From: Sphingomonas sp. S2-65
Lineage (GTDB): Bacteria > Pseudomonadota > Alphaproteobacteria > Sphingomonadales > Sphingomonadaceae
Assembly: GCF_021513175.1 (NCBI RefSeq)
Contig: NZ_CP090953.1
Coordinates: 3,530,501 to 3,594,500 of the forward strand
DNA length: 64,000 nucleotides
Direction of reading: 5' to 3'
In this document: piece after piece, positions 1 to 64,000 of the stretch
Layout of the letters: each line of letters starts with the position of its first letter
How positions within the stretch are numbered: the first letter of the stretch is position 1
The notes under the pieces: model-generated
What the model saw: only the letters and a program-made list of their open reading frames with translations
Told to the model about the DNA's origin: nothing
Database searches by the model: none
Program-made: the position numbers and the translations under genes

Positions 1-1292
<1,292 letters not shown>

Positions 1293-1300
1293 TCTATAAA

Positions 1301-1430
1301 TCCTCCCTGGCACGGGGAGGGGGACCATGCGAAGCATGGTGGAGGGGGAGCGCCACAGGCGAGTAGTTCGCGGAAGCCCCCTCCACCCCTCGCTGTGAGG
1401 GCGGTCCCCCTCCCTGTGCCGGGGAGGATT
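1301..1430. repeat. Inverted pair of REP-like palindromic units
   Basis: Two copies of a roughly 50-bp unit lie head to head between fumC and the next gene. Each unit reads hairpin (TCCTCCC..GGGGAGG), then GGGACC with a small palindrome (for example CCATGCGAAGCATGG), then GGTGGAGGGGG. The right copy is the reverse complement of the left with small changes. The same modular plan recurs at 21541-21667 and around 60541-60993. It could fold into a long cruciform and may act as a transcription end point for fumC. The family name is not known to me; REP/BIME-like is a structural description. Confidence 0.85.
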
Positions 1431-1482
1431 ACACGGAACCCATCTTCGTCTCCTTCGCTTGTCCTCGCACAAGGAGACACAC

Positions 1483-1674
1483 ATGATCGGCGAAGCGATT
1501 GCCGGCCTTATCGGCCACAAGATTGATGCCAGCGATGGTGAAGGCGGCGCGGTCGGCGCGGTGGCTGGCGTGGCCGTCTGGAAGGTCGCCAAGGCCGTGA
1601 TCCCCGCCGCTTTGTTCTTCGGCGCGATCGCCTATGGCATCCACTATCTGGCCAATCAGGGCGACGACGCATGA
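1483..1674 (+). CDS. Small glycine-rich membrane protein (paralogue A)
   Basis: A 63-residue protein starting at the ATG at 1483, chosen because a good ribosome-binding site (AAGGAG, 1471-1476) lies just upstream. The N-terminal half follows the pattern IxGxxIGxxIDxxDGxGGxxGAVxG, and a hydrophobic stretch (about residues 38-57) can span the membrane. Its stop codon overlaps the start of the next gene (ATGA, 1671-1674), so the two should be translationally coupled. The neighbour shares the same N-terminal pattern. Function is unknown; the alternating glycines suggest helix packing or self-association in a membrane. Confidence 0.75.
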   Translation: MIGEAIAGLIGHKIDASDGEGGAVGAVAGVAVWKVAKAVIPAALFFGAIAYGIHYLANQGDDA

Positions 1675-1865
1675 TCCGCAACATCCTGGGCGCCGTGATC
1701 GGCAGCCAGATCGATCGGCGCGACGGCCGCGGCGGCGTCAAGGGCGCGGTGCTCGGCTATGCCGCCCAGCGCGCGCTGACTCGCATGGGCGCGCCCGGCC
1801 TGGTGCTCGCCGGCGGCTATGGCGTGTACCGCATGCTCAAGGACCGGCGGAACCGCCGGGTGTGA
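1671..1865 (+). CDS. Small glycine-rich membrane protein (paralogue B)
   Basis: A 64-residue protein beginning inside the stop codon of the preceding gene. Its first 35 residues align with that gene's product (MIRNILGAVIGSQIDRRDGR against MIGEAIAGLIGHKIDASDGE), so the pair probably arose by tandem duplication. A central hydrophobic glycine-rich segment is followed by a very basic tail (KDRRNRRV), which would place the C terminus in the cytoplasm by the positive-inside rule. No enzymatic motif is visible. It is followed 35 bases later by gmk on the same strand. Confidence 0.75.
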   Translation: MIRNILGAVIGSQIDRRDGRGGVKGAVLGYAAQRALTRMGAPGLVLAGGYGVYRMLKDRRNRRV

Positions 1866-1900
1866 CTTGACGGGGCATAGTCTCCACGCCACTAGCCCCC

Positions 1901-2551
1901 ATGCCGCACCGCACCGAAAACGATCCGCATAAATTCCGCCGTCGCGGCGTTCTCTTCGTCCTGTCCTCGCCCTCGGGAGCCGGCAAGTCGACGATCGCGC
2001 GCAAATTGCTGGCGGCGGATCCGTTTCTCGAAATGTCGGTCTCCTACACTACGCGTCCGATGCGCCCGGGCGAACAGGACGGGGTCGACTATAACTTCGT
2101 CGACCTCGACCGCTTCCGCGAGATGGTCACGGATAATGAGTTCCTGGAATGGGCGCACGTGTTCGACCATCGCTACGGCACGCCGCGCGAGACCGTAAAC
2201 GCGATCCTCGCCTCGGGCCGCGACGTGCTGTTCGACATCGATTGGCAAGGCGCGCAGCAGCTGTTCCAGCTCGCCGGCGGCGACGTCGTGCGTGTCTTCA
2301 TCCTGCCGCCCAGCCTGAAGGTGCTGCACGAGCGGCTGATCAATCGCGGCACCGACTCGGTGGAAGTGATCGACGCGCGCATGTCGCGGGCCAATAACGA
2401 AGTCAGCCACTGGGACGGCTATGACTATGTTCTGGTCAACGACGAAGTCGAGCAGTGCTATGAAAGCGTCCACACGATCCTGAAGGCCGAACGCCTCCGC
2501 CGCTCCCGCCAAACCGGCCTGATCGGCTTCATCCGCGGCCTGAACAAGTAA
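1901..2551 (+). CDS. gmk: Guanylate kinase
   Basis: Phosphorylates GMP to GDP with ATP, an essential step in purine nucleotide salvage and (p)ppGpp precursor supply; cytosolic. The 216-residue product has the usual length. The P-loop SSPSGAGKST lies near residues 24-33 and the GMP-binding region YTTRPMRPGEQDGVDY near residues 49-64. The lid and core motif IDWQGAQQ follows. No closer alternative start is evident; the ATG at 1901 gives the short charged N-terminal extension common in alphaproteobacterial members. A single palindrome follows the stop and may end transcription between this gene and the convergent ATP12 gene. Confidence 0.97.
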   Translation: MPHRTENDPHKFRRRGVLFVLSSPSGAGKSTIARKLLAADPFLEMSVSYTTRPMRPGEQDGVDYNFVDLDRFREMVTDNEFLEWAHVFDHRYGTPRETVNAILASGRDVLFDIDWQGAQQLFQLAGGDVVRVFILPPSLKVLHERLINRGTDSVEVIDARMSRANNEVSHWDGYDYVLVNDEVEQCYESVHTILKAERLRRSRQTGLIGFIRGLNK

Positions 2552-2558
2552 CTCCCAA

Positions 2559-2581
2559 TCCTCCCCCTGGCAGGGGAGGAT
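2559..2581. repeat. Short palindrome between convergent genes
   Basis: TCCTCCCCCTGGCAGGGGAGGA is a near-perfect palindrome and matches the first hairpin of the longer repeat units at 1301 and 21541. It sits between the stop codons of gmk and the oppositely oriented ATP12 gene, where it could act as a two-way transcription block. No T-run follows on either strand, so a classical intrinsic terminator is not claimed. Confidence 0.7.
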
Positions 2582-2587
2582 GAAGCT

Positions 2588-3283
2588 TCACAGCAACCCG
2601 AGAAACCGCACCCCCGCATCGAAGTCTCGCCGCCGCGCCTGCTCGGCTTCGACCGCCAGCACGTCCTCGCCCCATTGCTCGGCCTGCCAGTCCTCGTCGA
2701 CTCGCGCCGCGCGCCACACCGTCTCGGCGTCGGCGGCACCCTCCAGCAGCGCCAGCGCCGCCACGATCGACCCGCTGATCGTCACCAGCGGCGAGAGTCC
2801 CGCCAGCCGGAACGCGTCGAGCGCCAGCACCGCCTCGCGCAGCCGTGCGACCGTCGCCTGGGGCTGGGCGCGGTGCATCACGCCGGTGGCGATTTCGAAA
2901 TGTACGTCATACCGCCCGCGTGCCCAGTCGAGCAGCGGGTCCCAGGCGGCGGCCTGCCGTGCTACCAGCGGCTCGGGCTCGCCCGCGCGGTAATAAAGGA
3001 GGTCGGTCTCGCCGTAAGCCGCCAGCCCCTCGGCAAACGCCTCGCGCGCTGCCGACACGCGGTCGATCGCGGCATTGGCCAGCCCGGTCAGCGGCATCGC
3101 CCGTGGATTGAGCGTGTCGCCCACCGCGCGCCACTCCTCGGCGACCGCCTCGGCAAGCTGTGGCGTGGGCAGGGCCAAGGGCACTCGGCCAGGCGTGCGC
3201 ACCGGCTTCCCGTCCAGCGCGACTTCGCCGTTCTCGACGCGTACGTCCTTCCAGAATCGTCTCACGGGGCGGGGGTCTTCCAT
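2588..3283 (-). CDS. ATP12 family F1-ATPase assembly chaperone
   Basis: ATP12 proteins bind the alpha subunit during assembly of the F1 part of ATP synthase; this family occurs in mitochondria and alphaproteobacteria. The 231-residue product begins MEDPRPVRRFWKDV. The family pattern is visible in the N-terminal VALDGKPVRTP and LPTPQLAEAVAEEW, the middle YGETDLLYYRA, and the C-terminal region with VDEDWQAEQWGED. The start at 3283 overlaps the end of the upstream small membrane gene (3262) by 22 bases, consistent with one minus-strand operon that also includes an HAD phosphatase. A longer open frame upstream of 3283 is the out-of-frame image of neighbouring genes. Confidence 0.92.
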   Translation of the reverse strand: MEDPRPVRRFWKDVRVENGEVALDGKPVRTPGRVPLALPTPQLAEAVAEEWRAVGDTLNPRAMPLTGLANAAIDRVSAAREAFAEGLAAYGETDLLYYRAGEPEPLVARQAAAWDPLLDWARGRYDVHFEIATGVMHRAQPQATVARLREAVLALDAFRLAGLSPLVTISGSIVAALALLEGAADAETVWRAARVDEDWQAEQWGEDVLAVEAEQARRRDFDAGVRFLGLL

Positions 3284-3480
3284 TTTCGGGCCATGGCACG
3301 CGGCACCACGGCCATGACGTAGAGCGAGGCGAGGATCAACGCGCCGCCCAGCAGGGTATGTTCCGTCGCCTGCGATCGCCCCATGATCAACAGCCCCAGC
3401 ACCGCGCCCGCAGCCGCCGCCAGGTTGACGCCGCTCATCAGGTAATAGCGCTTGCGCGCCAGCCGATCCGCCTCGGTCAT
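3262..3480 (-). CDS. Small two-helix membrane protein
   Basis: A 72-residue protein with two predicted membrane helices (about residues 14-35 and 42-60), a basic N-terminal segment (RLARKRYY) and a basic C terminus (RKWKTPAP). Its start overlaps the stop of the HAD gene by four bases (3477-3480) and its end overlaps the ATP12 start, so it is embedded in the operon. No family can be named with confidence; similar small proteins are found in this position in sphingomonads. The context with an F1 assembly chaperone makes a membrane or energy-related role possible, but this is inference. Confidence 0.8.
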   Translation of the reverse strand: MTEADRLARKRYYLMSGVNLAAAAGAVLGLLIMGRSQATEHTLLGGALILASLYVMAVVPRAMARKWKTPAP

Positions 3481-4139
3481 AAATCCTCCAGATGCGCCGG
3501 CAGTTCGCGGGCATGCTCCAGGACATGCCGCGCGCCGGCGTCGAGAAGTTCATGCCGGGTGTGGTATCCCCATGCAACACCTATGGCGTGCGCGCCCGCC
3601 GCCCGGGCCATCGCCATGTCGAAGCTGGTATCGCCGATCACCACGGTAGTCGCGGGCGCCGCACCGGCTTCCGCCATCGCCGTCTCGACCATCGACGGGT
3701 GCGGCTTGGAGGGGTGCCGATCCGCGGTCTGCAGCGTCACGAAGCGGTGCCGCAGGCCGTGATGCTCCAGCACCCGGATCAGGCCGCGATCGGACTTGCC
3801 CGTCGCCACGCCGAGCAGCCAGCCCCGCGCGTCCAGCGTCTCGATCGCTTCGAGGATGCCGTCATATAGCGGCTCATCCTCGATCTGCCCGGCGCTGCGC
3901 AGCGCGAAATAGGCCTGCTTGTACGCCTCGGCCATCGCTTCGTGCAGGTCCGCCTCCGCATCCGGATGCAGCCGCGCGATCGCTTCCACCAGGCTCAGCC
4001 CGACGATCCGCCGGATCGCTTCGCGGCTGGGGGGCGCCAGCTTCTGCCCCTCGAAACACTGCTCCATCGCCAGGCAGATACTCGCCTGGCTGTCGACCAG
4101 CGTGCCATCGCAATCGAAGATCGCGAGCCGGTTCACCAC
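3477..4139 (-). CDS. HAD superfamily phosphatase (phosphoglycolate phosphatase-like)
   Basis: A 220-residue cytosolic hydrolase of HAD subfamily IA. All four motifs are present: the nucleophile loop FDCDGTLVDS (about residues 8-17), motif II VATGKSD, the motif III lysine in SKPHPSM, and motif IV VIGDTSFDMAMARAAGA. A helical cap domain lies between motifs I and II. Family members remove phosphate from phosphoglycolate, small sugar phosphates or pyrophosphate; the substrate cannot be read from the sequence. It overlaps the next gene by ATGA and lies 46 bases downstream of the pseudouridine synthase gene. Confidence 0.9.
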   Translation of the reverse strand: MVNRLAIFDCDGTLVDSQASICLAMEQCFEGQKLAPPSREAIRRIVGLSLVEAIARLHPDAEADLHEAMAEAYKQAYFALRSAGQIEDEPLYDGILEAIETLDARGWLLGVATGKSDRGLIRVLEHHGLRHRFVTLQTADRHPSKPHPSMVETAMAEAGAAPATTVVIGDTSFDMAMARAAGAHAIGVAWGYHTRHELLDAGARHVLEHARELPAHLEDL

Positions 4140-4146
4140 GAGAAGA

Positions 4147-4170
4147 ATCCTTCCCCGAAAGGGGAGGTTT
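4147..4170. repeat. Half-unit palindrome between HAD and pseudouridine synthase genes
   Basis: CCTTCCCCGAAAGGGGAGG with a TTTT run on the plus strand. It resembles the first hairpin of the dispersed repeat units in this window and fills most of the 46-base gap between two minus-strand genes. On the minus strand it could weaken read-through between the two. Confidence 0.6.
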
Positions 4171-4185
4171 TAACAGAGTTGAAGG

Positions 4186-5574
4186 TCACCGACCGCCTCG
4201 GCCGCCCCCACCGCGCGGGCCGGAACCGCCGCCGCTGCCGCCGCCGCCGGTGCGCGGGCCGGAACCTCGACTGCCTCCTGCGGGACCGCCAGTCCGCGGG
4301 CCGGTGCCGCCACTCCGCCCGGCTGGGCCGCCGGTTCGTGGGCCAGCGCCGCCGGTGCGCGGGCCGGGTGCTCCGGTCCGTGCGCCGCTGCCGCCCGCAC
4401 GCGGCCCCTCCGCGGCACGTCCCGCAGGCGCGCGCGGTTTCGCGGAAGGCTTGCCGCTGCGCGCCGTCTCGGCGCGGGCACTATTGCTTTCCGCGCGCCC
4501 GCGGCGTTCGCCCCGGCGCTCCTTGCGAACGGTTTTCGCGTGCGCCCGCGCCTGCGACTTGAGCTCGTCGCGGCTGAGCGGCGGACGGTCCTCGAACGCC
4601 GTCATCTCACCCAATGCCAGGTCGAAGCCCAGCGTCTTCATCGATTCGGCGAAGTGGCTCGGCAGCTCGGCGGTGATGTCGATCTTCTCGCCATCGGGAT
4701 GGTCGATGCGCAGCCGCCGCGAATGCAGATGCATTTTCCGCGACACACCACCGGTCAGGAATGCTTCGGGGCCGCCATATTTGCCATCGCCGACGATCGG
4801 GTGGCCGATCGCCGCCATGTGCACGCGCAACTGGTGGGTGCGCCCGGTAAAGGGCTGAAGCTCGACCCATGCGCCGGTGTTTCCCGCGCGTTCGATCATG
4901 CGATAACGAGTGCGGGCCGCCTGGCCCTCCTTCTCGTCCACCTGCATCTTCTCGCCGCCGGTGCCCGGCTGCTTTCCGATCGGCAGGTCGATAAAGCCAT
5001 CGGCGATGTCGGGCACGCCGACCACCAGCGCCCAGTAGATCTTCTTGGCAGTGCGTCCCGAAAACGACTTGGAGAAGAACGCCGCCGCCTTTGCCGAGCG
5101 GGCGACTAGCAGCGCGCCCGACGTGTCCTTGTCGAGACGGTGGACCAGCTTGGGCCGGCCCTCGGCTTCGTATTGGAGCGCGTCGAGCAAACCGTCGACA
5201 TGCTCGAAGGTCTTGGTGCCGCCCTGCGTGGCGAGCCCGGGAGGCTTGTTGAGCACGATCGCCGAGGCGTCCTTGTGGATCACCATGCTCTCGGCCAGTT
5301 CTGTCTGCTCCGCGCTCAGCGCCGGACGATCGCGCTTGGGCCGGGGCGTGCTGGCCGGCTTGGGGGCTTCGGCCGGGGGCAGGCGCAGCACCTGGCCGGC
5401 GGCAAGCCGGTCGGCAGGCGTCGCGCGGGCGCCATCGACGCGCAGCTGTCCCGTGCGTGCCCAGCGTGACACGATGTTGAAGCTCACATCCTCCATGTGC
5501 CGCTTGAACCATCGGTCCAGGCGGATGCCGTCATCGTCGGGAGCGACCGTAAACTGGCGTACATCGTTGCTCAT
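4186..5574 (-). CDS. RluA/RluC-family 23S rRNA pseudouridine synthase with long disordered tail
   Basis: Isomerises specific uridines to pseudouridine, most likely in 23S rRNA. The 462-residue product has an N-terminal S4 RNA-binding domain (residues about 10-75, with GIRLDRWFKRHM), a linker, and the catalytic domain with the family's aspartate in HRLDKDTSG (about residues 144-152), then QPFTGRTHQLRVH. RluC proteins are usually 300-330 residues. Here a basic region near residue 360 leads into about 75 residues made almost only of G, P, R, T and S (GPRTGG-type repeats), probably disordered and RNA-binding. The start at 5574 was chosen because it matches the S4 domain start; it overlaps the crcB stop by ATGA. 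Confidence 0.93.
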   Translation of the reverse strand: MSNDVRQFTVAPDDDGIRLDRWFKRHMEDVSFNIVSRWARTGQLRVDGARATPADRLAAGQVLRLPPAEAPKPASTPRPKRDRPALSAEQTELAESMVIHKDASAIVLNKPPGLATQGGTKTFEHVDGLLDALQYEAEGRPKLVHRLDKDTSGALLVARSAKAAAFFSKSFSGRTAKKIYWALVVGVPDIADGFIDLPIGKQPGTGGEKMQVDEKEGQAARTRYRMIERAGNTGAWVELQPFTGRTHQLRVHMAAIGHPIVGDGKYGGPEAFLTGGVSRKMHLHSRRLRIDHPDGEKIDITAELPSHFAESMKTLGFDLALGEMTAFEDRPPLSRDELKSQARAHAKTVRKERRGERRGRAESNSARAETARSGKPSAKPRAPAGRAAEGPRAGGSGARTGAPGPRTGGAGPRTGGPAGRSGGTGPRTGGPAGGSRGSGPRTGGGGSGGGSGPRGGGGRGGR

Positions 5575-5948
5575 GCTACCGCCCTTGTCAGCGAAAGACC
5601 TGCCATCAGCGCGACGAGCGCGCCCAGCACGGAAATAAGAATATAGCCCAGCGCCATCGGCAAGGCGCCCCGCTCCATCATCAGGACGACGTCGAGCGAA
5701 AAGGCCGAGAAGGTCGTGAAGCCGCCCAGCACGCCGACGCCGAGCAACAGCCGCCAGGTCTCGCCGCCATTGCCGAAGCGGGAAAGATTGCCCACCAGCA
5801 GGCCCATGGCGAACCCGCCCAGCACGTTCACGGCAAGCGTGCCCCAGGGATAGCCCGGTCCCCACCAGGCGAGTGTCGCCCGACCGACCAGGTGCCGGGC
5901 ACCGGCGCCGACGGCGCCGCCCAGCATCACGAGAAAAAGATTTGGCAT
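5571..5948 (-). CDS. crcB: Fluoride exporter CrcB/Fluc
   Basis: Small membrane channel that lets fluoride leave the cell; functions as an antiparallel dimer. The 125-residue product has four hydrophobic helices. Family landmarks are GGAVGAGARHLVGR near the N terminus, WGTLAVNVLGGFAMG with the conserved asparagine, and the third-helix motif GGFTTFSAFSLD. The start at 5948 gives the normal length; a longer in-frame opening upstream runs into repeat DNA. No fluoride riboswitch could be recognised upstream. It is co-transcribed with the pseudouridine synthase through a four-base overlap. Confidence 0.95.
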   Translation of the reverse strand: MPNLFLVMLGGAVGAGARHLVGRATLAWWGPGYPWGTLAVNVLGGFAMGLLVGNLSRFGNGGETWRLLLGVGVLGGFTTFSAFSLDVVLMMERGALPMALGYILISVLGALVALMAGLSLTRAVA

Positions 5949-6032
5949 TATGGGCCGGTAGCGGGAAATCAGCGCCTTGCCTATTCCCGCGTCATCTTGC
6001 AACGCCGCGCTCCGGGCAAGGGCGTGAAGAAA

Positions 6033-6186
6033 GGGGTCACGCGGAGGCGCAAAGGCGCAGAGGGCGGTAGCTTGTGGCGCCTGCATCTGCCGCATCAGCG
6101 GCCGGAAATGGACAAGGCTGATGGCTGAGGACCGCTGGCGCGGCGGGGCGTGCCCCCTCTGCCCCTGGTGCCTCCGCGTGAAACCC
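6033..6186. repeat. Intergenic inverted repeat with GCGGAGGC arms
   Basis: GGGGTCACGCGGAGGC (6033-6048) is mirrored by GCCTCCGCGTGAAACCC (6170-6186), and the adjoining AAAGGCGCAGAGG is mirrored by CCCCTCTGCCCC. The two arms enclose about 110 bases of unrelated sequence. It fills the gap between crcB and the downstream end of the lipoprotein gene. No coding potential is supported inside. It differs in sequence from the CCTCCCC-type units. Confidence 0.65.
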
Positions 6187-6206
6187 TCTTCTAACCCGAA
6201 AGCAGC

Positions 6207-6935
6207 TCAGATGCCGTTGTTGGCGACCATGTCGATGTCGGTGCCGCCATCGGGGCGCGACGTGAGGAACAGCACATAGGCGGCGTCGTCGCGTGCGCGG
6301 GTGCCGCCCAATATGTGTTCCTTGCCGTCGACCTGGTGTTCGGCGGTGTACCCGCCGCGCTTGGCCTTGGTGTAATACCAGTCGAGCAGGAGTTCCATCG
6401 GCTGCGCGGTCGAGAAGGTGACCACTCGAAGCGCGCATTTGCCGCTCTGGTTGCCCGCGGCCTCGATCACCCGCGCCTGTGGGAACAGCGGCAGGTCGGC
6501 GGGTAGGCGAGTCGCCCAGCGCGCGGAATAATTGAGAGCGCTCGCGCACTGGCTGGTGCGCGCGTTCTTCTGCCGCGACGCCAGCCCGTCCAGGGTAATG
6601 CTCTCGCGGGCGGCGGCGCATTGCGGGCAATCCTTGCCCGCGGCGATCGCCGGCGGCGCCTTCAGCATGCCTCGCATGTCGATCTTGTCGTTGTTGGTGG
6701 CGATCGCATCGCTCGGCACCATGGCGGAATAGGGCTGGGGGGGCGGACGCAGCGCATCCTTGTTCGACATCTGGGTCAGCTGCGGATCGACCATGATCTG
6801 GCCCTGCAGCGCGCTGGTCACCTGCGGGTCGGCGATATTGCCCAGTTCGGTGTCGTTGACGGGCACCGGCTCGTCCTTCTTCCCGCACGCGGCGAGCATC
6901 AGGGGCAGGGCAAGCAGAAGGGCGGGGCGAACCAT
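6207..6935 (-). CDS. Exported lipoprotein of unknown function
   Basis: A 242-residue protein. The start at 6935 yields a classic lipoprotein signal, MVRPALLLALPLMLAACGKK, with the lipobox LAAC (acylated Cys about residue 17). The mature part has two Cys close together (CPQCAA) and two further Cys (SQCASAL, KCAL) that could form disulfides in the periplasm. The C-terminal half, with MELLLDWYYTKAKRGGY, looks like a compact alpha/beta domain. I recognise it as a sphingomonad-type hypothetical but cannot assign a function. Aspartate follows Cys at +4 only, so there is no clear inner-membrane retention signal. Confidence 0.82.
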   Translation of the reverse strand: MVRPALLLALPLMLAACGKKDEPVPVNDTELGNIADPQVTSALQGQIMVDPQLTQMSNKDALRPPPQPYSAMVPSDAIATNNDKIDMRGMLKAPPAIAAGKDCPQCAAARESITLDGLASRQKNARTSQCASALNYSARWATRLPADLPLFPQARVIEAAGNQSGKCALRVVTFSTAQPMELLLDWYYTKAKRGGYTAEHQVDGKEHILGGTRARDDAAYVLFLTSRPDGGTDIDMVANNGI

Positions 6936-7014
6936 CACGAGCGTTCCTCTAGAGCCTGCGCAATGTGCCACGCGCACGGTTAAGGAAGCGTTCGCCGTGT
7001 TTCGCGCCGCCAGG

Positions 7015-7785
7015 TCAGGCGGCATGCCGCGCGGCGTTCGCTGGCATCAAGATCGCCGGCAGCGACCGCAGCCCGGGCCGCGCGAACAGGAAACCCTGCT
7101 GGTAGCGGACGCCCAGCGCAGCCAGCGCCGCGAATTCGGCCTCGGTCTCGACACCCTCGGCGATCACGGTGATGTCCAGGCCCTGCATCATGCGCATGAT
7201 GCCTTCGACGATCATCCGCCGCGGCAGGCTGGCGTCGATGCCGCGGATCAGTTCCATGTCGAGCTTCACCAGGTCGGTTTGCAACCGCGCCAGCAGGCCA
7301 AGGCCCGCATGCCCCGCGCCGAAGTCGTCCAGCGCGGTCGCGAAGCCCAGCCGCCGATAGGCATCGATGATCGTCGCGACATGATCGGTATCGACCATCT
7401 CCTCATTCTCGGTGAACTCGAAGATCAGCCGGTCGGTCGGCAGGCCGGTCGCGCGCGCGGTCTTCAGCGTCAGCTGGATGCAGGCGACCGGCGAATAGAC
7501 GGCGTTGGGCAGGAAGTTGATCGACAGCCGCGCGTCGGTGTCGAGGATGCCGGCGGCTACCGCCTGCTCGATCGCCGCCACCCGGCATTGCTGGTCGAAA
7601 GCATAGCGGCTGGCCGGGGTTACCCCGCCGATGACTTCGCCGGCACTCTCGCCGGCCGGACCGCGCACCAGCGCTTCATAGGCGAAGGCGCGGCCGGTCT
7701 CGACGTCGACGATCGGCTGGAACGCCATGGCCAGCCGGAAATCCTCGGCACCCGACCTGCAACCTTCGCAACCGACTTGAGCCAT
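7015..7785 (-). CDS. Stand-alone EAL domain cyclic-di-GMP phosphodiesterase
   Basis: Hydrolyses cyclic di-GMP to pGpG, lowering this second messenger. The 256-residue protein is essentially only the EAL domain. Metal and catalytic residues look complete: YEALVRG (about residue 38), the Asn in SINFLPNAV, FEFTENE, the paired Asp in LDDFGAG, the Lys in LVKLDMELI, AEGVET and the terminal YQQGFLFARP. No sensor domain is present, but the N terminus has a short Cys-pair (CEGC) of unknown meaning. It is monocistronic between the lipoprotein and the ABC-F gene. Activity is inferred from residue conservation. Confidence 0.93.
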   Translation of the reverse strand: MAQVGCEGCRSGAEDFRLAMAFQPIVDVETGRAFAYEALVRGPAGESAGEVIGGVTPASRYAFDQQCRVAAIEQAVAAGILDTDARLSINFLPNAVYSPVACIQLTLKTARATGLPTDRLIFEFTENEEMVDTDHVATIIDAYRRLGFATALDDFGAGHAGLGLLARLQTDLVKLDMELIRGIDASLPRRMIVEGIMRMMQGLDITVIAEGVETEAEFAALAALGVRYQQGFLFARPGLRSLPAILMPANAARHAA

Positions 7786-7875
7786 GCAAGAACCTTTTCC
7801 CAGGTTTCTCCGTACCGCTCAGCCAATAACAAAGTATTGATTAGCAGATGAAAAACAGGCCGGAGCGCGCGGGCG

Positions 7876-9741
7876 CTACGCCTCGATTCCCTCCAGCGCC
7901 TCGCTCGCCTCCATCCACGCCGCCTCTGCCGCGTCGATCTTGTCGCTCAACTCCGAGCGCCGCTTCATCAGGTCGGTCATGCTCAGCTTGGCAAGCGCAC
8001 CCTCCGCCGTCGAGGGATCGAACATCGCCCGCTCCACTGCGCTACGCTGCTCGGTAAGCTTGGCCAGCTCCGCCTCCGCCGACTTGGCCGCCTTGCGCAG
8101 TTCGGCCTCCTTCTCACGCGCCTCGGTCGCCAGCCGCCGCGCTTCCTTCTTGTCGGCCTTGGACAGCTTGGGACCCGCGCCATCCTTGCTCAGCACGAAG
8201 GCGATGTAATCGTCGAGTGACCCGTCGAACTCCTTGGCGGTCCCCTGGTCGACCAGCACCAGCCGGTCGGCCGTCATTTCCAGCATGTGACGATCGTGGC
8301 TGACCAGCACCACGGTGCCGGTATATTCGTTCAGCGCCTGGATCAGCGCTTCGCGCGCGTCGACGTCCAAGTGGTTGGTCGGCTCGTCGAGGATCAGCAT
8401 GTGCGGCGCGTCGCGCGTGATCAACGCCAGCGCCAACCGCGCCCGCTCGCCGCCCGACAGCTTGCCGACCTCGGTGGTCGCCTTCTGCCCCGAAAAGCCG
8501 AACCGCCCCAGCTGGCCGCGCACCGCGCCCTGCGTCGCGCCCTTCATCAGGCTGGTCATGTGCTGCAGCGGGGTCTCGTCGCGGTCGAGCTCCTCGACCT
8601 GATACTGGGTGAAATAGCCCACCCGCATCTTGCCGCTGGCGTTCATCTCGCCTTCCATCGGCGTCAGCTGCGCCGCGAGCAATCGCGCCAGCGTCGTCTT
8701 GCCGTTGCCGTTGCGCCCCAGCAGCGCCACGCGGTCATCGGGATCGATCCGCAGGTTCAGCCGCTTGAGGATCGGCGTCGAATCATACCCCACGCTCGCC
8801 AGGTCCAGCGTGATCAGCGGCGGGCGCAGTTCGTCGGGATTGGGGAAGTCGAAGCTCAGCGTCGGATCGTCGAGCAATTCGGCGATCGGCTGCATCTTGG
8901 CCAACGCCTTCTGGCGCGACTGGGCCTGCTTTGCGGTCGAGGCACGCGCGCTGTTCTTGGCGATATAGGCCTGCAAATGCTCGCGCTGCGCCTGCTGCTT
9001 GGCCCGCGCCGAGGCGATCTGCGCCTGCCGCTCGGCGCGCTGGCGCTCGAACGAATCGTAGCCGCCCGGGTAGAGCGTCAGCTTGCCGCGATCGAGATGC
9101 AGGATATGGTCGACGACATTGTTGAGGAAGTCGCGCTCGTGGCTGACCAGCAGGATCGTCGCGGGATAGGACTTCAGAAAGTCCTCCAGCCACAGCACCG
9201 CTTCCAAATCGAGGTGGTTCGACGGCTCGTCGAGCAGCAGCATGTCGGGCTGGGAAAACAGCAACGCGGCCAGCGCCACGCGCATCTTCCACCCGCCCGA
9301 AAAGCTGTCGAGCGGCCGGTGCTGCATGTCCTCGTCGAAGCCCAGCCCGACCAGGATCTGCGACGCCCGGCTCGGCGCGGTGTACGCGTCGATCGCCATC
9401 AGCCGCTCATAGACGTCGCCCAGCCGGTCCGGATCCTGGCTGGTCTCGCTCTCCTCCAGCAGCGCGGCGCGCTCGGTGTCGGCGGCCAGCACCGTCTCGA
9501 ACGGCGTCACGTCGCCCGACGGCGCTTCCTGCGCGATATAGCCGAGCTTGGCGCCGCGCGGCATTTCGACGTTGCCGGTATCGGGCTCCAATTGGCTGGC
9601 GATCACCTTCACCAGCGTCGACTTGCCCGCGCCGTTGCGGCCGATCAGCCCGATCCGGCCCTTGGGCGGCAGCTTGGCGGTGGCATTGTCGATGATCGTG
9701 CGTCCGCCGAGGCGCACCGTGATGTCGGTCAGGTTGAGCAT
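7876..9741 (-). CDS. ABC-F family ATPase (YheS/Uup-like)
   Basis: Cytosolic twin ATPase of the ABC-F class, whose members act on the ribosome rather than in transport. The 621-residue product has Walker A motifs GRNGAGKST (about residue 34) and GRNGNGKTT (about 340), signature motifs FSGGWKMR and LSGGERAR, and Walker B/D-loop motifs LLLDEPSNHLD and LILDEPTNHLD. Between the halves is a charged linker with QRAERQAQIASARAKQQAQ, the position of the P-site tRNA interaction motif. The C-terminal 90 residues form a Lys/Glu/Ala-rich coiled coil. No membrane domain is encoded nearby. Exact subgroup not certain. Confidence 0.95.
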   Translation of the reverse strand: MLNLTDITVRLGGRTIIDNATAKLPPKGRIGLIGRNGAGKSTLVKVIASQLEPDTGNVEMPRGAKLGYIAQEAPSGDVTPFETVLAADTERAALLEESETSQDPDRLGDVYERLMAIDAYTAPSRASQILVGLGFDEDMQHRPLDSFSGGWKMRVALAALLFSQPDMLLLDEPSNHLDLEAVLWLEDFLKSYPATILLVSHERDFLNNVVDHILHLDRGKLTLYPGGYDSFERQRAERQAQIASARAKQQAQREHLQAYIAKNSARASTAKQAQSRQKALAKMQPIAELLDDPTLSFDFPNPDELRPPLITLDLASVGYDSTPILKRLNLRIDPDDRVALLGRNGNGKTTLARLLAAQLTPMEGEMNASGKMRVGYFTQYQVEELDRDETPLQHMTSLMKGATQGAVRGQLGRFGFSGQKATTEVGKLSGGERARLALALITRDAPHMLILDEPTNHLDVDAREALIQALNEYTGTVVLVSHDRHMLEMTADRLVLVDQGTAKEFDGSLDDYIAFVLSKDGAGPKLSKADKKEARRLATEAREKEAELRKAAKSAEAELAKLTEQRSAVERAMFDPSTAEGALAKLSMTDLMKRRSELSDKIDAAEAAWMEASEALEGIEA

Positions 9742-9790
9742 GGCCGCGCCCCTAGCAGGCTAGCGCCCTCAGCCCAAGCGCCGCCTGCTT

Positions 9791-11293
9791 TCAGTAGCGA
9801 TAGCGCAACTCCGCCTGCCCGCCTGGCGGCACGATGACGGTCCAGGTGGCGATACCGTCGACGAGTCGCAGCTCCTGGCTTTCGCCCGTGATCTTCTGCC
9901 CCGCGCCACCGATCGGCAGCTCGGCCGTCACCGCAAAGCGATTGGCGTTGGTGACGCGCAGCACCGCCTGGTTGTCGCCCGGCACCGTCTGCTCGACCAG
10001 AACCTGGCTGCTGATCCCTGCCGCCAGCCGCAGCGTCTCGCCCACTGCGCGGTCCTTCATCGTCCCAAGCCCGAGCAACAGCCGCTGGTCGCCGCGCGGC
10101 GCATACAGCGCGGTGTCACCCGCCGGCAGCGGCACCCCGAGTCCCGCATCCTTCTGGTTCGCGAGCACCAGCACGATCTCGGTAGTAGCCGCGTCGATCT
10201 TCTGCCCCGGCCAGACCGCCCGCCGATAGCGCCGCGCGAACGGCACGCGCGGCTGCGACAAAAGCGCCACTTGCTTCTGCGCACGCGCGGCGACCGTCAC
10301 CCGCTCAGGCACGCGGTATAGCTTCAGGTCCCCAAGGTCCTCCGGTGGCGGGGCCGGCTCGGGCGTCGGTGCGGGCGGAGCGTACATCGTCACCGGCTCG
10401 GCGACCATCCGGCTGCCGGTAACGACGATTTCGTCGGCCTCTTCGAACCGCTGCTCGCGCAAGTCCGACGTAGTGGTGCCCAGCGGGAAGCAGGTGAGCC
10501 GCAAGGCCGACACCGCACGCTCCAGCACAGGAGTCGCCACGCGGTTCAGCCGCCCGGCCACTGCCTGCACCTCCGCACCGGCGAACCTCTCGGGATTGCC
10601 ATTGGCGAGCGTCAGCCAGGCGAACAGCCCGAAGCTTTCCCCGTCCGCGGCCATCGTTGCGACATAGCTCGCCCGCCAATCGAAGCCGGAGGCCAGGTAG
10701 CTGAGCTTGACCGTCACCGTCTGCGCCCGCGCGCTGGTGGTGGTCACGCTCAGCACCGGCTTGGCCGACAGCCCTGCGGGCACGCCGTCATAGGTCAGCC
10801 TCTCGGGCAGGCCCGAGCAGCGCAGCGCCTCGATCCCGTTCTTCGTGCGCAGGATCACGCCGGGGGAGGGGCCGGCGACCACCGTCGCCTCCTCGCGCAC
10901 CTGCCGCCCGGTTGCCTTGTCGGTGCGGGTTAGGGTCACTTGCCGCCCCAGCGTCCCGTCGATCAGCGAGGCGGGCGACAACAGCCGCGCGTCCCTGTTC
11001 TTCTCGATCGTGCCCCCCGGCAGCCCGTCCACGACGGCACTGACCGGGACGATCCCTTCGGCGACGCCTTCGAACCGCACCACCGATGGTCCGCGCGGCA
11101 GTTTCACGCGCCGCGTTTCGGTGACCATCGCGAAGCCAGCCAGATAGCGCAGGTCGATCGCTCCGCCGCCATTGGGCGCCCGGTACACGGTGAGCGACAC
11201 GCGCTCGGGCGCCGGCGACGTGACGGTCTGCGCCTCCGCGCCTCCCGCCGCCGTCCCGACGGCGATCAGCGCCTGAAGGGCTCGCCGCCACAT
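9791..11293 (-). CDS. Exported DUF4139 protein (second of tandem pair)
   Basis: A 500-residue predicted periplasmic or outer-membrane-associated protein. The start at 11293 gives a signal peptide (MWRRALQALIAVGTAAGGAEAQ) and lies two bases after the stop of the preceding paralogue, indicating one transcript. The C-terminal half carries the DUF4139 region, with SYLASGFDWRASYVA and ending in a mucoidy-type beta-rich fold; the last residues are QAELRYRY. Oddly, residues about 286-296 read ADEIVVTGSRM, which resembles the TonB-box region of sphingomonad TonB-dependent receptors, followed by a Pro-rich stretch. Biochemical function of DUF4139 proteins is unknown. Confidence 0.85.
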   Translation of the reverse strand: MWRRALQALIAVGTAAGGAEAQTVTSPAPERVSLTVYRAPNGGGAIDLRYLAGFAMVTETRRVKLPRGPSVVRFEGVAEGIVPVSAVVDGLPGGTIEKNRDARLLSPASLIDGTLGRQVTLTRTDKATGRQVREEATVVAGPSPGVILRTKNGIEALRCSGLPERLTYDGVPAGLSAKPVLSVTTTSARAQTVTVKLSYLASGFDWRASYVATMAADGESFGLFAWLTLANGNPERFAGAEVQAVAGRLNRVATPVLERAVSALRLTCFPLGTTTSDLREQRFEEADEIVVTGSRMVAEPVTMYAPPAPTPEPAPPPEDLGDLKLYRVPERVTVAARAQKQVALLSQPRVPFARRYRRAVWPGQKIDAATTEIVLVLANQKDAGLGVPLPAGDTALYAPRGDQRLLLGLGTMKDRAVGETLRLAAGISSQVLVEQTVPGDNQAVLRVTNANRFAVTAELPIGGAGQKITGESQELRLVDGIATWTVIVPPGGQAELRYRY

Positions 11294-11295
11294 GC

Positions 11296-12714
11296 TCAGA
11301 AACGGGTGTCGAACGTCGCGGTGACCACCGTTTCCCCATTTGCCGGTACGGGCACTTGCCATGTCATCGTTCCGGCGTCGGTCCGCTCGCCCTTGCGGCT
11401 ATCCTCGATCACGCGCGTATCGCCCCATTGCAGCCCGCTCTGCACCAGTTCTACCGTCACGGACCGCGCCCGCGCATTGGTCAGGCGGTACCGCATCTGC
11501 GTGCGCCAGCGGTCGCCCGAGATCCGGGTGCGCGATACGGTGGTCGGCTGCACCTTCACGTCAAAGGCGTCGCCGGTCGGCAGCGCGATGGTCGACCCCT
11601 GCGGCGTATGGCCGATCACGTTCTCGCCGGTGAATTGCGGCTGCCCACGCGCATCTCGGACATAGACGCGCACCGTGCCGCTGGGGAGCGCATCGCCCAG
11701 GCCGGCCGCGCCCGAATTGGCGAAGCGCAGTACCGACTGGGCGCTGCGCGGTTCTTCCGAACTGCCCAGCCAGCCATTCTCGAAGCGGTAGGCCGAACTT
11801 GCCGTCGCACCCTTCACGTCCAGGAAGCTGACTTGCTTGGTCTGCTTGTCGGCGATCGTGGTGCGCTCGGCCAGCGGGTACAGATAGAAATCACCCAGCT
11901 GCTCGCGATTGGCGCTCTCCGTGCCCGGCCTTACGCGCGTGATCACCCGCGGCTGGCGCGGACGGTACATGCCCTGGTTCATGCCTTCGCTGCTGCCGAC
12001 TTCGCCGGCCACCAGCAGCGTCTTGGCATTGCTGAAGGTCGTCCCGCTGGTGTTGCGCAGCGTCACCCAGCCTTGGACGTCGATCCTGCCGCTCTTGTCG
12101 TCGAACAGGGCGACGTAATCCGCGCTCCACCCCAGTCCGCGGCTGAGATAGGACAGTGCGGCAGGACGCGCGCCGGCGCGGGTGCTTGCCAGCATGACCG
12201 ACAGGGTAGGGCGCGCGCGCAGCGATTCGGGCACCCGATCGAACACCGCACGCACCGGCAGCCCGTCGTCCCGCAGCACTTCGATACGGCCGCCGATGTC
12301 GAGCACCACGCCGCCATTCACTGCCAACACCCGCGCCCGTTCGCGCGTCTCGGCGCCGGTCGCGGGGTTGGTGCGCACCAGCGTGATCGTCTCGCCGACT
12401 GCCTTTTCCATCAGGCTCGACGGGCTGAGCAGGTCATAGTCGAAATTCTGCTCGACGATTTGCGCGTCCGGAACCGCCAGCGACACGGTCTCGGGCCGGA
12501 TCGCGGCGCTGACGTCGGGAAAGCTCTGCTGCACCCGCCCGTTCGCCAGGTTCAGCGTCCGCACGTCCTGCACCAGCGCGACATCGTTGTTGTAGATCGT
12601 AACCGACACGTCGCCCTGAGCGTTAGGGCCGGTCGCTGCTTGCGGCGCTTCCTGAGCGACTGCGGGCAGGGGAAGCATCAATGCCGCACAAAGCCCACCG
12701 ACCGACCGCCGCAT
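11296..12714 (-). CDS. Exported DUF4139 protein (first of tandem pair)
   Basis: A 472-residue exported protein with signal peptide MRRSVGGLCAALMLPLPAVA followed by QEA. It shares layout and many motifs with the downstream gene product: an early VSVTIYNNDVALVQDVR strand region, ETITLVRTNPATG, LSYLSRGLGWSADYVALFD and a C-terminal segment ending TVVTATFDTRF. The two are therefore diverged tandem duplicates. This copy lacks the VVTGSR motif seen in its partner. Such proteins are predicted beta-rich and periplasmic; no catalytic motif is recognisable. Confidence 0.87.
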   Translation of the reverse strand: MRRSVGGLCAALMLPLPAVAQEAPQAATGPNAQGDVSVTIYNNDVALVQDVRTLNLANGRVQQSFPDVSAAIRPETVSLAVPDAQIVEQNFDYDLLSPSSLMEKAVGETITLVRTNPATGAETRERARVLAVNGGVVLDIGGRIEVLRDDGLPVRAVFDRVPESLRARPTLSVMLASTRAGARPAALSYLSRGLGWSADYVALFDDKSGRIDVQGWVTLRNTSGTTFSNAKTLLVAGEVGSSEGMNQGMYRPRQPRVITRVRPGTESANREQLGDFYLYPLAERTTIADKQTKQVSFLDVKGATASSAYRFENGWLGSSEEPRSAQSVLRFANSGAAGLGDALPSGTVRVYVRDARGQPQFTGENVIGHTPQGSTIALPTGDAFDVKVQPTTVSRTRISGDRWRTQMRYRLTNARARSVTVELVQSGLQWGDTRVIEDSRKGERTDAGTMTWQVPVPANGETVVTATFDTRF

Positions 12715-12825
12715 CGCATTCCCCCTACGCTGTTTCGGGCATCATGCCGCGTAGACCCGATGCTGGCAACGCGGCAGTCGGCGTCCTATCTTGCCAGTAC
12801 ACCCCCATGGGGCCATATCCCGGTC

Positions 12826-13053
12826 ATGCTGAATATCCTTTCGATCCTCATCGGCCTCGTGGCGCTGCCCTTCACGCTGGTCGGTATCATCCCTTTTCCG
12901 CTGATCCCGATGTTCAACTGGGTCGCGCTGCCGATCGCGGTGGTCGGCACGGTGGTGGGCATGATGTCGCGCAGCAACGCCGGCCGGAACTTCAATCTGG
13001 TGCTGCTGGTGGTCAGCGGCCTGCGCGTGATGCTGACCGGCGGCCTGATCTAG
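12826..13053 (+). CDS. Small hydrophobic membrane protein
   Basis: A 75-residue protein with two to three hydrophobic segments (about residues 4-23, 29-45 and 55-75) and a Pro-rich turn (IIPFPLIPMFN). The start at 12826 is divergent from the DUF4139 operon, about 110 bases away. A short polar loop (SRSNAGRN) separates the last helices. Family not recognised; small proteins of this type with several hydrophobic segments are frequent in sphingomonads. The very long open frame on this strand upstream of the start is the antisense image of the DUF4139 genes. Confidence 0.75.
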   Translation: MLNILSILIGLVALPFTLVGIIPFPLIPMFNWVALPIAVVGTVVGMMSRSNAGRNFNLVLLVVSGLRVMLTGGLI

Positions 13054-13082
13054 GCAACGCCGCGGATCGTACCTAGCCACCG

Positions 13083-13111
13083 CGTCACCCGGCCTTGAGC
13101 CGGGGTCCCGC
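13083..13111. repeat. Single arm of the GTCACCCCGGCCTTGAGC repeat
   Basis: GTCACCCGGCCTTGAGCCGG followed by GGTCCCGCT matches one arm of the inverted repeats at 35955-36037 and 39465-39543. Only one arm is present here, itself containing the short palindrome CCGGCCTTGAGCCGG. It lies in the gap between two convergent genes. Confidence 0.75.
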
Positions 13112-13172
13112 TGACCTGGTAGGACAGAGAGTTTCGACCGCTCCTGTGCGTTTCCATAGACCGACGCAAAGA

Positions 13173-13196
13173 AGCCCGGCGGTTTCCCGCCGGGCT
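13173..13196 (-). terminator. Intrinsic terminator of glycine-zipper gene
   Basis: AGCCCGGCGG/CCGCCGGGCT stem with a four-base loop. On the minus strand it is followed by TTCTTTG, giving a usable U-tract 25 bases downstream of the stop codon at 13222. Confidence 0.8.
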
Positions 13197-13221
13197 CCCT
13201 CTCGCCTGCGTGGCAGAGCGT

Positions 13222-13743
13222 TTAGCGGCAGCGCACGTTGCCGCGGTCGACCGACGAGCCCAGCGCCGCACCGGCGGCTGCACCCAGCAGCGTGCCGAGG
13301 GTAGCCGAACGGCCGTTGGACAAGGTGTTGCCCAGCAGGCCACCCGCGACGCCGCCGACGATCAGGCCGGTGGTGCCGTCATTGCGGCGGCAGTAATATT
13401 GCCCGTTACGGCCGCGATAGATCCGGTCGTTCCGGCTCAGGCGGCGCTCCTGATAATAGCGGCCGTCGCGATAATATTGGTCGGCATAATAAGCGCGCTG
13501 ACCGGGGCCCGGACGATTGTAATCGTAGTTGCGGTAGCGGCGCCAATCCTCGCGGCCCTGGCGGGTGTCGCGGCGGTCATAACGGTCGCGCCGATCGCGG
13601 CGGTCGTCGCGGTCACGCCAGTCCTGCGGAGCGGCGGCAGTGACGGCAGCGGCGCTGACCATCGTCGCGGTGCCTGCCGAAGCGGCAGGGATGGCTGCGG
13701 GCATGGTGATGGCAGCCAGCGTGGCGGCAAGAATGAAACGCAT
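13222..13743 (-). CDS. Exported glycine-zipper 2TM domain protein
   Basis: A 173-residue protein in three parts: a signal peptide (MRFILAATLAAITMPAAIPAASA), a highly charged, Tyr-rich middle with many RD/RR repeats (RDDRRDRRDRYDRRD) and a YxxGRYY pattern, and a C-terminal glycine zipper (GLIVGGVAGGLLGN... GTLLGAAAGAALGSS). Two Cys (YYCRR and the final RCR) could form a disulfide. Glycine-zipper 2TM proteins such as SlyB-type proteins sit in the outer or inner membrane and influence envelope integrity. It has its own terminator and is probably monocistronic. Confident as a family, not as a function. Confidence 0.85.
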   Translation of the reverse strand: MRFILAATLAAITMPAAIPAASAGTATMVSAAAVTAAAPQDWRDRDDRRDRRDRYDRRDTRQGREDWRRYRNYDYNRPGPGQRAYYADQYYRDGRYYQERRLSRNDRIYRGRNGQYYCRRNDGTTGLIVGGVAGGLLGNTLSNGRSATLGTLLGAAAGAALGSSVDRGNVRCR

Positions 13744-13841
13744 CGTGCGGCTCCTGTCGTTGTCGATGCGGTATGAACGTGCCGTCCGCGCGGACAGTTG
13801 CGTGAACGGGAAACTACCTCCCGTTCACCGTGCGTGCAGCA

Positions 13842-14666
13842 TCAGATCCGCGTGTCGCCCGGATAGGCGAACAACAAGTCGCTGCCCATTTCGGCATGCA
13901 GCTCGCATTCGCCTTGCAGCGTCACGCATTCGCCTGCTCGGAACGCCACGCCGTCGACCACGCCTTCGCCAGTCACCGGGATCAGCCAGCCGGTCTTGCC
14001 TGCGGGCAGGCTGAGCTTGCGGTGCCCGCCTTCCCAGCGCTCGAGCACGAACTTGGGGCCTTCCACCAGGATGGTGCGGTCGTCGGCGACCTTGCCCGGC
14101 ATCGGGTGCGGCACGAACGGCCGCGCGTCCGCCACCGCGACGCCGTCGTTCAGGTGCAGCTCGCGCGGGCGGCCATAATCGTACAGCCGATAGGTGGTCT
14201 CGCTGTTCTGCTGGGTCTCGATCAGGGTGATGCCCGCGCCGATCGCGTGCACCGTGCCGGAGGGCGCGTAGAAGAAGTCGCCGGCCTTTACCGGCTTCCA
14301 GTCGAGCAGTTCCTCGATCGACCCGTCCAGCGCGGCGGCGCGCAGCGTCTCGGCGTCGACCGGAGCCTTGGTGCCCAGCGCGATGGTCGAATCGGGCTCG
14401 GCCGCCAGGATCACCCAGCACTCGTCCTTGCCGCGCGGCAGACCGCGCGCATGCGCCTGCGCGTCATCGGGGTGCACCTGCACCGACAGCTTCTCGGACG
14501 TGAACAGATATTTGATCAGCAGGTCCGGGGTGCTGTCGCCGGGCGTCTGGAACCAGACCTCGCCCACCGGCTCGCCATCGGCAGCGGGATCGGTGAAGCC
14601 GGGATACAGCTTGTGGCGCCCCCACGGTTTCTCGACGCGATGAGTTGCAAGCAGGGTCGCGGTCAC
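13842..14666 (-). CDS. manA: Class I mannose-6-phosphate isomerase
   Basis: Interconverts mannose-6-phosphate and fructose-6-phosphate, supplying mannose for nucleotide sugars and exopolysaccharide. The 274-residue protein is a compact two-cupin form, shorter than the ~390-residue enterobacterial enzyme. Zinc-site motifs are VQVHPDD (about residue 60), KDECWVIL, and GTVHAIGAG (about 136) followed by LIETQQNSETTYRLYDYGR. The C-terminal cupin strand GWLIPVTGEGVVDG is present. It diverges from bamD about 120 bases away, so promoters for both probably lie at 14667-14788. A role in capsule or sphingan synthesis would be inference. Confidence 0.93.
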   Translation of the reverse strand: MTATLLATHRVEKPWGRHKLYPGFTDPAADGEPVGEVWFQTPGDSTPDLLIKYLFTSEKLSVQVHPDDAQAHARGLPRGKDECWVILAAEPDSTIALGTKAPVDAETLRAAALDGSIEELLDWKPVKAGDFFYAPSGTVHAIGAGITLIETQQNSETTYRLYDYGRPRELHLNDGVAVADARPFVPHPMPGKVADDRTILVEGPKFVLERWEGGHRKLSLPAGKTGWLIPVTGEGVVDGVAFRAGECVTLQGECELHAEMGSDLLFAYPGDTRI

Positions 14667-14788
14667 GATGGTTCTCCGGGTTCTGAGCGCAGGTTTCGCC
14701 CGCCACCTAGCCTCTCTGGACCTTCCGCCGCAATCCGGCCCTGAAAAGGATTGTTTGACGCCATGGCCCTCGGCTAAGACCCAAACCC

Positions 14789-15673
14789 ATGCGTACCTCC
14801 CTGTCGCGCGCCGCCGCGCTCGTGCTTCTCCCGGTCCTCGCTTTCTCCGCCGCCGGCTGCGCCCGCCGCGGGGGTAGCAACGCCGACCTGCCTTATGTCG
14901 CGCGCGACGTCGGCACGCTCTATTCGGCCGGCAAGGACCGGCTGGATCGCCGCCAGTACAAGCTGGCCGCGGCGCTGTTCGACGAAGTCGAGCGCCAGCA
15001 TCCTTATTCGATCTGGGCGCGCCGCGCGCAGCTGATGGGGGCGTTCAGCTACTATCTGAACCAGGACTATGCCCAGGCGATCGCCTCGGCGCAGCGCTTC
15101 CTGGCGGTTCACCCGGGCAACCGCGACGCGCCTTACGCTTATTACCTCATCGGCCTTTCTTATTACGAGCAGATCTCGGACGTCACCCGCGATCAGAAGA
15201 TCACCCAGCAGGCCCTCGACTCGCTCGGCGAGCTGACCCGCCGCTATCCCAACACCCGCTACGCCGCCGACGCGCGGCTCAAGATGGACCTGGTCCGCGA
15301 CCACCTCGCCGGCAAGGAAATGGAAATCGGTCGCTTCTACCAGCGCCGGGGCCAGTGGCTCGCCTCCACCGGCCGCTTCCGCGCCGTGGTGGACAATTAC
15401 CAGATGACCACGCACGTGCCCGAAGCGCTGCTGCGTCTGACCGAGAGTTACATGAACCTCGGCCTGCCGACCGAAGCGAACAAGGCGGCCGCCGTGCTCG
15501 GTGCCAACTATCCTGGCACCGACTGGTACAAGCGGGCCTATGACGTGATGCAGGACAACCGCGAGAAGCTGACCCAGGCGCAGGCCGAGGCGGACGCTCC
15601 GGCGCCAGCTCCCGCGCCGACGCCCGCCCCGACACCCACCCCCGCGCAGCCTCAGGTGACACCGGCCGGTTGA
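14789..15673 (+). CDS. bamD: Outer membrane assembly lipoprotein BamD
   Basis: Essential lipoprotein of the BAM complex that inserts beta-barrel proteins into the outer membrane. The 294-residue product begins with a lipoprotein signal ending FSAAGC (Cys about residue 24). Five TPR-like repeats follow; hallmark segments are FDEVERQHPYSIWARRAQLM and YYEQISDVTRDQ. The C terminus carries a Pro/Ala repeat tail (about 30 residues of AP/TP repeats) beyond the usual domain, probably flexible. It is followed by recN on the same strand after 54 bases, an order common in alphaproteobacteria. Confidence 0.96.
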   Translation: MRTSLSRAAALVLLPVLAFSAAGCARRGGSNADLPYVARDVGTLYSAGKDRLDRRQYKLAAALFDEVERQHPYSIWARRAQLMGAFSYYLNQDYAQAIASAQRFLAVHPGNRDAPYAYYLIGLSYYEQISDVTRDQKITQQALDSLGELTRRYPNTRYAADARLKMDLVRDHLAGKEMEIGRFYQRRGQWLASTGRFRAVVDNYQMTTHVPEALLRLTESYMNLGLPTEANKAAAVLGANYPGTDWYKRAYDVMQDNREKLTQAQAEADAPAPAPAPTPAPTPTPAQPQVTPAG

Positions 15674-15727
15674 AAAGCGGGCGTGACGGCTTCCGTTCGC
15701 GCTGTGTTCCTGCGATAAGCCGCGGCG

Positions 15728-17389
15728 ATGCTGACGGCGCTCTCCATCCGCGACGTGGTCCTGATCGAGGCGTTGGACCTCGAATTCGGGACGGGTCTTG
15801 GCGTGCTCACCGGCGAAACCGGCGCGGGCAAGTCGATCCTGCTCGACGCGCTCGGCCTGGCGCTCGGCGCGCGCGGCGATAGCGGGCTCGTTCGCCAGGG
15901 CGCGGCGCAGGCGGTGGTCACCGCCAGCTTCGACACCCCGGCGCAGGATGGCGCCATCGCCAACCTCCTTGCCCAGAACGGCCTGGAGCTCGAACCCGGC
16001 GAACCGCTGCTGATCCGCCGCATCGTCAAGGCCGATGGCGGCAGCCGCGCCTTCGTCAACGATCAGGCCGCATCCGCCGGGCTGCTGCGCGAACTCGCCC
16101 CGCATCTGGTCGAGATCCACGGCCAGCATGACGATCGCGGCCTGCTCAACGCGCGCGGCCACCGCGCGATGCTCGACCTCTTCGCACGACTCGATACCGG
16201 CGCCATCGCAATCGCCCACCGCGCTTGGCGCCAGGCCGAGGACGCGCTCGCGGTTGCCCGGGCCGAACAGGAACTCGCCGAGCGCGACCGCGAATGGCTC
16301 GAACATGCCGTCGCCGAACTGCGCGGCCTCGCACCCGAACCAGGCGAGGAGGAGCGCCTCGCCGACCGTCGCGCCACCATGCAGCGTGGCGAAAAGATCG
16401 CCACCGAACTCCAGTCGATCGCCGAACTGCTCGACGGCTCCGAAGGCGGCCTCAGCCAATTCCGCCAGGCCGCGCGCATCCTCGAACGCATCGCCGAGGG
16501 GCATGACGCCCTGGCCGAGGCGCTCGCCGCGATCGACCGCGCGATCACCGAGGCCGCCCTAGCCCAGGACGCGATCGACCAGGCCGGCGATGCGCTCGCC
16601 TTCGACCCCGCCGCGCTCGAGGCGGACGAGGCGCGGCTGTTCGAACTGCGCGGCCTGGCCCGCAAGCATCGCGTCCACCCCGACGATCTCTCCGCCCTGC
16701 TCGACGATCTCGCCAGCCGCCTGGAGCGCGTCGAGAGCGGCGGCGCCGGCATCGCCAAGCTCGAACGCGCCGTGACGCAGGCGCATACCGCTTATGCCGA
16801 AGCCGCCCGCACTCTGTCGCAGGCGCGGCAACAGGCCGCCGCGCGCCTAGACGCCGCGGTGGAAGCCGAACTCAAGCCGCTGAAGCTCGACGCCGCCCGC
16901 TTCCGCACCGTGGTCGAGCCGCTCGACCAGGCGCAATGGACCGCCACCGGCATGGACCGCGTCGAGTTCGCCGTCTCGACCAACCCCGGCGCGCCGTTCG
17001 CGCCGCTGATCAAGATCGCCTCGGGCGGCGAGCTGTCGCGCTTCATCCTGGCGCTCAAGGTCGCGCTGGCCGAAGAGGGCGGGGCGCGCACGCTGATCTT
17101 CGACGAGATCGACCGCGGCGTCGGCGGTGCGGTCGCCAGCGCGATCGGCGACCGTCTCGCGCGGCTTGCCGGCACCGCCCAGGTCCTGGTCGTCACCCAC
17201 AGCCCGCAGGTCGCGGCGCGCGGCGCCCAGCACCTCCTCATCGCCAAGAGCCATGACGGCATCGTCACCCGCACCGGCGTAACCCCGCTGAGCGACGTGC
17301 AGCGCCGTGAGGAAATCGCCCGCATGCTCTCCGGCGCGGAGATCACCGACGAAGCCCGCGCCCAAGCCCAGCGGCTGCTCGCCGCCTGA
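15728..17389 (+). CDS. recN: DNA repair protein RecN
   Basis: SMC-like ATPase that acts at DNA double-strand breaks and promotes sister-chromatid cohesion during repair. The 553-residue product has the usual length. Walker A GETGAGKSILLDALGLALG is near residue 28, followed by the RecN-specific region with EIHGQHDDRGLLN. A long Glu/Ala-rich coiled coil occupies the middle. The ABC signature SGGELSRFILALKV and Walker B TLIFDEIDRGVGG are near residues 430-460, and VVTHSPQVAARG follows. No LexA box was recognised in the short upstream gap. Confidence 0.96.
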   Translation: MLTALSIRDVVLIEALDLEFGTGLGVLTGETGAGKSILLDALGLALGARGDSGLVRQGAAQAVVTASFDTPAQDGAIANLLAQNGLELEPGEPLLIRRIVKADGGSRAFVNDQAASAGLLRELAPHLVEIHGQHDDRGLLNARGHRAMLDLFARLDTGAIAIAHRAWRQAEDALAVARAEQELAERDREWLEHAVAELRGLAPEPGEEERLADRRATMQRGEKIATELQSIAELLDGSEGGLSQFRQAARILERIAEGHDALAEALAAIDRAITEAALAQDAIDQAGDALAFDPAALEADEARLFELRGLARKHRVHPDDLSALLDDLASRLERVESGGAGIAKLERAVTQAHTAYAEAARTLSQARQQAAARLDAAVEAELKPLKLDAARFRTVVEPLDQAQWTATGMDRVEFAVSTNPGAPFAPLIKIASGGELSRFILALKVALAEEGGARTLIFDEIDRGVGGAVASAIGDRLARLAGTAQVLVVTHSPQVAARGAQHLLIAKSHDGIVTRTGVTPLSDVQRREEIARMLSGAEITDEARAQAQRLLAA

Positions 17390-17453
17390 CGCGCCGCCCC
17401 GAGGCACCGTTCGCGCCCCCGCGCGTTGTTGCACGACAACGCAGGAGTGGGTC

Positions 17454-17735
17454 ATGGAAATCATCAAGCTTCCGGTAGGGCACACCGCCGCCGAGGATAC
17501 CGACTGCATCCGCATCCAGGAGCTGCCCGGCGGCAAGTTCGAACTGAACGGCTCGGTGCTGGCGAGCTGCGGCGACGCCGACGCGTTCGAATCGGTCTCG
17601 ATGGTCGGCAGCGATCCTTATGCTTCTTCGGACGACGCCGAATCGGCCGGGCTCGCCTGGGCCAACGAGCATTGCGTCGAGCGGCTCTACGTCGCCCGCT
17701 CCGACGGCACGAAGCCGCTTCCCGACCCGGTGTGA
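17454..17735 (+). CDS. Conserved hypothetical small acidic protein
   Basis: A 93-residue, acidic, soluble protein. The start at 17454 is chosen because GCAGGAG lies at the right distance upstream (17441-17447); a longer frame reaching back into recN is not supported. The product has no membrane segment or signal and three Cys (DTDCIRIQ, LASCGDA, NEHCVER), and ends in a regular VERLYVARSDGT strand. I recognise it only as a sphingomonad-type conserved hypothetical. It could be co-transcribed with recN, 64 bases upstream. Confidence 0.72.
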   Translation: MEIIKLPVGHTAAEDTDCIRIQELPGGKFELNGSVLASCGDADAFESVSMVGSDPYASSDDAESAGLAWANEHCVERLYVARSDGTKPLPDPV

Positions 17736-17884
17736 GGCAATTGCGGCGGCCAAGATGAACGGTCGCTCCGGAGATGCGACAAACTGCGACATAAAAGCGC
17801 CGGTTGCGGGACATTCCCGACACAGCGACGGTTCATTACCTCCTTCAGGCCGCCCACGCGGCCCGGTTCAAGAAGGAGCGTTTT

Positions 17885-18244
17885 ATGCAGAAGTTCGCAC
17901 TCATGCTCGCAGGCCTCGGCATCGCCGCCGCCACGGTTCCCGCCGCCGCCATCGCGGCGCCCGCACCCGCTTTTGCTCAGGCAGGCTGGCAGAACATCAA
18001 CGCCCGCCAGGCACGACTGGAGACGCGCATCAACCAGGGCATCCGCTCGGGCGCGCTGAACCGCAACGAAGCGACGCGGCTCCGCAACGACTTCCGCGCG
18101 CTGTCGCGCCTCGAGGCGCAGTATCGCCGCTCGCGCCCCGGCCTGACGGTGGCCGAGCGCCGCGATCTCGATCGCCGCTTCGACGCGCTTTCGGCGCGGG
18201 TCCGCGTCGAGAAGAACGACCGCCAGCACAATCGCCGCCACTAA
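17885..18244 (+). CDS. Small exported helical protein, Arg-rich
   Basis: A 119-residue exported protein with signal peptide ending near AAPAPAFAQA. The start at 17885 follows the ribosome-binding site AAGGAG (17873-17878); the longer in-frame opening lacks one. The mature part is helical and strongly basic, with RINQGIRSGALNRNEATRLR, a pattern common in sphingomonad periplasmic proteins that repeat 'G-L-T-x-x-E-A-x-R-L'. It ends in a basic tail (NDRQHNRRH). Probable periplasmic stress or structural protein; function unknown. An intrinsic terminator follows at 18293. Confidence 0.82.
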   Translation: MQKFALMLAGLGIAAATVPAAAIAAPAPAFAQAGWQNINARQARLETRINQGIRSGALNRNEATRLRNDFRALSRLEAQYRRSRPGLTVAERRDLDRRFDALSARVRVEKNDRQHNRRH

Positions 18245-18292
18245 TCAGAGCCGAGCTGCTCCCTCGCGGTTGAGGGACAAGGGCTAGGTTCG

Positions 18293-18329
18293 GCACCCGT
18301 CGGGGCTCGGTGCTCCGGCGGGTGCTTTC
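18293..18329 (+). terminator. Intrinsic terminator after 17885 gene
   Basis: GCACCCGTCGG pairs with CCGGCGGGTGC around an 11-base loop, followed by TTTCGTGT on the plus strand. It also lies just downstream of the convergent minus-strand hydrolase gene and may separate the two. Confidence 0.7.
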
Positions 18330-18344
18330 GTGTCGGAGCGACTA

Positions 18345-19328
18345 TCACCGGATCGGCTTGCCGCTGTCCTTCCACTTGTCGAGGATCTGCGACTCGCCCC
18401 CTGCCGCATACGCGTCGGTAACCGCGCCGCTCTCGGCATAGGCAGGCTGTACCCGCTCCACCGGCGTCGCCACCGGCTTCGCGGCCACCGCCACCGGCAC
18501 CGTGCTCACTGCGGCCACCGGCGCCGGGATAAGCCCGGCCATCGCCGGCACCGCCACCGGCGCATGCGGCGCAGGGTACGGCTCGCCGCCATGATAGGCC
18601 TGGCCGAACGCCGCCGCCGTGCCCCACCAGCCTTTCCAGCGGTGAAAGAAATGCGCTCCGAACACGCCGGTCATCACCAGGCTGCGGTTCCACGACGGCG
18701 TCACGGCATAGGTATGGTAATGCGTCGCCAGCCCGACCGGCGCGAACACGCTGCCCGCCAGCGCCGCCGCGGCGACGCCCTGCGCCCGCATCCAGGCGCT
18801 ACGCGACGGCACTCGGGCCATTGCTCCATCGCAGGCGAAGCTGAACTGGCATCCGCGCCGCTCCGACCCCTGATACACCACGCCGCACACCGTTGCGGGA
18901 AAAGCGGAGTGCCGCACGCGGTTCAGCACCACCTGCGCCACCGCGCGCTGCCCGTCATCGGGCTCGCTCGCCGCTTCGTAATAGATCGCGCTGGTCAGGC
19001 ACTGCAGCGCGCGCACGCGATCCTGCGTCGTGCCGGCGAGCCGAAACGGCTGTGCCGGCCGCACCGATCCGTCGCCCATTATAGCGGCGGAGGCCGCTAC
19101 CGGCAGCGCGGGCAGGGCGATGGTGCCTGTCGTTCCCGCCGCCACTGCGGCATCGTCGTCAACGGCATTGAACAGCGCGGCGCCGGGGAAATGATCCTCG
19201 GCCTCATATCCGCTGGGGTTCGCCTCGGCGGACACCGCCACCGGCTCGGGCGATTGCAGCGCCTGCGCGGAAAAGCCGGCGCCGATCGCCGAGACCATCA
19301 GTCCCGCCGCCAGCCCCCGCATCTGCAT
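18345..19328 (-). CDS. SleB-like cell wall hydrolase
   Basis: Predicted periplasmic peptidoglycan hydrolase of the SleB/Hydrolase_2 family (lytic transglycosylase type). The 327-residue product starts MQMRGLAAGLMVSAIGAG, a signal peptide or anchor. The catalytic domain is recognised by LTSAIYYEAASEPDDGQRAV (active Glu in the YYEAAS motif), VLNRVRH, FPATVCGVVYQG, GCQFSFACDG and GLATHYHTY. A Pro/Ala/Val-rich C-terminal segment follows. Start uncertain: the frame remains open further upstream, but only this start exposes a signal-like N terminus. Confidence 0.88.
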   Translation of the reverse strand: MQMRGLAAGLMVSAIGAGFSAQALQSPEPVAVSAEANPSGYEAEDHFPGAALFNAVDDDAAVAAGTTGTIALPALPVAASAAIMGDGSVRPAQPFRLAGTTQDRVRALQCLTSAIYYEAASEPDDGQRAVAQVVLNRVRHSAFPATVCGVVYQGSERRGCQFSFACDGAMARVPSRSAWMRAQGVAAAALAGSVFAPVGLATHYHTYAVTPSWNRSLVMTGVFGAHFFHRWKGWWGTAAAFGQAYHGGEPYPAPHAPVAVPAMAGLIPAPVAAVSTVPVAVAAKPVATPVERVQPAYAESGAVTDAYAAGGESQILDKWKDSGKPIR

Positions 19329-19483
19329 TCGCGTGAATCGCCGCCAGGCCAAACAACATCTCCAACGCACCGGACAGGTGCGGACGGCAGCCCATATATC
19401 GTGCTTCCAACTGTCCTTCGCCCCCGGATTTCCGCCCGTCCCGGCGCGAAACAGTCTATGGTTAAGATAAGCCTTTGCGGCGC

Positions 19484-21436
19484 TCAGTGCCCTTGATGCT
19501 GCCGCCACCGCGCGCTTCCCCATGCCCGCAGCAACAGGTCGGCGCGCGCGCGGTCGGCGCTCCCCGGCGGCAATGCGGCATAATCCTGGTGCAGGCCGCG
19601 TTCCTCGAACCACACCGTCTGATTTTCCAGGTCGAAGCTGGTGCTCAGCCCGCCCGGCTGGACCATGCCGATCGCCGCCGGGGCATCCAGCGTGCCGATA
19701 TAGCGCAGCACCGGAGCGCGCCGGCGAACGCCCGCGCGGTCACCCGCCAGCACTCGGCGCAGCAGCCCGCGATAGTCGCTCAGCCCCATCGGCGCGGACA
19801 GGTCGACGCCCGGCTCGCTGATCACCAGCGGGATGTGCGTCTGGGTGCGGTTGATGCGGTGGCCGTGACCCAGGAACCCGTCCTCGAACAGCGATTCGCC
19901 ATGGTCGGCGGTCACCACCAGCAAGGTGTCCTGCCACACCCCCAGAGCCTTCAGCCGCGCGATGACGTCGCCGATCCGCGCGTCGGAATAGGCGACTGCG
20001 TTCCAATAGGTCGGCGCCAGTGCCGCGCGGTGCGCCGCGTCGATCTGGTCGCGCGGCAGCGGGTTCGGCTCGATCCGGTCCACCATGCCCGGATGATGAT
20101 ATGGGAAATGCGGCGACTGGAAGTTGAAGTAGAGGAAGGTCGGTTGCTGCCACCCCTTGGCGCCGATCCGTTGATCGAACTGCGCCAGCAGCTTGGCTTC
20201 ATCGACCAGCAGCGATCCTTGCGCGGCGAAGCCGAACGCGCGGTCGGCCTTCAGCGTCTCCGCGTCGGCGAACACATCGCTCGTCGCCCGCATGCCGGTG
20301 ACTTGCGAGATGTCGCCGAAGTCCTCGGGCTGGCCGGAGAATACCCCGATCCGATAGCCGGCAGCCTTCAAGTCTCGGAACAGCGACGGCGCGCCGACGC
20401 GCGGCTCATACTGCCCCGAGAACAGGCTCTTGAGCGATGCGGTGGTGAAACCGACATGGCTATACGCCTCGGGCGCCATGCTGCCCGCCTGCGCCAGCGC
20501 CTCCAGGTTCGGCGCGACCACCTTGCCGTTGACGCGCTTGCCGATCACGTCGCCGCGCGTGCTTTCCAGCACGATCAGCACCAGATGGCGTGGACGCTTG
20601 GGCAGGGGCGGGAGCGCAGGCGCGGAATCCGCCTCCAGCAGGTTCAGGTCGCCGCCGATGCCGTCTTCGTCCACGCCGTTGCCCGGAATATCGAGCGCCA
20701 ACGGATAGCGCGTACCGTCGAACGGCGCCGGATCGCGCAGCGCCGAGAACCAGCTATAGCCGTCACCATCGAAATCGGTCAGCCGGTTGAGCCCCATGCC
20801 GATCGTGCTGGTGGCATTCATCCGTCCTACGGCGTGGCGCACATCGGGCTTCCCGTTCGCCGCGAGCAGCAGCGCCGGCACCAGCACCGCCAGCACCAGC
20901 AGCGTGCGCCATTCCAGCGCGGCTGCGGCGATCCGATCGGTGGCTGGCGTGAAGCGGCGGATCAGCAGCAGGCAGACCAGCCAGGCCAGGATCGCACCGC
21001 CCAGGATCTGCGCGATCAGTGCGCCTTCGCTCAACCCGAACAACGCCGCATCGACCAGGCTGCCGCCGCCCAGATTGGCCAGCAGCTGAAACGACACCGC
21101 GTCGCTGAAGTAACTGAGCAGCTCGAACTTGGCCATGGCGACGGCGATCGCGACCCCGCAGGTGACGAACAGAAAGGTCATCAGCCGCGTCAACCGCCGC
21201 GTGCGACCGTTCATCAGCACGAAGATCAGCAGATAGGCGAGGGCGACGTACAGCGCCTGCGCGGCCAGGGCGCAGGCGAGGAACAACGCGACCTCACCCG
21301 CACCATCCAGCGCACGCGATTGTCCGAACCCCCCGCCGAACAACCCGTATTTCCGCTCGGCGAGCAGCAGCTCGAATCCCAGCGTGACGAACAGCGCAAC
21401 GACGACTGCAAGCCGCTCCACCGCCATCTTGCCCAT
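19484..21436 (-). CDS. Membrane sulfatase / LTA synthase-like phosphatase superfamily protein
   Basis: About 650 residues: an N-terminal membrane part with five or so helices (residues 5-215) and a large periplasmic sulfatase-fold domain. The catalytic Thr lies in LIVLESTRGD (about residue 289), the metal residues in TADHGESLFEDGFLGHGH. Enzymes with this build transfer or remove phosphoglycerol, phosphoethanolamine or sulfate on envelope glycans; the substrate is unknown. Between membrane and catalytic parts is an Asp-rich stretch (TDFDGDGYSWFS, GNGVDEDGIGGDLN) resembling calcium-binding loops. Start 21436 and 21427 are both possible. It lies upstream of the SleB-like gene on the same strand, suggesting a shared envelope role. 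Confidence 0.88.
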   Translation of the reverse strand: MGKMAVERLAVVVALFVTLGFELLLAERKYGLFGGGFGQSRALDGAGEVALFLACALAAQALYVALAYLLIFVLMNGRTRRLTRLMTFLFVTCGVAIAVAMAKFELLSYFSDAVSFQLLANLGGGSLVDAALFGLSEGALIAQILGGAILAWLVCLLLIRRFTPATDRIAAAALEWRTLLVLAVLVPALLLAANGKPDVRHAVGRMNATSTIGMGLNRLTDFDGDGYSWFSALRDPAPFDGTRYPLALDIPGNGVDEDGIGGDLNLLEADSAPALPPLPKRPRHLVLIVLESTRGDVIGKRVNGKVVAPNLEALAQAGSMAPEAYSHVGFTTASLKSLFSGQYEPRVGAPSLFRDLKAAGYRIGVFSGQPEDFGDISQVTGMRATSDVFADAETLKADRAFGFAAQGSLLVDEAKLLAQFDQRIGAKGWQQPTFLYFNFQSPHFPYHHPGMVDRIEPNPLPRDQIDAAHRAALAPTYWNAVAYSDARIGDVIARLKALGVWQDTLLVVTADHGESLFEDGFLGHGHRINRTQTHIPLVISEPGVDLSAPMGLSDYRGLLRRVLAGDRAGVRRRAPVLRYIGTLDAPAAIGMVQPGGLSTSFDLENQTVWFEERGLHQDYAALPPGSADRARADLLLRAWGSARWRQHQGH

Positions 21437-21540
21437 CAGCCCACGAATGGATCCAGCCACGGCAACCGCCCCCCTTGCAGGTGACGCTACCCCAGCACCC
21501 CCTCCGTTTCGGTTAATCGCGCAAACGAACAGGCCCAACC

Positions 21541-21667
21541 AATCCTCCCCTGCAAGGGGAGGGGGACCGCGCCCGCAGGGCGTGGTGGAGGGGTATCCCG
21601 CCATCGATAGGCTGACACCCCTCCGTCAGCGCTGCGCGCTGCCACCTCCCCTTGCAGGGGAGGTTGA
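21541..21667. repeat. Inverted pair of REP-like palindromic units
   Basis: Left unit: TCCTCCCCTGCAAGGGGAGG, GGGACC, the palindrome CGCGCCCGCAGGGCG and GGTGGAGGGGT. The right unit is the reverse complement of the same plan (ACCCCTCCGTCAGC, GCTGCGCGCTGCC, ACCTCCCCTTGCAGGGGAGGT). The pair is the closest relative of the one at 1301-1430. It sits between the divergent sulfatase and methyltransferase genes; the remaining 240 bases up to 21909 show no convincing gene. Confidence 0.88.
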
Positions 21668-21909
21668 AAGAAGGGAGGCGGGCTGCCGGCGTAAGTCGCG
21701 CAACCCAACGTCAGCCTACCGATCCAACCGGGTTCGATCGACCACGACGCAGCTTTCGCAATCGCCCCCGCGCAACGGCGCCCCGTTTCCGCGACTCCAA
21801 TCATCCTGCGCTACATGGTATCATCACCGATCTCCCGTGATGCCAAAGCCGGTTGCCCGAGCCCGTAAGTCGAGCCATGATCCCGCATCATCCGCCAGGA
21901 GAGCCCTTG

Positions 21910-22710
21910 ATGTCCCGCCCGCTACTCGCATTCGCCTGCATCGCAGCCCTGGGAGCCGGGGGAGCCGCGGCGCAGTCCACGCGCCCGTCCGGGGACATTG
22001 CAGCCGCGGTCGCCTCCTCGACGCGGACCCCGGCAAACCGCGAGCGCGACCGGTACCGTCATCCGGTCGAGACGCTGACGTTCTTCGGCGTGAAGCCGAC
22101 ACAGACGGTGGTCGAGTTCCTGCCCGGTGGTGGCTGGTACACCGAGATCCTGGCACCGCTGGTCAAGGGGCGGGGCCACTATGTCGCGCTGGTACCGACA
22201 TCGCAGGCCGATCGGCTTCGCACCGCGCTGGCGGGCAAGGCCGCGCAATATGGCGACACGCCGGTACATACGGTGGACTTCGCCACCGGCGTGTCGACGA
22301 TACCCGCCGGGACGGCGGACGTGGTGCTGACCTTCCGCAACGTCCACAACCTCTTGATGCAGGATGATCCCGCCGTGTCCGGCCGGGTGTTCAAGGCATT
22401 CTACGCCGCACTCAAGCCGGGCGGCGTGCTGGGCGTCGTCGACCACCGGCTGCCTGAGGACATGGACACCGCGCGGGAAAAGACCAGCGGCTATATCAAG
22501 CGCTCTACGGTGGTCCGGCTCGCGCAGGAAGCCGGCTTCCGGCTCGCCGATGAAAGCCGCATCAACGCCAATGCGAAGGACACCCACGATCACCCCAACG
22601 GGGTCTGGACGCTCCCCCCGACCTATCAGCTCAAGGATCAGGATCGGGCGAAATACGCCGCGATCGGCGAGAGCGACCGCTTCACGCTGAAGTTCGTCAA
22701 GCCGCGCTGA
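21910..22710 (+). CDS. Exported class I SAM-dependent methyltransferase-like protein
   Basis: A 266-residue protein that combines a signal peptide (MSRPLLAFACIAALGAGGAAAQ) with a Rossmann methyltransferase fold. Motif I is VVEFLPGGGWYTEILAPLV, and DVVLTFRNVHNLLM and ALKPGGVLGVVDHRLP match motifs IV and VI. The start at 21910 follows GGAGAG. The combination is odd because SAM is not expected in the periplasm; such proteins are widespread in proteobacteria as 'predicted methyltransferases' and may bind another ligand or be retained inside. Substrate unknown. Confidence 0.88.
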   Translation: MSRPLLAFACIAALGAGGAAAQSTRPSGDIAAAVASSTRTPANRERDRYRHPVETLTFFGVKPTQTVVEFLPGGGWYTEILAPLVKGRGHYVALVPTSQADRLRTALAGKAAQYGDTPVHTVDFATGVSTIPAGTADVVLTFRNVHNLLMQDDPAVSGRVFKAFYAALKPGGVLGVVDHRLPEDMDTAREKTSGYIKRSTVVRLAQEAGFRLADESRINANAKDTHDHPNGVWTLPPTYQLKDQDRAKYAAIGESDRFTLKFVKPR

Positions 22711-22732
22711 GGGGCGCGGCGGGGAAGGGCGC

Positions 22733-23872
22733 TCAGCCCTTCTCCGCCGGTCCGCCGCGATAGTCTCGCCGGAAGCAATCGGCGAACGCGGTCAACTGCC
22801 CAGCCTCGATCGCCGCGCGCAGGTCGCTCATCAGCGCCTGGTAGAACCAGAGGTTATGCTCGGTCATCAGCATTGCGCCCAGGATCTCGCCCGCGCGCAC
22901 CAGATGGTGGAGATATGCCCGGCTCCACGTCCCGCACACCGGGCAGCCGCACGCCGGATCGAGCGGACCCTGATCCTCGCCGAACTTGGCGTTGCGGATG
23001 TTGATCGGTCCGCCGCGCGTGAACGCCTGGCCGGTTCGCCCGGACCGCGTCGGCAGCACGCAATCGAACATATCGATGCCGCGCTCGACTGCGCCGACGA
23101 TGTCGTCGGGCTTGCCCACGCCCATCAGGTATCGCGGCTTGGACTCGTCGAGCTGCCCGGGCGCATAGTCGAGCACGCCGAACATCGCCTCCTGGCCCTC
23201 GCCGACCGCCAGGCCGCCCACCGCATATCCGTCGAAGCCGATGTCCTTCAGGGCGTCGGCGCTCGACTTGCGCAGCCCCTCATCCAGTGCACCCTGCTGG
23301 ATTCCGAACAGTGCCGCGCGCTCGGCATGCGCGCCACCCGCGTCGAACCCGGCGCGCGACCGCTTCGCCCAGCGCATCGACCGTTCCATCGCTGCTGCCT
23401 GCACCTCGCGGGTCGACGTCGTGGGGACCAGCTCGTCGAACGCCATGACGATGTCGGAGCCGAGCAGCCGCTGGATCTCCATCGACCGCTCGGGGCTGAG
23501 CATGTGCTTCGACCCGTCGAGATGCGACTTGAACGCGACGCCTTCTTCCGATCGCTTGGTCAATTCTGACAGGCTCATCACCTGATAGCCGCCGGAATCT
23601 GTCAAAATAGGGCGATTCCAGCCCATAAACGCGTGCAAACCGCCCAATCTGTCCATGCGTTCGGCCGTCGGGCGCAGCATCAGGTGATAGGTGTTGCCCA
23701 GGATGATGTCGGCACCCGACGCACGCACGTCCTGCGGCTTCATCGCCTTCACCGTGGCGGCGGTGCCGACCGGCATGAAGGCCGGGGTGCGGATCTCGCC
23801 GCGCTGCATGGAAATCGTGCCGCGGCGCGCTTTTCCGTCGGTTTTGTGGATGGTGAACTGGAAACGAGGCAT
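22733..23872 (-). CDS. tgt: Queuine tRNA-ribosyltransferase
   Basis: Exchanges guanine-34 of tRNA(Asp, Asn, His, Tyr) for preQ1, the base-insertion step of queuosine synthesis. The 379-residue length is normal. The substrate aspartate lies in [13 protein letters not shown] (about residue 90), the nucleophilic Asp in [17 protein letters not shown], and the zinc ligands in [18 protein letters not shown] (about residue 305). The start [19 protein letters not shown] at 23872 matches the family. QueA, which modifies the inserted base next, is encoded 7 kb away on the same strand with unrelated genes between. Confidence 0.97.
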
Positions 23873-23915
23873 GCGCGTTGCCCTAGCGCCGCTAAGGCAT
23901 CCAAGTCGAGGGAAC

Positions 23916-24530
23916 ATGGTCAGCGAAGCCGATCAAAAACTGCGCGAAATGGCCGCGCACCGCGGTCTCAAGCTGGTCCGCTCCAGGCGACGCAAGGAAG
24001 GCGGGGATTACGGCCTGTTCGGCCTGCAGGACGCCGAAGGTAAGCCCGTCCTCGGCATAAAAGGCAAAGTGTTATCAGCTACTTACGAAGAGGTTGAGGG
24101 CTATCTCCGCGGCCAGCTCCACGCCGACTGGACCCGCTCCGCCGGCCCGCGAAAGAAGACGCTCCAGCGTCAACAAGAGCGTCAGCCACCGCCAAAGCCG
24201 CGCTACAAGCCCGACGTCGCCAATCTCCTCAAGCGCCTCCCCGCCGCCAAGTCGGCCGAGGTCTTCACCGATCTCCTCACCCGCCCCACCTTCCGCATCG
24301 AGCGCATCGTCTCCAACGGCCAGTCCACCCCCAACGACCAGCCGATGATCCAGGATCGCGACGAATGGGTCCTCCTCCTGGAAGGCGCCGCCGGCATCCG
24401 CATCGAAGATTCCGAAATCGTCAGCCTGAGCCCCGGCGATCATCTCCTGATCGCAAAGAACCAACCCCATTGGGTAGCGTGGACCGCAACCGACCGCCCA
24501 ACCGTTTGGCTCGCGATCCACTTCGACTAA
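23916..24530 (+). CDS. Two-part protein: small N-terminal domain fused to cupin
   Basis: A 204-residue protein. Residues 1-70 ([19 protein letters not shown], then [11 protein letters not shown] and a [10 protein letters not shown] helix) form a small domain that I have seen as a separate protein in sphingomonads. A basic Pro-rich linker ([12 protein letters not shown]) follows, and residues about 100-204 are a cupin beta barrel with [47 protein letters not shown] and TVWLAIHFD. Such cupins are often sugar or phosphate-binding. Start 23916 follows GAGGGA. The fusion could be genuine or lineage-specific; function unknown. Confidence 0.8.
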
Positions 24531-24541
24531 GGAGAGCAATC

Positions 24542-24697
24542 ATGGCCACCAATCCCGGCGACGACGCCGCACCCGGCACCCCCGGCACCGGCGAGAATCT
24601 CTGCCCCCGCTGCAACGGCTCCGGCGAGCTGGACGGCGAGACGTGCCCCAATTGCAATGGCAGCGGCAAGGTGATCGAGGGCATCGGCGGCGCCTGA
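24542..24697 (+). CDS. DnaJ-type zinc finger microprotein
   Basis: A 51-residue protein with two copies of the DnaJ cysteine-rich repeat, CPRCNGSG and CPNCNGSG, enough for one four-Cys zinc centre. The start at 24542 is 12 bases after the cupin stop and follows GGAGAG, so the two genes are probably co-expressed. DnaJ itself has four such repeats and a J domain; neither is present here. Related tiny proteins may bind proteins or RNA; role unknown. Confidence 0.85.
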   Translation: MATNPGDDAAPGTPGTGENLCPRCNGSGELDGETCPNCNGSGKVIEGIGGA

Positions 24698-24702
24698 CCC
24701 GC

Positions 24703-25140
24703 TCAGAGGTTCGCTCCGACGTAGCCAAGAATGTCGCGCGGCGTCCGGAACAGCGTGTCGGGCTGGTGCGCGAGCAATACCGCCTCGCTGGCATAGCCCC
24801 ACAGCACCGCGCCTGTGCGCATCCCCACTTCACGCGCCGCATCAATGTCGCGGGTCTCGTCACCGATCGCCAGCGCCTCCGCCGGAGCGATGCCGAGTTT
24901 CTTCAGGGTGTGCCGCGCAATGAGGGGTAGCTTCCACCGGGCGATGCCCAGATAGGCGATCACCTCGCGAGAGCTTTTGTGGCGCAGCATCGCCACTTCG
25001 GCGTCACACACGCGGCGGAAGTTGAAGCGTCGGGCCAATTCGTCCGCTACCGACAGGAACCAGTCGCCGCTGTCGGACAGCGTGCCGTCAAAATCGAAGA
25101 TCACCAGCCGCAGCGCCCGCCCCCCTGCGCCCTCAGACAT
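24703..25140 (-). CDS. HAD-family hydrolase with large internal deletion
   Basis: A 145-residue product where this HAD branch usually has about 215. Motif I is intact (LVIFDFDGTLSDSG) and so is motif IV (ALAIGDETRDIDAAREVG), with the expected ends on both sides. Between them the sequence jumps from WKLPLIARH directly to LKKLGIAPAEAL. The segment that should contain motif II (a Ser/Thr after a hydrophobic strand) and the motif III lysine is missing. The reading frame is kept. Catalysis as a normal HAD phosphatase is therefore unlikely. It overlaps the start of no upstream gene product but shares 8 bases with the end of the CDF gene. Confidence 0.8.
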   Translation of the reverse strand: MSEGAGGRALRLVIFDFDGTLSDSGDWFLSVADELARRFNFRRVCDAEVAMLRHKSSREVIAYLGIARWKLPLIARHTLKKLGIAPAEALAIGDETRDIDAAREVGMRTGAVLWGYASEAVLLAHQPDTLFRTPRDILGYVGANL

Positions 25141-26149
25141 TGGCGGGCCCGTGCAGCCGGCACTCGGCGCCTTCGCCCAGCTCGATCTGCACCGTGGTAT
25201 GATCGATGCGGAAATCGTCCGCGAGGCGATGTGCCAACTTCGCCAGGAAGTCGTCCCCGGGGTGCCCCCCGGGCATCACCAGATGCGCGGTGAGCGCCGC
25301 CTCGGTCGTGCTCATCGGCCAGATATGGAGGTCATGCACCCGCGCCACCCCCGGCAGCCCGGCCAGCGCCGCGCGCACCGCATCGGGATCGATCCCTGCC
25401 GGCACCGCGTCGAGCGCCATGGTGAGCGATTCCTTCAAAAGCCCCCAGGTGCTCCACAGGATCACCGCCACCACCACCAGGCTGATCGCCGGGTCGATCC
25501 ACTCCGCGCCCGTCCACAGGATCAGCCCGCCGCCGATCACCACCCCGGCCGACACCGCCGCATCGGCGACCATGTGGAGATAGGCGCCGCGAATGTTGAG
25601 GTCGCCCTTGCGCCCGCGCGCGAACAGCATCGCCGTGGCGACGTTGACCAGGATGCCGACCCCGGCCACCGCCATCACCACCCCGCCCGAGACGCTGGGC
25701 GGCGCGGCGAAGCGGCCCACCGCCTCCCAGGCGATGCCACCCACCGCGAACAGCAGCAGCACCGCATTGCCCAGCGCCGCCAGGATCGAGCTGCCGCGAT
25801 AGCCATAAGTGAAGCGCTTCGACGCCGGCCGCGTCGCCAGCTTGGCCCCGCCCCAGGCGAGCAGCAGCCCGAGCACGTCGGAGAGATTGTGGCCCGCGTC
25901 GGCGAGCAGCGCGACCGAATCGGTCAGCAGCCCGGCCGTCCCCTCGACCGCGACAAAGGCGAGGTTGAGCGCCGTGCCGATCGCAAAGGCGCGGCCATAA
26001 TCCACGGGGCCATGCGAATGGCCGTGGCCATGCCCGTGGCTATGACCGTGACCGTGCTTATGGCTGTGGCCCTGCGGAGCGCCTGGCTCATGGCTTTGGC
26101 CCTGCGCATGGCTGTGCCCGTGCGAATGGTGCGGCGCGGCATTACTCAT
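25133..26149 (-). CDS. Cation diffusion facilitator (zinc/cobalt exporter)
   Basis: Inner-membrane proton-driven exporter of Zn2+ and related ions. The 338-residue protein has a striking His-rich cytosolic N terminus (residues 1-46, many HGHSHG repeats) followed by six helices. Metal-site motifs are DSVALLADAGHNLSDVLG in helix 2 and AYLHMVADAAVS in helix 5. The cytosolic C-terminal domain contains VHDLHIWPMSTTE and ends with an Asp-Asp-His-Thr segment (RIDHTTVQIE) typical of the dimer domain. ZitB/CzcD-type by layout. It is transcribed together with the deleted HAD gene (8-base overlap). No metal-responsive operator was recognised upstream. Confidence 0.94.
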   Translation of the reverse strand: MSNAAPHHSHGHSHAQGQSHEPGAPQGHSHKHGHGHSHGHGHGHSHGPVDYGRAFAIGTALNLAFVAVEGTAGLLTDSVALLADAGHNLSDVLGLLLAWGGAKLATRPASKRFTYGYRGSSILAALGNAVLLLFAVGGIAWEAVGRFAAPPSVSGGVVMAVAGVGILVNVATAMLFARGRKGDLNIRGAYLHMVADAAVSAGVVIGGGLILWTGAEWIDPAISLVVVAVILWSTWGLLKESLTMALDAVPAGIDPDAVRAALAGLPGVARVHDLHIWPMSTTEAALTAHLVMPGGHPGDDFLAKLAHRLADDFRIDHTTVQIELGEGAECRLHGPANV

Positions 26150-26251
26150 GCCCGAGATGTAGCGACAAACCGCGGCGGAACGCTATCCCCGCAACCGCGC
26201 ACGACCGGGGCAAGCTGTGGAAGAAGGCGCGCGCACGTCCGGCGCGGCGGC

Positions 26252-26764
26252 TCAGTTGCCGCGGCGATCCTTTCCGCCCCGGCCGCGGCCATCGCCGTCT
26301 CGGACCCGGTTGGTGCGCACGGTCAGCAGCTCCGAACGGAGAATCGTGCCGTCCTTGTCGGCGTCGAACTGCGCCCAGTAGCGGACGAAGCGCGCGAGCA
26401 ACTCGTCGAGCGTGATGCTGTTGCTGCCATCCAGGTCGACCTCGAACGGGCTGGGCAGCGCGTTGCGATTGCCGAGCCATCGTTCGGCCCAGTCGCCGTA
26501 CTTGATGGTGCTCATCGTCGCGCCGCCGGGGGCGAGCGCAGCGAAGGACTGGCGCACGCCCGCGTCGAACTCCGCCCGGGTGACCCGCCCGTCGCGATCG
26601 GCATCGAACGCGGCGATCATCATCGCGACCGGCTCCGCGACGATGGTCGCATTGCTGCCCGCCTGCCGCGCGCATTCCGCGGTGGCGGCGGCGCAGGGCG
26701 GGGCGGGGCGATCCTGGACTGGCGCGGAGGTGGCGAGAGCGGCGACGAGGAGGAGTAGGGACAT
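26252..26764 (-). CDS. Exported EF-hand protein
   Basis: A 170-residue protein with a short signal peptide (MSLLLLVAALATSAPVQ) and three EF-hand loops: DADRDGRVTRAEF, DLDGSNSITLDEL and DADKDGTILRSEL. The Asp positions at 1, 3 and 5 and the acidic residue at 12 of each loop are suitable for Ca2+. Two Cys near the mature N terminus (CAAATAEC) could pair. A basic Gly/Arg-rich tail (GDGRGRGGKDRRGN) ends the protein. Likely a periplasmic calcium-binding protein; partner unknown. The start at 26764 is preferred over a longer frame because it gives the signal peptide. Confidence 0.85.
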   Translation of the reverse strand: MSLLLLVAALATSAPVQDRPAPPCAAATAECARQAGSNATIVAEPVAMMIAAFDADRDGRVTRAEFDAGVRQSFAALAPGGATMSTIKYGDWAERWLGNRNALPSPFEVDLDGSNSITLDELLARFVRYWAQFDADKDGTILRSELLTVRTNRVRDGDGRGRGGKDRRGN

Positions 26765-27147
26765 GGGTGGCTTTCGACTGCTTCGGGCGGCGCGTTGCGA
26801 TGGCCGAATGAATGGGGCTGAGCCTAGCACGGGTGCGAACTGCGCGCATCCTTCCAGTCAGTTCCGCTTTGCGCCCAATTGCAGTCGTCCAGCAGCACCG
26901 CCGAAAGCGGCCATCGTTTTGTTAGGGGAACCTAGATGAAAACGGCGGCTAGCTAATGGGACCAAGACGCCTCTATCCACTTGTAATGGACACGCAGATG
27001 ATCATGCACCAGTTCCAATTGGCAAGATGCGGAACGGTCGCATTCTTAACTTGTTTTATGTCTCGGCGTTGTGTCGCCATTTGACGAACGGATGATTGCC
27101 TGATGCTGGTATGAAGCCAACAGCGAACGATATGCGATTTGCCTGCC
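26765..27147. other. Gene-free interval with decayed repeat
   Basis: About 380 bases between divergent genes with no supported coding sequence. It is richer in A and T than its surroundings (for example around 27030-27130). It contains one copy of a dispersed motif at 26862-26890 whose reverse complement reads GGACGACTGCAATTGGGCGC followed by AAAGCGGAA, also found at 51551 and 52727. It marks the left border of a block of accessory genes. Confidence 0.6.
26862..26890 (-). repeat. Dispersed AATTGGGCGCAAAGCGGA motif
   Basis: The minus strand matches the plus-strand copies at 51551-51579 and 52727-52753 over about 28 bases, with a handful of differences and one gap. All three are in gene-free DNA beside accessory genes. 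Confidence 0.6.
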
Positions 27148-27939
27148 GTGAGCGATAGGGAGGGGGACGGCCAAATCGCGAATGCATGGTTCGATGCCGC
27201 ACGCTGCCGTAATTGCGACGTCGAAATGCATTCGCCGCATTGTGGCCAGTGCGGGCAGAAGATAGCGCGTCGCCTGAGCTTCCACGACATGGGTAAGGAA
27301 AGCTGGGATCGATTGCGCTTCTTTGAGGTGAAATCAGCCCGCACGCTCCGCCACCTTCTGTTCGCGCCTGGCGGGGTTGCACGCGAGTATGTGCGGGGTA
27401 AGCGGACCGCGCACATGAACCCTTTGGCGCTGCTGCTTGCACTCGTCGCCTTTCTCGTTCTGATGCTTGCGGCGAACCAATACTTTCAGCATTTCGGCTT
27501 TGCCGGGCGCAACAGCGATGTCGATCGTATGTCTCAGCGCGTCATGGCTTTCGCCAACTGGAGCTTTTCGCTCGGAATCTTCGCAATCTTCCTTGGCAGC
27601 TGGATCACATTCCGCCGCCGTTTAGGCTACAATGCTGTCGAACATGCGGTGCTCGCGATTTACTGCCAGTGCATCACGCTAGCGCTGATCCTTGCCAATC
27701 TTCTGCCCACCCTGATCTGGCGCGACCCTGCTTTCATTGTGGCGCACAAGGCGGCTTCGCAATATTACATGACGGTGCTCAAGCTCCTGGTTGTGGGCTT
27801 GGCCTATCAACAGTTCTTCCTGCTCGAATTTCGACGGGATTGGCTTCGGCTTCTCCTCGCCTGCGGCATCTATGCGGCGGCAAGCTGGCTACTGCTGCGC
27901 GCCTATGCCGCCGCCATCCTTTGGCTCGTGACTCGATAA
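27148..27939 (+). CDS. DUF3667-like zinc-ribbon membrane protein
   Basis: About 263 residues. The N-terminal zinc ribbon CRNCDVEMHSPHCGQCGQK precedes a conserved region (FFEVKSARTLRHLLFAPGGV) that positions the polypeptide before a membrane domain with about five helices (residues 92-112, 135-155, 170-195, 215-233, 238-258). This layout matches DUF3667 proteins, which have no known function. No ATG fits; GTG at 27148 is the best start, with TTG at 27139 as an alternative. The lipoprotein with HExxH and TPM domains follows 17 bases later on the same strand, so the two are probably one operon. Confidence 0.8.
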   Translation: MSDREGDGQIANAWFDAARCRNCDVEMHSPHCGQCGQKIARRLSFHDMGKESWDRLRFFEVKSARTLRHLLFAPGGVAREYVRGKRTAHMNPLALLLALVAFLVLMLAANQYFQHFGFAGRNSDVDRMSQRVMAFANWSFSLGIFAIFLGSWITFRRRLGYNAVEHAVLAIYCQCITLALILANLLPTLIWRDPAFIVAHKAASQYYMTVLKLLVVGLAYQQFFLLEFRRDWLRLLLACGIYAAASWLLLRAYAAAILWLVTR

Positions 27940-27956
27940 TCAGGAGAGGAAACCTC

Positions 27957-29603
27957 ATGCGCGCTCGATCACTCGTGCTCACATCCACAATCGCTGCACC
28001 GCTCACGCTTCTCGGCTGCGGCGGGGGAGGGACGCCTTCCGGCGATGCGCTGACAGGTGCGCAGAAGGTTGAGGCCATCGCCTCGACCCTTCAGTCCTGC
28101 TCCTACGATGGACGCCCAATGACCGTCGAACCGGCCGCGCTGAACGGAGACGCGCCTAACGAGTGCGCCGTCGCGGTGCAGCGCATCATGAGCTTCACCG
28201 GCCTACCCTCAAATTTCGTCGTGGTGTCCGGGCCCGTCGATAACGCCGCGGCCGTAATCTTGCTCGACGACAAGCGGGTGCCGCGCCGCGTAATTGCCTT
28301 CAATCCCGAGTTCATGGCCAAGGCGCGGGCGTTGGTTGGCGGCAGCCCCTGGGGTCCAGTAAGCGTGATGGCGCACGAGATCGCGCACCACCTCTCAGGC
28401 CACACCATCGTTCCTGGTGGCAGCCGGCCGAACATCGAGCTCGAGGCGGACAAGTTCAGCGGCTTCGTGCTGCAGAAGATGGGAGCGCCGCTCGATGCGG
28501 CGACGCAGATGATCCTGAAGGTCGGCAGCGATCACGCCAGCGCGACTCACCCCGCAAAGGGCCAGCGCGCGGACGCGATCAAACAGGGCTGGATGGAATC
28601 CTGCCAGCAGACCCGCGGCAGCAATTGCGCCGGCGGCGCAGGACAATTGGCCGCGCCCGTTTCGGCATCAGCGCAGATGCCCCAGCCGTCATCCAGTGCT
28701 GCTATCGTCAGCCCTGCTCCGGCCACCGGCCCCCTGATTGGCCGTAAGCTGCCGGTTTCCGGTTCGATCCCTTTCAAATACGGACGCTTCGTAGCTGATG
28801 AAACCGGGCGGCTCGATCCAGCCCGCGTCCACGCGATGGACCAGCAGCTCTATGCGCTCGCCAAGGATGCCGGCGTAGAGTTCACCATCCTGATCGTCGA
28901 CGATCTACGTGGCATGTCGGCCCAGGATTTCGCCTGGGCGATGATGCGCCAGCTGCGCGTCGGCAAGCTAGACGTCGGCAATGGTGCGGTGGCGGTCGTC
29001 GCGCCCCGGCAGCGCCAAGCGGCCGTCGCCTTTGGGCCTGGCCTTGCCAAGGAAGCCGAATTCTCGAAGCCCGATCGGCAGTTGCTTGATTGGATCGGCA
29101 GCGCATGGCGGTATTGCGAGGACGCTGACGGATGCGCCGGATGGACCGATACCCTATTTAATATTTTCCGCCCGACCTTGTCGAATGCATCCAAGACGAA
29201 ATGGACGATCGAGTATCAGACGCTGGGTCAACTGATGGCGCGCTACCAAGCGCGCAACGAAGAACGCCAGCGAACCAAGCGCCCGTTCGATCCGATCACT
29301 GATCAGCCGCTGGGCAATCTCGTCCGCGTCACCGGCCGCATCACCAGCCTCGATCCGCCACATGGCCCCGGCCAAGCTAATCCCAAGCTCCTTGGTGGGT
29401 CGCTTGGCTACTCGGCAGTCAGCATGACGACGGACGACGGATATCCTCTGATCCTGTATGTTACGCCGCAACTTCCGGGCCTGATGCCGGCCGGGCCGAT
29501 CAAGGCAGATGCTCGTTACACCGTCGTCGGCCGGCTGCAGCGCACCGGCGATAAGGCCAAGCAGGCGGGCGCGATGTGGCTGTTCAGTTATGACGAGCTG
29601 TAG
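27957..29603 (+). CDS. Lipoprotein with HExxH zincin and TPM-like domains
   Basis: A 548-residue, unusually built protein. The signal MRARSLVLTSTIAAPLTLLG ends in a lipobox Cys (about residue 21) followed by glycines. Residues about 35-220 form a zinc-protease-like domain with VSVMAHEIAHHLSGH (HExxH near residue 139) and a third ligand candidate in NIELEADKFSG. Residues about 260-400 resemble the TPM (TLP18.3/Psb32) domain: IPFKYGRFVADE, FTILIVDDLRG, VGNGAVAVVAPRQRQAAVAF. A C-terminal beta-rich segment (LVRVTGRITSLD) looks like an OB-type fold. The start at 27957 follows CAGGAGAGGAA. A role in envelope protein turnover with the DUF3667 partner is inferred. Confidence 0.82.
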   Translation: MRARSLVLTSTIAAPLTLLGCGGGGTPSGDALTGAQKVEAIASTLQSCSYDGRPMTVEPAALNGDAPNECAVAVQRIMSFTGLPSNFVVVSGPVDNAAAVILLDDKRVPRRVIAFNPEFMAKARALVGGSPWGPVSVMAHEIAHHLSGHTIVPGGSRPNIELEADKFSGFVLQKMGAPLDAATQMILKVGSDHASATHPAKGQRADAIKQGWMESCQQTRGSNCAGGAGQLAAPVSASAQMPQPSSSAAIVSPAPATGPLIGRKLPVSGSIPFKYGRFVADETGRLDPARVHAMDQQLYALAKDAGVEFTILIVDDLRGMSAQDFAWAMMRQLRVGKLDVGNGAVAVVAPRQRQAAVAFGPGLAKEAEFSKPDRQLLDWIGSAWRYCEDADGCAGWTDTLFNIFRPTLSNASKTKWTIEYQTLGQLMARYQARNEERQRTKRPFDPITDQPLGNLVRVTGRITSLDPPHGPGQANPKLLGGSLGYSAVSMTTDDGYPLILYVTPQLPGLMPAGPIKADARYTVVGRLQRTGDKAKQAGAMWLFSYDEL

Positions 29604-30009
29604 GAAAAAACTTCCCGAAGCGTGCGGCTATGCCCGCGATTTGAGTCGCATTGATGGCGTGGGTCCTTGGCGCTTCAGCCGTGAACAGCACAGATACCCT
29701 GGCGCGGACGTCCCTTGTAGCCCTTGCTGAGTAGCCAAAGACTTCGGTGAAGTCAGTTCCCCCCCCCCGGCAGCGATCTCCCTCCAGACGTGTCGGATAG
29801 GTATGGCAGGGGGGACGCGCCGCTCAGACGACGCCACGGTGAATTTGAGGTGGTTAATCGGTGAATGTGCACAGTTGGATCGTTCCGGATTTTACAGCTA
29901 GCTGAACGAAGGTCTTCTTACCGTGCCTGAGTACCCGAAAGCTGCCCGTCAGCTTACTGCCCAGTTGCCGCCGCCCGCCAATCCGCCTATCTAAACCCCG
30001 GAGGTTCGC
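29604..30009. other. Gene-free interval with homopolymer tract
   Basis: About 400 bases without a supported gene. It contains a run of ten C at 29759-29768, and the ribosome-binding site of the next gene (GGAGG, just before 30010). Local composition shifts more than once, suggesting decayed or joined fragments. No promoter or RNA structure could be supported. Confidence 0.5.
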
Positions 30010-30192
30010 ATGCGCGTCAACACTGCCAAGTCGATCGAGACGGCGAATGCCGTCCACGCCCGTTTCGGTAGCTGGAAGGCTGCCAAGGATGCGGCGAGCT
30101 TCGAGGATGGCAAGTTCGTCGTGCGCAGCGCTGCCAATGGCCAGCACGGAACTAGCAAGCCGGGGCAAGAGGCCGGTTCCAAGAAGGGCTGA
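30010..30192 (+). CDS. Small hypothetical protein (60 aa)
   Basis: Starts at 30010 after a strong GGAGG. The 60-residue product is soluble and basic, with a helical first half (SIETANAVHARFGSWKAAKD) and a beta-like FEDGKFVVRSAANGQ segment, then a polar tail ending SKKG. Its stop codon directly abuts the ATG of the next gene at 30193, so the two are translationally linked. I do not recognise a family. Confidence 0.7.
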   Translation: MRVNTAKSIETANAVHARFGSWKAAKDAASFEDGKFVVRSAANGQHGTSKPGQEAGSKKG

Positions 30193-30945
30193 ATGAGCTT
30201 CAGCTACACGCTCTTCCTGGCGCTGCTGTTGCTGGCGCCGGGATTGGGATTGTGGGCGGGGCTTCGCGCCGGCGAACGATCCGAGCTGATCTCTCAGGCG
30301 CCGGAGAAAGCAGGCTCGACCTTCAGCCTGCTGGTGATCGTCTTTGGCGCGCTGGTCGGGCACATCCTGTTGTCCGGATTGTTCGCGGTGCAGGCGGGGG
30401 CTTGCGGCTGGAGTGGCCGCTGCTTGCGCGTCGGCTTCGACCCCAATGTATATCGCGTGATCCTGACCAACGGCCGATCCGCCGGCGTGCCGAGCGACGG
30501 CGCTTTCCTGTGCTGGTTCGTATCTCTGCTGCTCCCGGCGGTGATCGTCGGCGCGGTCGCCTATCGGGCGAGCGGTTGGCGGTGGGTGCGGGATCTGCGC
30601 GAGACGGCGAGCTTTGGCTGGTTGAAGCGCTGGGTCGATCAGGCGCGGCCGGCGAACCGCTTCATCATCGCCTATGTCGTGACCACGCTGGAGCATGACG
30701 GCGCCAACGTGGCGTATGAAGGCATTGCCGAGAACATCGCACTGGACGACAATCGCGCGATCAAGATGCTGGTGCTGAGCAGCTGTGACCGCTTCCTGGT
30801 GCGGGTGCGCGCGGACACGGTGGAGCGCATCAATGCCGAGCATGCGCCCATTCCGCTGATCCAGCTGGAGGCAAGCAACTTCGTCAACGTGGCGCTGGAA
30901 GTGTTCGAGGACGTCGATACCGCGGTGGATGCCGACGACGCCTGA
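30193..30945 (+). CDS. Uncharacterised membrane protein with cytosolic C-terminal domain
   Basis: A 250-residue protein with three predicted helices (about residues 5-25, 44-66 and 108-128) and a soluble C-terminal part of about 95 residues rich in beta strands (FIIAYVVTTLEHDGANVAYE, IKMLVLSSCDRFLVRV, FVNVALEVFEDVD). The overall build recalls uncharacterised integral membrane families such as DUF6338, but I cannot confirm this. It begins immediately after the 60-aa gene stop. It is convergent with queA, with 7 bases between stops. Confidence 0.72.
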   Translation: MSFSYTLFLALLLLAPGLGLWAGLRAGERSELISQAPEKAGSTFSLLVIVFGALVGHILLSGLFAVQAGACGWSGRCLRVGFDPNVYRVILTNGRSAGVPSDGAFLCWFVSLLLPAVIVGAVAYRASGWRWVRDLRETASFGWLKRWVDQARPANRFIIAYVVTTLEHDGANVAYEGIAENIALDDNRAIKMLVLSSCDRFLVRVRADTVERINAEHAPIPLIQLEASNFVNVALEVFEDVDTAVDADDA

Positions 30946-30952
30946 GGGGCGC

Positions 30953-31978
30953 TTAGGGTAGCAGCAGCGACGCATCCCCATAGCTGTAGAACCGGTACTC
31001 GTTCGCGATCGCGTGGGCGTAGGCCGCCTGCATCCGCTCCAGCCCCATCAGCGCCGATACCAGCATGAACAGGGTCGAGCGCGGCAGGTGGAAGTTGGTC
31101 ATCAGGCCGTCGATGCCGCGGAAGCGGTAGCCGGGCGTGATGAAGATCGCGGTGTCGCCTTCGAAGGGGCGGATGATGTCGTCTTCGCCTGCTGCGCTCT
31201 CGATCAGGCGCAGGCTGGTGGTGCCCACTGCGATCACGCGGCCGCCGGCGGCGCGGACGGCGTTGAGGCGGTCGGCGGTGGCAGGATCGATACGGCCCCA
31301 TTCGGCGTGCATCCTGTGCTGCGCGGTGTCCTGCGCCTTGACCGGCAGGAAGGTGCCGGCGCCGACATGGAGGGTCAGCGTGGCGTGGCCGATGCCGGCC
31401 CCGTCGAGGCGGGCGAGCAGATCGGGGGTGAAGTGCAGCGCGGCGGTGGGGGCGGCGACGGCGCCGGGCTCGCTGGCGAACATCGTCTGGTAATCGTCCG
31501 CGTCGCGTTCGTCGGGGGCGCGCTTGGAGGCGATATAGGGCGGCAGCGGCATTTCGCCGCAGCGCTCGAGCAGCAGCTCGACGGGCTCGTCGCCGGCGAA
31601 GCTGAGGCGGAAGCTGCCGTCTTCGGCGCGGTCGCTGGCGGTGGCGGTAACGCCTTGGCCGAAATCGATGCTGTCGCCGTCTCTGAGCCGCTTGGCGTTG
31701 CGGATGAAGGCGCGCCAGTCGCGCGGGCCCTCGCGCTTGTGGAGGGTGGCGCCGATCCGCGCCTCGCCACGCAGGCCGTGGAGCTGGGCGGGGATGACGC
31801 GGGTGTCGTTGAACACCAGCAGGTCGCCGGGGGCGAGGAGCGCGGGGAGGTCGCGGACGTGGCGGTCCTCGCGCGTGTCGCCGCGCTGGACGAGCAGGCG
31901 GGCGGCGTCGCGCGGCTCGGCCGGGCGCAGCGCGATGCGCTCGGCCGGCAGATCGAAGTCGAACAGGTCTACGTTCAC
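30953..31978 (-). CDS. queA: S-adenosylmethionine:tRNA ribosyltransferase-isomerase
   Basis: Transfers and rearranges the ribose of SAM onto preQ1-modified tRNA to form epoxyqueuosine. The 341-residue product has the normal length and ends. Family landmarks include [70 protein letters not shown] and [19 protein letters not shown]. It is the last gene of the run xseB-ispA-coaD-PPIase-queA on the minus strand; tgt, its usual neighbour in the pathway, lies 7 kb further on. Confidence 0.97.
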
Positions 31979-32008
31979 GGGGTCAGCTTCGCTTGCGCGC
32001 GCCTGCGC

Positions 32009-32707
32009 TTATTGGGGCAGGGTGGCCTTTTGCTCGCCTGCCGGGAGCGCCGCGGGGGCGTTGACCGGGGCGGGCTGATAGGCCGGCGGATTGTCCGAGG
32101 CGATATAGGCGTGGAGGATGCGGGTGGGGCGCGCCGGGGGCTCGCCACGCTCGATCCTGTCGACCCACTGCATGCCCTCGGTCACGCGGCCGAACACGGT
32201 GTAGTCGCGGTCGAAGCCCAGGCGCGGGCCGAACATGATGAAGAACTGGGAGTTGGCGCTGTTCTTGTCCTGCGCGCGGGCGGCCGAGACGGCGCCGCGG
32301 ACATGGGGGAGGTTGCTGAACTCGGCGGGGACGTTGGGCAGGTCGGATCCGCCGCGGCCGGTGCCGGTGGGGTCGCCGCCCTGCGCCATGTTCTCGCCGC
32401 CGTCGATCACGCGGTGGAAGACGGTGTTGTCGTAGAAATGCTTGCGGGTGAGCGCCTTGACCTGCTCGACCATCTTGGGCGCGGCGTCGGGACGCAGGCG
32501 GATGGTGACGCGGCCGCCGGTGGAAAGGTCGAGCACCCAGGTGTTCTCGGGATCGGCGGCGACGCTGACGGGGACGTGCGTCGCCTCGTCGGCCTGGACG
32601 CCCTTGAGCGGCTCGGGCTTGGGCGGCGGACCCTTTTGGGCGGCGGCGGGCAGGGCGAAGAACATGGCGGCCAAGGCAGCCGAAGTGGCAACGAAACGCA
32701 TCAACAT
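32009..32707 (-). CDS. Exported cyclophilin-type peptidyl-prolyl isomerase
   Basis: Catalyses cis-trans isomerisation of proline peptide bonds in the periplasm. The 232-residue product has a signal peptide (MRFVATSAALAAMFFALPAAA then QKG). The cyclophilin fold is shown by FYDNTVFHRVIDG with the active-site Arg, AQGGDPTGTGRGGSDLP, RGAVSAAR, SANSQFFIMFG and YTVFGRVTEGMQWVDRIE. A Pro-rich N-terminal spacer and C-terminal tail extend the single domain. It lies 30 bases before queA in the same operon. Start: the second Met of the two at the N terminus is equally possible. Confidence 0.93.
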   Translation of the reverse strand: MLMRFVATSAALAAMFFALPAAAQKGPPPKPEPLKGVQADEATHVPVSVAADPENTWVLDLSTGGRVTIRLRPDAAPKMVEQVKALTRKHFYDNTVFHRVIDGGENMAQGGDPTGTGRGGSDLPNVPAEFSNLPHVRGAVSAARAQDKNSANSQFFIMFGPRLGFDRDYTVFGRVTEGMQWVDRIERGEPPARPTRILHAYIASDNPPAYQPAPVNAPAALPAGEQKATLPQ

Positions 32708-32782
32708 CCCCCACGCGTATGGAATCGGTCGGTTCTAGACCATCAGATAGTGGCGAACAAAGGGCGATTGCGCGGGCGGCGC

Positions 32783-33289
32783 TCAGCTGCCCTTGCGGCC
32801 GAGCTTGTCGACTCGCTCGACGACTTCGGCCTGGACCGCGGGCGAGACGAACTTGCGGATGTCGCCGCCGTAGAGGGCGATCTCCTTGACCAGCCGGCTG
32901 GCGATCGGCTGGAGCGAGACGTCGGCCATGAGGAAGACGGTCTCGACCCGATCGTTGAGCTGCTGGTTCATGCCGGCCATCTGGTATTCGTATTCGAAGT
33001 CGGCGACGGCGCGCAGGCCGCGGACGATCATGCTGGCGCCGGCGCGCTCGGCGAAGTCCATGAGCAGCGAGTCGAAGCTGACAACCTGGATGTCGCCCTC
33101 GATCGCCGAGACTTCGCGCTTCACCATCGCCAGGCGCTCTTCGATCGAGAACATCGGCGACTTGGAGGGGTTGGTGGTGACGCCGATGACGAGGCGGTCG
33201 ACCAGCTTGGCGCCGCGGCGGATGATGTCCATGTGGCCGCGGGTGATCGGATCGAAGGTGCCGGGATAGACGCCGGTGCGGGTGGTCAT
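32783..33289 (-). CDS. coaD: Phosphopantetheine adenylyltransferase
   Basis: Adenylylates 4'-phosphopantetheine to dephospho-CoA, the penultimate step of coenzyme A synthesis. The 168-residue length is normal. Motifs: GVYPGTFDPITRGHMDII near the N terminus (nucleotidyltransferase HxGH-type), LVIGVTTNPSKSPMFSIEER, RGLRAVADFEYEYQMAGMN and the C-terminal IASRLVKEIALYGGD. The end of ispA is only 3 bases upstream of this start, so translation of the two is likely coupled. Confidence 0.97.
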   Translation of the reverse strand: MTTRTGVYPGTFDPITRGHMDIIRRGAKLVDRLVIGVTTNPSKSPMFSIEERLAMVKREVSAIEGDIQVVSFDSLLMDFAERAGASMIVRGLRAVADFEYEYQMAGMNQQLNDRVETVFLMADVSLQPIASRLVKEIALYGGDIRKFVSPAVQAEVVERVDKLGRKGS

Positions 33290-33292
33290 GGC

Positions 33293-34198
33293 TCAGCGGT
33301 CCCGTTCGAGCGTGTAGCGGGCGATGTCGCGCAGCAGGTCGGCCTCGGGCCCGTAGCTCTTGAGATGTTCGACGGCCTGGTTGACGAGCATGCGCGCCTG
33401 TTCGCGGGCGCGGTCGAGGCCGAGCAGGGTGAGGAAGGTCTCCTTGCCCGCATCGCCGTCCTTGCGGAGCTTCTTGCCGGCAAGGGCCTCGTCGCCCTCC
33501 GCGTCGAGGATGTCGTCGGCGATCTGGAAGGCAAGGCCCATGTCGCGGGCATAGCCGCGCAGCCCGGTGCGCGCGTCGGAGGGGATGCGGCCGAGGATCG
33601 CGCCGCATTCCACCGAACAGCTGATCAGCGCGCCGGTCTTCATCGCCTGGAGCCGCGTCACGGTGGGAAGATCGAAGCTCGCTTTCTCGGCCTCCAGGTC
33701 CATCATCTGCCCGCCGGCCATGCCCGAAGGGCCTGCGGCGTGGGCGAGGGTCTGGAGCAACTCGACGCGGACAAAGGGGTCGGGGTGCGTCGCCTCATGC
33801 GCGAGCAATTCGAAGGCGAGCGCGTGGAGGCAGTCGCCCGCAAGGATCGCAGTCGCTTCGTCGAACGCCTTGTGCACCGTGGGCTTGCCACGGCGTAGAT
33901 CGTCGTCGTCCATCGCCGGCAAATCGTCATGCACGAGCGAATAGACGTGGATGCACTCGATCGCGGTGCCGACCCGCGCCATGCAGGTCCGGTCGACGCC
34001 GAACAGCTGGGCGGTGGCGAAGACGAGCAGCGGGCGCAGCCGCTTGCCGCCGCCGATCGCGGCATGGCGCATCGCTTCGTAAAGGCCGCGGCGCGGGTCC
34101 TCGGGAACGGAGAGCAGCGCGTCGAACTGACGGTCGACCTCGGCTGCGACGTTTCGCAGCGCCGATTCAAGCGCGAGGCTGGCGTGCGGAAGCGCCAT
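33293..34198 (-). CDS. ispA: Farnesyl/geranyl diphosphate synthase
   Basis: Condenses IPP with DMAPP and geranyl-PP to farnesyl-PP for quinones, bactoprenol and carotenoids. The 301-residue product has the all-helical prenyltransferase motifs: GGGKRLRPLLVFATAQLFG, the first Asp-rich motif in SLVHDDLPAMDDDDLRRGKP, and the second in FQIADDILDAEGD. The two-residue insertion in the first motif is typical of bacterial FPP synthases. The start at 34198 comes one base after the xseB stop at 34200, indicating translational coupling. Confidence 0.95.
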   Translation of the reverse strand: MALPHASLALESALRNVAAEVDRQFDALLSVPEDPRRGLYEAMRHAAIGGGKRLRPLLVFATAQLFGVDRTCMARVGTAIECIHVYSLVHDDLPAMDDDDLRRGKPTVHKAFDEATAILAGDCLHALAFELLAHEATHPDPFVRVELLQTLAHAAGPSGMAGGQMMDLEAEKASFDLPTVTRLQAMKTGALISCSVECGAILGRIPSDARTGLRGYARDMGLAFQIADDILDAEGDEALAGKKLRKDGDAGKETFLTLLGLDRAREQARMLVNQAVEHLKSYGPEADLLRDIARYTLERDR

Positions 34199-34199
34199 G

Positions 34200-34445
34200 T
34201 CAGCCAGCGTTGAACGCAGTGGTGCCGGTCGGCCGGCCTTCGGCATCGGTGCGGATCGCCTCGATGCGTGCCTGCGCGGCGTCGAGCCGGGCGGCGCATT
34301 GCCGGCGCAGCTGGTCGCCGCGTTCGTACAAGTCGATCGCCTCCTGGAGCTGCGCCTCGCCGCTTTCCAGCCGCGCCACGATCCGCTCGAGTTCCTTCAA
34401 CGCGTCCTCGAACGAGAGGGCGGTAACGTCCGCTTCTTCTGCCAT
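34200..34445 (-). CDS. xseB: Exodeoxyribonuclease VII small subunit
   Basis: Small helical subunit that binds XseA to form exonuclease VII, which degrades single-stranded DNA. The 81-residue product has the family core LSFEDALKELERIVARLESG and LQEAIDLYERGDQLRRQCA. The start at 34445 gives MAEEADVTALSFED, matching the family; a longer frame upstream lacks support. It heads the minus-strand run xseB-ispA-coaD. Its large partner xseA is not in this window. Confidence 0.95.
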   Translation of the reverse strand: MAEEADVTALSFEDALKELERIVARLESGEAQLQEAIDLYERGDQLRRQCAARLDAAQARIEAIRTDAEGRPTGTTAFNAG

Positions 34446-34528
34446 GCGCACGCTATGGGGCAGGGGCGTTTGCCTTGCAACCGGGCTCATCGGCCACGAG
34501 TTCAAGCGGCGACAGCAAAGGAAACATC

Positions 34529-35926
34529 ATGTTCACCAGCATCAATCCCGCGACCGGCGCGCAAGGCGAGACGTTCCAGGAACTGGAGCCCGCCGACCTG
34601 GAACTCGCGCTCGAGCGTGCCCAGAGCGCCTATCGGTCGTGGCGCACCTCTTCGCTGGAGCAGCGTACCCAGCTGCTGTCGGCGATCGCCGACGCGTGGG
34701 AGGCAGACAAGCAGCATCTGGCCGAAGTCGCAGTGCGCGAGATGGGCAAGACGCTGAAGTCCGCCGTGGCAGAAGTCGAGAAGTGCATCGCCGGCTTCCG
34801 CCATTATGCCGAGCATGGGCCGCGCTATCTGGAGCCGGTGGAGGTGGAGACCGCGACCGGGCACGCAGTGGCGCGCTGGCTGCCGATGGGCCCGGTGCTG
34901 GCGATCATGCCGTGGAACTTCCCCTATTGGCAGGCGGTGCGTTTCATCGCCCCTACGATCATGGCCGGCAATGTCGCATTGCTGAAGCATGCTTCGAGCG
35001 TGCAGGGCTGCGGGCAGTTGATGCAGCAGCTGGTCAGCGCCGCGGGCGCCCCGGACGGGCTGTTCCAGAACCTGCCGATCAAGTCGGACAAGGTGTCGGA
35101 CCTGATCGCCGACAAGCGGGTGGTGGCGGTGACGCTGACCGGCAGCGAAGGCGCGGGCGCCAAGGTGGCGCAGGCGGCGGGCAAGGCGTTGAAGAAGGTA
35201 GTGCTCGAGCTGGGCGGCTCCGATCCGCTGATCGTGATGCCCTCGGCAGATCTCGACCAGGCGGCGAAGACGGCCGTGACTGCGCGCGTGCAGAATGCCG
35301 GGCAGAGCTGCATCTGCGCCAAGCGCATGATCGTGCACCAGGATGTGTATGACGCGTTCCTGGAGCGCTTCGCGGCCGGCATGCAGGCAGTGAAGATCGG
35401 TGACCCCATGGAAGACGGCATCGAAATGGGGCCGCTTTCGAGCGTCGAGCAGCGCGACACGGTGCTGGAGCAAGTCGAGCGCGCCAAGGCGTCCGGCGCG
35501 ACTCTGCTGGTCGGGGCGGAGAAGATCGAGCGCGACGGCGCATGGATGACGCCGGGGGTGCTGATCGACATCGATCCCGAGAGCGACGTGGCCAAGGAAG
35601 AGATCTTCGGTCCGGTAGCCGCGGTCTATAAGGCGCGCGACATCGACCACGCGATCGAACTGGCGAACGACGTGCCCTACGGGCTTGGATCGGCGGTGTG
35701 GACGCAGGAGGCGGACGAGATCGAGCGGTTCGCGCGGGACATCGAGTCCGGCATGACAGCGGTGAATTCGCTGCTGGCGTCGACGCCCGAGGCGCCGTTC
35801 GGGGGCGTGAAGCTGTCCGGCCATGGGCGCGAACTCGGGCCATGGGGCCTGCACGAGTTCATGAACCTGAAGGCGGTGATGTTCGCCGCGGAAGGCGGGC
35901 GCACCGGGCCGAAAGCGGGGGATTGA
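34529..35926 (+). CDS. NAD(P)-dependent aldehyde dehydrogenase (succinate-semialdehyde type)
   Basis: Oxidises an aldehyde to its acid. The 465-residue protein belongs to the ALDH branch that includes succinate-semialdehyde dehydrogenase (GabD/Sad-like). Motifs: PMGPVLAIMPWNFPYWQ, the nucleotide-binding TGSEGAGAKV, the Glu in VVLELGGSDPLIVM, the catalytic Cys in NAGQSCICAKR (about residue 260) and EIFGPVAAVYKA. The start at 34529 is a short way after an AAGGAAA site. The substrate is inferred from overall resemblance only. It faces fadD across an inverted repeat. Confidence 0.93.
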   Translation: MFTSINPATGAQGETFQELEPADLELALERAQSAYRSWRTSSLEQRTQLLSAIADAWEADKQHLAEVAVREMGKTLKSAVAEVEKCIAGFRHYAEHGPRYLEPVEVETATGHAVARWLPMGPVLAIMPWNFPYWQAVRFIAPTIMAGNVALLKHASSVQGCGQLMQQLVSAAGAPDGLFQNLPIKSDKVSDLIADKRVVAVTLTGSEGAGAKVAQAAGKALKKVVLELGGSDPLIVMPSADLDQAAKTAVTARVQNAGQSCICAKRMIVHQDVYDAFLERFAAGMQAVKIGDPMEDGIEMGPLSSVEQRDTVLEQVERAKASGATLLVGAEKIERDGAWMTPGVLIDIDPESDVAKEEIFGPVAAVYKARDIDHAIELANDVPYGLGSAVWTQEADEIERFARDIESGMTAVNSLLASTPEAPFGGVKLSGHGRELGPWGLHEFMNLKAVMFAAEGGRTGPKAGD

Positions 35927-35954
35927 GGCCGGGGTGACCTCGTTGTATCTCGTC

Positions 35955-36037
35955 CGTCACCCCGGCCTTGAGCCGGGGTCCCGCTTCTTCTGGCCGGCAT
36001 GAGAAGAAGCGGGATCCCGGCTCAAGGCCGGGATGAC
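35955..36037. repeat. Near-perfect inverted repeat (GTCACCCCGGCCTTGAGC family)
   Basis: A 36-base arm beginning CGTCACCCCGGCCTTGAGCC is followed by about 12 loop bases and the matching arm ending GGCTCAAGGCCGGGATGAC, with very few mismatches. It lies between the convergent aldehyde dehydrogenase and fadD genes. One related pair is at 39465-39543 and a single arm at 13083. Probably a mobile palindrome that doubles as a transcription barrier. Confidence 0.9.
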
Positions 36038-36061
36038 TGGGGAATTGAGCCGGGCAGAAGC

Positions 36062-37744
36062 TCAGCGCCCCATAACCTCCGCGAACAAATCCTTGCGGCT
36101 GAGCTTGCCGATCATCGTCTTGGGCAGGCTGTCGCGCACTACCACCTGCGACACACGCTCATGCTTGCCGAGATGGGCGTTGAGCCAGAGGCAGAGCTCG
36201 GGGCCGCTGACGGTGCTGTCCTCGTTGAGGGTGACGTAGGCGTGGGGCAGCTCGCCATGATATGGGTCGGGCAAGCCGAGCACCAGGCACTCCTTCACCG
36301 CCGGATTGCGGTAGAGCACCGCTTCGATCTGGCTTGGGAACACCTTGAAACCGCCCACCGCGATCATGTCCTTCAGCCGGTCGACGATACGGATATACCC
36401 GTCCTCGTCGATCAGCCCGACATCGCCGGTGCGCAGCCAATGGTCGTCGACGAACACGCTGGCATCGGCATCGGGGCGGTTCCAATAGCCCTTCATGATC
36501 TGCGGGCCCGAAACGACGATCTCGCCAGGCTCACCCTCGGGCGGAGGCCGGGTCGGATCTTCCTTGTCGACCAGGCGAACGCGGGTACCAGCGATTGGCT
36601 GGCCGATCGTGCCGGGCTTGTTCAGCTCGATATACGGATTGGCGGACACCACCCCCGAGCTTTCCGACAGGCCGTAACCCTCGATGATGCGAGCGCCGGT
36701 GATCTCCTCGAAATTCTCCTTGAGCTGCTGCGGCAGCGGTGCTCCGCCCGAGATGCAGAATTTGAGCGAGCTGAAGTCACTCGGCTTCATACCCGGAGCG
36801 TCGAGCAGCGCCTGATACATGGTCGGAACGCCGGGCAGCGAGCGCGGCTTGGTGCGGCGGAGCTCGGCCAGCGCCTGCTTGGCGTTGAAGCGCGGCAGCA
36901 TCACGATCTCGCCGCCGGTCACCACCGTGCGGTTGAGCACGCAGGTGTTGGCGAAGACGTGGAAGAAGGGAAGGACGCCGAGGATGCGATCGGTGGTCCG
37001 GCCCATTTCCGGATCGAGCCGGGCGACCTGACGGGCATTGGCCGAAAGGTTCTGGTGCGTGAGCACCGCGCCCTTGGGCGTGCCGGTGGTGCCGCCGGTA
37101 TATTGGATCAGCGCGACATCGTGCTCGGGATCGAGCACCGGCATCTCGCAGCTGCCTTCGTTGGCGATCAGCCTGGAGAAGGCGAGGACCCGCGGATCGG
37201 CGGGGCGGGGCGTGACTTCCTTGCCCTTGAACAGGCGGTAGAGCAGCGACTTGGTGGCGGGGAGGCCCCCGGCGACCGATCCCACCACAAGGCGCTCGAG
37301 GCCGCTCTTTTCCAGTACCTTGAGTGCGCTCGGCAGCAACGCAGTGGCGGAGATGGTAAAGAGTAATTTGGTGCCGGAGTCGGCGACCTGCTCGGCAAGC
37401 TCGTCGACGGTGTAGAGCGGCGAGAAGTTCACCACCGTGCCGCCGAGCTTCAGGATGCCGTAGTAAGCGGCGACGTAATGGGGCACGTTGGGGAGGAAGA
37501 GGCCGATCCGGTCACCCGGGCCATAGCCCAGTTTCCGGAGGCCGCAGGCGACGCGGTCGACCGCGCTCGACACCTTCCCATAGGTGTATCTGCGACCCAT
37601 GAAGTCGAGCAACGGTGCCTGGGGATGATCCCTGGCGCTTTGCTCGAACAACTCGATCATGGAGACCGGGGGGAATGGATCGTCCCACACTCCCGGATGA
37701 CGATAGGCGGTGCGCCAGGCTTCCTCTGCGTTTATCATTGACAC
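36062..37744 (-). CDS. fadD: Long-chain fatty acid-CoA ligase
   Basis: Activates long-chain fatty acids with ATP and CoA, feeding beta-oxidation and lipid remodelling; usually peripheral to the inner membrane. The 560-residue product has the AMP-binding motif YTGGTTGTPKGAVLTH, the acyl-site region GYGLSESSGVV, the hinge and FACS signature WLRTGDVGLIDEDGYIRIVDRLKDMI, and the C-terminal KTMIGKLSRKDL with the catalytic Lys. The C-terminal residues FAEVMGR end 25 bases from the palindromic repeat. Strand and position suggest a single-gene unit. Confidence 0.95.
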   Translation of the reverse strand: MSMINAEEAWRTAYRHPGVWDDPFPPVSMIELFEQSARDHPQAPLLDFMGRRYTYGKVSSAVDRVACGLRKLGYGPGDRIGLFLPNVPHYVAAYYGILKLGGTVVNFSPLYTVDELAEQVADSGTKLLFTISATALLPSALKVLEKSGLERLVVGSVAGGLPATKSLLYRLFKGKEVTPRPADPRVLAFSRLIANEGSCEMPVLDPEHDVALIQYTGGTTGTPKGAVLTHQNLSANARQVARLDPEMGRTTDRILGVLPFFHVFANTCVLNRTVVTGGEIVMLPRFNAKQALAELRRTKPRSLPGVPTMYQALLDAPGMKPSDFSSLKFCISGGAPLPQQLKENFEEITGARIIEGYGLSESSGVVSANPYIELNKPGTIGQPIAGTRVRLVDKEDPTRPPPEGEPGEIVVSGPQIMKGYWNRPDADASVFVDDHWLRTGDVGLIDEDGYIRIVDRLKDMIAVGGFKVFPSQIEAVLYRNPAVKECLVLGLPDPYHGELPHAYVTLNEDSTVSGPELCLWLNAHLGKHERVSQVVVRDSLPKTMIGKLSRKDLFAEVMGR

Positions 37745-37771
37745 CAGTGTAAGCAGCCGAGCGAAAACCGG

Positions 37772-37978
37772 TCAATGGGTCAGCTGCTTGCTCCAGGTAA
37801 GCAGAAAGGAAAATCCGACCACACCGAGATCGACGACCGCCTGCATACGCTGTGGCGTCAGGTCCCCTTGATGATGCGTCAGGATCGCGATGTTGGCGCG
37901 GTGGTCCGGGGCCGCGAGCGCGATCAGCGCTACGCAGCCAAGTCCCGTGAGCATCAGCGTACGGATACGCTTCGTCAT
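37772..37978 (-). CDS. Small exported or membrane protein (68 aa)
   Basis: Starts at 37978 after GGGGAGAAG at good spacing. The 68-residue product has an N-terminal hydrophobic segment (LMLTGLGCVALIALAA), a short polar middle (HHQGDLTPQRMQAVVDLG) and a second hydrophobic segment (VVGFSFLLTW). It could be a two-helix membrane protein. Similar short proteins occur in sphingomonads, but I cannot name a family. It ends 28 bases upstream of fadD on the same strand and might share its transcript. Confidence 0.7.
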   Translation of the reverse strand: MTKRIRTLMLTGLGCVALIALAAPDHRANIAILTHHQGDLTPQRMQAVVDLGVVGFSFLLTWSKQLTH

Positions 37979-38210
37979 TCCACTTCTCCCCGGAGCGATG
38001 ATACCCCTGCACGACGTGCATCGCAACGGGCGGAAGCAGAGTGCAGGCGGCGATCTGCGCGCGAGGACGTCGATCGCGGAAAACGTCGCCTCCGCCATGC
38101 ACGCGCAGCACTTTCGCGCCTCCCCAAGGGAGAGTGCCGGCGGCGAGGCATAATGTCCGGTTTTTTTCGCCTGAAAACGACGCTAGGGGGCGGGGACGAA
38201 AGGATAATTT

Positions 38211-39425
38211 ATGGTCGAAACGCTGCCCGCGCACGGCAAGCGGAACGAGCGGATCGCCGCAGTGGACATCGTTCGTGGCTTTGCGTTGATGGCGCTGTTC
38301 CTCGTCCACATGATGGAAAGCTATGAGCTTTATTGGTCGAACCCGCAGCCGGGGGTCGCGGATACGGTGTTCCTGCTGTTCATGGGCAAGAGCTTCTCGC
38401 TGCTGGCGCTGTGCTTCGGGTTCAGCTTCTTCATCCTGATGGATCGTGCGGCGCAACGCGGGGAAGACTTTTCGCTGCGTTTCGCCTGGCGGCTGCTGAT
38501 CCTGGGCGCCATCGGCGTCGTCCACGGAGTCATCTATCGCGGCGACATCATCCAGGTGCTGGCGGTGATCGGCATGCTGCTGCTGGCGATCCACCGGGTC
38601 CGCGACAATCGCCTGTTGGCGGCGATCGCGGGCTTCCTGCTGCTGGCGCCAAGCCTGTGGTTCCAGCTTATCGCGGCCGCGCTGGGGGCCGATTGGGCCA
38701 ATCAGCCATCGCGCTCGTCGCACGACCCGGCCATGGCGACGTATCTGGGCGGGACGTTCACCCAGACGCTGCACGCCAATTTGTGGCAGGGCCAGATGCC
38801 CAAATGGTGGTTCATGTTCGAATATGGCCGGATCGTGCAGATCCTGGGCCTGTTCGTGCTGGGCATGCTGCTGGGGCGAGTCGGCTTTTTCGAGCGGCTT
38901 GACCGCTTCACGCGGGCGCGGCGGGTGGCGCTCGGGTGCTGCGTGGGCTTGATGGCGGCATCGCATTTCTGGCGCGGATGGGTGTTCAACGGGTTCGCCG
39001 GGCTCGGCTATGGCGACGGCGCCAACCGGATGTTCGACGCGATCCTCGCCAGTTGGTTCGAACTTGCCGGCACCTTTACTTGGGGGCTGGTCATCCTGGA
39101 GCTGTGCCGCACGCCGGCGATCCGCCTGCTGGACAAGCTTGCGCCGGTCGGGCGTGCGACGCTGACGCTCTACATCCTGCAGTCGGTGATCTTCGTGCCG
39201 CTGTTCTACAATTTCGGATTGGGGCTGTGGGACGACTGGAGCCAGGAAACGCGGCTGAGCGTCGCGCTGGGTGCCATCGGGTTGCAGCTCTGGGGCGCGC
39301 GGCTGTGGTTCGTGCACTTCCATTATGGGCCGATCGAATGGGTGTGGCGCGCGCTGACCTATTGGCGTCGCGACGTGCCGTTCCGGCGGGAGCCGGCGCG
39401 TGCGGGTGGGCTTTGCGCGGCGTGA
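38211..39425 (+). CDS. DUF418 family membrane protein
   Basis: A 404-residue integral membrane protein with about ten helices. It starts with ERIAAVDIVRGFALMALFLVH, the typical DUF418 opening, contains LVLGMLLGR-type central helices, and ends with the DUF418 domain proper (FTWGLVILELCRTPAI, LAPVGRATLTLYILQSVIF, HYGPIEWVWRALTYWR). Members resemble acyltransferase-like membrane proteins and are of unknown function. The start at 38211 lies about 230 bases from the divergent small gene, leaving room for a promoter. Confidence 0.92.
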   Translation: MVETLPAHGKRNERIAAVDIVRGFALMALFLVHMMESYELYWSNPQPGVADTVFLLFMGKSFSLLALCFGFSFFILMDRAAQRGEDFSLRFAWRLLILGAIGVVHGVIYRGDIIQVLAVIGMLLLAIHRVRDNRLLAAIAGFLLLAPSLWFQLIAAALGADWANQPSRSSHDPAMATYLGGTFTQTLHANLWQGQMPKWWFMFEYGRIVQILGLFVLGMLLGRVGFFERLDRFTRARRVALGCCVGLMAASHFWRGWVFNGFAGLGYGDGANRMFDAILASWFELAGTFTWGLVILELCRTPAIRLLDKLAPVGRATLTLYILQSVIFVPLFYNFGLGLWDDWSQETRLSVALGAIGLQLWGARLWFVHFHYGPIEWVWRALTYWRRDVPFRREPARAGGLCAA

Positions 39426-39464
39426 GGTCGCGGATCGTTGGACTTAGGAGTGGTATCTTTTCTT

Positions 39465-39543
39465 CGTCACCCCGACCTTGAGCGGGGCCCCGCTGCTAAA
39501 CCGTCGGAAGAAGCGGGATCCCGGCTCAAGGCCGGGACGACGG
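39465..39543. repeat. Inverted repeat (GTCACCCCGGCCTTGAGC family)
   Basis: Arms CGTCACCCCGACCTTGAGC and GGCTCAAGGCCGGGACGACG with the shared GAAGAAGCGGGATCCC core found at 35955-36037. The arms are less perfectly matched here. It sits between the convergent DUF418 and clpA genes. Confidence 0.85.
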
Positions 39544-39576
39544 ATGTGGCGAGTTGTTTGTGCCCGGTAAACAAAA

Positions 39577-39602
39577 AGGGCCGGGACTTGCGTCCCGGCC
39601 CT
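39577..39602 (-). terminator. Intrinsic terminator of clpA
   Basis: AGGGCCGGGAC/GTCCCGGCCCT stem with a TTGC loop; on the minus strand it is followed by TTTTTGTTT, a good U-tract, 17 bases after the clpA stop. Confidence 0.9.
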
Positions 39603-39618
39603 CCTGGGGTTCGTACCG

Positions 39619-41943
39619 TTATTCGGCCTCGACCGGTTCGGTCTTCTTGCCGCCGCCCTTTTTTGGCTTCTTGGGCGCGGCCGGCGTGGTTTCGAAGGCG
39701 AGCACGCCGTCCTTCATCTTCACATGCACCTCGCCGCCATGGACGAGCTTGCCGAACAGCAGCTCCTCGGCGAGCGGCTGCTTGATCTTCTCCTGGATCA
39801 GGCGGCCCATCGGGCGCGCGCCGTAGAGCTTGTCGTAGCCGCGCGCCGTGAGCCAAGTCTTGGACTCGTCGTCGAGCTGGATGTGGACACCGCGATCAGC
39901 CAGCTGGAGCTCGAGCTGGAGGATGAACTTGTCCACCACGCGGGCGACCACTTCGGGCGGCAGGTAGCCGAACGGCACGATGGCATCGAGGCGGTTGCGG
40001 AATTCCGGCGTGAAGAGCTTCTTCACCGCCTCTTCCTGAACATCCTCGCGGCTGCCCATGTCGCCGAAGCCGAGCGACTCCTTGGCCATGTCCGACGCGC
40101 CGGCATTGGTGGTCATGATCAGGATGGTGTTCCTGAAATCGACGGTCTTGCCGTGGTGATCGGTGAGCTTGCCGTTGTCCATCACCTGAAGAAGGATGTT
40201 GAACAGGTCGGGATGCGCCTTCTCGATCTCGTCGAGCAGGAGCACCGAGTGCGGGTTCTGGTCGACCGCGTCGGTGAGCAGGCCGCCCTGGTCATAGCCG
40301 ACATAGCCTGGAGGCGCACCGATCAGGCGGCTCACCGAATGGCGTTCCATATATTCGGACATGTCGAAGCGCTGGAGCGGGATGCCGAGCAGCTCGGCGA
40401 GTTGCTTCGCGACTTCGGTCTTGCCGACGCCGGTGGGGCCAGAGAACAGGTAATTGCCGATCGGCTTGTCGGGATCGCGCAGGCCCGCCCGGCTGAGCTT
40501 GATCGCCGAGGAGAGCACGCCGATCGCGGCATCCTGGCCGAACACGACGCGCTTCAGATCGCCTTCGATATTGGCGAGCACGCGGGTGTCGTCAGTCGAC
40601 ACAGTCTTGGCGGGGATGCGCGCCATCGTGGCGATGACCTGTTCGATCTCCTTGGGGGTGATCGTCTTTTTGCGCTTGTTCGGCGGCACCAGCATCTGCA
40701 TCGCGCCGACTTCGTCGATCACGTCGATCGCCTTGTCCGGCAGCTTGCGGTCGTTGATGTAGCGCGCGGACAGCTCCACTGCCGACTTGATGGCGTCGGG
40801 TGTGTATTTGACGTGGTGGTGCCCCTCAAACGCAGTCCGCAGCCCAGTGATGATCTTGATCGTGTCCTCGACCGAGGGCTCGTTCACGTCGATCTTCTGG
40901 AAGCGGCGGAGCAGCGCCCGATCCTTCTCGAAGTGGTTGCGGAACTCCTTGTAGGTCGTCGAGCCGATGCAGCGGATCGTGCCGCCCGACAGCGCCGGCT
41001 TAAGCAGGTTCGACGCGTCCATCGCGCCGCCGCTGGTCGCGCCGGCGCCGATCACGGTGTGGATCTCGTCGATGAAGAGCACCGCGTGCGGAAGCTTCTC
41101 GAGTTCGTTGACGACCTGCTTGAGGCGCTCCTCAAAATCGCCGCGATAGCGGGTGCCGGCAAGCAGCGCGCCCATGTCGAGCGAGTAGATCACTGCCTCA
41201 CGCAGCACCTCGGGCACCTGACCCTCGACGATCTTGCGCGCCAAGCCTTCGGCGATCGCGGTCTTGCCGACGCCGGGATCGCCCACATAAAGCGGGTTGT
41301 TCTTGGAACGGCGGCACAGGATCTGCACGGTACGGTCGACTTCAGCCGAGCGGCCGATCAGCGGGTCGACCTTGCCGTTCTTGGCCTTTTCGTTGAGGTC
41401 GACGGTGAACTGCTTGAGCGCGCTTTCGCTCTTTCCGCCCTTTGGATCGGCCTTGGCCTTCTCTTCCTCGGCGCCCTTGGGCGTGGAGGCTTCGGCGGGC
41501 GTCGAGCCCTTGCCGACGCCGTGGCTGATGAAGCTGACGGCGTCGAGGCGGCTCATGTCCTGCTGCTGCAGGAAATAGACGGCATAGCTCTCGCGCTCGC
41601 TGAACAGCGCGACCAGCACGTTGGCGCCGGTCACTTCGTCGCGGCCCGAGGACTGGACGTGAAGGATCGCGCGCTGAACGACTCGCTGGAAGCCGCTGGT
41701 GGGTGAGGGGTCGGTGGCGGTGTCGACCTTGAGCGCTTCGAGCTCAGTGTCGAGATAATGCGCGACCGTGTTCTTGATCTCGCCGAGGTCAACGCCGCAA
41801 GCGCTCATCACCTTGGACGCGTGCTCGTCATCGACGAGCGCGAGCAGCAGATGCTCGAGCGTGGCATATTCGTGGCGACGGGAGGACGCGGCCTCCAACG
41901 CCTTGTGCAGGGTCGATTCCAGGGCGGAGGCGAAACTAGGCAT
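39619..41943 (-). CDS. clpA: ATP-dependent Clp protease ATP-binding subunit ClpA
   Basis: Hexameric unfoldase that feeds substrates, including N-degron proteins delivered by ClpS, to ClpP. The 774-residue protein has the N domain (residues 1-145), AAA domain 1 with GDPGVGKTAIAEGLA (about 219), and AAA domain 2 with GPTGVGKTEVAKQLAELLGI (about 499), PPGYVGYDQGG and the C-terminal lid. A Lys-rich tail (KKPKKGGGKKTEPVEAE) extends the C terminus. clpS, often just upstream, is not present here. A CTTGAT..CATAGG arrangement upstream (42022 to 41991, minus strand) is only weakly like a heat-shock promoter. Confidence 0.96.
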   Translation of the reverse strand: MPSFASALESTLHKALEAASSRRHEYATLEHLLLALVDDEHASKVMSACGVDLGEIKNTVAHYLDTELEALKVDTATDPSPTSGFQRVVQRAILHVQSSGRDEVTGANVLVALFSERESYAVYFLQQQDMSRLDAVSFISHGVGKGSTPAEASTPKGAEEEKAKADPKGGKSESALKQFTVDLNEKAKNGKVDPLIGRSAEVDRTVQILCRRSKNNPLYVGDPGVGKTAIAEGLARKIVEGQVPEVLREAVIYSLDMGALLAGTRYRGDFEERLKQVVNELEKLPHAVLFIDEIHTVIGAGATSGGAMDASNLLKPALSGGTIRCIGSTTYKEFRNHFEKDRALLRRFQKIDVNEPSVEDTIKIITGLRTAFEGHHHVKYTPDAIKSAVELSARYINDRKLPDKAIDVIDEVGAMQMLVPPNKRKKTITPKEIEQVIATMARIPAKTVSTDDTRVLANIEGDLKRVVFGQDAAIGVLSSAIKLSRAGLRDPDKPIGNYLFSGPTGVGKTEVAKQLAELLGIPLQRFDMSEYMERHSVSRLIGAPPGYVGYDQGGLLTDAVDQNPHSVLLLDEIEKAHPDLFNILLQVMDNGKLTDHHGKTVDFRNTILIMTTNAGASDMAKESLGFGDMGSREDVQEEAVKKLFTPEFRNRLDAIVPFGYLPPEVVARVVDKFILQLELQLADRGVHIQLDDESKTWLTARGYDKLYGARPMGRLIQEKIKQPLAEELLFGKLVHGGEVHVKMKDGVLAFETTPAAPKKPKKGGGKKTEPVEAE

Positions 41944-42081
41944 TCAGGGGGAACTCCTGTGGGCCGAAAGGGATACGCGACCCGTTTGTCCCTATGTCGG
42001 GATCAGTGGGCCCCGCATCAAGCAGGGCCGGCCAACACCAGAGCGGTTCGGCGTCTCGCGCCAGCTCCGGTGCTGCCATGC

Positions 42082-42279
42082 TCATTTTCTGAATAGCGCG
42101 TCGGCGCTTGCGCGGTGGTGAACAGCGCGATCCATCTTTGAACGGCTGCGCGCTATCTCTGCTTCCAGCGCGGCAATGCGGTCATGAAGCTCGTCCACGG
42201 ACAGAGGATCGAGGTCCTGTTTCACCAAGGCGTCGAGCAGATCGTCTTTACGGCGCGGAAGATTTTCGTCGGCGTCCAT
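42082..42279 (-). CDS. DUF1192 family protein
   Basis: A 65-residue helical protein matching the alphaproteobacterial DUF1192 family. The conserved parts are LPRRKDDLLDALVKQDLDPL and SVDELHDRIAALEAEIARSR, the second a short coiled coil, ending ADALFRK. The start at 42279 matches family members; a longer frame runs upstream without support. It is divergent from the quinone oxidoreductase gene 76 bases away. Function unknown; the gene commonly lies beside an oxidoreductase of this type. Confidence 0.9.
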   Translation of the reverse strand: MDADENLPRRKDDLLDALVKQDLDPLSVDELHDRIAALEAEIARSRSKMDRAVHHRASADALFRK

Positions 42280-42355
42280 CGGGGCAGCGTTGACCGGGGC
42301 AGGGTCGATGTCAATAAGGCCCTGGAATTCTACGGAAGCCGAAAGCGACGAACGG

Positions 42356-43363
42356 ATGATCGTGCCTGAAACGATGCTCGCGATCGATCCGGCTGAGCCG
42401 GGTGGGCCGGAGGTGCTGGTGCCTGTGAAGCGGCAGGTGCCGACTCCGGCCGCGGACGAAGTGCTGATCAAGGTCGCTGCGGCCGGCGTGAATCGGCCCG
42501 AGGTGATGCAGCGGATGGGGTTATATCCGCCGCCGCCAGGTGCACCGTCGATCCTGGGCATGGAGCTGTCGGGCGAGATCGTCGCGGTCGGCGAGGACGT
42601 TCCCCGCGAGATGATCGGACAGGTGGTGTGTGCGCTGGTGAGCGGCGGCGCCTATGCGCAATATGCCACTGCCCCTTATGGCCAATGCCTGCACGTGCCC
42701 GAGGCGCTGACGATGGTTGAGGCGGCCGCGATGCCGGAGACACTGTTCACGGTGTGGACCAACGTGTTCGAGCGCGCTTATGCCTCGGCGGGCGATTGGA
42801 TCCTGGTGCATGGCGGCACCAGCGGGATCGGGACGATGGCGATCGGGCTGGGGCGGCTGTTCGATCTCCATATCATCGTCACGGCCGGTTCGGACGCCAA
42901 GTGCGACGCCGCCCGGGAAATCGGCGCGGATCACGCGATCAACTACAAGACCGAGGACTTCGTCCGGCGGGTGAAGGAAATCACCGGCGGGCGCGGCGTC
43001 GATGTCGTGCTCGATATGGTCGGCGGCGACTATGTGGCGCGCAACCTGCAGTGCCTGGCGGAGGAAGGGCGTCACGTCTCGATCGCCGCGCAGCGGGGAG
43101 GGGAGGCGGCGATCCCGCTCTGGCCGGTGATGCGCAAGCGGCTGACACTGACCGGATCGACGCTGCGCGCACGCGACAAGGGCTTCAAGACGATGGTAGC
43201 CGACGAATTGGCTCGTACGGTGTGGCCGCACGTCGAGGATGGCAAGCTGAAGCCGGTGATCGACAAGGTCTTCGCGTTCGACCAGGCAGCCGACGCACAC
43301 CGCCGGATGGAGTCAGGGGATCATGTCGGCAAGATCGTGCTGCAGATGACGGAGACGTTGTAA
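42356..43363 (+). CDS. Zinc-independent NAD(P)H quinone oxidoreductase (PIG3/QOR type)
   Basis: Medium-chain reductase acting on quinones or enals. The 335-residue product has the N-terminal GroES-like fold with VLIKVAAAGVNRPEVMQRMG and the Rossmann motif WILVHGGTSGIGTMAIGLGR. The zinc-ligand residues of alcohol dehydrogenases are absent, fitting the QOR/PIG3 branch. The C-terminal region HVEDGKLKPVIDKVFAFDQA is typical. Start: 42356 gives MIVPETMLAI; an upstream in-frame ATG would add a non-conserved extension. A GST follows 29 bases downstream. Confidence 0.92.
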   Translation: MIVPETMLAIDPAEPGGPEVLVPVKRQVPTPAADEVLIKVAAAGVNRPEVMQRMGLYPPPPGAPSILGMELSGEIVAVGEDVPREMIGQVVCALVSGGAYAQYATAPYGQCLHVPEALTMVEAAAMPETLFTVWTNVFERAYASAGDWILVHGGTSGIGTMAIGLGRLFDLHIIVTAGSDAKCDAAREIGADHAINYKTEDFVRRVKEITGGRGVDVVLDMVGGDYVARNLQCLAEEGRHVSIAAQRGGEAAIPLWPVMRKRLTLTGSTLRARDKGFKTMVADELARTVWPHVEDGKLKPVIDKVFAFDQAADAHRRMESGDHVGKIVLQMTETL

Positions 43364-43392
43364 GTCAGCGGCAGTTCGCGGAGATGGGGGCA

Positions 43393-44010
43393 ATGGAACA
43401 TCTGGTGCTGCACGAGGATGTGCGCTCGGGAAACTGCTACAAGATCCGGCTGGCCGCCGCGCATGCCGGCGTGGCGCTGGAGCGGCGGGGCTACGACATT
43501 CTTCGCGGCGAGACGCGAACGCCCGCGTTTCTGGCGAGCGTCAACCCAAACGGGCGAATCCCGGTGCTGCAGATCGGCGATACCTTCCTGCCGGAAAGCA
43601 ATGCCGCCTGCTTCTACCTGGGAAAGGGCACCGACCTGGTGCCGGAAGATCGGCTGGGAGAGGCGGACATGCTCCGTTGGATGTTCTGGGAGCAGTACAG
43701 CCACGAGCCGAACGTCGCGACGCTGCGCTTCTGGCGCCGGTATGTCGGGGAGGACCAACTTACCGAGCAGCAGCGTGCGCTGCTGCCGGTCAAATTCGCG
43801 GGTGGCGCCGCGGCTCTAGCGTTGATGGACGAGCATCTCGCCACACGCGACTTCTTCGGGGGGAGTAGCCTCTCGCTCGCCGACCTCGTCCTCTACCCAT
43901 ATACGCATGTTGCCGAGCAGGGTGGGTTCGATCTGGACGGCACTCCCAACCTGCGGGCGTGGATCGGCCGTGTCGCTTCCCATCCACGGCATGTCGGCAT
44001 GGACGCCTAA
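43393..44010 (+). CDS. Glutathione S-transferase family protein
   Basis: A 205-residue protein with a thioredoxin-like N-terminal domain (DVRSGNCYKIRLAAAHAGV, NPNGRIPVLQIGDTFLPESN, the cis-Pro and the ES glutathione-binding pair) and an all-helical C-terminal domain. The catalytic residue in this branch is probably the Ser or Cys in SGNCYK. Substrate unknown; GSTs of this type are often detoxifying or peroxidase-like. The start at 43393 follows GGAGA (43380-43384); an ATG nine bases earlier is possible. Likely co-transcribed with the oxidoreductase. Confidence 0.9.
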   Translation: MEHLVLHEDVRSGNCYKIRLAAAHAGVALERRGYDILRGETRTPAFLASVNPNGRIPVLQIGDTFLPESNAACFYLGKGTDLVPEDRLGEADMLRWMFWEQYSHEPNVATLRFWRRYVGEDQLTEQQRALLPVKFAGGAAALALMDEHLATRDFFGGSSLSLADLVLYPYTHVAEQGGFDLDGTPNLRAWIGRVASHPRHVGMDA

Positions 44011-44078
44011 GCGCAATTCGAGTTGTAACAATCTATTGCCATAAGGTGCCTAGCTGAGAACCAGGCGGGGCTAGTCTC

Positions 44079-44954
44079 ATGGCGACGATCACCAGGCTTC
44101 CTTTCGACGCGGCGAATTTGTCCGACTTCCAGGCGAGCAAGCCGGCCATCCCGGAACGGGTGATTGCCGGACGCCGGCAGTACCGCACGGTCTGGATCTC
44201 GGATGTTCATCTTGGAACGCGCGGCTGCAACGCGGCGATGCTCATCGACTTTCTCGATCATGTCGATAGTGAGAAGATGTACCTGGTGGGCGACATCTTC
44301 GATGGCTGGGCGATGAAGAAGCGCTTCTATTGGCCGGCCGCGCACAACGACATCGTCTGGCGTATCCTGAAGCGCGCCAAGCGAGGCACCGAGATCGTCT
44401 ACATTCCCGGCAATCACGACGAGATGTTTCGGCAGTTCACCGGGCTGAACTTCGGCGGGGTGCATATCCGGCGCCAGGCCGTGCATGAAACCGCCGATGG
44501 CCGGCGCCTGCTGGTGCTGCACGGAGATGAGTTCGACGCTATCACCATGTCGCACCGGTGGCTCGCCTATCTGGGCGACGCCGCCTATGAGGGGATGATG
44601 ACGCTGAACCGCTGGGTGAACCTCGTGCGGCGAGCGATGAACCTGCCTTATTGGTCGCTCAGCAAATATGCCAAGCAGAAGGTGAAGAACGCCGTATCCT
44701 TCATCTCCAAGTTCGAGGAGATCGTCGCGCACGAGGCCAATGTGCGCCGCGTCGATGGCGTGATTGCCGGCCACATCCACAAGGCCGAGATGCGTGAGAT
44801 CGCCGGCGTCACTTATTATAACGACGGCGATTGGGTGGAGGGTTGCACCGCGCTGGTGGAGCATTACGACGGGTCCATGGAAGTTCTCCACTGGGCCGAG
44901 GAAATCGCCGCGCGAGAAGCGCCCGAGCCCGAGGCCAGACTGGCGGCGGCGTGA
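44079..44954 (+). CDS. UDP-2,3-diacylglucosamine diphosphatase-like metallophosphoesterase
   Basis: A 291-residue two-metal phosphoesterase of the LpxH/calcineurin-like group. Metal-binding motifs run in order: WISDVHLGT, VGDIFDGW, YIPGNHDEMF, LVLHGDEFDAIT and IAGHIHKAEM. LpxH hydrolyses UDP-2,3-diacylglucosamine in lipid A synthesis; this relative is common in sphingomonads and its substrate may differ, since sphingomonads rely on glycosphingolipids in place of LPS. The stop overlaps the GTG start of the glycosyltransferase by four bases (44951-44954), so the products probably act on one lipid or glycan pathway. Confidence 0.88.
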   Translation: MATITRLPFDAANLSDFQASKPAIPERVIAGRRQYRTVWISDVHLGTRGCNAAMLIDFLDHVDSEKMYLVGDIFDGWAMKKRFYWPAAHNDIVWRILKRAKRGTEIVYIPGNHDEMFRQFTGLNFGGVHIRRQAVHETADGRRLLVLHGDEFDAITMSHRWLAYLGDAAYEGMMTLNRWVNLVRRAMNLPYWSLSKYAKQKVKNAVSFISKFEEIVAHEANVRRVDGVIAGHIHKAEMREIAGVTYYNDGDWVEGCTALVEHYDGSMEVLHWAEEIAAREAPEPEARLAAA

Positions 44955-46000
44955 CGGCGGGGGCGGAGGCCGAGCCGGTGCGCATCGCAATCGTGACCGA
45001 TGCCTGGGAGCCCCAGGTCAACGGCGTCGTCCGTACGCTCAAGTCCGTTCGAAGCGTGCTCGAAGGGCAGGGGCATCAGGTCGAGGTGATCTCCCCCGAC
45101 CTGTTCCACTCGCTGCCGTGCCCGACCTATCCAGAGATCCGGTTGGCGTTGGCGCGGACGGCCACTGTCGGGGCGTTGCTGGAGGCGTTCGACCCGACCG
45201 CGATCCATCTGGCGACCGAGGGGCCGCTATGCATCGCCGCGCGGCGATGGTGCCTGCGGCACGGCATGCCGTTCACCACGGCGTATCACACGCAGTTCCC
45301 GGACTATGTCTCGGCTCGGTCAGGGGTGCCGGCGGAGTGGATCTGGCGCTACATTCGCTGGTTTCACGCTCCGAGTCAGGCGATCCTGGCCTCCACGCCT
45401 TCGATCCGACAATCGCTGGTCGATCACGGCCTGGCGCAGGTGAAGCATTGGGGGCGGGGGGTCGATCTGTCGAACTTCCGGCCCGACCTTGCGCCGCATC
45501 CTGCGATGGCGGGCTTGCCGGGGCCGGTGCAGCTCTATGTCGGGCGGGTCGCGGTCGAGAAGAATCTGGAAGCGTTCCTGCGCACCGACCATCCCGGCAC
45601 CAAGGTGGTGGTAGGCGATGGACCTGCGCGGGCGGGACTGGAGGCGCGATTTCCCGACGTGCGCTTCCTGGGGCCGATGTTCGGCGAGGCGCTTGCATCG
45701 GCCTATGCCGCGGCCGACGTGTTCGTGTTCCCGAGCCGCACCGACACGTTCGGGCTGGTGATGATCGAGGCGTTGGCATGCGGGGTGCCGGTTGCAGCCT
45801 ATCCGGTGACGGGGCCGGTCGACGTGCTGACTCCAGAAGTGGGGGCGATGTCCACTGACCTGAGTGCGGCCATTGGTGAAGCGCTGACCAAGGATCGGGA
45901 CGCCTGCGCTGCCTATGGCCGAACCTTTACCTGGGACGTGAGCGCGGGCCAGTTCCTGCGGGCGTTGTATCCGATGCGAGGGGAGCAGGCAGCGGCCTGA
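44951..46000 (+). CDS. GT4-family glycosyltransferase
   Basis: A 349-residue cytosolic glycosyltransferase of the GT-B fold, resembling GDP-mannose- or UDP-sugar-dependent enzymes that glycosylate lipids. Motifs: RIAIVTDAWEPQVNGVVRTL, TAYHTQFPDYVSARSG, WGRGVDLSNFRP, LYVGRVAVEKNLEAFL and the donor site VFVFPSRTDTFGLVMIEALA. The start is the GTG at 44951 within the preceding stop, giving VTAGAEAEPVRIAIVTD. The coupling with an LpxH-like phosphatase points to glycolipid synthesis at the inner membrane; acceptor unknown. Confidence 0.9.
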   Translation: MTAGAEAEPVRIAIVTDAWEPQVNGVVRTLKSVRSVLEGQGHQVEVISPDLFHSLPCPTYPEIRLALARTATVGALLEAFDPTAIHLATEGPLCIAARRWCLRHGMPFTTAYHTQFPDYVSARSGVPAEWIWRYIRWFHAPSQAILASTPSIRQSLVDHGLAQVKHWGRGVDLSNFRPDLAPHPAMAGLPGPVQLYVGRVAVEKNLEAFLRTDHPGTKVVVGDGPARAGLEARFPDVRFLGPMFGEALASAYAAADVFVFPSRTDTFGLVMIEALACGVPVAAYPVTGPVDVLTPEVGAMSTDLSAAIGEALTKDRDACAAYGRTFTWDVSAGQFLRALYPMRGEQAAA

Positions 46001-46093
46001 GGCACTGTCCTCCGCAAGCGGGGCGGCTATCTACCGTCCGCTCCGTAATGCCTTGCCCTTGCTTCCTTCGCGCATTAAGTCTCTGCCATGAAT

Positions 46094-46117
46094 GGCCGCC
46101 CGTGAAGGGCGGCCCTT
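46094..46117 (+). terminator. Hairpin in the trcR leader, terminator or attenuator
   Basis: GGCCGCCC/GGGCGGCC perfect stem with a GTGAA loop, followed by CTTATTGTTT. It ends only about 10 bases before the ribosome-binding site of trcR. As a terminator it would end the glycosyltransferase transcript; as a leader element it could limit read-through into trcR. Confidence 0.65.
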
Positions 46118-46136
46118 ATTGTTTCTGGAGACTATC

Positions 46137-46811
46137 GTGGCCCAGCCGCTGATGCCGCATGCGACCGCTTCCTGGCTGGTCGATAACACTTCGCTCTCCT
46201 TCGAGCAGATCGCCGAGTTTTGCGGTCTCCACATCCTCGAGGTGCAGGCAATCGCCGACGATACCGCGACGACGAAGCTGACCGGCCGTGATCCCGTCCG
46301 CGCGCACGAGCTGACGATGGACGAGATCGAAAAGGGGCAGGCGAACCCGAACTACGTCCTGCAGATGCTGAAGGGCCCCGATCAGGTCCGCCGCACCAAG
46401 GGTCCGCGCTATACGCCGGTGTCCAAGCGCCAGGACAAGCCGGATGGCATTGCCTGGATCCTGCGCAATCATCCCGAAGTGTCGGATGGCGCGATCGGCA
46501 AGCTGATCGGCACGACCCGCACGACCATCGCCGCGATCCGCGACCGCAGCCACTGGAACATCGCCAACATCGTGCCGAAGGACCCAGTGACGCTGGGTCT
46601 GTGCTCGCAGCGCGAATTGGACGCGCTGGTGGTGAAGGCTGCCAAGGCGGCCGGCATCGAGGCGCCGACCGACACGCGCCTGGAAGGTGATCGCGAAGCG
46701 CTGATCGAGCAGCTGCGCGCCGAGCGCGAGGCTGCCTCGCACGTCAACGACGAGGAGGAAGTCGGCGAGGTTCGTGTCGAGCACACCGCCGAGACGCTGT
46801 TCAAGCACTGA
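46137..46811 (+). CDS. trcR: Cell cycle transcriptional regulator TrcR (DUF1013)
   Basis: A 224-residue alphaproteobacterial DNA-binding regulator. The start is the GTG at 46137 (TGGAG upstream), giving the family N terminus AQPLMPHATASWLVDNTSLS; an ATG at 46092 in frame would add a non-conserved segment. Two helix-turn-helix-like parts are visible: FEQIAEFCGLHILEVQAIAD and DGAIGKLIGTTRTTIAAIRD. A short acidic C-terminal tail follows. In Caulobacter the homologue is tied to cell-cycle gene expression; its exact role here is inferred. It lies near clpA and with cpdR in the same window. Confidence 0.93.
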   Translation: MAQPLMPHATASWLVDNTSLSFEQIAEFCGLHILEVQAIADDTATTKLTGRDPVRAHELTMDEIEKGQANPNYVLQMLKGPDQVRRTKGPRYTPVSKRQDKPDGIAWILRNHPEVSDGAIGKLIGTTRTTIAAIRDRSHWNIANIVPKDPVTLGLCSQRELDALVVKAAKAAGIEAPTDTRLEGDREALIEQLRAEREAASHVNDEEEVGEVRVEHTAETLFKH

Positions 46812-46921
46812 GTTCTTTTTCAACGACGTCCAGCGGGCTTCGGCGGCATGCCGGGGCCCGTTTTCGTTGGCGGATGTGCTGAATCGCTCTAGCCTCTTCC
46901 CGAACGACCGGGAGAGCAGCG

Positions 46922-47788
46922 ATGTGCGACGAATGGACCGCAGCCGATAACGACCGAGAGCTGGGCCCGCTGACGCGGCGGGGCTTCACCATCGCGGCCG
47001 CCGCTGCGGGTGCTGCGGTGCTGCTGCCGAGCCCGGCCAATGCGCTGGCGGTGAAGGGCAGGGACGTGACGGTGCGGACGCCGGACGGCAGCGCCGACGC
47101 GTATTTCGTGGCGCCGGCCAAGGGCAAGCATCCCGGGGTTCTGGTGTGGCCCGATGTGATGGGGCTGCGGCCGGCGTTCCGGCAGATGGCCGACCGGCTG
47201 GCCCAATCGGGCTATGCGGTGCTGACGGTGAACCAGTTCTACCGATCGACCAGGGCGCCGTTCCTGCAGCCGGGCGAATCGTTCGACCAGCCGGCGGTGC
47301 GGCAGCGGATCGAGCCGTTCCGCAAGGCGCTGACGTCCGAGGGCACGACGCGGGACGGGGCGGCGTTCGTCGCGTTCCTCGACGCGCAGCCCGAGGTGGA
47401 CACCAGGCGCGGGATCGGCACCACCGGCTATTGCATGGGCGGGCCGATGATGATGCGGACCGCGGCCGCGGTGCCCGAGCGCGTGCGGGCGGGGGCTAGC
47501 TTTCATGGCGGAGGACTGGCGAGCGACGGGCCCGATAGTCCGTTGCTGCTCGTGCCGAAGATGAAGGGGCGGTACCTGTTCGCGGTGGCCGAGAATGACG
47601 ACGCGCGGGCGCCCGAGGACAAGGAGAAGCTGCGCGCGGCGTTCGACGCGGCCAAGCTGCCGGTGGAGATCGGCGTGTATCCCGGGACGCTGCACGGCTG
47701 GTGTCCGCCCGATAGCCGGGCGTACAATCCGGCACTGGCCGAGCGGGCCTGGTCGCGGCTGCTTGCGACGCTCTCGTTGACGCTCTGA
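46922..47788 (+). CDS. Tat-exported dienelactone hydrolase family protein
   Basis: A 288-residue alpha/beta hydrolase. The N terminus carries a twin-arginine signal: LTRRGFTIAAAAAGAAVLLP, which suggests export of the folded protein. The hydrolase core has the catalytic Cys in TTGYCMGGPMM (about residue 169), the Asp in AVAENDDARAPED and the His in GTLHGWCPP. Dienelactone hydrolases cleave cyclic esters; broader roles as esterase or thioesterase are common. The Tat signal is unusual for this family but known in sphingomonads. Confidence 0.92.
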   Translation: MCDEWTAADNDRELGPLTRRGFTIAAAAAGAAVLLPSPANALAVKGRDVTVRTPDGSADAYFVAPAKGKHPGVLVWPDVMGLRPAFRQMADRLAQSGYAVLTVNQFYRSTRAPFLQPGESFDQPAVRQRIEPFRKALTSEGTTRDGAAFVAFLDAQPEVDTRRGIGTTGYCMGGPMMMRTAAAVPERVRAGASFHGGGLASDGPDSPLLLVPKMKGRYLFAVAENDDARAPEDKEKLRAAFDAAKLPVEIGVYPGTLHGWCPPDSRAYNPALAERAWSRLLATLSLTL

Positions 47789-47870
47789 CATAGGGTTCGC
47801 GCACTTGACGGGTTGACTTGTAGGATTTGAAGTTCTTGATATGTTCCCAAATCCGGCCAGGAGAATCGAC

Positions 47871-48491
47871 ATGACCGACGAGCTGATCTTCTACACCAAT
47901 CCGCAATCGCGCGGCCGCATCGCGCGGTGGATGCTGGAGGAAGTCGGCGCGCCGTACCGCACCGAGGTCGTCGACTATGGCACGGCGATGAAGGACGGGG
48001 CGTACCGCGCGATCAACCCGATGGGCAAGGTGCCGGCGATCGTGCACGGCGGCAAGGTCGTCACCGAATGTGCGGCGATCTGCGCGTATTTGGCCGAGGC
48101 GTTCCCCGAGGCCGGGCTGGCGCCGCTACCCGAGGAACGCGCCGATTACTACCGCTGGCTGTTCTTCTCGGCCGGGCCCATCGAGCAGGCGGTGACCAAC
48201 AATTGGGCCAAGTTCGAAGCCTCCGAAGAGCAGAGCCGGATGTTCGGCTATGGCAGCTACGGCCTTGCCGTCGACGTGCTCGAACAGGCGGTGTCGGCGC
48301 ACCCCTATATCGCCGGCGAGCGCTTCACCGCCGCCGATGTCTATGTCGGGTCGCAAGTGGGCTGGGGCGTGATGTTCGGCACGCTGCCCAAGCGCGACGC
48401 GTTCCTGGCCTATCACGCACGCCTGACCGGGCGGCCCGCTTATCAGCGCGCCGCGGAGAGCGACGACAAGCTGATCGCCGCAGCAGCCTGA
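47871..48491 (+). CDS. Glutathione S-transferase family protein
   Basis: A 206-residue GST. N-terminal thioredoxin-like part: ELIFYTNPQSRGRIARWMLE with a Ser at the active-site position, NPMGKVPAIVHGGKVVTECA with the cis-Pro; the C-terminal helical domain contains GERFTAADVYVGSQVGWG, the usual folding motif. The start at 47871 follows CAGGAGAA; a longer frame upstream begins at a less favoured ATG. Not closely similar to the GST at 43393, so the two are separate branches. Substrate unknown. Confidence 0.92.
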   Translation: MTDELIFYTNPQSRGRIARWMLEEVGAPYRTEVVDYGTAMKDGAYRAINPMGKVPAIVHGGKVVTECAAICAYLAEAFPEAGLAPLPEERADYYRWLFFSAGPIEQAVTNNWAKFEASEEQSRMFGYGSYGLAVDVLEQAVSAHPYIAGERFTAADVYVGSQVGWGVMFGTLPKRDAFLAYHARLTGRPAYQRAAESDDKLIAAAA

Positions 48492-48522
48492 TACGGCGCC
48501 TGATACGGGCCCCGACACGACA

Positions 48523-48553
48523 AAGGCCAGGACGCAGATGCGTTCCTGGCCTT
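48523..48553. terminator. Bidirectional terminator between GST and helicase genes
   Basis: AAGGCCAGGA/TTCCTGGCCTT stem with an 11-base loop (CGCAGATGCG). T-rich flanks are short on both strands (TTCG plus, TTTG minus), so strength is uncertain, but it lies between convergent genes. Confidence 0.65.
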
Positions 48554-48634
48554 CGCGGTGAAAGGTAGCCGCTTACAGCGCCCTTTACGTACAGCAGCGC
48601 AGCCAGATAACCGGATGCTGCTTACAGGCAGTAG

Positions 48635-50236
48635 TTAGAGGGCGATGGTGTAGCTGAGGAAGTCCGGAACCGGGCCGTTCCAGCCTTCATCGGGGCCGTC
48701 GTCGGCGGCATTGGCGTAGCGCCGCGGTTCACGCGCGAGCATGTCGGGCGAGCGATCTTCCGAGGTCGACCGATTGCGGCCACGGGGCGCACGATCGCCG
48801 CGTTCCGAGCGCTCGTTCCGCTCTGGCCGCTCCACACGTTCCGGTCGCTCTGCGCGTTCCGGGCGTTCGGCACGCTCAGGGCGTTCGGCACGTTCGCTGC
48901 GCTCCGGACGTTCGGGGCGTTCGCTGCGTTCGGGGCGGGGGCTTTGCTCTTGCGGCGCGGCCTGCTCCGGACGCTCCGGCTGTTCGGTGCGCGCGGCACG
49001 CTCGCCGCGGGATCCGCGCTCGCCACGACCGGCGCGTTCGCCCCGGCCACCTCGTTCGCGGCGCTTGCCGCCTTCAGGCGCCGGCTGCGCCGCTTCGGCT
49101 TCTTCCGGCCGATCGCCGGAAACGTTCACGCGGGCGATCTTCTGGCCGGTGAGCTTCTCGATCTCGGCGATGTTCTCGGCATCTTCCGGCGTGATCAGCG
49201 TGTAGGCGATGCCGGTGGCGCCGCCGCGGCCGGTGCGGCCGATGCGGTGGACATAATCGTCGGGATGCCAGGGCGCGTCGAAGTTGAAGACGTGGCTGAC
49301 ACCCTTCACGTCGAGGCCGCGTGCGGCGACGTCGGAGGCGACCAGAATGTTGACGTCACCCGACTTGAACCGCTCAAGCTCGGCGATGCGCGCGGGCTGG
49401 TCCATGTCGCCATGAATCTCGGCGGAGCGGAAGCGATGCTTCTTCAGGCTCTTGTTGAGATCGCGGACCGTGGTCTTGCGGTTGCAGAAGATGATCGCGG
49501 TGTGGACATCCTCACGCTCCAGCAGAGTGCGCAGCACGCGGCGCTTCTCGACGCCGCTCGAAGAGACCGGAACGAGGTGCTGGGTGATGTTGATGTTGGT
49601 GCTGGCCGGGCGGGCAACCTCGATCTGCTTGGGATTGTCGAGGAACTTGTCGGCCAGCTTCTTGATGACCGGCGGCATCGTCGCCGAGAACAGCAGGGTC
49701 TGGCGCTGCTTGGGCAGCTTGGTGCAGATTTCCTCGATATCGGGGATGAACCCCATGTCGAGCATCCGATCGGCCTCGTCGATCACCAGCAGGCTGCAAC
49801 CGGTCAGCAGGATCTTGCCGCGGCCATAGAGGTCCATGAGGCGGCCCGGCGTGGCGATGAGGACGTCGACGCCCTTTTCCAACGCCTTGACCTGGTCGCC
49901 CATCTGCACGCCGCCGATCAGCAGGGCCATAGAGAGCTTGTGGTGGACGCCGTACTTCTCGAAATTCTCCGCCACCTGGGCGGCGAGCTCCCGCGTCGGC
50001 TCGAGGATCAGCGAGCGCGGCATCAGCGCGCGGGTGCGCCCTTCGCCGAGCACGTCGATCATCGGCAGCACGAACGCGGCGGTCTTGCCGGTGCCGGTCT
50101 GGGCGATGCCGACAAGGTCGCGGCCCATCAGCACCGACGGAATCGCCTGACGCTGGATCGGCGTGGGATCGGTGTAGCCTGCAGCGGTCACCGCGCGCAG
50201 AAGGTCGTCAGAAAGGCCGAGATCGGCAAAGCTCAT
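48635..50236 (-). CDS. DEAD-box RNA helicase with long charged tail
   Basis: ATP-dependent RNA helicase, 533 residues. Conserved motifs: the Q motif (YTDPTPIQRQAIP), GIAQTGTGKTAAF, PTRELA, VIDEADRM, FSATMP, and HRIGRTGRGG (about residue 329). Closest in build to RhlE/CsdA-type helicases acting in ribosome assembly or mRNA decay at low temperature. From about residue 385 the protein continues as a 150-residue low-complexity tail of ERPER/ERAER-type repeats, preceded by RGGRGERAGRGERG, probably a disordered RNA- or protein-binding region. The start at 50236 gives MSFADLGLSDDLL; a longer frame is open but not conserved. Confidence 0.95.
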   Translation of the reverse strand: MSFADLGLSDDLLRAVTAAGYTDPTPIQRQAIPSVLMGRDLVGIAQTGTGKTAAFVLPMIDVLGEGRTRALMPRSLILEPTRELAAQVAENFEKYGVHHKLSMALLIGGVQMGDQVKALEKGVDVLIATPGRLMDLYGRGKILLTGCSLLVIDEADRMLDMGFIPDIEEICTKLPKQRQTLLFSATMPPVIKKLADKFLDNPKQIEVARPASTNINITQHLVPVSSSGVEKRRVLRTLLEREDVHTAIIFCNRKTTVRDLNKSLKKHRFRSAEIHGDMDQPARIAELERFKSGDVNILVASDVAARGLDVKGVSHVFNFDAPWHPDDYVHRIGRTGRGGATGIAYTLITPEDAENIAEIEKLTGQKIARVNVSGDRPEEAEAAQPAPEGGKRRERGGRGERAGRGERGSRGERAARTEQPERPEQAAPQEQSPRPERSERPERPERSERAERPERAERPERAERPERVERPERNERSERGDRAPRGRNRSTSEDRSPDMLAREPRRYANAADDGPDEGWNGPVPDFLSYTIAL

Positions 50237-50269
50237 GCGTTCATCCGGAAAACGGACGCGATTACCCAC

Positions 50270-50619
50270 GTCACCTAGCGAAAATCGCTTGCGGATTTGC
50301 CGGCCAATGTCAAGCGCGGCCGGAAGCGAGACGCGCCTTTAGGCGAAGGCAGGGCGGAAGGTTTTCCTTTCCTGGGGCCTCAGCCATTCCAAGCATCGCA
50401 GACCCGATAACCGCGCGCGGAAGCTGATCGCCCAAGTGGGCCCAGCTTTTCGACGCTATGCGCGGGGCGGGTGTCCGAATTTGAGTGGGGAGCGGCCCGG
50501 CAGCTACCCCGGGATCAGGGTAACTTCTGCTCGCAAATACCACCTCAAGGTGGACACCGATGATCCGGTAAGTTCAAGGTCGGCTGCCGGAGTTTACAAG
50601 CCCTTCGAAGGGGAGCGTC
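50270..50619. other. Gene-free interval upstream of accessory gene
   Basis: About 350 bases with no supported gene. The right end holds the ribosome-binding region of the next gene (GGGGAGC, just before 50620). Local base usage is more mixed than in flanking genes. No RNA structure stands out. Confidence 0.45.
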
Positions 50620-51426
50620 ATGAAATCGATCTTAACGCTGAGCGCCCTTGCGGCCACGTTGCTAGGCACAGGAGACACTGGAACCATCATGCTCTCGGAG
50701 GTGGATGGTGCCGACGCGATGGCCCTTGCTGCGAAAGTGCTGCCGGGGGACATTAGAGCGACCGTTGTAGAGGGGCAGGTCCGGCGTGAATTCCTGCCCG
50801 GGCACGCGTTTCTGGCGACCTATCTTACAAAGGCGCAGGTTCTAGGGGAGGATTCATGCACCCGTACCCAGTATAACGTTCACATGCGCGGCGTCGGTGG
50901 GGCAGGCGTGCCGCCCTCGACCACTGAGCTGCTGATTGGCTCAGTTGAACGGCGCGAACTTCAAGCAATCGTGTTTCCCTCCAACAAAGCCGGTGATGCA
51001 AGCTGTGCTGCCACCAAAGGCTTCGTCTCGGTAAGTGGATCCGAGGATGATCGACGTCGCATCAACGCTTACCGACAGATCGTCGCCGCAATGCGGGTGG
51101 CTAAGGCCGCCAAACCTCTGCCGTTCAACGCGCTGTGCTCCCCGGCCGATGAACTCGCGTGCCGCGATGTCACTCGCTCGCTAGCAAATCTGCCGCTCGA
51201 CGAACTTTTCTCGATTCAAGTCAGAGGCTTGAAGTTGAAGAGTGAGGGAACCGGGCAGGTACGCATAATTCACAGTAAGCAGATCCAACCATCGGAGCCC
51301 TACGACGTGGAGCTGTCGTTCGGTATGTCTGGCGAGGACGGCAAGTCTTGGCGGGTACGCTGGCGCGAAACTGGCCGGCCATTAGCCGAGCTTCGCCTCG
51401 AACGATCGATGGTGATCTATCACTGA
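50620..51426 (+). CDS. Exported protein of unknown function
   Basis: A 268-residue protein with a probable signal peptide (MKSILTLSALAATLLGTG). The mature part is soluble, with four Cys that could form two disulfides (EDSCTRTQY, ASCAATKG, ALCSPADELACRD) and a C-terminal region alternating strands (YDVELSFGMSGEDGKSWRVR). Base and codon use are less GC-rich than in the flanking core genes, hinting at acquisition. The start at 50620 follows GGGGAGC. I do not recognise the family. It lies beside a BAAT-type hydrolase bracketed by decayed repeats. Confidence 0.72.
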   Translation: MKSILTLSALAATLLGTGDTGTIMLSEVDGADAMALAAKVLPGDIRATVVEGQVRREFLPGHAFLATYLTKAQVLGEDSCTRTQYNVHMRGVGGAGVPPSTTELLIGSVERRELQAIVFPSNKAGDASCAATKGFVSVSGSEDDRRRINAYRQIVAAMRVAKAAKPLPFNALCSPADELACRDVTRSLANLPLDELFSIQVRGLKLKSEGTGQVRIIHSKQIQPSEPYDVELSFGMSGEDGKSWRVRWRETGRPLAELRLERSMVIYH

Positions 51427-51550
51427 TCGCAGCTATCTTCTTTGCAGGCGACGAACCAAGGGCGGGCGTTCGGCCGGAGGCTGCAACGTGCCAAACGTCC
51501 GCTCGGTGTGTCAGCTGCCAGTGGCTTTGGACCTCCGGTTCGTCTATCGC

Positions 51551-51579
51551 GAACGTCTGGAAATGGGTGGAAAGCGGAA
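51551..51579 (+). repeat. Dispersed AAATGGGTGGAAAGCGGA motif
   Basis: GAACGTCTGGAAATGGGTGG followed by AAAGCGGAA aligns with the motif at 26862 (reverse strand) and 52727. It lies in the 210-base gap before the BAAT-type hydrolase stop. Confidence 0.6.
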
Positions 51580-51636
51580 CGGCGGCTTTCGGGAGCGGGG
51601 CGAGCGATAGCTGCCATCGCCCACAGCGTGCATCGC

Positions 51637-52575
51637 TCACCGCCTGGCCGCCTTGTAGCCCAGCGCCTTGTCGAGGAAGATCAACATTCTCGGCCATGAC
51701 TCACGTCTTGCCGCCACAACGCCTTCAGCGGTGCCTCCACCGAACTCGGCATCCGATTTGGCATCCTCGGTAGCAAGCGGGCCGAGCGTGAAGTGTCCGC
51801 CATCGGGGTATCGAAGCAGCACCACATGATGGCGAAACCTGCGCTGCGCGAGACGCAGTTTCACTGCGTCAGCCATCGTCTCTGATGGCCATACCGCGTC
51901 ATTCTTGCTGGCGATCATCAGGATAGGGCCGCGTACGCGCTCCACTGGAATGGCAGCTGCAGCCAGAGCTCCGGAGGCCTCCCGGCTCTTTACATAAAGC
52001 TCCCCAAGCGATCGGCAGTTGTTGCAGGGTGCGAAAGGAACAAAGGGGATTGGCCGCCCGCCGGCGGTCCAGGACGATCGGACCGTTCCTGCCTTTCTAT
52101 CGATGCCTTGCCAGACGACATCCGTCGGCGAAGCGGCAACAACAGCTTTGATCCGCGAATCCGAACTCGCAAGCAGTAGTGCGGCCTCGGCTCCCTTCGA
52201 AAGACCGAGCACGGCGATGCGGCGCCGATCGACGCGGGGATCACTGGATAACACGTCGATCCCTTGCCTTAGCCGCTCCAAGGGAATCTGCTGAAGTTTG
52301 GAGTCGAGGCCGGGGCTTTTGAAATACGCCTCCGCCAGGGCGACATAGCCATGCTCCGCAAGGCGGCCAGCAACTGCCTTTGCCCATTTGTCACCACCTT
52401 CTGCGCCGCCCAACACCAACACGCCAGGTGCCTTGGCCGTGCTCTGATGGGGATATGCCATGGTGGCCCTGAAATCCGGTCGACTGACCTGCACTGACGG
52501 AACGTCGCTGGCGAAGCAAACTGAAGCGGGAGCCGTTAGCACCAACAAAAGGCGCGCTGTGTTCCAACCGCTCAT
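51637..52575 (-). CDS. Exported dienelactone/BAAT-type alpha/beta hydrolase
   Basis: A 312-residue hydrolase with a signal peptide (MSGWNTARLLLVLTAPASVC, cut near FAS). The core has GVLVLGGAEGGDKWAKAVAG, the nucleophile elbow VLGLSKGAEAALLLAS (Ser about residue 122), the Asp in IASKNDAVWPSETM and the His in PDGGHFTLG. This pattern fits the acyl-CoA thioester hydrolase/BAAT C-terminal family, though an exported member more likely acts on esters or lipids. The start at 52575 follows AAGGG. Copies of a decayed repeat flank the gene on both sides. Confidence 0.87.
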   Translation of the reverse strand: MSGWNTARLLLVLTAPASVCFASDVPSVQVSRPDFRATMAYPHQSTAKAPGVLVLGGAEGGDKWAKAVAGRLAEHGYVALAEAYFKSPGLDSKLQQIPLERLRQGIDVLSSDPRVDRRRIAVLGLSKGAEAALLLASSDSRIKAVVAASPTDVVWQGIDRKAGTVRSSWTAGGRPIPFVPFAPCNNCRSLGELYVKSREASGALAAAAIPVERVRGPILMIASKNDAVWPSETMADAVKLRLAQRRFRHHVVLLRYPDGGHFTLGPLATEDAKSDAEFGGGTAEGVVAARRESWPRMLIFLDKALGYKAARR

Positions 52576-52726
52576 CTGTCGCCCTTCTGATAATCCTGTG
52601 TGTTGTCTATGCAATACGCAAGCTGGCGTGCGACATGTCAAGCGTCTGGCGAGTGAGCCCAGCTTCCTGAAGTGGCATCCCGGCCATTAACAAGCGACCG
52701 GAGTAGGGCACTGGCATCGACACTCT

Positions 52727-52753
52727 GAACGACCGGCATTGGGCGGAAGCGGA
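52727..52753 (+). repeat. Dispersed CATTGGGCGGAAGCGGA motif
   Basis: GAACGACCGGCATTGGGCGG followed by AAGCGGAC aligns with the copies at 26862 and 51551. Together with 51551 it brackets the BAAT-type hydrolase gene in direct orientation. Confidence 0.6.
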
Positions 52754-52775
52754 CGTACGCTGATGCGCAGCGCGC

Positions 52776-53228
52776 TCAGTGTGCGGGGACCAGCTTGGCG
52801 AAGGATTGAATGCTGCAGGTTCGGCCCGAACGCGAGCGGAAGGAGTCGCGGCCGGCGCACATCTTCTTGTCCGGATCGGGTTTGACGTAGAAGCCCGAAT
52901 AGAAGCCGAGCGCGGGACAGCGGGCGCCGAGGCGGGCGCGGATCTGGGTGCCGTCCTTGAGCAGGAGGTCAACGCTGTCAAAGCGGTTCACCGTGAAGCC
53001 CGCCAGCTTGTCGAGCTTTACGCAATCGCCCGCCTTCTTCTCGACCATCGGGGCCGCGCGCGGGCTGCGCAGGATGATGGTCGTGGTGGTGACGGTCACT
53101 CGGGGCACATGCACCGTGGCCCGCTGCTGCGATGCGCTGGCCCAGGAATCGGCGCCGAACGCCACCGGCTGCGCGGCGGGGGCGAACAACAGCAGCAGTC
53201 CGGTGGCGGGAACGAGCGGGTTCAGCAT
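52776..53228 (-). CDS. Exported Cys-containing protein of unknown function
   Basis: A 150-residue exported protein with an N-terminal hydrophobic signal (LVPATGLLLLFAPAAQPVAF). The mature protein has a Thr-rich segment (VHVPRVTVTTTTIILR) followed by AGDCVKLDKLAGFTVNRFDS and paired Cys (ARCPAL, KKMCAGRD, RTCSIQ). Four Cys suggest two disulfides. The C-terminal half recurs in sphingomonad exported proteins, but I cannot name a Pfam family. The start at 53228 is preferred over a longer frame because it provides the signal. Confidence 0.78.
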   Translation of the reverse strand: MLNPLVPATGLLLLFAPAAQPVAFGADSWASASQQRATVHVPRVTVTTTTIILRSPRAAPMVEKKAGDCVKLDKLAGFTVNRFDSVDLLLKDGTQIRARLGARCPALGFYSGFYVKPDPDKKMCAGRDSFRSRSGRTCSIQSFAKLVPAH

Positions 53229-53297
53229 TGCAAGATGCGTTCTATGCCCAGGTGTTGAACAGTGGATGAACTGCGGAGCGGATGCTAGCGCGCGGCC

Positions 53298-54746
53298 ATG
53301 AGGCCAAACCAGCACGAGCTTGTCGAGTCCCTGCGTGCGCGCTTCGGCGCGAGGATGGTGGAAACCGATCCCGAGGCGCTGGCGCCGTGGCTGACCGACT
53401 GGCGCAATCGCTTTCACGGCGCGGCACCGGCGTTGCTGTCCCCCGAATCGCTGGAAGAGGTGCAGGCGGTGGTGGCGCTCGCGGGGGCCGCGGGCGTGCC
53501 GCTGGTGCCGCAGGGCGGCAACACCAGCATGGTCGGCGGGGCGACGCCGCCGGCGGATGGATCGGCGGTGATCCTGTCGTTGCGGCGGATGAAGCGTATC
53601 CGCGCGTTATCGGCGGAATCGAGTCTGGCGGTGGCTGAGGCGGGCGTGATCCTGGCGGCGCTGCAGGACGCCGCGCAGGAGATCGGCCGCCGTTTTCCGC
53701 TCGATTTGGGCTCGCGGGGGAGTGCCACGGTCGGCGGGCTGGTGTCGACCAATGCCGGGGGAACCCAGGTGCTGCGCTTCGGGACGATGCGCGGGCTGGT
53801 CGCCGGCGTCGAAGCGGTGCTGCCGGATGGATCGGTGCATGACGGGCTGTCGGCGCTCAAGAAGGACAATCGCGGCTATGACCTGAACCAGCTGCTGATC
53901 GGCGCCGAGGGAACGCTGGGGATCGTGACCGCGGCGACGCTGCGGCTGGTGCCGTCGGTGGTGTCGCGAGCGGTGGCATGGGTCGGGCTGGACAGCCCCG
54001 AACAGGCGCTGCGGCTGCTGCGCCATGCCGAGCGGCGCACCGAGGCAGTGGAGAGTTTCGAGATCATCCCGGCCGAGGCGCTGGCCAGCGTCCTGGCGCA
54101 CATCCCGGGGACCCGCGCGCCGGTGGATGCCGGGCGGCGCTGGCACGTGCTGATCGAGGCGGTGTCCAGCGATCCCGGGGAGCGGGCGCCCGACGATCTG
54201 CTCGCCGCGTTGCTGGGAGAGGCGCTGGAGGCCGGGCTGGCGCAGGACGGCGTGGTTTCGGCGAGCGAGGCGCAGGCCGAGGCGTTCTGGCGCATCCGTC
54301 ACGGCATATCCGAATCCGAACGCGCGCGCGGGCCGGCGGTGCAGCACGACATTTCGGTGCCCGTCGATGCGATGCCGGGCTTCATGACCGGGGCGGGTGC
54401 CGAAATCGAGGCGCGGTTCCCCGGAACCCGCGCGGTCGCTTATGGCCATCTCGGCGACGGCAATGTGCATTTCCATGTTCGCGCGCCCGCCGGCGCCGAT
54501 CGAAGCCGCTGGTATGCCGACGAGGCGCCGGGGATCACGCGCGCGGTGCACGACCTGGTGGTGGCGGCGGGAGGATCGATCTCCGCCGAGCATGGCGTCG
54601 GCCAGATGAAGCGCGACGAGCTGGCGCGGCTGGGGCCGGCGTCGCGCCTCGCCGCGCTTCGTGCGATCAAGCGGGCGCTGGACCCGGCGGGCATTCTCAA
54701 TCCGGGCAAGCTGGTGACGCTTGCGCCTGCGCCGGACAGGCCATAG
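53298..54746 (+). CDS. FAD-linked oxidase (GlcD/D-2-hydroxyacid dehydrogenase type)
   Basis: A 482-residue flavoprotein oxidising a D-2-hydroxyacid such as D-lactate or D-2-hydroxyglutarate. The FAD-binding domain shows PLVPQGGNTSMVGGATPP, RFPLDLGSRGSATVGGLVST and YDLNQLLIGAEGTLGIVTAA; the C-terminal substrate domain contains VAYGHLGDGNVHFHVR and SAEHGVGQMKRDEL. The final region with LDPAGILNPGKLV is typical. The electron acceptor is not evident. Start: the ATG at 53298 gives MRPNQHELVESLRARFG; the promoter gap to the divergent gene is about 70 bases. Confidence 0.94.
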   Translation: MRPNQHELVESLRARFGARMVETDPEALAPWLTDWRNRFHGAAPALLSPESLEEVQAVVALAGAAGVPLVPQGGNTSMVGGATPPADGSAVILSLRRMKRIRALSAESSLAVAEAGVILAALQDAAQEIGRRFPLDLGSRGSATVGGLVSTNAGGTQVLRFGTMRGLVAGVEAVLPDGSVHDGLSALKKDNRGYDLNQLLIGAEGTLGIVTAATLRLVPSVVSRAVAWVGLDSPEQALRLLRHAERRTEAVESFEIIPAEALASVLAHIPGTRAPVDAGRRWHVLIEAVSSDPGERAPDDLLAALLGEALEAGLAQDGVVSASEAQAEAFWRIRHGISESERARGPAVQHDISVPVDAMPGFMTGAGAEIEARFPGTRAVAYGHLGDGNVHFHVRAPAGADRSRWYADEAPGITRAVHDLVVAAGGSISAEHGVGQMKRDELARLGPASRLAALRAIKRALDPAGILNPGKLVTLAPAPDRP

Positions 54747-54792
54747 ACCCCCGCGGAACTTTTCACACAAGTGTATGTTTCAGGAGATTCGG

Positions 54793-55572
54793 ATGGCCAC
54801 GGCGCCACAGCAGCAGCTTCCCTTGTTCTACAACCAGCTCGAGCCGCTTTCGAGCGAGGTTCATGGCGATTTCCGCGTGCGTGTCGGCGACAAGGCGCCG
54901 TTCCTGGCCGACCAGCACGCCGTGCCGGTGACCGTGGAAGAATTCCCGCTGGTGCAGCGCTACATGCCGATCGTCTTCTCGGTCGGTGACGATCCCGTTC
55001 CGCTGGCGCTGATGGGCCTGAACGAGGGCGTGAACACCTTCTTCGACGAAGAAGGCAAGCTGATCGACCCGAACTTCTATGTGCCGGCCTATATCCGCCG
55101 CTATCCCTATCTGCTGGCGCGGCTGCGTCCGGAATCGGACGAGCTGTCGCTGTGCTTCGATCCGACCGCGGAGACGATCGGCCGCTTCGAGGATGGCGAG
55201 CCGCTGTTCGTCGATGGCCAGCCGAGCGACTTCACCAAGGGTATCCTGCAGTTCAACGAGCAGTTCGAGCAGGCCGGCGCCCGCACGGCGATGTTCATGA
55301 AGGACCTGAAGGACATGGGTATCCTGATGGATGGCGAAGTCACCATCCAGCCGGACGGCGCGGCGCAGCCCTTCATCTATCGGGGCTTCATGATGGTCGA
55401 CGAAGGCAAGCTGAACGAGCTGCGCGGCGACCAGCTGCGCAAGATCGTCCAGAACGGCATGCTGCCGCTGATCTATGCGCACCTGTTCTCGCTGTCGCAG
55501 ATGCGCGACATCTTCGGCCGCCAGATGCGCATGGGCAAGGTGCCGCAGCCGCAGCTGGTCACGCCGGTCTAA
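54793..55572 (+). CDS. SapC family protein
   Basis: A 259-residue soluble protein of the SapC family, named after S-layer export in Campylobacter but widespread in alphaproteobacteria with unknown role. The conserved opening is FYNQLEPLSSEVHGDFRV, followed by ADQHAVPVTVEEFPLVQRYM, LMGLNEGVNTFFDEEGKL and RPESDELSLCFDPT. The C-terminal part with IYAHLFSLSQMRDIFGRQ is typical. The start at 54793 is well supported by CAGGAGATTCGG. An intrinsic terminator follows at 55619. Confidence 0.93.
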   Translation: MATAPQQQLPLFYNQLEPLSSEVHGDFRVRVGDKAPFLADQHAVPVTVEEFPLVQRYMPIVFSVGDDPVPLALMGLNEGVNTFFDEEGKLIDPNFYVPAYIRRYPYLLARLRPESDELSLCFDPTAETIGRFEDGEPLFVDGQPSDFTKGILQFNEQFEQAGARTAMFMKDLKDMGILMDGEVTIQPDGAAQPFIYRGFMMVDEGKLNELRGDQLRKIVQNGMLPLIYAHLFSLSQMRDIFGRQMRMGKVPQPQLVTPV

Positions 55573-55618
55573 AGCGTTCGGTAGGTGCTTTCGGCCTTTT
55601 GGCCGGAGCGTGGAGATC

Positions 55619-55652
55619 ACGGCGATCGCCTTCGGGTGGTCGCCGTTTTCTT
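55619..55652 (+). terminator. Intrinsic terminator after sapC
   Basis: ACGGCGATCGCC...GGTGGTCGCCGT stem around a TTCG-type loop, followed by TTTTCTT on the plus strand, 46 bases after the sapC stop. Confidence 0.8.
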
Positions 55653-55723
55653 ATCCGGCGCAGGGTGCCGAGGCACGGCTGGCCGCCTGGAGCGCACGGC
55701 TCCCCGCATGGTCGCTGGAGCCC

Positions 55724-55751
55724 TTGAACTAAAGGGCCCGTCGATTATATT
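55724..55751 (+). promoter_or_regulatory. Predicted sigma-70-type promoter of the sRNA
   Basis: TTGAAC (55724-55729), 16 bases, TATATT (55746-55751). The match to the housekeeping -35/-10 consensus is good and the spacing fits. It points towards a gene-free stretch that ends in a strong terminator, with expected transcription start near 55758. Confidence 0.65.
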
Positions 55752-55757
55752 CACTCC

Positions 55758-55863
55758 CGTACGGTGTCGTGTCCCCCCCTTTCGCGGCCCGTGCGACACG
55801 CCCTCGGGCGTGTCTCCTCCCTGAACCTTGGCCACCTCGCGGGTAACCGCGGGGTGGTTTTTT
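55758..55863 (+). ncRNA. Candidate small RNA with exposed CUCCUCCC motif
   Basis: A transcript of about 105 nt is predicted from the promoter at 55724 to a strong intrinsic terminator (stem CCACCTCGCGG/CCGCGGGGTGG, GTAA loop, T-run at 55857-55863). It would contain a first stem-loop GACACGCC-CTCG-GGCGTGTC (55795-55814) and, between the two hairpins, an unpaired TCTCCTCCCTGAACC. CUCCUCCC motifs between hairpins are used by several alphaproteobacterial sRNAs to pair with ribosome-binding sites. No open reading frame of note lies within. The family could not be named. Confidence 0.65.
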
Positions 55864-55877
55864 ATGCCGCAGCTAGT

Positions 55878-56759
55878 TTATTCGGCGGCGAGTGCGCCCG
55901 GCAGCGCCTCGTCGAGCAGGGCGTCGAGCACCGCGCGCAGCAGCCGAACCGCGGCCGCGAAGCCGGGGCCGGGTCGGTCCAGCTGAGGATCCAGGTAGAA
56001 GGACCGGTCGAACTCCAGCTGCACGGCGTGGATGCCGCCGCGGGGATTGCCGTGGCGCTCCAGCGTGTGGCCGCCCGCATAGGGGACATTGTTGACCGCC
56101 GGCACGTGGAGGGCGCGCGCGGTTTCCTCGATCCGGGAAACGAAGCGCGCATCGGCGGATTTGCCGAAACGGTCGCCGATCACCAGGCGGGGAGGCTCGT
56201 TCGCGGCGGCGAGCGGAGGCATGGAATGGATGTCGACCAGCACCGCGACGCCGAAGCGGTCGCGTGCCGCCTGCAGCGCCTCCGCGAGCGCGGCGTGGTA
56301 GGGGCGATGGTCCTCGGCGATGCGTGCGGTCACTTCGGCCGCGGAGAGGCGGCGGCTCCAGATGTCGCCGGCGTTGCCGATCCGGCGCGGCACCAGGCCC
56401 AGCCCGCTGCGCAGCTTCGCGGAAAGGGGCACGCCGAGCATGCCGGCGCCGTCGTCGAGCTTCGGATCGCGCTCCTGCTCGCCGCGGTTCAAGTCGATCC
56501 AGGCGCGGGCGCGATGGGCGACGAACAGCGTTTCGCCGCGCCAGGCTTCGAGCGCGAGGGCGTCGGCGCAGCGGTCCTCCAGGCCTTTCAGCGCCGCGAG
56601 CGGCAGCCGGATGGCGGACTGTAGCGCCTGCGGATAGTCGCGGCCGGCGTGCGGCACCGCGAGCACGAGCGGGCTCGAGGGGGTCGGCGGCCCGTGCCGC
56701 GCGAAGGAAAGCGACGACGTCACGCTTCCCTGACTAGGCACGCGCGGGCGATCGGGCAA
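55878..56759 (-). CDS. N-formylglutamate amidohydrolase family protein
   Basis: A 293-residue zinc-dependent amidohydrolase of the N-formylglutamate deformylase family. Landmarks: LVLAVPHAGRDYPQ with the metal His, LEDRCADALA, ARAWIDLNRGEQERDP, VLVDIHSMPPL, IGDRFGKSADARFV and GIHAVQLEFDRSFYLD. The family releases formate from N-formyl amino acids, the last step of one histidine-degradation branch, but no hut genes are nearby. The position next to the CpdR-type regulator gene is common in alphaproteobacteria. Substrate assignment is by family. Confidence 0.92.
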   Translation of the reverse strand: MPDRPRVPSQGSVTSSLSFARHGPPTPSSPLVLAVPHAGRDYPQALQSAIRLPLAALKGLEDRCADALALEAWRGETLFVAHRARAWIDLNRGEQERDPKLDDGAGMLGVPLSAKLRSGLGLVPRRIGNAGDIWSRRLSAAEVTARIAEDHRPYHAALAEALQAARDRFGVAVLVDIHSMPPLAAANEPPRLVIGDRFGKSADARFVSRIEETARALHVPAVNNVPYAGGHTLERHGNPRGGIHAVQLEFDRSFYLDPQLDRPGPGFAAAVRLLRAVLDALLDEALPGALAAE

Positions 56760-56827
56760 TGGCGCAGCGGTGCCGGCTGGAAAATCTTAAGGCGTTGATG
56801 CATAAGGTGTCGCCCACGCTTTAGGGA

Positions 56828-57208
56828 ATGACGATGATCCGGATTTTGCTGGCCGAGGACGACCGCGTGATGCGGGAATACCTCGCCCGCGCGCTCGAGC
56901 GGTCGGGCTATGCCGTCAGCGCCGTGGATCGCGGCACCGCGGCACTGCCGCTGCTGCAGACCGAGCGATTCGACCTGCTGCTGAGCGACATCGTCATGCC
57001 TGAAATGGACGGGATCGAGCTGGCCCAGCGCGCCGCGGAGATCGCCCCCGACATGCGGGTGATGTTCATCACCGGCTTCGCCGCGGTGACGCTGAAGGCC
57101 GGCAAGCAGGTCCCGCAGGCGCGGGTGCTGTCAAAGCCGTTCCACCTGCGCGACCTGGTTCTGGAGGTCGACCGCATGTTCGAAGCGGAGAATGTCGGGC
57201 TGAGCTGA
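56828..57208 (+). CDS. cpdR: CpdR-type single-domain response regulator
   Basis: A 126-residue protein consisting only of a receiver domain. The phosphorylation site is Asp54 in FDLLLSDIVMPEMDG, with acidic pocket residues in LLAEDDRV and the conserved Lys103 in VLSKPFHLRDL. In Caulobacter and relatives, unphosphorylated CpdR brings ClpXP to the pole and allows destruction of CtrA and other cell-cycle proteins. Length, sequence order and the neighbouring N-formylglutamate amidohydrolase gene all support this identity. A gene-poor gap of 62 bases leads to the tRNA gene. Confidence 0.9.
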   Translation: MTMIRILLAEDDRVMREYLARALERSGYAVSAVDRGTAALPLLQTERFDLLLSDIVMPEMDGIELAQRAAEIAPDMRVMFITGFAAVTLKAGKQVPQARVLSKPFHLRDLVLEVDRMFEAENVGLS

Positions 57209-57270
57209 AAATTTCACGTGCGGGTGCTTGCGCGGCCGAAAAACCGCCGCTAAAGCGCCGTCTCCCCGGG

Positions 57271-57345
57271 GGGCGTGTAGCTCAGTGGTAGAGCACTGTG
57301 TTGACATCGCAGGGGTCGCAAGTTCAATCCTTGCCACGCCCACCA
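57271..57345 (+). tRNA. tRNA-Val (anticodon GAC)
   Basis: A complete cloverleaf: acceptor GGGCGTG/CACGCCC, D stem GCTC/GAGC with AGTGGTA loop, anticodon stem CTGTG/CGCAG with loop TTGACAT (GAC at 57303-57305), variable GGGTC, T stem GCAAG/CTTGC with loop TTCAATC, discriminator A and encoded CCA. It reads valine codons GUC and GUU. An intrinsic terminator follows at once. Confidence 0.97.
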
Positions 57346-57349
57346 CGCG

Positions 57350-57386
57350 AAAAAGGCTCGCCAGGCATTAGCTTGGCGGGCCTTTT
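57350..57386 (+). terminator. Intrinsic terminator of tRNA-Val
   Basis: AAAAAGGCTCGCCAGGC pairs with GCTTGGCGGGCCTTTTT around an ATTA loop, with the T-run on the plus strand. Confidence 0.92.
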
Positions 57387-57439
57387 TGTTTCGTGGGTAC
57401 TTGCTCCAGGACTTTGACAAGCCGGGTTTTTTCGGGCCC

Positions 57440-58381
57440 ATGGCGCGGATGAACGAGCCTGATACCGCGCTGCTGCGCCTGCTGGAAACGCTGCGGGAAC
57501 GCGGATACCATTTCATCACGCCGACCCCGGCGACGCATGCCCGCGTGGTCGCGCGGCCCGGGCGCGAGCGGGCCGGCGATCTGGCCGATGTGCTGGGATG
57601 GAGCCTGCCGTTCGCGCGCGGGCTGCTCGACGCGGAACTGCTCGAACTGCTCGACGCAGCGGGGGTGCTGGAGGATGCCGGCGAAGGGCTGGTCCGCAGC
57701 GCGGTTCGGGTATCGTGGCTCAAAGGGCGTCTGTTCGTGCATTCGGCCTATCCCACTCAGGATGAGGACGCGGTGTTCTTCGGCCCCGACAGCTATCGCT
57801 TTGCCGACCTGATCGAAGCCGAGTTGACGCGGCATTGCCCGGCAGGCGCGCGGATCGTCGATATCGGCACCGGCAGCGGCGTGGGCGGCATCGTCGCGGC
57901 GGGGCTGTGCGCGGACGCGTCGGTGGTGCTCACCGACATCAACCCCAAGGCGCTGCGGTTCGCGCGGATCAACGCCGCCGCCGCGGGTGTCGAGGCGGCG
58001 TGCGTCGAGGGCAGCGACCTGAGCGGCGTGGAGGACGGTATCCACCTGGCGCTGGCCAACCCGCCCTACATCATGGACGAAGGCAGCCGGGCCTATCGCG
58101 ACGGCGGCGAGATGCGCGGCGGCAAGGTGTCGTTCGACATGGCGCGGATGGCGGTGGCGAAGCTGGCGCCTGGCGGACGGCTGGTGCTGTATACCGGCAG
58201 CGCGATCGCGCGGGGCGAGGACGTGTTGCGCGACGCGCTGCAAGGGCTGGCGGACGAGAACGCGCTGGACTTCAGCTACCGCGAACTCGATCCGGACGTG
58301 TTCGGCGAAGAGCTCGACCAGCCGCCTTATGCGGAGATCGAGCGCATGGCGGTGGTCGGGGCGATCCTCACCCGGGGGTGA
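57440..58381 (+). CDS. Class I SAM-dependent methyltransferase (PrmC/HemK-like)
   Basis: A 313-residue methyltransferase. SAM-binding motif I is RIVDIGTGSGVGGIVAAGL, and the active-site motif is LANPPYIMD (NPPY, about residue 206), which marks enzymes that methylate amide nitrogen of glutamine or adenine N6. The N-terminal 110 residues are a separate helical recognition part (LRLLETLRERGYHFITPTPA). PrmC methylates release factors; this protein is longer at the N terminus and the exact substrate is unknown. The start at 57440 or 57449 is possible; it lies shortly after the tRNA terminator. Confidence 0.9.
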   Translation: MARMNEPDTALLRLLETLRERGYHFITPTPATHARVVARPGRERAGDLADVLGWSLPFARGLLDAELLELLDAAGVLEDAGEGLVRSAVRVSWLKGRLFVHSAYPTQDEDAVFFGPDSYRFADLIEAELTRHCPAGARIVDIGTGSGVGGIVAAGLCADASVVLTDINPKALRFARINAAAAGVEAACVEGSDLSGVEDGIHLALANPPYIMDEGSRAYRDGGEMRGGKVSFDMARMAVAKLAPGGRLVLYTGSAIARGEDVLRDALQGLADENALDFSYRELDPDVFGEELDQPPYAEIERMAVVGAILTRG

Positions 58382-58395
58382 GGCGCCCCGCGGGC

Positions 58396-58638
58396 TCACA
58401 TGGCGTTGGACGTGGTTCCGTTTGCCATCGCGTCGTTCGACGTCGTGGCCATCGTGTCGTTCGACATCGTCGCGGCGTCGTTGGCGGTCATGTCGCCGTC
58501 ATTGGTGAAGGCGTAGTTCGCCTGGGCGTCGTTCAGCACCACGTTGTTGTCGTTCGTGGTGGTGATGTCGTTGCCGCCGCCGCAGGCGCTTAGCAGGGCG
58601 AGGACGGGTAGGGTCGAGGCGATCAGCAGGCGCTTCAT
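58396..58638 (-). CDS. Small Asn/Thr/Asp-rich lipoprotein
   Basis: An 80-residue lipoprotein with a clear signal (MKRLLIASTLPVLALLSAC; Cys about residue 19). The mature part is almost entirely polar and low-complexity, rich in Asn, Thr, Asp, Ala and Met (for example TMSNDTMATTSNDAM), with no fold visible. It may be a disordered surface lipopeptide. The convergent methyltransferase gene ends 15 bases away. Reading-frame length, lipobox and start codon support a real gene. Confidence 0.78.
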   Translation of the reverse strand: MKRLLIASTLPVLALLSACGGGNDITTTNDNNVVLNDAQANYAFTNDGDMTANDAATMSNDTMATTSNDAMANGTTSNAM

Positions 58639-58710
58639 CGGACTTCTCCTGTTTCCCGGGCTAACGCCGGGTCAGGCGAGGGTGTTCCGCTGCACCCGCT
58701 TTGGAAAGTG

Positions 58711-59051
58711 TCAGTCCTTCAGCGGATCATGGCCCCAGTTCATCAGCGAGTAGCGCCAGCGCGAGCCGGGGATGTCGGCCTTTTCGTCGGGGCCTTGGGC
58801 CAGATGGCGGTGCACATAGCCCACGACCTTGGCCATGTGGCATGGTCGGCGTCGCGCAGGTCGGCCTTGCTGGTGCGCAGGATCTCGACGATGCGCTCGC
58901 CGGAATGATGGCCGACGCTTTCGCTGTCGCCGTCATGCGTGATGCCGACCGAGCGGCTTTCCTCGGTGTCGAGCCAGCGCTCTAACGCCGCGGGCGCCAT
59001 GTTCACTGCGTCGTGGAAGTCACGATAGGTCTGTTCGGGGTCGTCGCTCAT
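58711..59051 (-). pseudogene. DUF3140 family protein, single-base frameshift
   Basis: The first part translates as MSDDPEQTYRDFHDAVNM, then a region ending SGERIVEILRTSKADLRDADHA, a normal DUF3140 start. Near 58838-58841 the frame breaks: one more C (GCCCAC for GCCAC on the minus strand) would let translation continue as HMAKVVGYVHRHLAQGPDE, then KADIPGSRWRYSLMNWGHDP and a stop at 58711. As read, the frame instead runs into unrelated residues and ends near 58743. The interval is 341 bases, one short of a codon multiple. Either a true frameshift mutation or a base-call error. The family is of unknown function. Confidence 0.85.
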
Positions 59052-59123
59052 GCTGGCCAAAACCGACGGTCGGCCTCGGGCGTTCCGTGATCCCGGCGAC
59101 CCGGGACCACGGAACGTGGCGCG

Positions 59124-60524
59124 TCAGATATGCAGCGCCTTGCCATAGGCGCCGAGCACGCTTTCGTGCATCATTTCGCTGAGTGTCGGGTGCGGGAAGA
59201 CGGTTTCCATGAGCTCGGCTTCGGTGGTCTCGAGCGTCTTGCCGATGGTGTAGCCCTGGATCAGCTCGGTAACCTCGGCGCCGATCATGTGGGCGCCGAG
59301 CAACTCGCCGGTCTTGGAGTCGAACACGGTCTTGATGAAGCCTTCGGCCTCGCCCAGCGCGATCGCCTTGCCGTTGCCGATGAAGGGGAAGTTGCCGACC
59401 TTCACGTCATAGCCCGCTTCCTTGGCCTTGGCCTCGGTCAGGCCGACGCTGGCGATCTGGGGGTGGCAATAGGTGCAGCCCGGGATGTTCTTGGGGTCCA
59501 TCGCGTGCGGGTGACCGCCGGTGATCGCCTCGACGGCGATCACGCCCTCATGGCTGGCCTTGTGCGCCAGCCAGGGCGGGGCGGTGATGTCGCCGATCGC
59601 GTAGAGGCCGTCGACATTGGTCTTGCAGGTCGCGTCGGTCTTGAGGAAGCCGCGGTCGTCGATCGCGACGCCGAGTTCCTTGAGGCCGATATCGGCGGTG
59701 TTGGGGATGATGCCGATCGCGACGATGACGTGGCTATAGTCGCCCTGGATGAGCTTGCCGTCCTTGTCCTTGATCGTCGCCTTCACGCCGGCGTCATTGG
59801 CTTCGATCTTCTCGACCGCAGCCTTGGTCAGGATGGTCATGCCCTGCTTCTTGAGCGACTTTTCCAGGAAGGTGGAAACATCGGCATCCTCGACGGGGAC
59901 GATGCGGTCCATCATCTCGACCACGGTCACGTCGGAGCCCATGTCGTTGTAGAAGCTGGCGAACTCGATGCCGATCGCGCCCGAGCCGATGACCAGCAGC
60001 TTGGTGGGCATTTCCGCCGGCGTCATCGCGTGGCGATAGGTCCAGACGCGCTTGCCGTCGGCGGGCAGGTGGGGGAGGTCGCGGGCGCGGGCACCAGTGG
60101 CGACGATGATGTTCTTGGCTTCGAGCTCGGTGGTCTTGCCGTCCTGCGCGGTGACGCTGAGCTTGCCTTTGCCGGTCAGCTTGCCGGTGCCCATGTGCAC
60201 GGCGATCTTGTTCTTCTTCATCAGGTGCGTGACGCCCTGGTTGAGCTGCTTGGCGACGCCGCGCGAGCGCTTCACCACTGCGTCCAGATCGGCGCTGATG
60301 CCATCGGCGACCAGGCCGTAATCCTTGGCATGCTGCATGTAGTGGAAGATCTCGGCCGAGCGGAGCAGCGCCTTGGTGGGAATGCAGCCCCAGTTGAGGC
60401 AGATGCCGCCGAGCAGCTCGCGCTCGACGATCGCGACCTTGAGGCCGAGCTGCGCGCCGCGGATCGCAGCGACATAGCCGCCGGGTCCCGAGCCGAGGAC
60501 GATGAGATCGTAGGATTCAGCCAT
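59124..60524 (-). CDS. lpdA: Dihydrolipoyl dehydrogenase (E3)
   Basis: E3 flavoprotein of pyruvate and related dehydrogenase complexes; reoxidises dihydrolipoyl groups and makes NADH. The 466-residue product has the FAD motif LIVLGSGPGGYVAAIRGAQ, the redox disulfide in GGICLNWGCIPTK (about residues 40-47), the NAD motif LLVIGSGAIGIEFASFYND and the C-terminal active-site HPTLSEMMHESVL. The start MAESYDLIVLG at 60524 is preferred over an upstream ATG. It belongs to the minus-strand PDH group with the E2 gene, separated by a thioesterase, a small membrane gene and the DUF559 cassette. Confidence 0.97.
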   Translation of the reverse strand: MAESYDLIVLGSGPGGYVAAIRGAQLGLKVAIVERELLGGICLNWGCIPTKALLRSAEIFHYMQHAKDYGLVADGISADLDAVVKRSRGVAKQLNQGVTHLMKKNKIAVHMGTGKLTGKGKLSVTAQDGKTTELEAKNIIVATGARARDLPHLPADGKRVWTYRHAMTPAEMPTKLLVIGSGAIGIEFASFYNDMGSDVTVVEMMDRIVPVEDADVSTFLEKSLKKQGMTILTKAAVEKIEANDAGVKATIKDKDGKLIQGDYSHVIVAIGIIPNTADIGLKELGVAIDDRGFLKTDATCKTNVDGLYAIGDITAPPWLAHKASHEGVIAVEAITGGHPHAMDPKNIPGCTYCHPQIASVGLTEAKAKEAGYDVKVGNFPFIGNGKAIALGEAEGFIKTVFDSKTGELLGAHMIGAEVTELIQGYTIGKTLETTEAELMETVFPHPTLSEMMHESVLGAYGKALHI

Positions 60525-60536
60525 GGATGGTTCCAT

Positions 60537-60911
60537 TTAGAACTCCCTCCCCCTTGTGGGGGAGGGCTGGGGAGAGGGGTTGCGCTCGGCGGGGCTCGAT
60601 GCCCCGGCGGGCGCTTCGAGTGCAGTCAAGATGGCAGTTAGGACGGAATCGGGTTCCGCCAAGATGGCGTTGTTGTGGAAGCGCAGCAGGCGAAAGCCTT
60701 GTTCACGCAGCCAGGCGTCACGGGTGGCATCATACGCGCTGTCGATGTGCTGGGCGCCATCGGCTTCGACGATGAGGCGCGCGCCTAGGCACACGAAGTC
60801 GGCGATGTAGCGGCCGATCGGTTGCTGGCGCTTCCATTTGGTGTGGGCAAGGCGATGATTGCGGAGCAGGCGCCAGAGTTTGCGTTCGGCTTCGGTGGGG
60901 TGGGTGCGCAT
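60537..60911 (-). CDS. DUF559 nuclease-like protein ending in repeat DNA
   Basis: A protein of about 124 residues with the DUF559 domain, a relative of very-short-patch repair and restriction endonuclease folds. Core motifs: TEAERKLWRLLRNHRL, WKRQQPIGRYIADFVCLGAR, LIVEADGAQHIDS, and RDAWLREQGFRLLRFHNNAI. The pattern IADF..LIVEADG..H carries the acidic residues typical of such nucleases. Both edges run into repeat units: the last residues NPSPQPSPTRGREF are repeat sequence, and an alternative upstream GTG (60950) would add repeat-encoded residues. It is placed between lpdA and a thioesterase gene in the PDH operon, bounded by inverted repeat units. Confidence 0.85.
   Translation of the reverse strand: MRTHPTEAERKLWRLLRNHRLAHTKWKRQQPIGRYIADFVCLGARLIVEADGAQHIDSAYDATRDAWLREQGFRLLRFHNNAILAEPDSVLTAILTALEAPAGASSPAERNPSPQPSPTRGREF
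60541..60585. repeat. REP-like unit, left of DUF559 gene
   Basis: CCCTCCCCCTTGTGGGGGAGGG hairpin followed by CTGGGGAGAGGGGTTGCGC. It encodes the last residues of the DUF559 protein and, in the other orientation, matches the unit at 60933-60993. Confidence 0.82.
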
Positions 60912-60932
60912 TTCGCGCGCTCTGGCGAGCGC

Positions 60933-60993
60933 GCGCCCTCTCCCTCCCACGGCTGCGCGGCGGGCCCCTCCCTCCCCCACGAGGGGGGAGGGG
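60933..60993. repeat. REP-like unit, right of DUF559 gene
   Basis: Read on the minus strand: CCCCTCCCCCCTCGTGGGGG, AGGGAGGGGCCC, a CCGCGCAGCCG spacer, GGGAGGGAGAGGGCGCG. It is inverted relative to the left unit, so the pair faces inward across the DUF559 gene. Confidence 0.82.
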
Positions 60994-61005
60994 AAAGAAG
61001 AGAAT

Positions 61006-61398
61006 TCAGGCGGCACTTTCCGATACCACCCGCGGCTTCCGCTCGGCGTCGATCGCGACGAAGACGAACTGGGCCTGGGTTACGAGGCAGCTATCCTCCG
61101 AGTGGCGGGCGCGGCGCCAGGCCTGGACGTCGATGGTCATCGAGGTGCGGCCGACCTTTGCCATGTCGGCGAAGACGGAGACTTCGTCGCCGACCGCGAC
61201 CGGGGCGTGGAACTTCATGCCCTCGACCGCGATCGTGACGGCGCGGCCGCGCGAATAGCGCGAGGCTACCAGGCCGGCGGCCATGTCCATCTGGCTCATC
61301 AGCCAGCCGCCGAAGATGTCGCCATAGGGGTTTGCATCGGCGGGCATGGTAGTGACGCGGATCGCCGGCTGGCGGTTGGGCGGGGTCTGGTCAGCCAC
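61006..61398 (-). CDS. Acyl-CoA thioesterase (YciA-type hotdog)
   Basis: A 130-residue hotdog-fold thioesterase. Signature parts: NPYGDIFGGWLMSQMDMAAG, VTIAVEGMKFHAPVAVGDEV and LVTQAQFVFVAIDAERKP. YciA-type enzymes hydrolyse short and medium acyl-CoAs in the cytosol. The start is the GTG at 61398, overlapping the end of the upstream small gene by 8 bases (61391-61398), so translation of the two is coupled. A Tat-like or membrane signal is absent. A repeat unit begins 12 bases downstream. Confidence 0.92.
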   Translation of the reverse strand: MADQTPPNRQPAIRVTTMPADANPYGDIFGGWLMSQMDMAAGLVASRYSRGRAVTIAVEGMKFHAPVAVGDEVSVFADMAKVGRTSMTIDVQAWRRARHSEDSCLVTQAQFVFVAIDAERKPRVVSESAA

Positions 61399-61618
61399 GG
61401 GGCGTTCCTTTGGTGGTGCCGTCCAGCCGCGCGCGATCCTGGGCATAGGCGCGGCGCAGCGGGCCGATGCCCATCAGCACGATGATGACCATCGCGCCGT
61501 ACGCGACCAGCCAGATGTCGTCCTTGCCGAGCGGGTAGGACCAGGCCGCGAGCCAGGCGATGACGCAGCTCGCGATCAGGCCGGAGACGATGAAGGCGGT
61601 TTCGATGAGGACGCGCAT
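61391..61618 (-). CDS. Small two-helix membrane protein in PDH operon
   Basis: A 75-residue protein with two hydrophobic helices (TAFIVSGLIASCVIAWLAAW and YGAMVIIVLMGIG) and a basic C-terminal tail (RRAYAQDRARLDGTTKG). It begins 13 bases after the E2 gene stop (which lies at 61631) and overlaps the thioesterase start. No family could be named. Its fixed place between E2 and the thioesterase suggests it belongs to the operon; function unknown. Confidence 0.8.
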   Translation of the reverse strand: MRVLIETAFIVSGLIASCVIAWLAAWSYPLGKDDIWLVAYGAMVIIVLMGIGPLRRAYAQDRARLDGTTKGTPRG

Positions 61619-61630
61619 GGCCGGCGGGCC

Positions 61631-62956
61631 TTACGCGATCATGCCCATCGGCGCTTCGACCAGCGCCTTGAACGTCTGCATCAGCTCGGCACCGTCCGCA
61701 CCGTCGATCGCGCGGTGATCGAAGCTGCCGGTCGCGCTCATGATGGTCGCGATCTGGAGCGCGTCGTCGATCACGTACGGGCGCTTTTCGCCCGCGCCGA
61801 TCGCCATGATCATGCCCTGGGGCGGATTGATCACCGCTTCGAACTGCTTGATGCCGTACATGCCCATGTTCGAGAGGCTGGCGGTGCCGCCCTGATATTC
61901 CTCGGGCTTGAGCTTGCCTTCCTTGGCGCGGCCGGCGAGGTCCTTCATCTGCGTCGAGATCGACGAGACGCTGGCGCCGGCGGCATCGCGGATGATCGGG
62001 GTGATCAGCCCGGTGGGGGTGGAGACCGCGACCGAGACGTCGGCGCGGCTATATTTGATCAGCTTGTCGCCGGTGTAGGTGACGTTGCACTTGGGCGTCT
62101 GCTCGAGCGCGACGCCGAGCGCCTTGATCAGCAGATCGTTGACCGAGAGCTTCACGCCGCGCGCCTCGAGCGCCTTGTTGAGCTCGCCGCGCAGCTTGAG
62201 CAGCGCGTCGAGGCGGATGTCGACGGTCAAGTAGATGTGCGGGACGGTCTGCTTCGACTCGGTGAGGCGGCGCGCGATCGTCTTGCGGATGTTGGAGAGC
62301 TTTTCTTCCTCGTGCGGGATCGAGTCGTCGTACCAGACGGCCTTGGTCTCCTGCGAGGCGGCGGGGGCCGGCGCTGCGCTGGGTGCCGGAGCGGCAGCGG
62401 CGGGTGCGGCCTGCTGGGCGGCGGGGGCGGCACCAGGCTTGGCGCTCTCGACGTCGGCCTTGACGATGCGGCCGTTCGGGCCGGAGCCGGTGACCGCGGA
62501 AAGGTCGACGCCCTTGTCGGCGGCGATGCGCTTGGCGAGCGGGCTGGCTTTTACGCGATCGCCCGAGGCGGGGGCGGGAGCCGGGGTGGGTGCAGGTGCG
62601 GGCGTGGGCGCGTTCGTCGCACTTCCCCCTCTCCCGCCCTCGGCTTCGCCTTGGGCACCCTCTCCCCCTGAAGTGGGAGAGGGAGAGGGGGTGGGGGTTG
62701 CCGACGCGTCTTCGCCCTCGGCGAGGACGACTGCGATCACGGTGCCGACCTTTACGTTATCGGTGCCCTCGGCGACCAGGATCTTGCCGATCGTGCCTTC
62801 GTCGACGGCTTCGAACTCCATCGTCGCCTTGTCGGTCTCGATCTCGGCGAGGAGGTCGCCCGACTTCACCGTGTCGCCCTCCTTGACCAGCCACTTGGCG
62901 AGGGTGCCCTCTTCCATGGTGGGGGAAAGCGCCGGCATTTTGATTTCGATCGACAT
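61631..62956 (-). CDS. Pyruvate dehydrogenase complex E2 (dihydrolipoamide acetyltransferase)
   Basis: Core acetyltransferase of the pyruvate dehydrogenase complex. The 441-residue product has the N-terminal lipoyl domain ([20 protein letters not shown], lipoylated Lys in [16 protein letters not shown]), a long flexible linker, the E1/E3-binding domain ([20 protein letters not shown]), a second Pro/Ala-rich linker, and the catalytic domain with the active site [15 protein letters not shown] (about residue 411). The first linker is unusual: it contains a repeat-derived stretch ([20 protein letters not shown]) where other E2s have only Pro/Ala. The start at 62956 is the family start. Confidence 0.95.
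62620..62700. repeat. REP-like unit inside the E2 coding sequence
   Basis: CCCTCTCCC..GGGGGAGAGGG hairpin, then the GGCGAAGCC-type palindrome and GGGAGAGGGGG, read on the minus strand. The unit keeps the E2 frame open and is translated within the first linker. Its plan matches the other units in the window. Confidence 0.85.
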
Positions 62957-63090
62957 GGAGGTTCCCGTCGTTTGGACCTGTAGGTGTTGGCGCCTTCCTT
63001 TGCCGCGACGTTCCCTAGGGTCAAGCCCTCGGGCTTGCACAAGCTGCAATCGCACGGCACGTAAACGTCCCAAGATACGGGGAAACAAGC

Positions 63091-63546
63091 ATGCGTACCT
63101 ATCTGGTCGTGATCGACGACAGCCCGGAGTCCGAGATCGCGCTGCGCTTTGCCGCGCGCCGGGCGGTGAAGACCGGCGGCAATGTCGAGATCCTCGCGCT
63201 CGTGCCGCAGCCCGAATTCGTCCAATGGGGCGGGGTAATGGCGGCGATCGAGGAGGAAGCGCGCGAGCGGGCCGAGGCGCTGGTGATGCGCGCGGCGGGC
63301 ACGCTGCTGACCGAGTCGGGGCTGAAACCGGCGATCACCGTCCAGGAAGGCGACGGCGCCAAGGTGGTGCGCGAGATGATCGCCGCCAATCCCGAAATCG
63401 CCGCGCTGGTGCTGGGCGCCGCGCCGAGCGGTGCGCCCGGGCCGCTGGTCACGCATTTCACCGGCGCCGACGCGGGGACATTCTCCGTGCCGGTGATGAT
63501 CATCCCCGGTTCACTGGACATCGCCGCGATCGACCGGCTCAGCTGA
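63091..63546 (+). CDS. Universal stress protein (UspA family)
   Basis: A 151-residue single-domain universal stress protein. It starts [20 protein letters not shown] with the conserved Asp, and the C-terminal half has [20 protein letters not shown] (a G-x-x-x-x-G-type nucleotide loop, imperfect) and [12 protein letters not shown]. UspA proteins bind ATP or act in stress survival; binding here is not certain from the loop. It is divergent from E2 (about 135 bases) and precedes the M28 peptidase gene by 9 bases, suggesting co-transcription. Confidence 0.88.
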
Positions 63547-63555
63547 AGGAATCCC

Positions 63556-64000
63556 ATGCGTATCCTTGCCCTGCCGCTGTTGTTCGTTGCCCTGCCTGCC
63601 GCCGCGCAGGAGCAGCCGAGTACCGCCCGGCTGAAAGCCGATGTCGAGAAGCTGGTAAGCTTCGGGACACGGCACACGCTGTCCTCGCCGACCGATCCCA
63701 AGCGCGGCATCGGTGCGGCGCGGCGCTGGTTCGCGAGCGAGATGGAGCGGATCGGCAAGGGGTGCGGCGGCTGCATCCAGGTGGCGAATGTCGCGCGGAC
63801 CTTTACCGGGCCGCGGGCGCCGAACGGCGTCGAGATCGTCGACGTGCTCGGCTTCCAGGCAGGCACCGATCCCAAGCGGGTGGTGATCGTGATGGGGCAT
63901 ATCGACAGCCGCGTCACCGACGTGATGAACGCCACCGCCGACGCGCCGGGGGCGAATGACGACGCGTCGGGCGTGGCGCTGGTGCTGGAGGCGGCGCGGA
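63556..64000 (+). CDS. M28 family zinc metallopeptidase, 3' end outside window
   Basis: The first 148 residues are present. A signal peptide (MRILALPLLFVALPAAA then QEQ) is followed by a mature N-terminal part with FGTRHTLSSPTDPKRGIGAA and the metal-site region VVIVMGHIDSRVTD and PGANDDASGVALVLEAA, typical of exported M28 aminopeptidases. Two Cys (GCGGCIQ) are close together. The frame runs off the right edge, so the rest of the catalytic domain cannot be judged. Confidence 0.9.
   Translation, partial: MRILALPLLFVALPAAAQEQPSTARLKADVEKLVSFGTRHTLSSPTDPKRGIGAARRWFASEMERIGKGCGGCIQVANVARTFTGPRAPNGVEIVDVLGFQAGTDPKRVVIVMGHIDSRVTDVMNATADAPGANDDASGVALVLEAAR

Follow-up and report, generated by a model that had tools for sequence, protein, structure and literature searches.

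DUF559 genes between inverted palindromic units in Sphingomonas sp. S2-65 and other bacteria: a possible two-part element resembling REPINs and RAYTs

Elsewhere in bacteria, REP repeats are mobilised by RAYT proteins that are encoded between inverted REPs, and DUF559 is a large protein family named for its unknown function. REP sequences and REPINs, with their RAYT (TnpA-REP) enzyme, represent the closest known system to the locus described here (PMC3733652; PMC3116915, PMC2817692). For the CGTC-tagged REPs, the accessible part of one survey states that no dedicated transposase is known (PMC3733652). BoxC/PIT/triplex motifs were noted in the 1990s, and in the accessible text of a 2015 study the E. 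coli copies had no mobility function near them, the authors suggesting only horizontal transfer (PMC4666352); another source, in its accessible portion, mentions BoxC just as a known family (PMC2267715). As for the enzymes, YcjD has been assigned to the PD-(D/E)XK superfamily, near Vsr (PMC1189080), while a role in mismatch repair and an active site with residue spacing 29, 13, 4, 5 were proposed for VsrA, a DUF559 protein of Caulobacter that provokes a DNA-damage response in cells lacking the cytosine methyltransferase ScmA (PMC12907096). In the open-licence PMC literature, with DUF559 papers covered by title and start of abstract, no report of a link between DUF559 and repeats was found.

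The DUF559 locus, its units and its age

The window, meaning the whole stretch of 64,000 nucleotides from Sphingomonas sp. S2-65 that was analysed, contains the following features.

1299..1430, no strand: two inverted units forming a REPIN-like doublet, following the gene ending at 1292 (which we take to be a fumarase gene)
21541..21663, no strand: second REPIN-like doublet of the window
59124..60536, minus strand: lpdA (context)
60537..61016, minus strand: DUF559 ORF, 159 aa, GTG start
60543..60579, plus strand: left BoxC-like unit, from outside to inside CCCTCCCCC-loop-GGGGGAGGG-CTGGG-GAGAGGGG
60615..60929, minus strand: DUF559 domain, covering residues 30-134; its E, D, E.D, H and D residues are conserved
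60936..60992, minus strand: right unit, in inverted orientation; its spacer is longer than that of the left unit
61006..61446, minus strand: thioesterase gene (context)
61631..62956, minus strand: PDH E2 gene (context)
62627..62683, minus strand: third unit, within the PDH E2 linker (codes for about 23 residues)

The window protein was recognised as Pfam DUF559 (PF04480) by a profile search, with 132 bits against a curated cut-off of 20.6. The initial annotation had described two inverted copies of one palindrome around this gene, repeat sequence at the C-terminus of its product and the gene order E2 - small protein - thioesterase - DUF559 - LpdA, and our analysis agrees on all three. In the bracket test used throughout this study, the 300 bp preceding the domain are aligned to the 300 bp following it, taken as reverse complement, and a local score of at least 15 is required; the flanks at the window locus, with units at 60543-60579 (plus) and 60936-60992 (minus), scored 15, versus at most 10 for 16 windows slid along the same locus. 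The left unit encodes the final residues of the protein, NPSPQPSPTRGREF, and the ORF also traverses the right unit, its first in-frame ATG (60911) being six residues into the Pfam match. The gene order is given by the ORFs and recurs in Sphingomonas xinjiangensis (L039), the nearest relative compared (lpdA 97% identical), the gene names in the PDH region being those that the annotation assigned from sequence. The third unit encodes part of the flexible E2 linker, and the corresponding peptide is absent from the E2 of S. xinjiangensis.

In an alignment of 64 sequences, residues D40, E51, H57 and D63 did not vary, and E11 and D53 were almost invariant. An AlphaFold model of the window protein (pLDDT 79, pTM 0.70) matched 3HRL (E 2e-9), the catalytic domain of the EDxHD homing endonuclease I-Bth0305I (E 1.2e-3) and, more weakly, Vsr (E 0.3); the predicted fold of DUF559 is Vsr/homing-nuclease-like. 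The spacing of E11, D40, D53, H57 and D63 is 29, 13, 4, 6, compared with 29, 13, 4, 5 in VsrA (PMC12907096), and the putative Vsr-like catalytic residues are retained in the window protein. No cytosine methyltransferase gene lies beside the window gene, whose neighbours are PDH genes, and the VsrA gene of Caulobacter is likewise unlinked to a cytosine methyltransferase (PMC12907096).

From its interruption of the PDH operon, the cassette had been thought to be an insertion. DUF559 occupies the PDH locus across many genera, and 17 of the 18 PDH-locus copies cluster in the tree (2 changes versus 17.2 when shuffled), so that a recent insertion into the operon was rejected; the 17-row fork of this clade is weakly supported (84/36), with 92/81 at the 16-row inner fork. 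Judged from these sequence comparisons, the window copy is an old syntenic orthologue, and in this it is more like a RAYT that has been retained for a long time than like a gene that jumps. The junction was also surveyed in 20 genomes with zero DUF559 or one weak match, from which 22 lpdA loci were returned; 18 of them also contain E2, and none of these 18 has DUF559. Cassette-free alleles do exist, as the E2-lpdA junction is closed (-12 to 62 bp) at eight loci, seven of them from genomes without any DUF559 match, while at the eight loci where DUF559 was present but a thioesterase was not detected, E2 and lpdA are 464-564 bp apart in seven cases and 939 in the eighth. The insertion proposed earlier is thus only partly borne out: the copy is old rather than recently inserted, and because of this age the closed junctions are possibly losses.

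Two further observations concern such contexts. A sphingomonad-type PDH operon with a PDH-clade DUF559 gene is also present on a contig recorded under the name Bacillus sp. 2B10 (L043), and that genome is probably misassigned or contaminated. Elsewhere, as in the PDH case, DUF559 genes lie between co-directed housekeeping or pathway genes, the neighbours being GatB/YqeY-dnaG (L337), sufB-sufC (L338), transhydrogenase subunits (L346) and paaD-paaZ (L342).

The genome of Sphingomonas sp. S2-65 (3.80 Mb) has eight DUF559 matches, namely seven stand-alone genes, one of which has an in-frame stop, and one domain in a 1527-aa frame. Units adjoin all seven stand-alone genes when inspected by eye and six of the seven pass the bracket test, both units lying upstream of the gene at the seventh locus (L005). 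The type-I units of this genome have, by eye, outer ends AATCC..GGATT, an inner end GGAGGGG and no GTAG tag. The pattern CTCCCCN{2,8}GGGGAG occurs 149 times in the genome versus 2 for the backward control. Moreover, 464 kb of this genome (20 stretches, partly picked at known palindromes, plus the window) gave 72 unit matches, versus 1 in the reversed sequence, and 28 neighbouring inverted unit pairs 16-56 bp apart, and gene-less doublets far outnumber DUF559 cassettes. A RAYT was rejected as the mover in this genome because Y1_Tnp (PF01797), the one transposase family covered by our search, had 0 matches, with 5 of 14 control genomes positive in the same search. Another palindrome, of the CGGGATCCCGGCTCAAGGCCGGGATGAC type, is found at window positions 36003-36037 and 39507-39541 and also at L021 and L032; it is distinct from the DUF559 units and looks like the CGTC-tagged REPs.

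The doublet at 1299-1430 is a discrete element of about 130 bp (query positions ~600-731 of 1201) that recurs at scattered sites in genomes of the genus, with 81-87% identity among the matches listed. Its site is polymorphic, and other genomes have there, by eye, a similar element, an element of another type, a lone hairpin (one genome) or nothing (several). No target-site duplication was found at the doublet sites examined, where empty alleles were too diverged or altered. Single hairpins that have an outer flank on either side also occur at L015, L019, L030, L032 and L271, and it is possible that they are excision scars from which the inside of a doublet was removed. The doublet spacers are generally unlike the interiors of DUF559 cassettes, with no excess over shuffles but one: nine inner ends were scored, the L006 end at 1972 was the next-door copy, and among the eight left only the L006 left end beat the shuffles, its best match being the next-door copy. 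Since the spacers do not resemble cassette interiors, an origin of the doublets by internal deletion is not supported.

Bracketing, repeat number and unit type across genomes

The earlier suggestion that DUF559 genes should be enriched beside inverted units was confirmed well beyond the window. Within the family, our own genome included, 115 of 136 loci were bracketed (27/29 top loci and 82/100 of the next in rank order, in a set that leaves aside the 16 lowest listed loci and the unlisted ones), and so were 23 of 25 loci on related contigs. Outside the family, the phylum gave 44/67, made up of 13/27 top loci and 31/40 further loci (taken without stops, partial hits, one very long frame, same-genus rows and lower rows), and plasmid records gave 12/20 (20 of 40 listed, 44 matching). 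By comparison, only 5 of 2568 slid control windows of the same geometry, drawn from the first 88 loci, were bracketed. The unbracketed loci were 14/27 and 9/40 in the phylum and 8/20 on plasmids; among the plasmid loci taken, Deinococcus had 4/4 bracketed and cyanobacteria 1/4. Bracketing was also seen in Brevundimonas, Caulobacter, Methylobacterium, beta- and gammaproteobacteria, Deinococcus and one cyanobacterial plasmid, so that the pairing of gene and inverted units is not confined to sphingomonads.

The bracket test was failed by E. coli ycjD and, on cyanobacterial plasmids, by DUF559 genes whose neighbours are DUF1156 or BREX PglX genes (L341, L349, L350). The latter have no bracketing units and perhaps reflect another role of the family, one linked to defence. 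In Pseudanabaena galeata pPg_02 (L352) the DUF559 domain lies inside a 4866-bp annotated gene, yet BoxC-like units bracket it. Inverted-repeat scores of 81-102, from repeats far longer than elsewhere, were obtained at L124, L297 and L348 (one of which is Sinorhizobium meliloti pSymB), and these loci are perhaps young copies. Additionally, two Nitrosomonadales/Gallionellales loci (L055, L057) have an extra inverted repeat, GGGTGCATTCGAAAGTGGTGGAC, beside the DUF559 gene.

Repeat number tracks DUF559 number, in agreement with what had been anticipated for this element. Among 99 genomes of the family, sampled at nearly one per genus, the number of palindromes correlated with that of DUF559 genes (Spearman 0.65, p 3e-13, kinship ignored), compared with 0.36 for Y1_Tnp, which is present in 17 of the 99. 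All 37 genomes with at least 20 palindromes have DUF559 and 11 of these 37 have Y1_Tnp, and the 11 DUF559-free genomes have 0-8 palindromes, or 1-8 when two palindromes are summed. The second palindrome alone gave 0.57 against DUF559 number and both summed gave 0.65, both patterns having been designed from units seen in this analysis. DUF559 is still found in 36 of the 46 genomes with at most three copies of the main palindrome, 14 of these genomes having two or more DUF559 genes, and DUF559 copies reach up to 10 per genome.

The type of unit follows the clade of the enzyme. Over the 115 bracketed loci, unit similarity and protein identity were correlated (0.356), and none of 300 within-genome permutations of the units reached this value (mean 0.073, maximum 0.20); for same-genome pairs alone the correlation was 0.31, which 1 of 2000 permutations reached. 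In the midpoint-rooted tree of 140 DUF559 domains a group of 27 (clade I) splits off with support of 100/100. Type-I units, with a CCTCCCC outer arm, were present at 21 of 21 clade-I bracketed loci (2 also fit the type-II pattern), and the other 98 bracketed loci comprised 0 with type I alone, 91 with type II (BoxC-like), 2 mixed and 5 unclassed, under unit-type patterns that overlapped at first and were refined after the data had been seen. Linked inheritance of the gene and its flanks could explain much of this match. Among dispersed copies, compared in 60 genomes with a locus, the first palindrome had a median of 42 copies elsewhere if it was at a DUF559 flank versus 3 if not, and the second had 13 versus 1.5. 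In single-type genomes (10 versus 9) the ratio of the two types differed at p = 0.03 with patterns that overlap, and at the level of whole genomes the agreement in type is weak after discounting overall richness.

BoxC motifs and ycjD in Escherichia coli

The units had been described initially as a REP-like superfamily, which their inverted doublets support, but part of them fits the already described BoxC/PIT/triplex-motif family: type-II units (e.g., L002 and the window left unit) agree by eye with the three-block Py-Pu-Pu motif in Table 1 of PMC4666352. The DUF559 gene of E. coli MG1655 is ycjD (1351407-1351760, minus strand), and BoxC motif 9 (1351239-1351204), the only match of a BoxC pattern search near the gene, lies 168 bp past its 3' end; by our own arithmetic (18 sites in 4.64 Mb), the chance of a BoxC site less than 250 bp from ycjD is 0.3%. 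By eye, the last codons of ycjD (RRSPSP-stop) are part of an imperfectly paired BoxC-like stem, and the 3' end of ycjD is partially duplicated between the gene and motif 9 (MG1655 fabI-ycjD, L292 3041-3407).

Variation among E. coli strains was also observed at unit sites. The inverted pair at hrpB-mrcB is absent as one block in strain A3, where the flank has changed as well, and the same shorter span occurs in 8 of 25 rows among the matches listed; at lldD-trmL, strain GN25 has a deletion ending inside a unit. At least 80% of the ycjD region is present in 3362 of 5426 E. coli genomes, eefRABCD has been reported at the place of ycjD in other genomes (PMC12817139), and two ycjD-less strains have other genes at the locus rather than a clean empty site. 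Other query-matching places, taken to be BoxC copies, had a median of 3 in 37 E. coli rows with ycjD versus 1 in 22 rows without it (listed row H211 left out), a difference to which we give little weight because it follows phylogroup.

Interpretation and comparison with known systems

Taken together, these results make it probable, in our judgement, that DUF559 and the palindromic units form a two-part element similar to REPIN-RAYT systems with a different enzyme, a Vsr/EDxHD-type PD-(D/E)XK nuclease. The full form would consist of a unit, the DUF559 gene and an inverted unit (~450-550 bp), and the small form of a unit, a short spacer (16-56 bp in our own genome) and an inverted unit (~100-130 bp), the latter numbering from tens to hundreds where a genome is rich in repeats. 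Single-stranded or supercoiled units may form a hairpin, cruciform or triplex; the cognate DUF559 nuclease would recognise the extruded structure and nick or cut at the unit, and repair or replication restart could then copy the doublet elsewhere or delete it. The role of DUF559 as the mobilising or maintaining enzyme of the repeats, put forward in the initial annotation, is therefore sustained with regard to association and co-variation, whereas we infer the recognition, cutting, moving and copying of units by the protein. Since the pairing of a gene between mirror repeats recurs in many other bacteria, our findings suggest that DUF559 maintains or spreads a family of repeats that had no known mover.

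Part of the same evidence could be read differently. If DUF559 were a homing passenger, the gene would insert into doublets that are spread otherwise and the units would provide target and repair homology rather than cargo, which is in keeping with its position between doublet halves, with a fold close to the catalytic domain of the homing nuclease I-Bth0305I (E 1.2e-3) and with the predominance of doublets without the gene. However, no other spreader was found in the S2-65 genome, where Y1_Tnp, the sole family searched, had 0 matches; DUF559-free genomes are nearly palindrome-free, which is unexpected for a mere passenger, and unit type tracks enzyme clade, so that we regard this explanation as unlikely. 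It seems improbable that DUF559 is a clean-up or repair nuclease that processes non-B palindrome structures or 5mC mismatches and is selected where repeats abound, with no part in spreading them: such an enzyme has no need for repeat bracketing, for up to 10 copies per genome or for clade-matched flanking units, and the window gene has PDH genes rather than a methyltransferase as neighbours, even though the old, syntenic PDH copy is what would be expected of a domesticated gene and the mismatch-repair proposal for VsrA, with its DNA-damage response without ScmA, points in that direction (PMC12907096).

DUF559 might also be a bystander, if a RAYT or some other transposase spreads the units and these come to flank short intergenic genes at random. 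The occurrence of Y1_Tnp in 17/99 family genomes, its weak correlation with the palindromes (0.36) and the restriction of our search to that transposase family leave some room for this idea, which we nonetheless hold to be very improbable, given 149 palindromes versus 2 for the backward control in a genome with 0 Y1_Tnp, the bracketing of only 5/2568 slid windows of the same loci and the 26 of 37 repeat-rich genomes that are without Y1_Tnp.

A two-part DUF559 element would provide REP biology with a second, unrelated enzyme class. We lean slightly towards a broader proposal, namely that the BoxC/PIT/triplex repeats, reported from over 260 bacterial genomes with E. coli K-12 among them, represent the small form of a class of mobile elements that spans the phylum and has the DUF559 nuclease (YcjD in E. 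coli) as its own enzyme, each DUF559 clade having its own unit type; no REP-like system before it would have had a PD-(D/E)XK structure-specific nuclease as its driver. The tie between DUF559 and BoxC would give the family a testable function and the repeat a testable enzyme, in E. coli K-12 (ycjD).

With regard to known systems, the window protein has the catalytic-domain fold in common with I-Bth0305I (PDB 3R3P) and differs from it in being flanked by repeats and in having no visible DNA-recognition domain. It shares family, fold and catalytic residues with DUF559/YcjD/VsrA and other Vsr-like nucleases (PMC1189080, PMC12907096, PDB 3HRL), whose literature, in the accessible parts, treats nuclease assignment or repair and not repeats (PMC1189080, PMC12907096). 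The CGTC-tagged REPs are similarly mostly alphaproteobacterial, form dimers and are without a known dedicated transposase, but their sequence, as given in the accessible part of the survey, is unlike that of the DUF559-flanking units, and the identification of our units as CGTC-REPs was rejected for this reason (PMC3733652). BoxC/PIT/triplex motifs and type-II units share the order pyrimidine block - loop - purine block - spacer - purine block as well as inverted pairs, which for BoxC occur in E. coli; the differences are that the accessible text on BoxC reports no mobility gene (PMC4666352) whereas DUF559 is linked to the units here, and that our type-I units have a second hairpin and the CCTCCCC outer arm. 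Compared with REP/REPIN-RAYT systems, the enzyme is a putative PD-(D/E)XK Vsr-like nuclease instead of an HUH Y1 transposase, no Y1_Tnp was found in our own genome, and the units are C/G runs without GTAG; nonetheless, both have short palindromes, dispersed inverted doublets (REPINs), an enzyme gene flanked by cognate repeats, repeat-type specificity, and few enzyme genes accompanied by many small copies.
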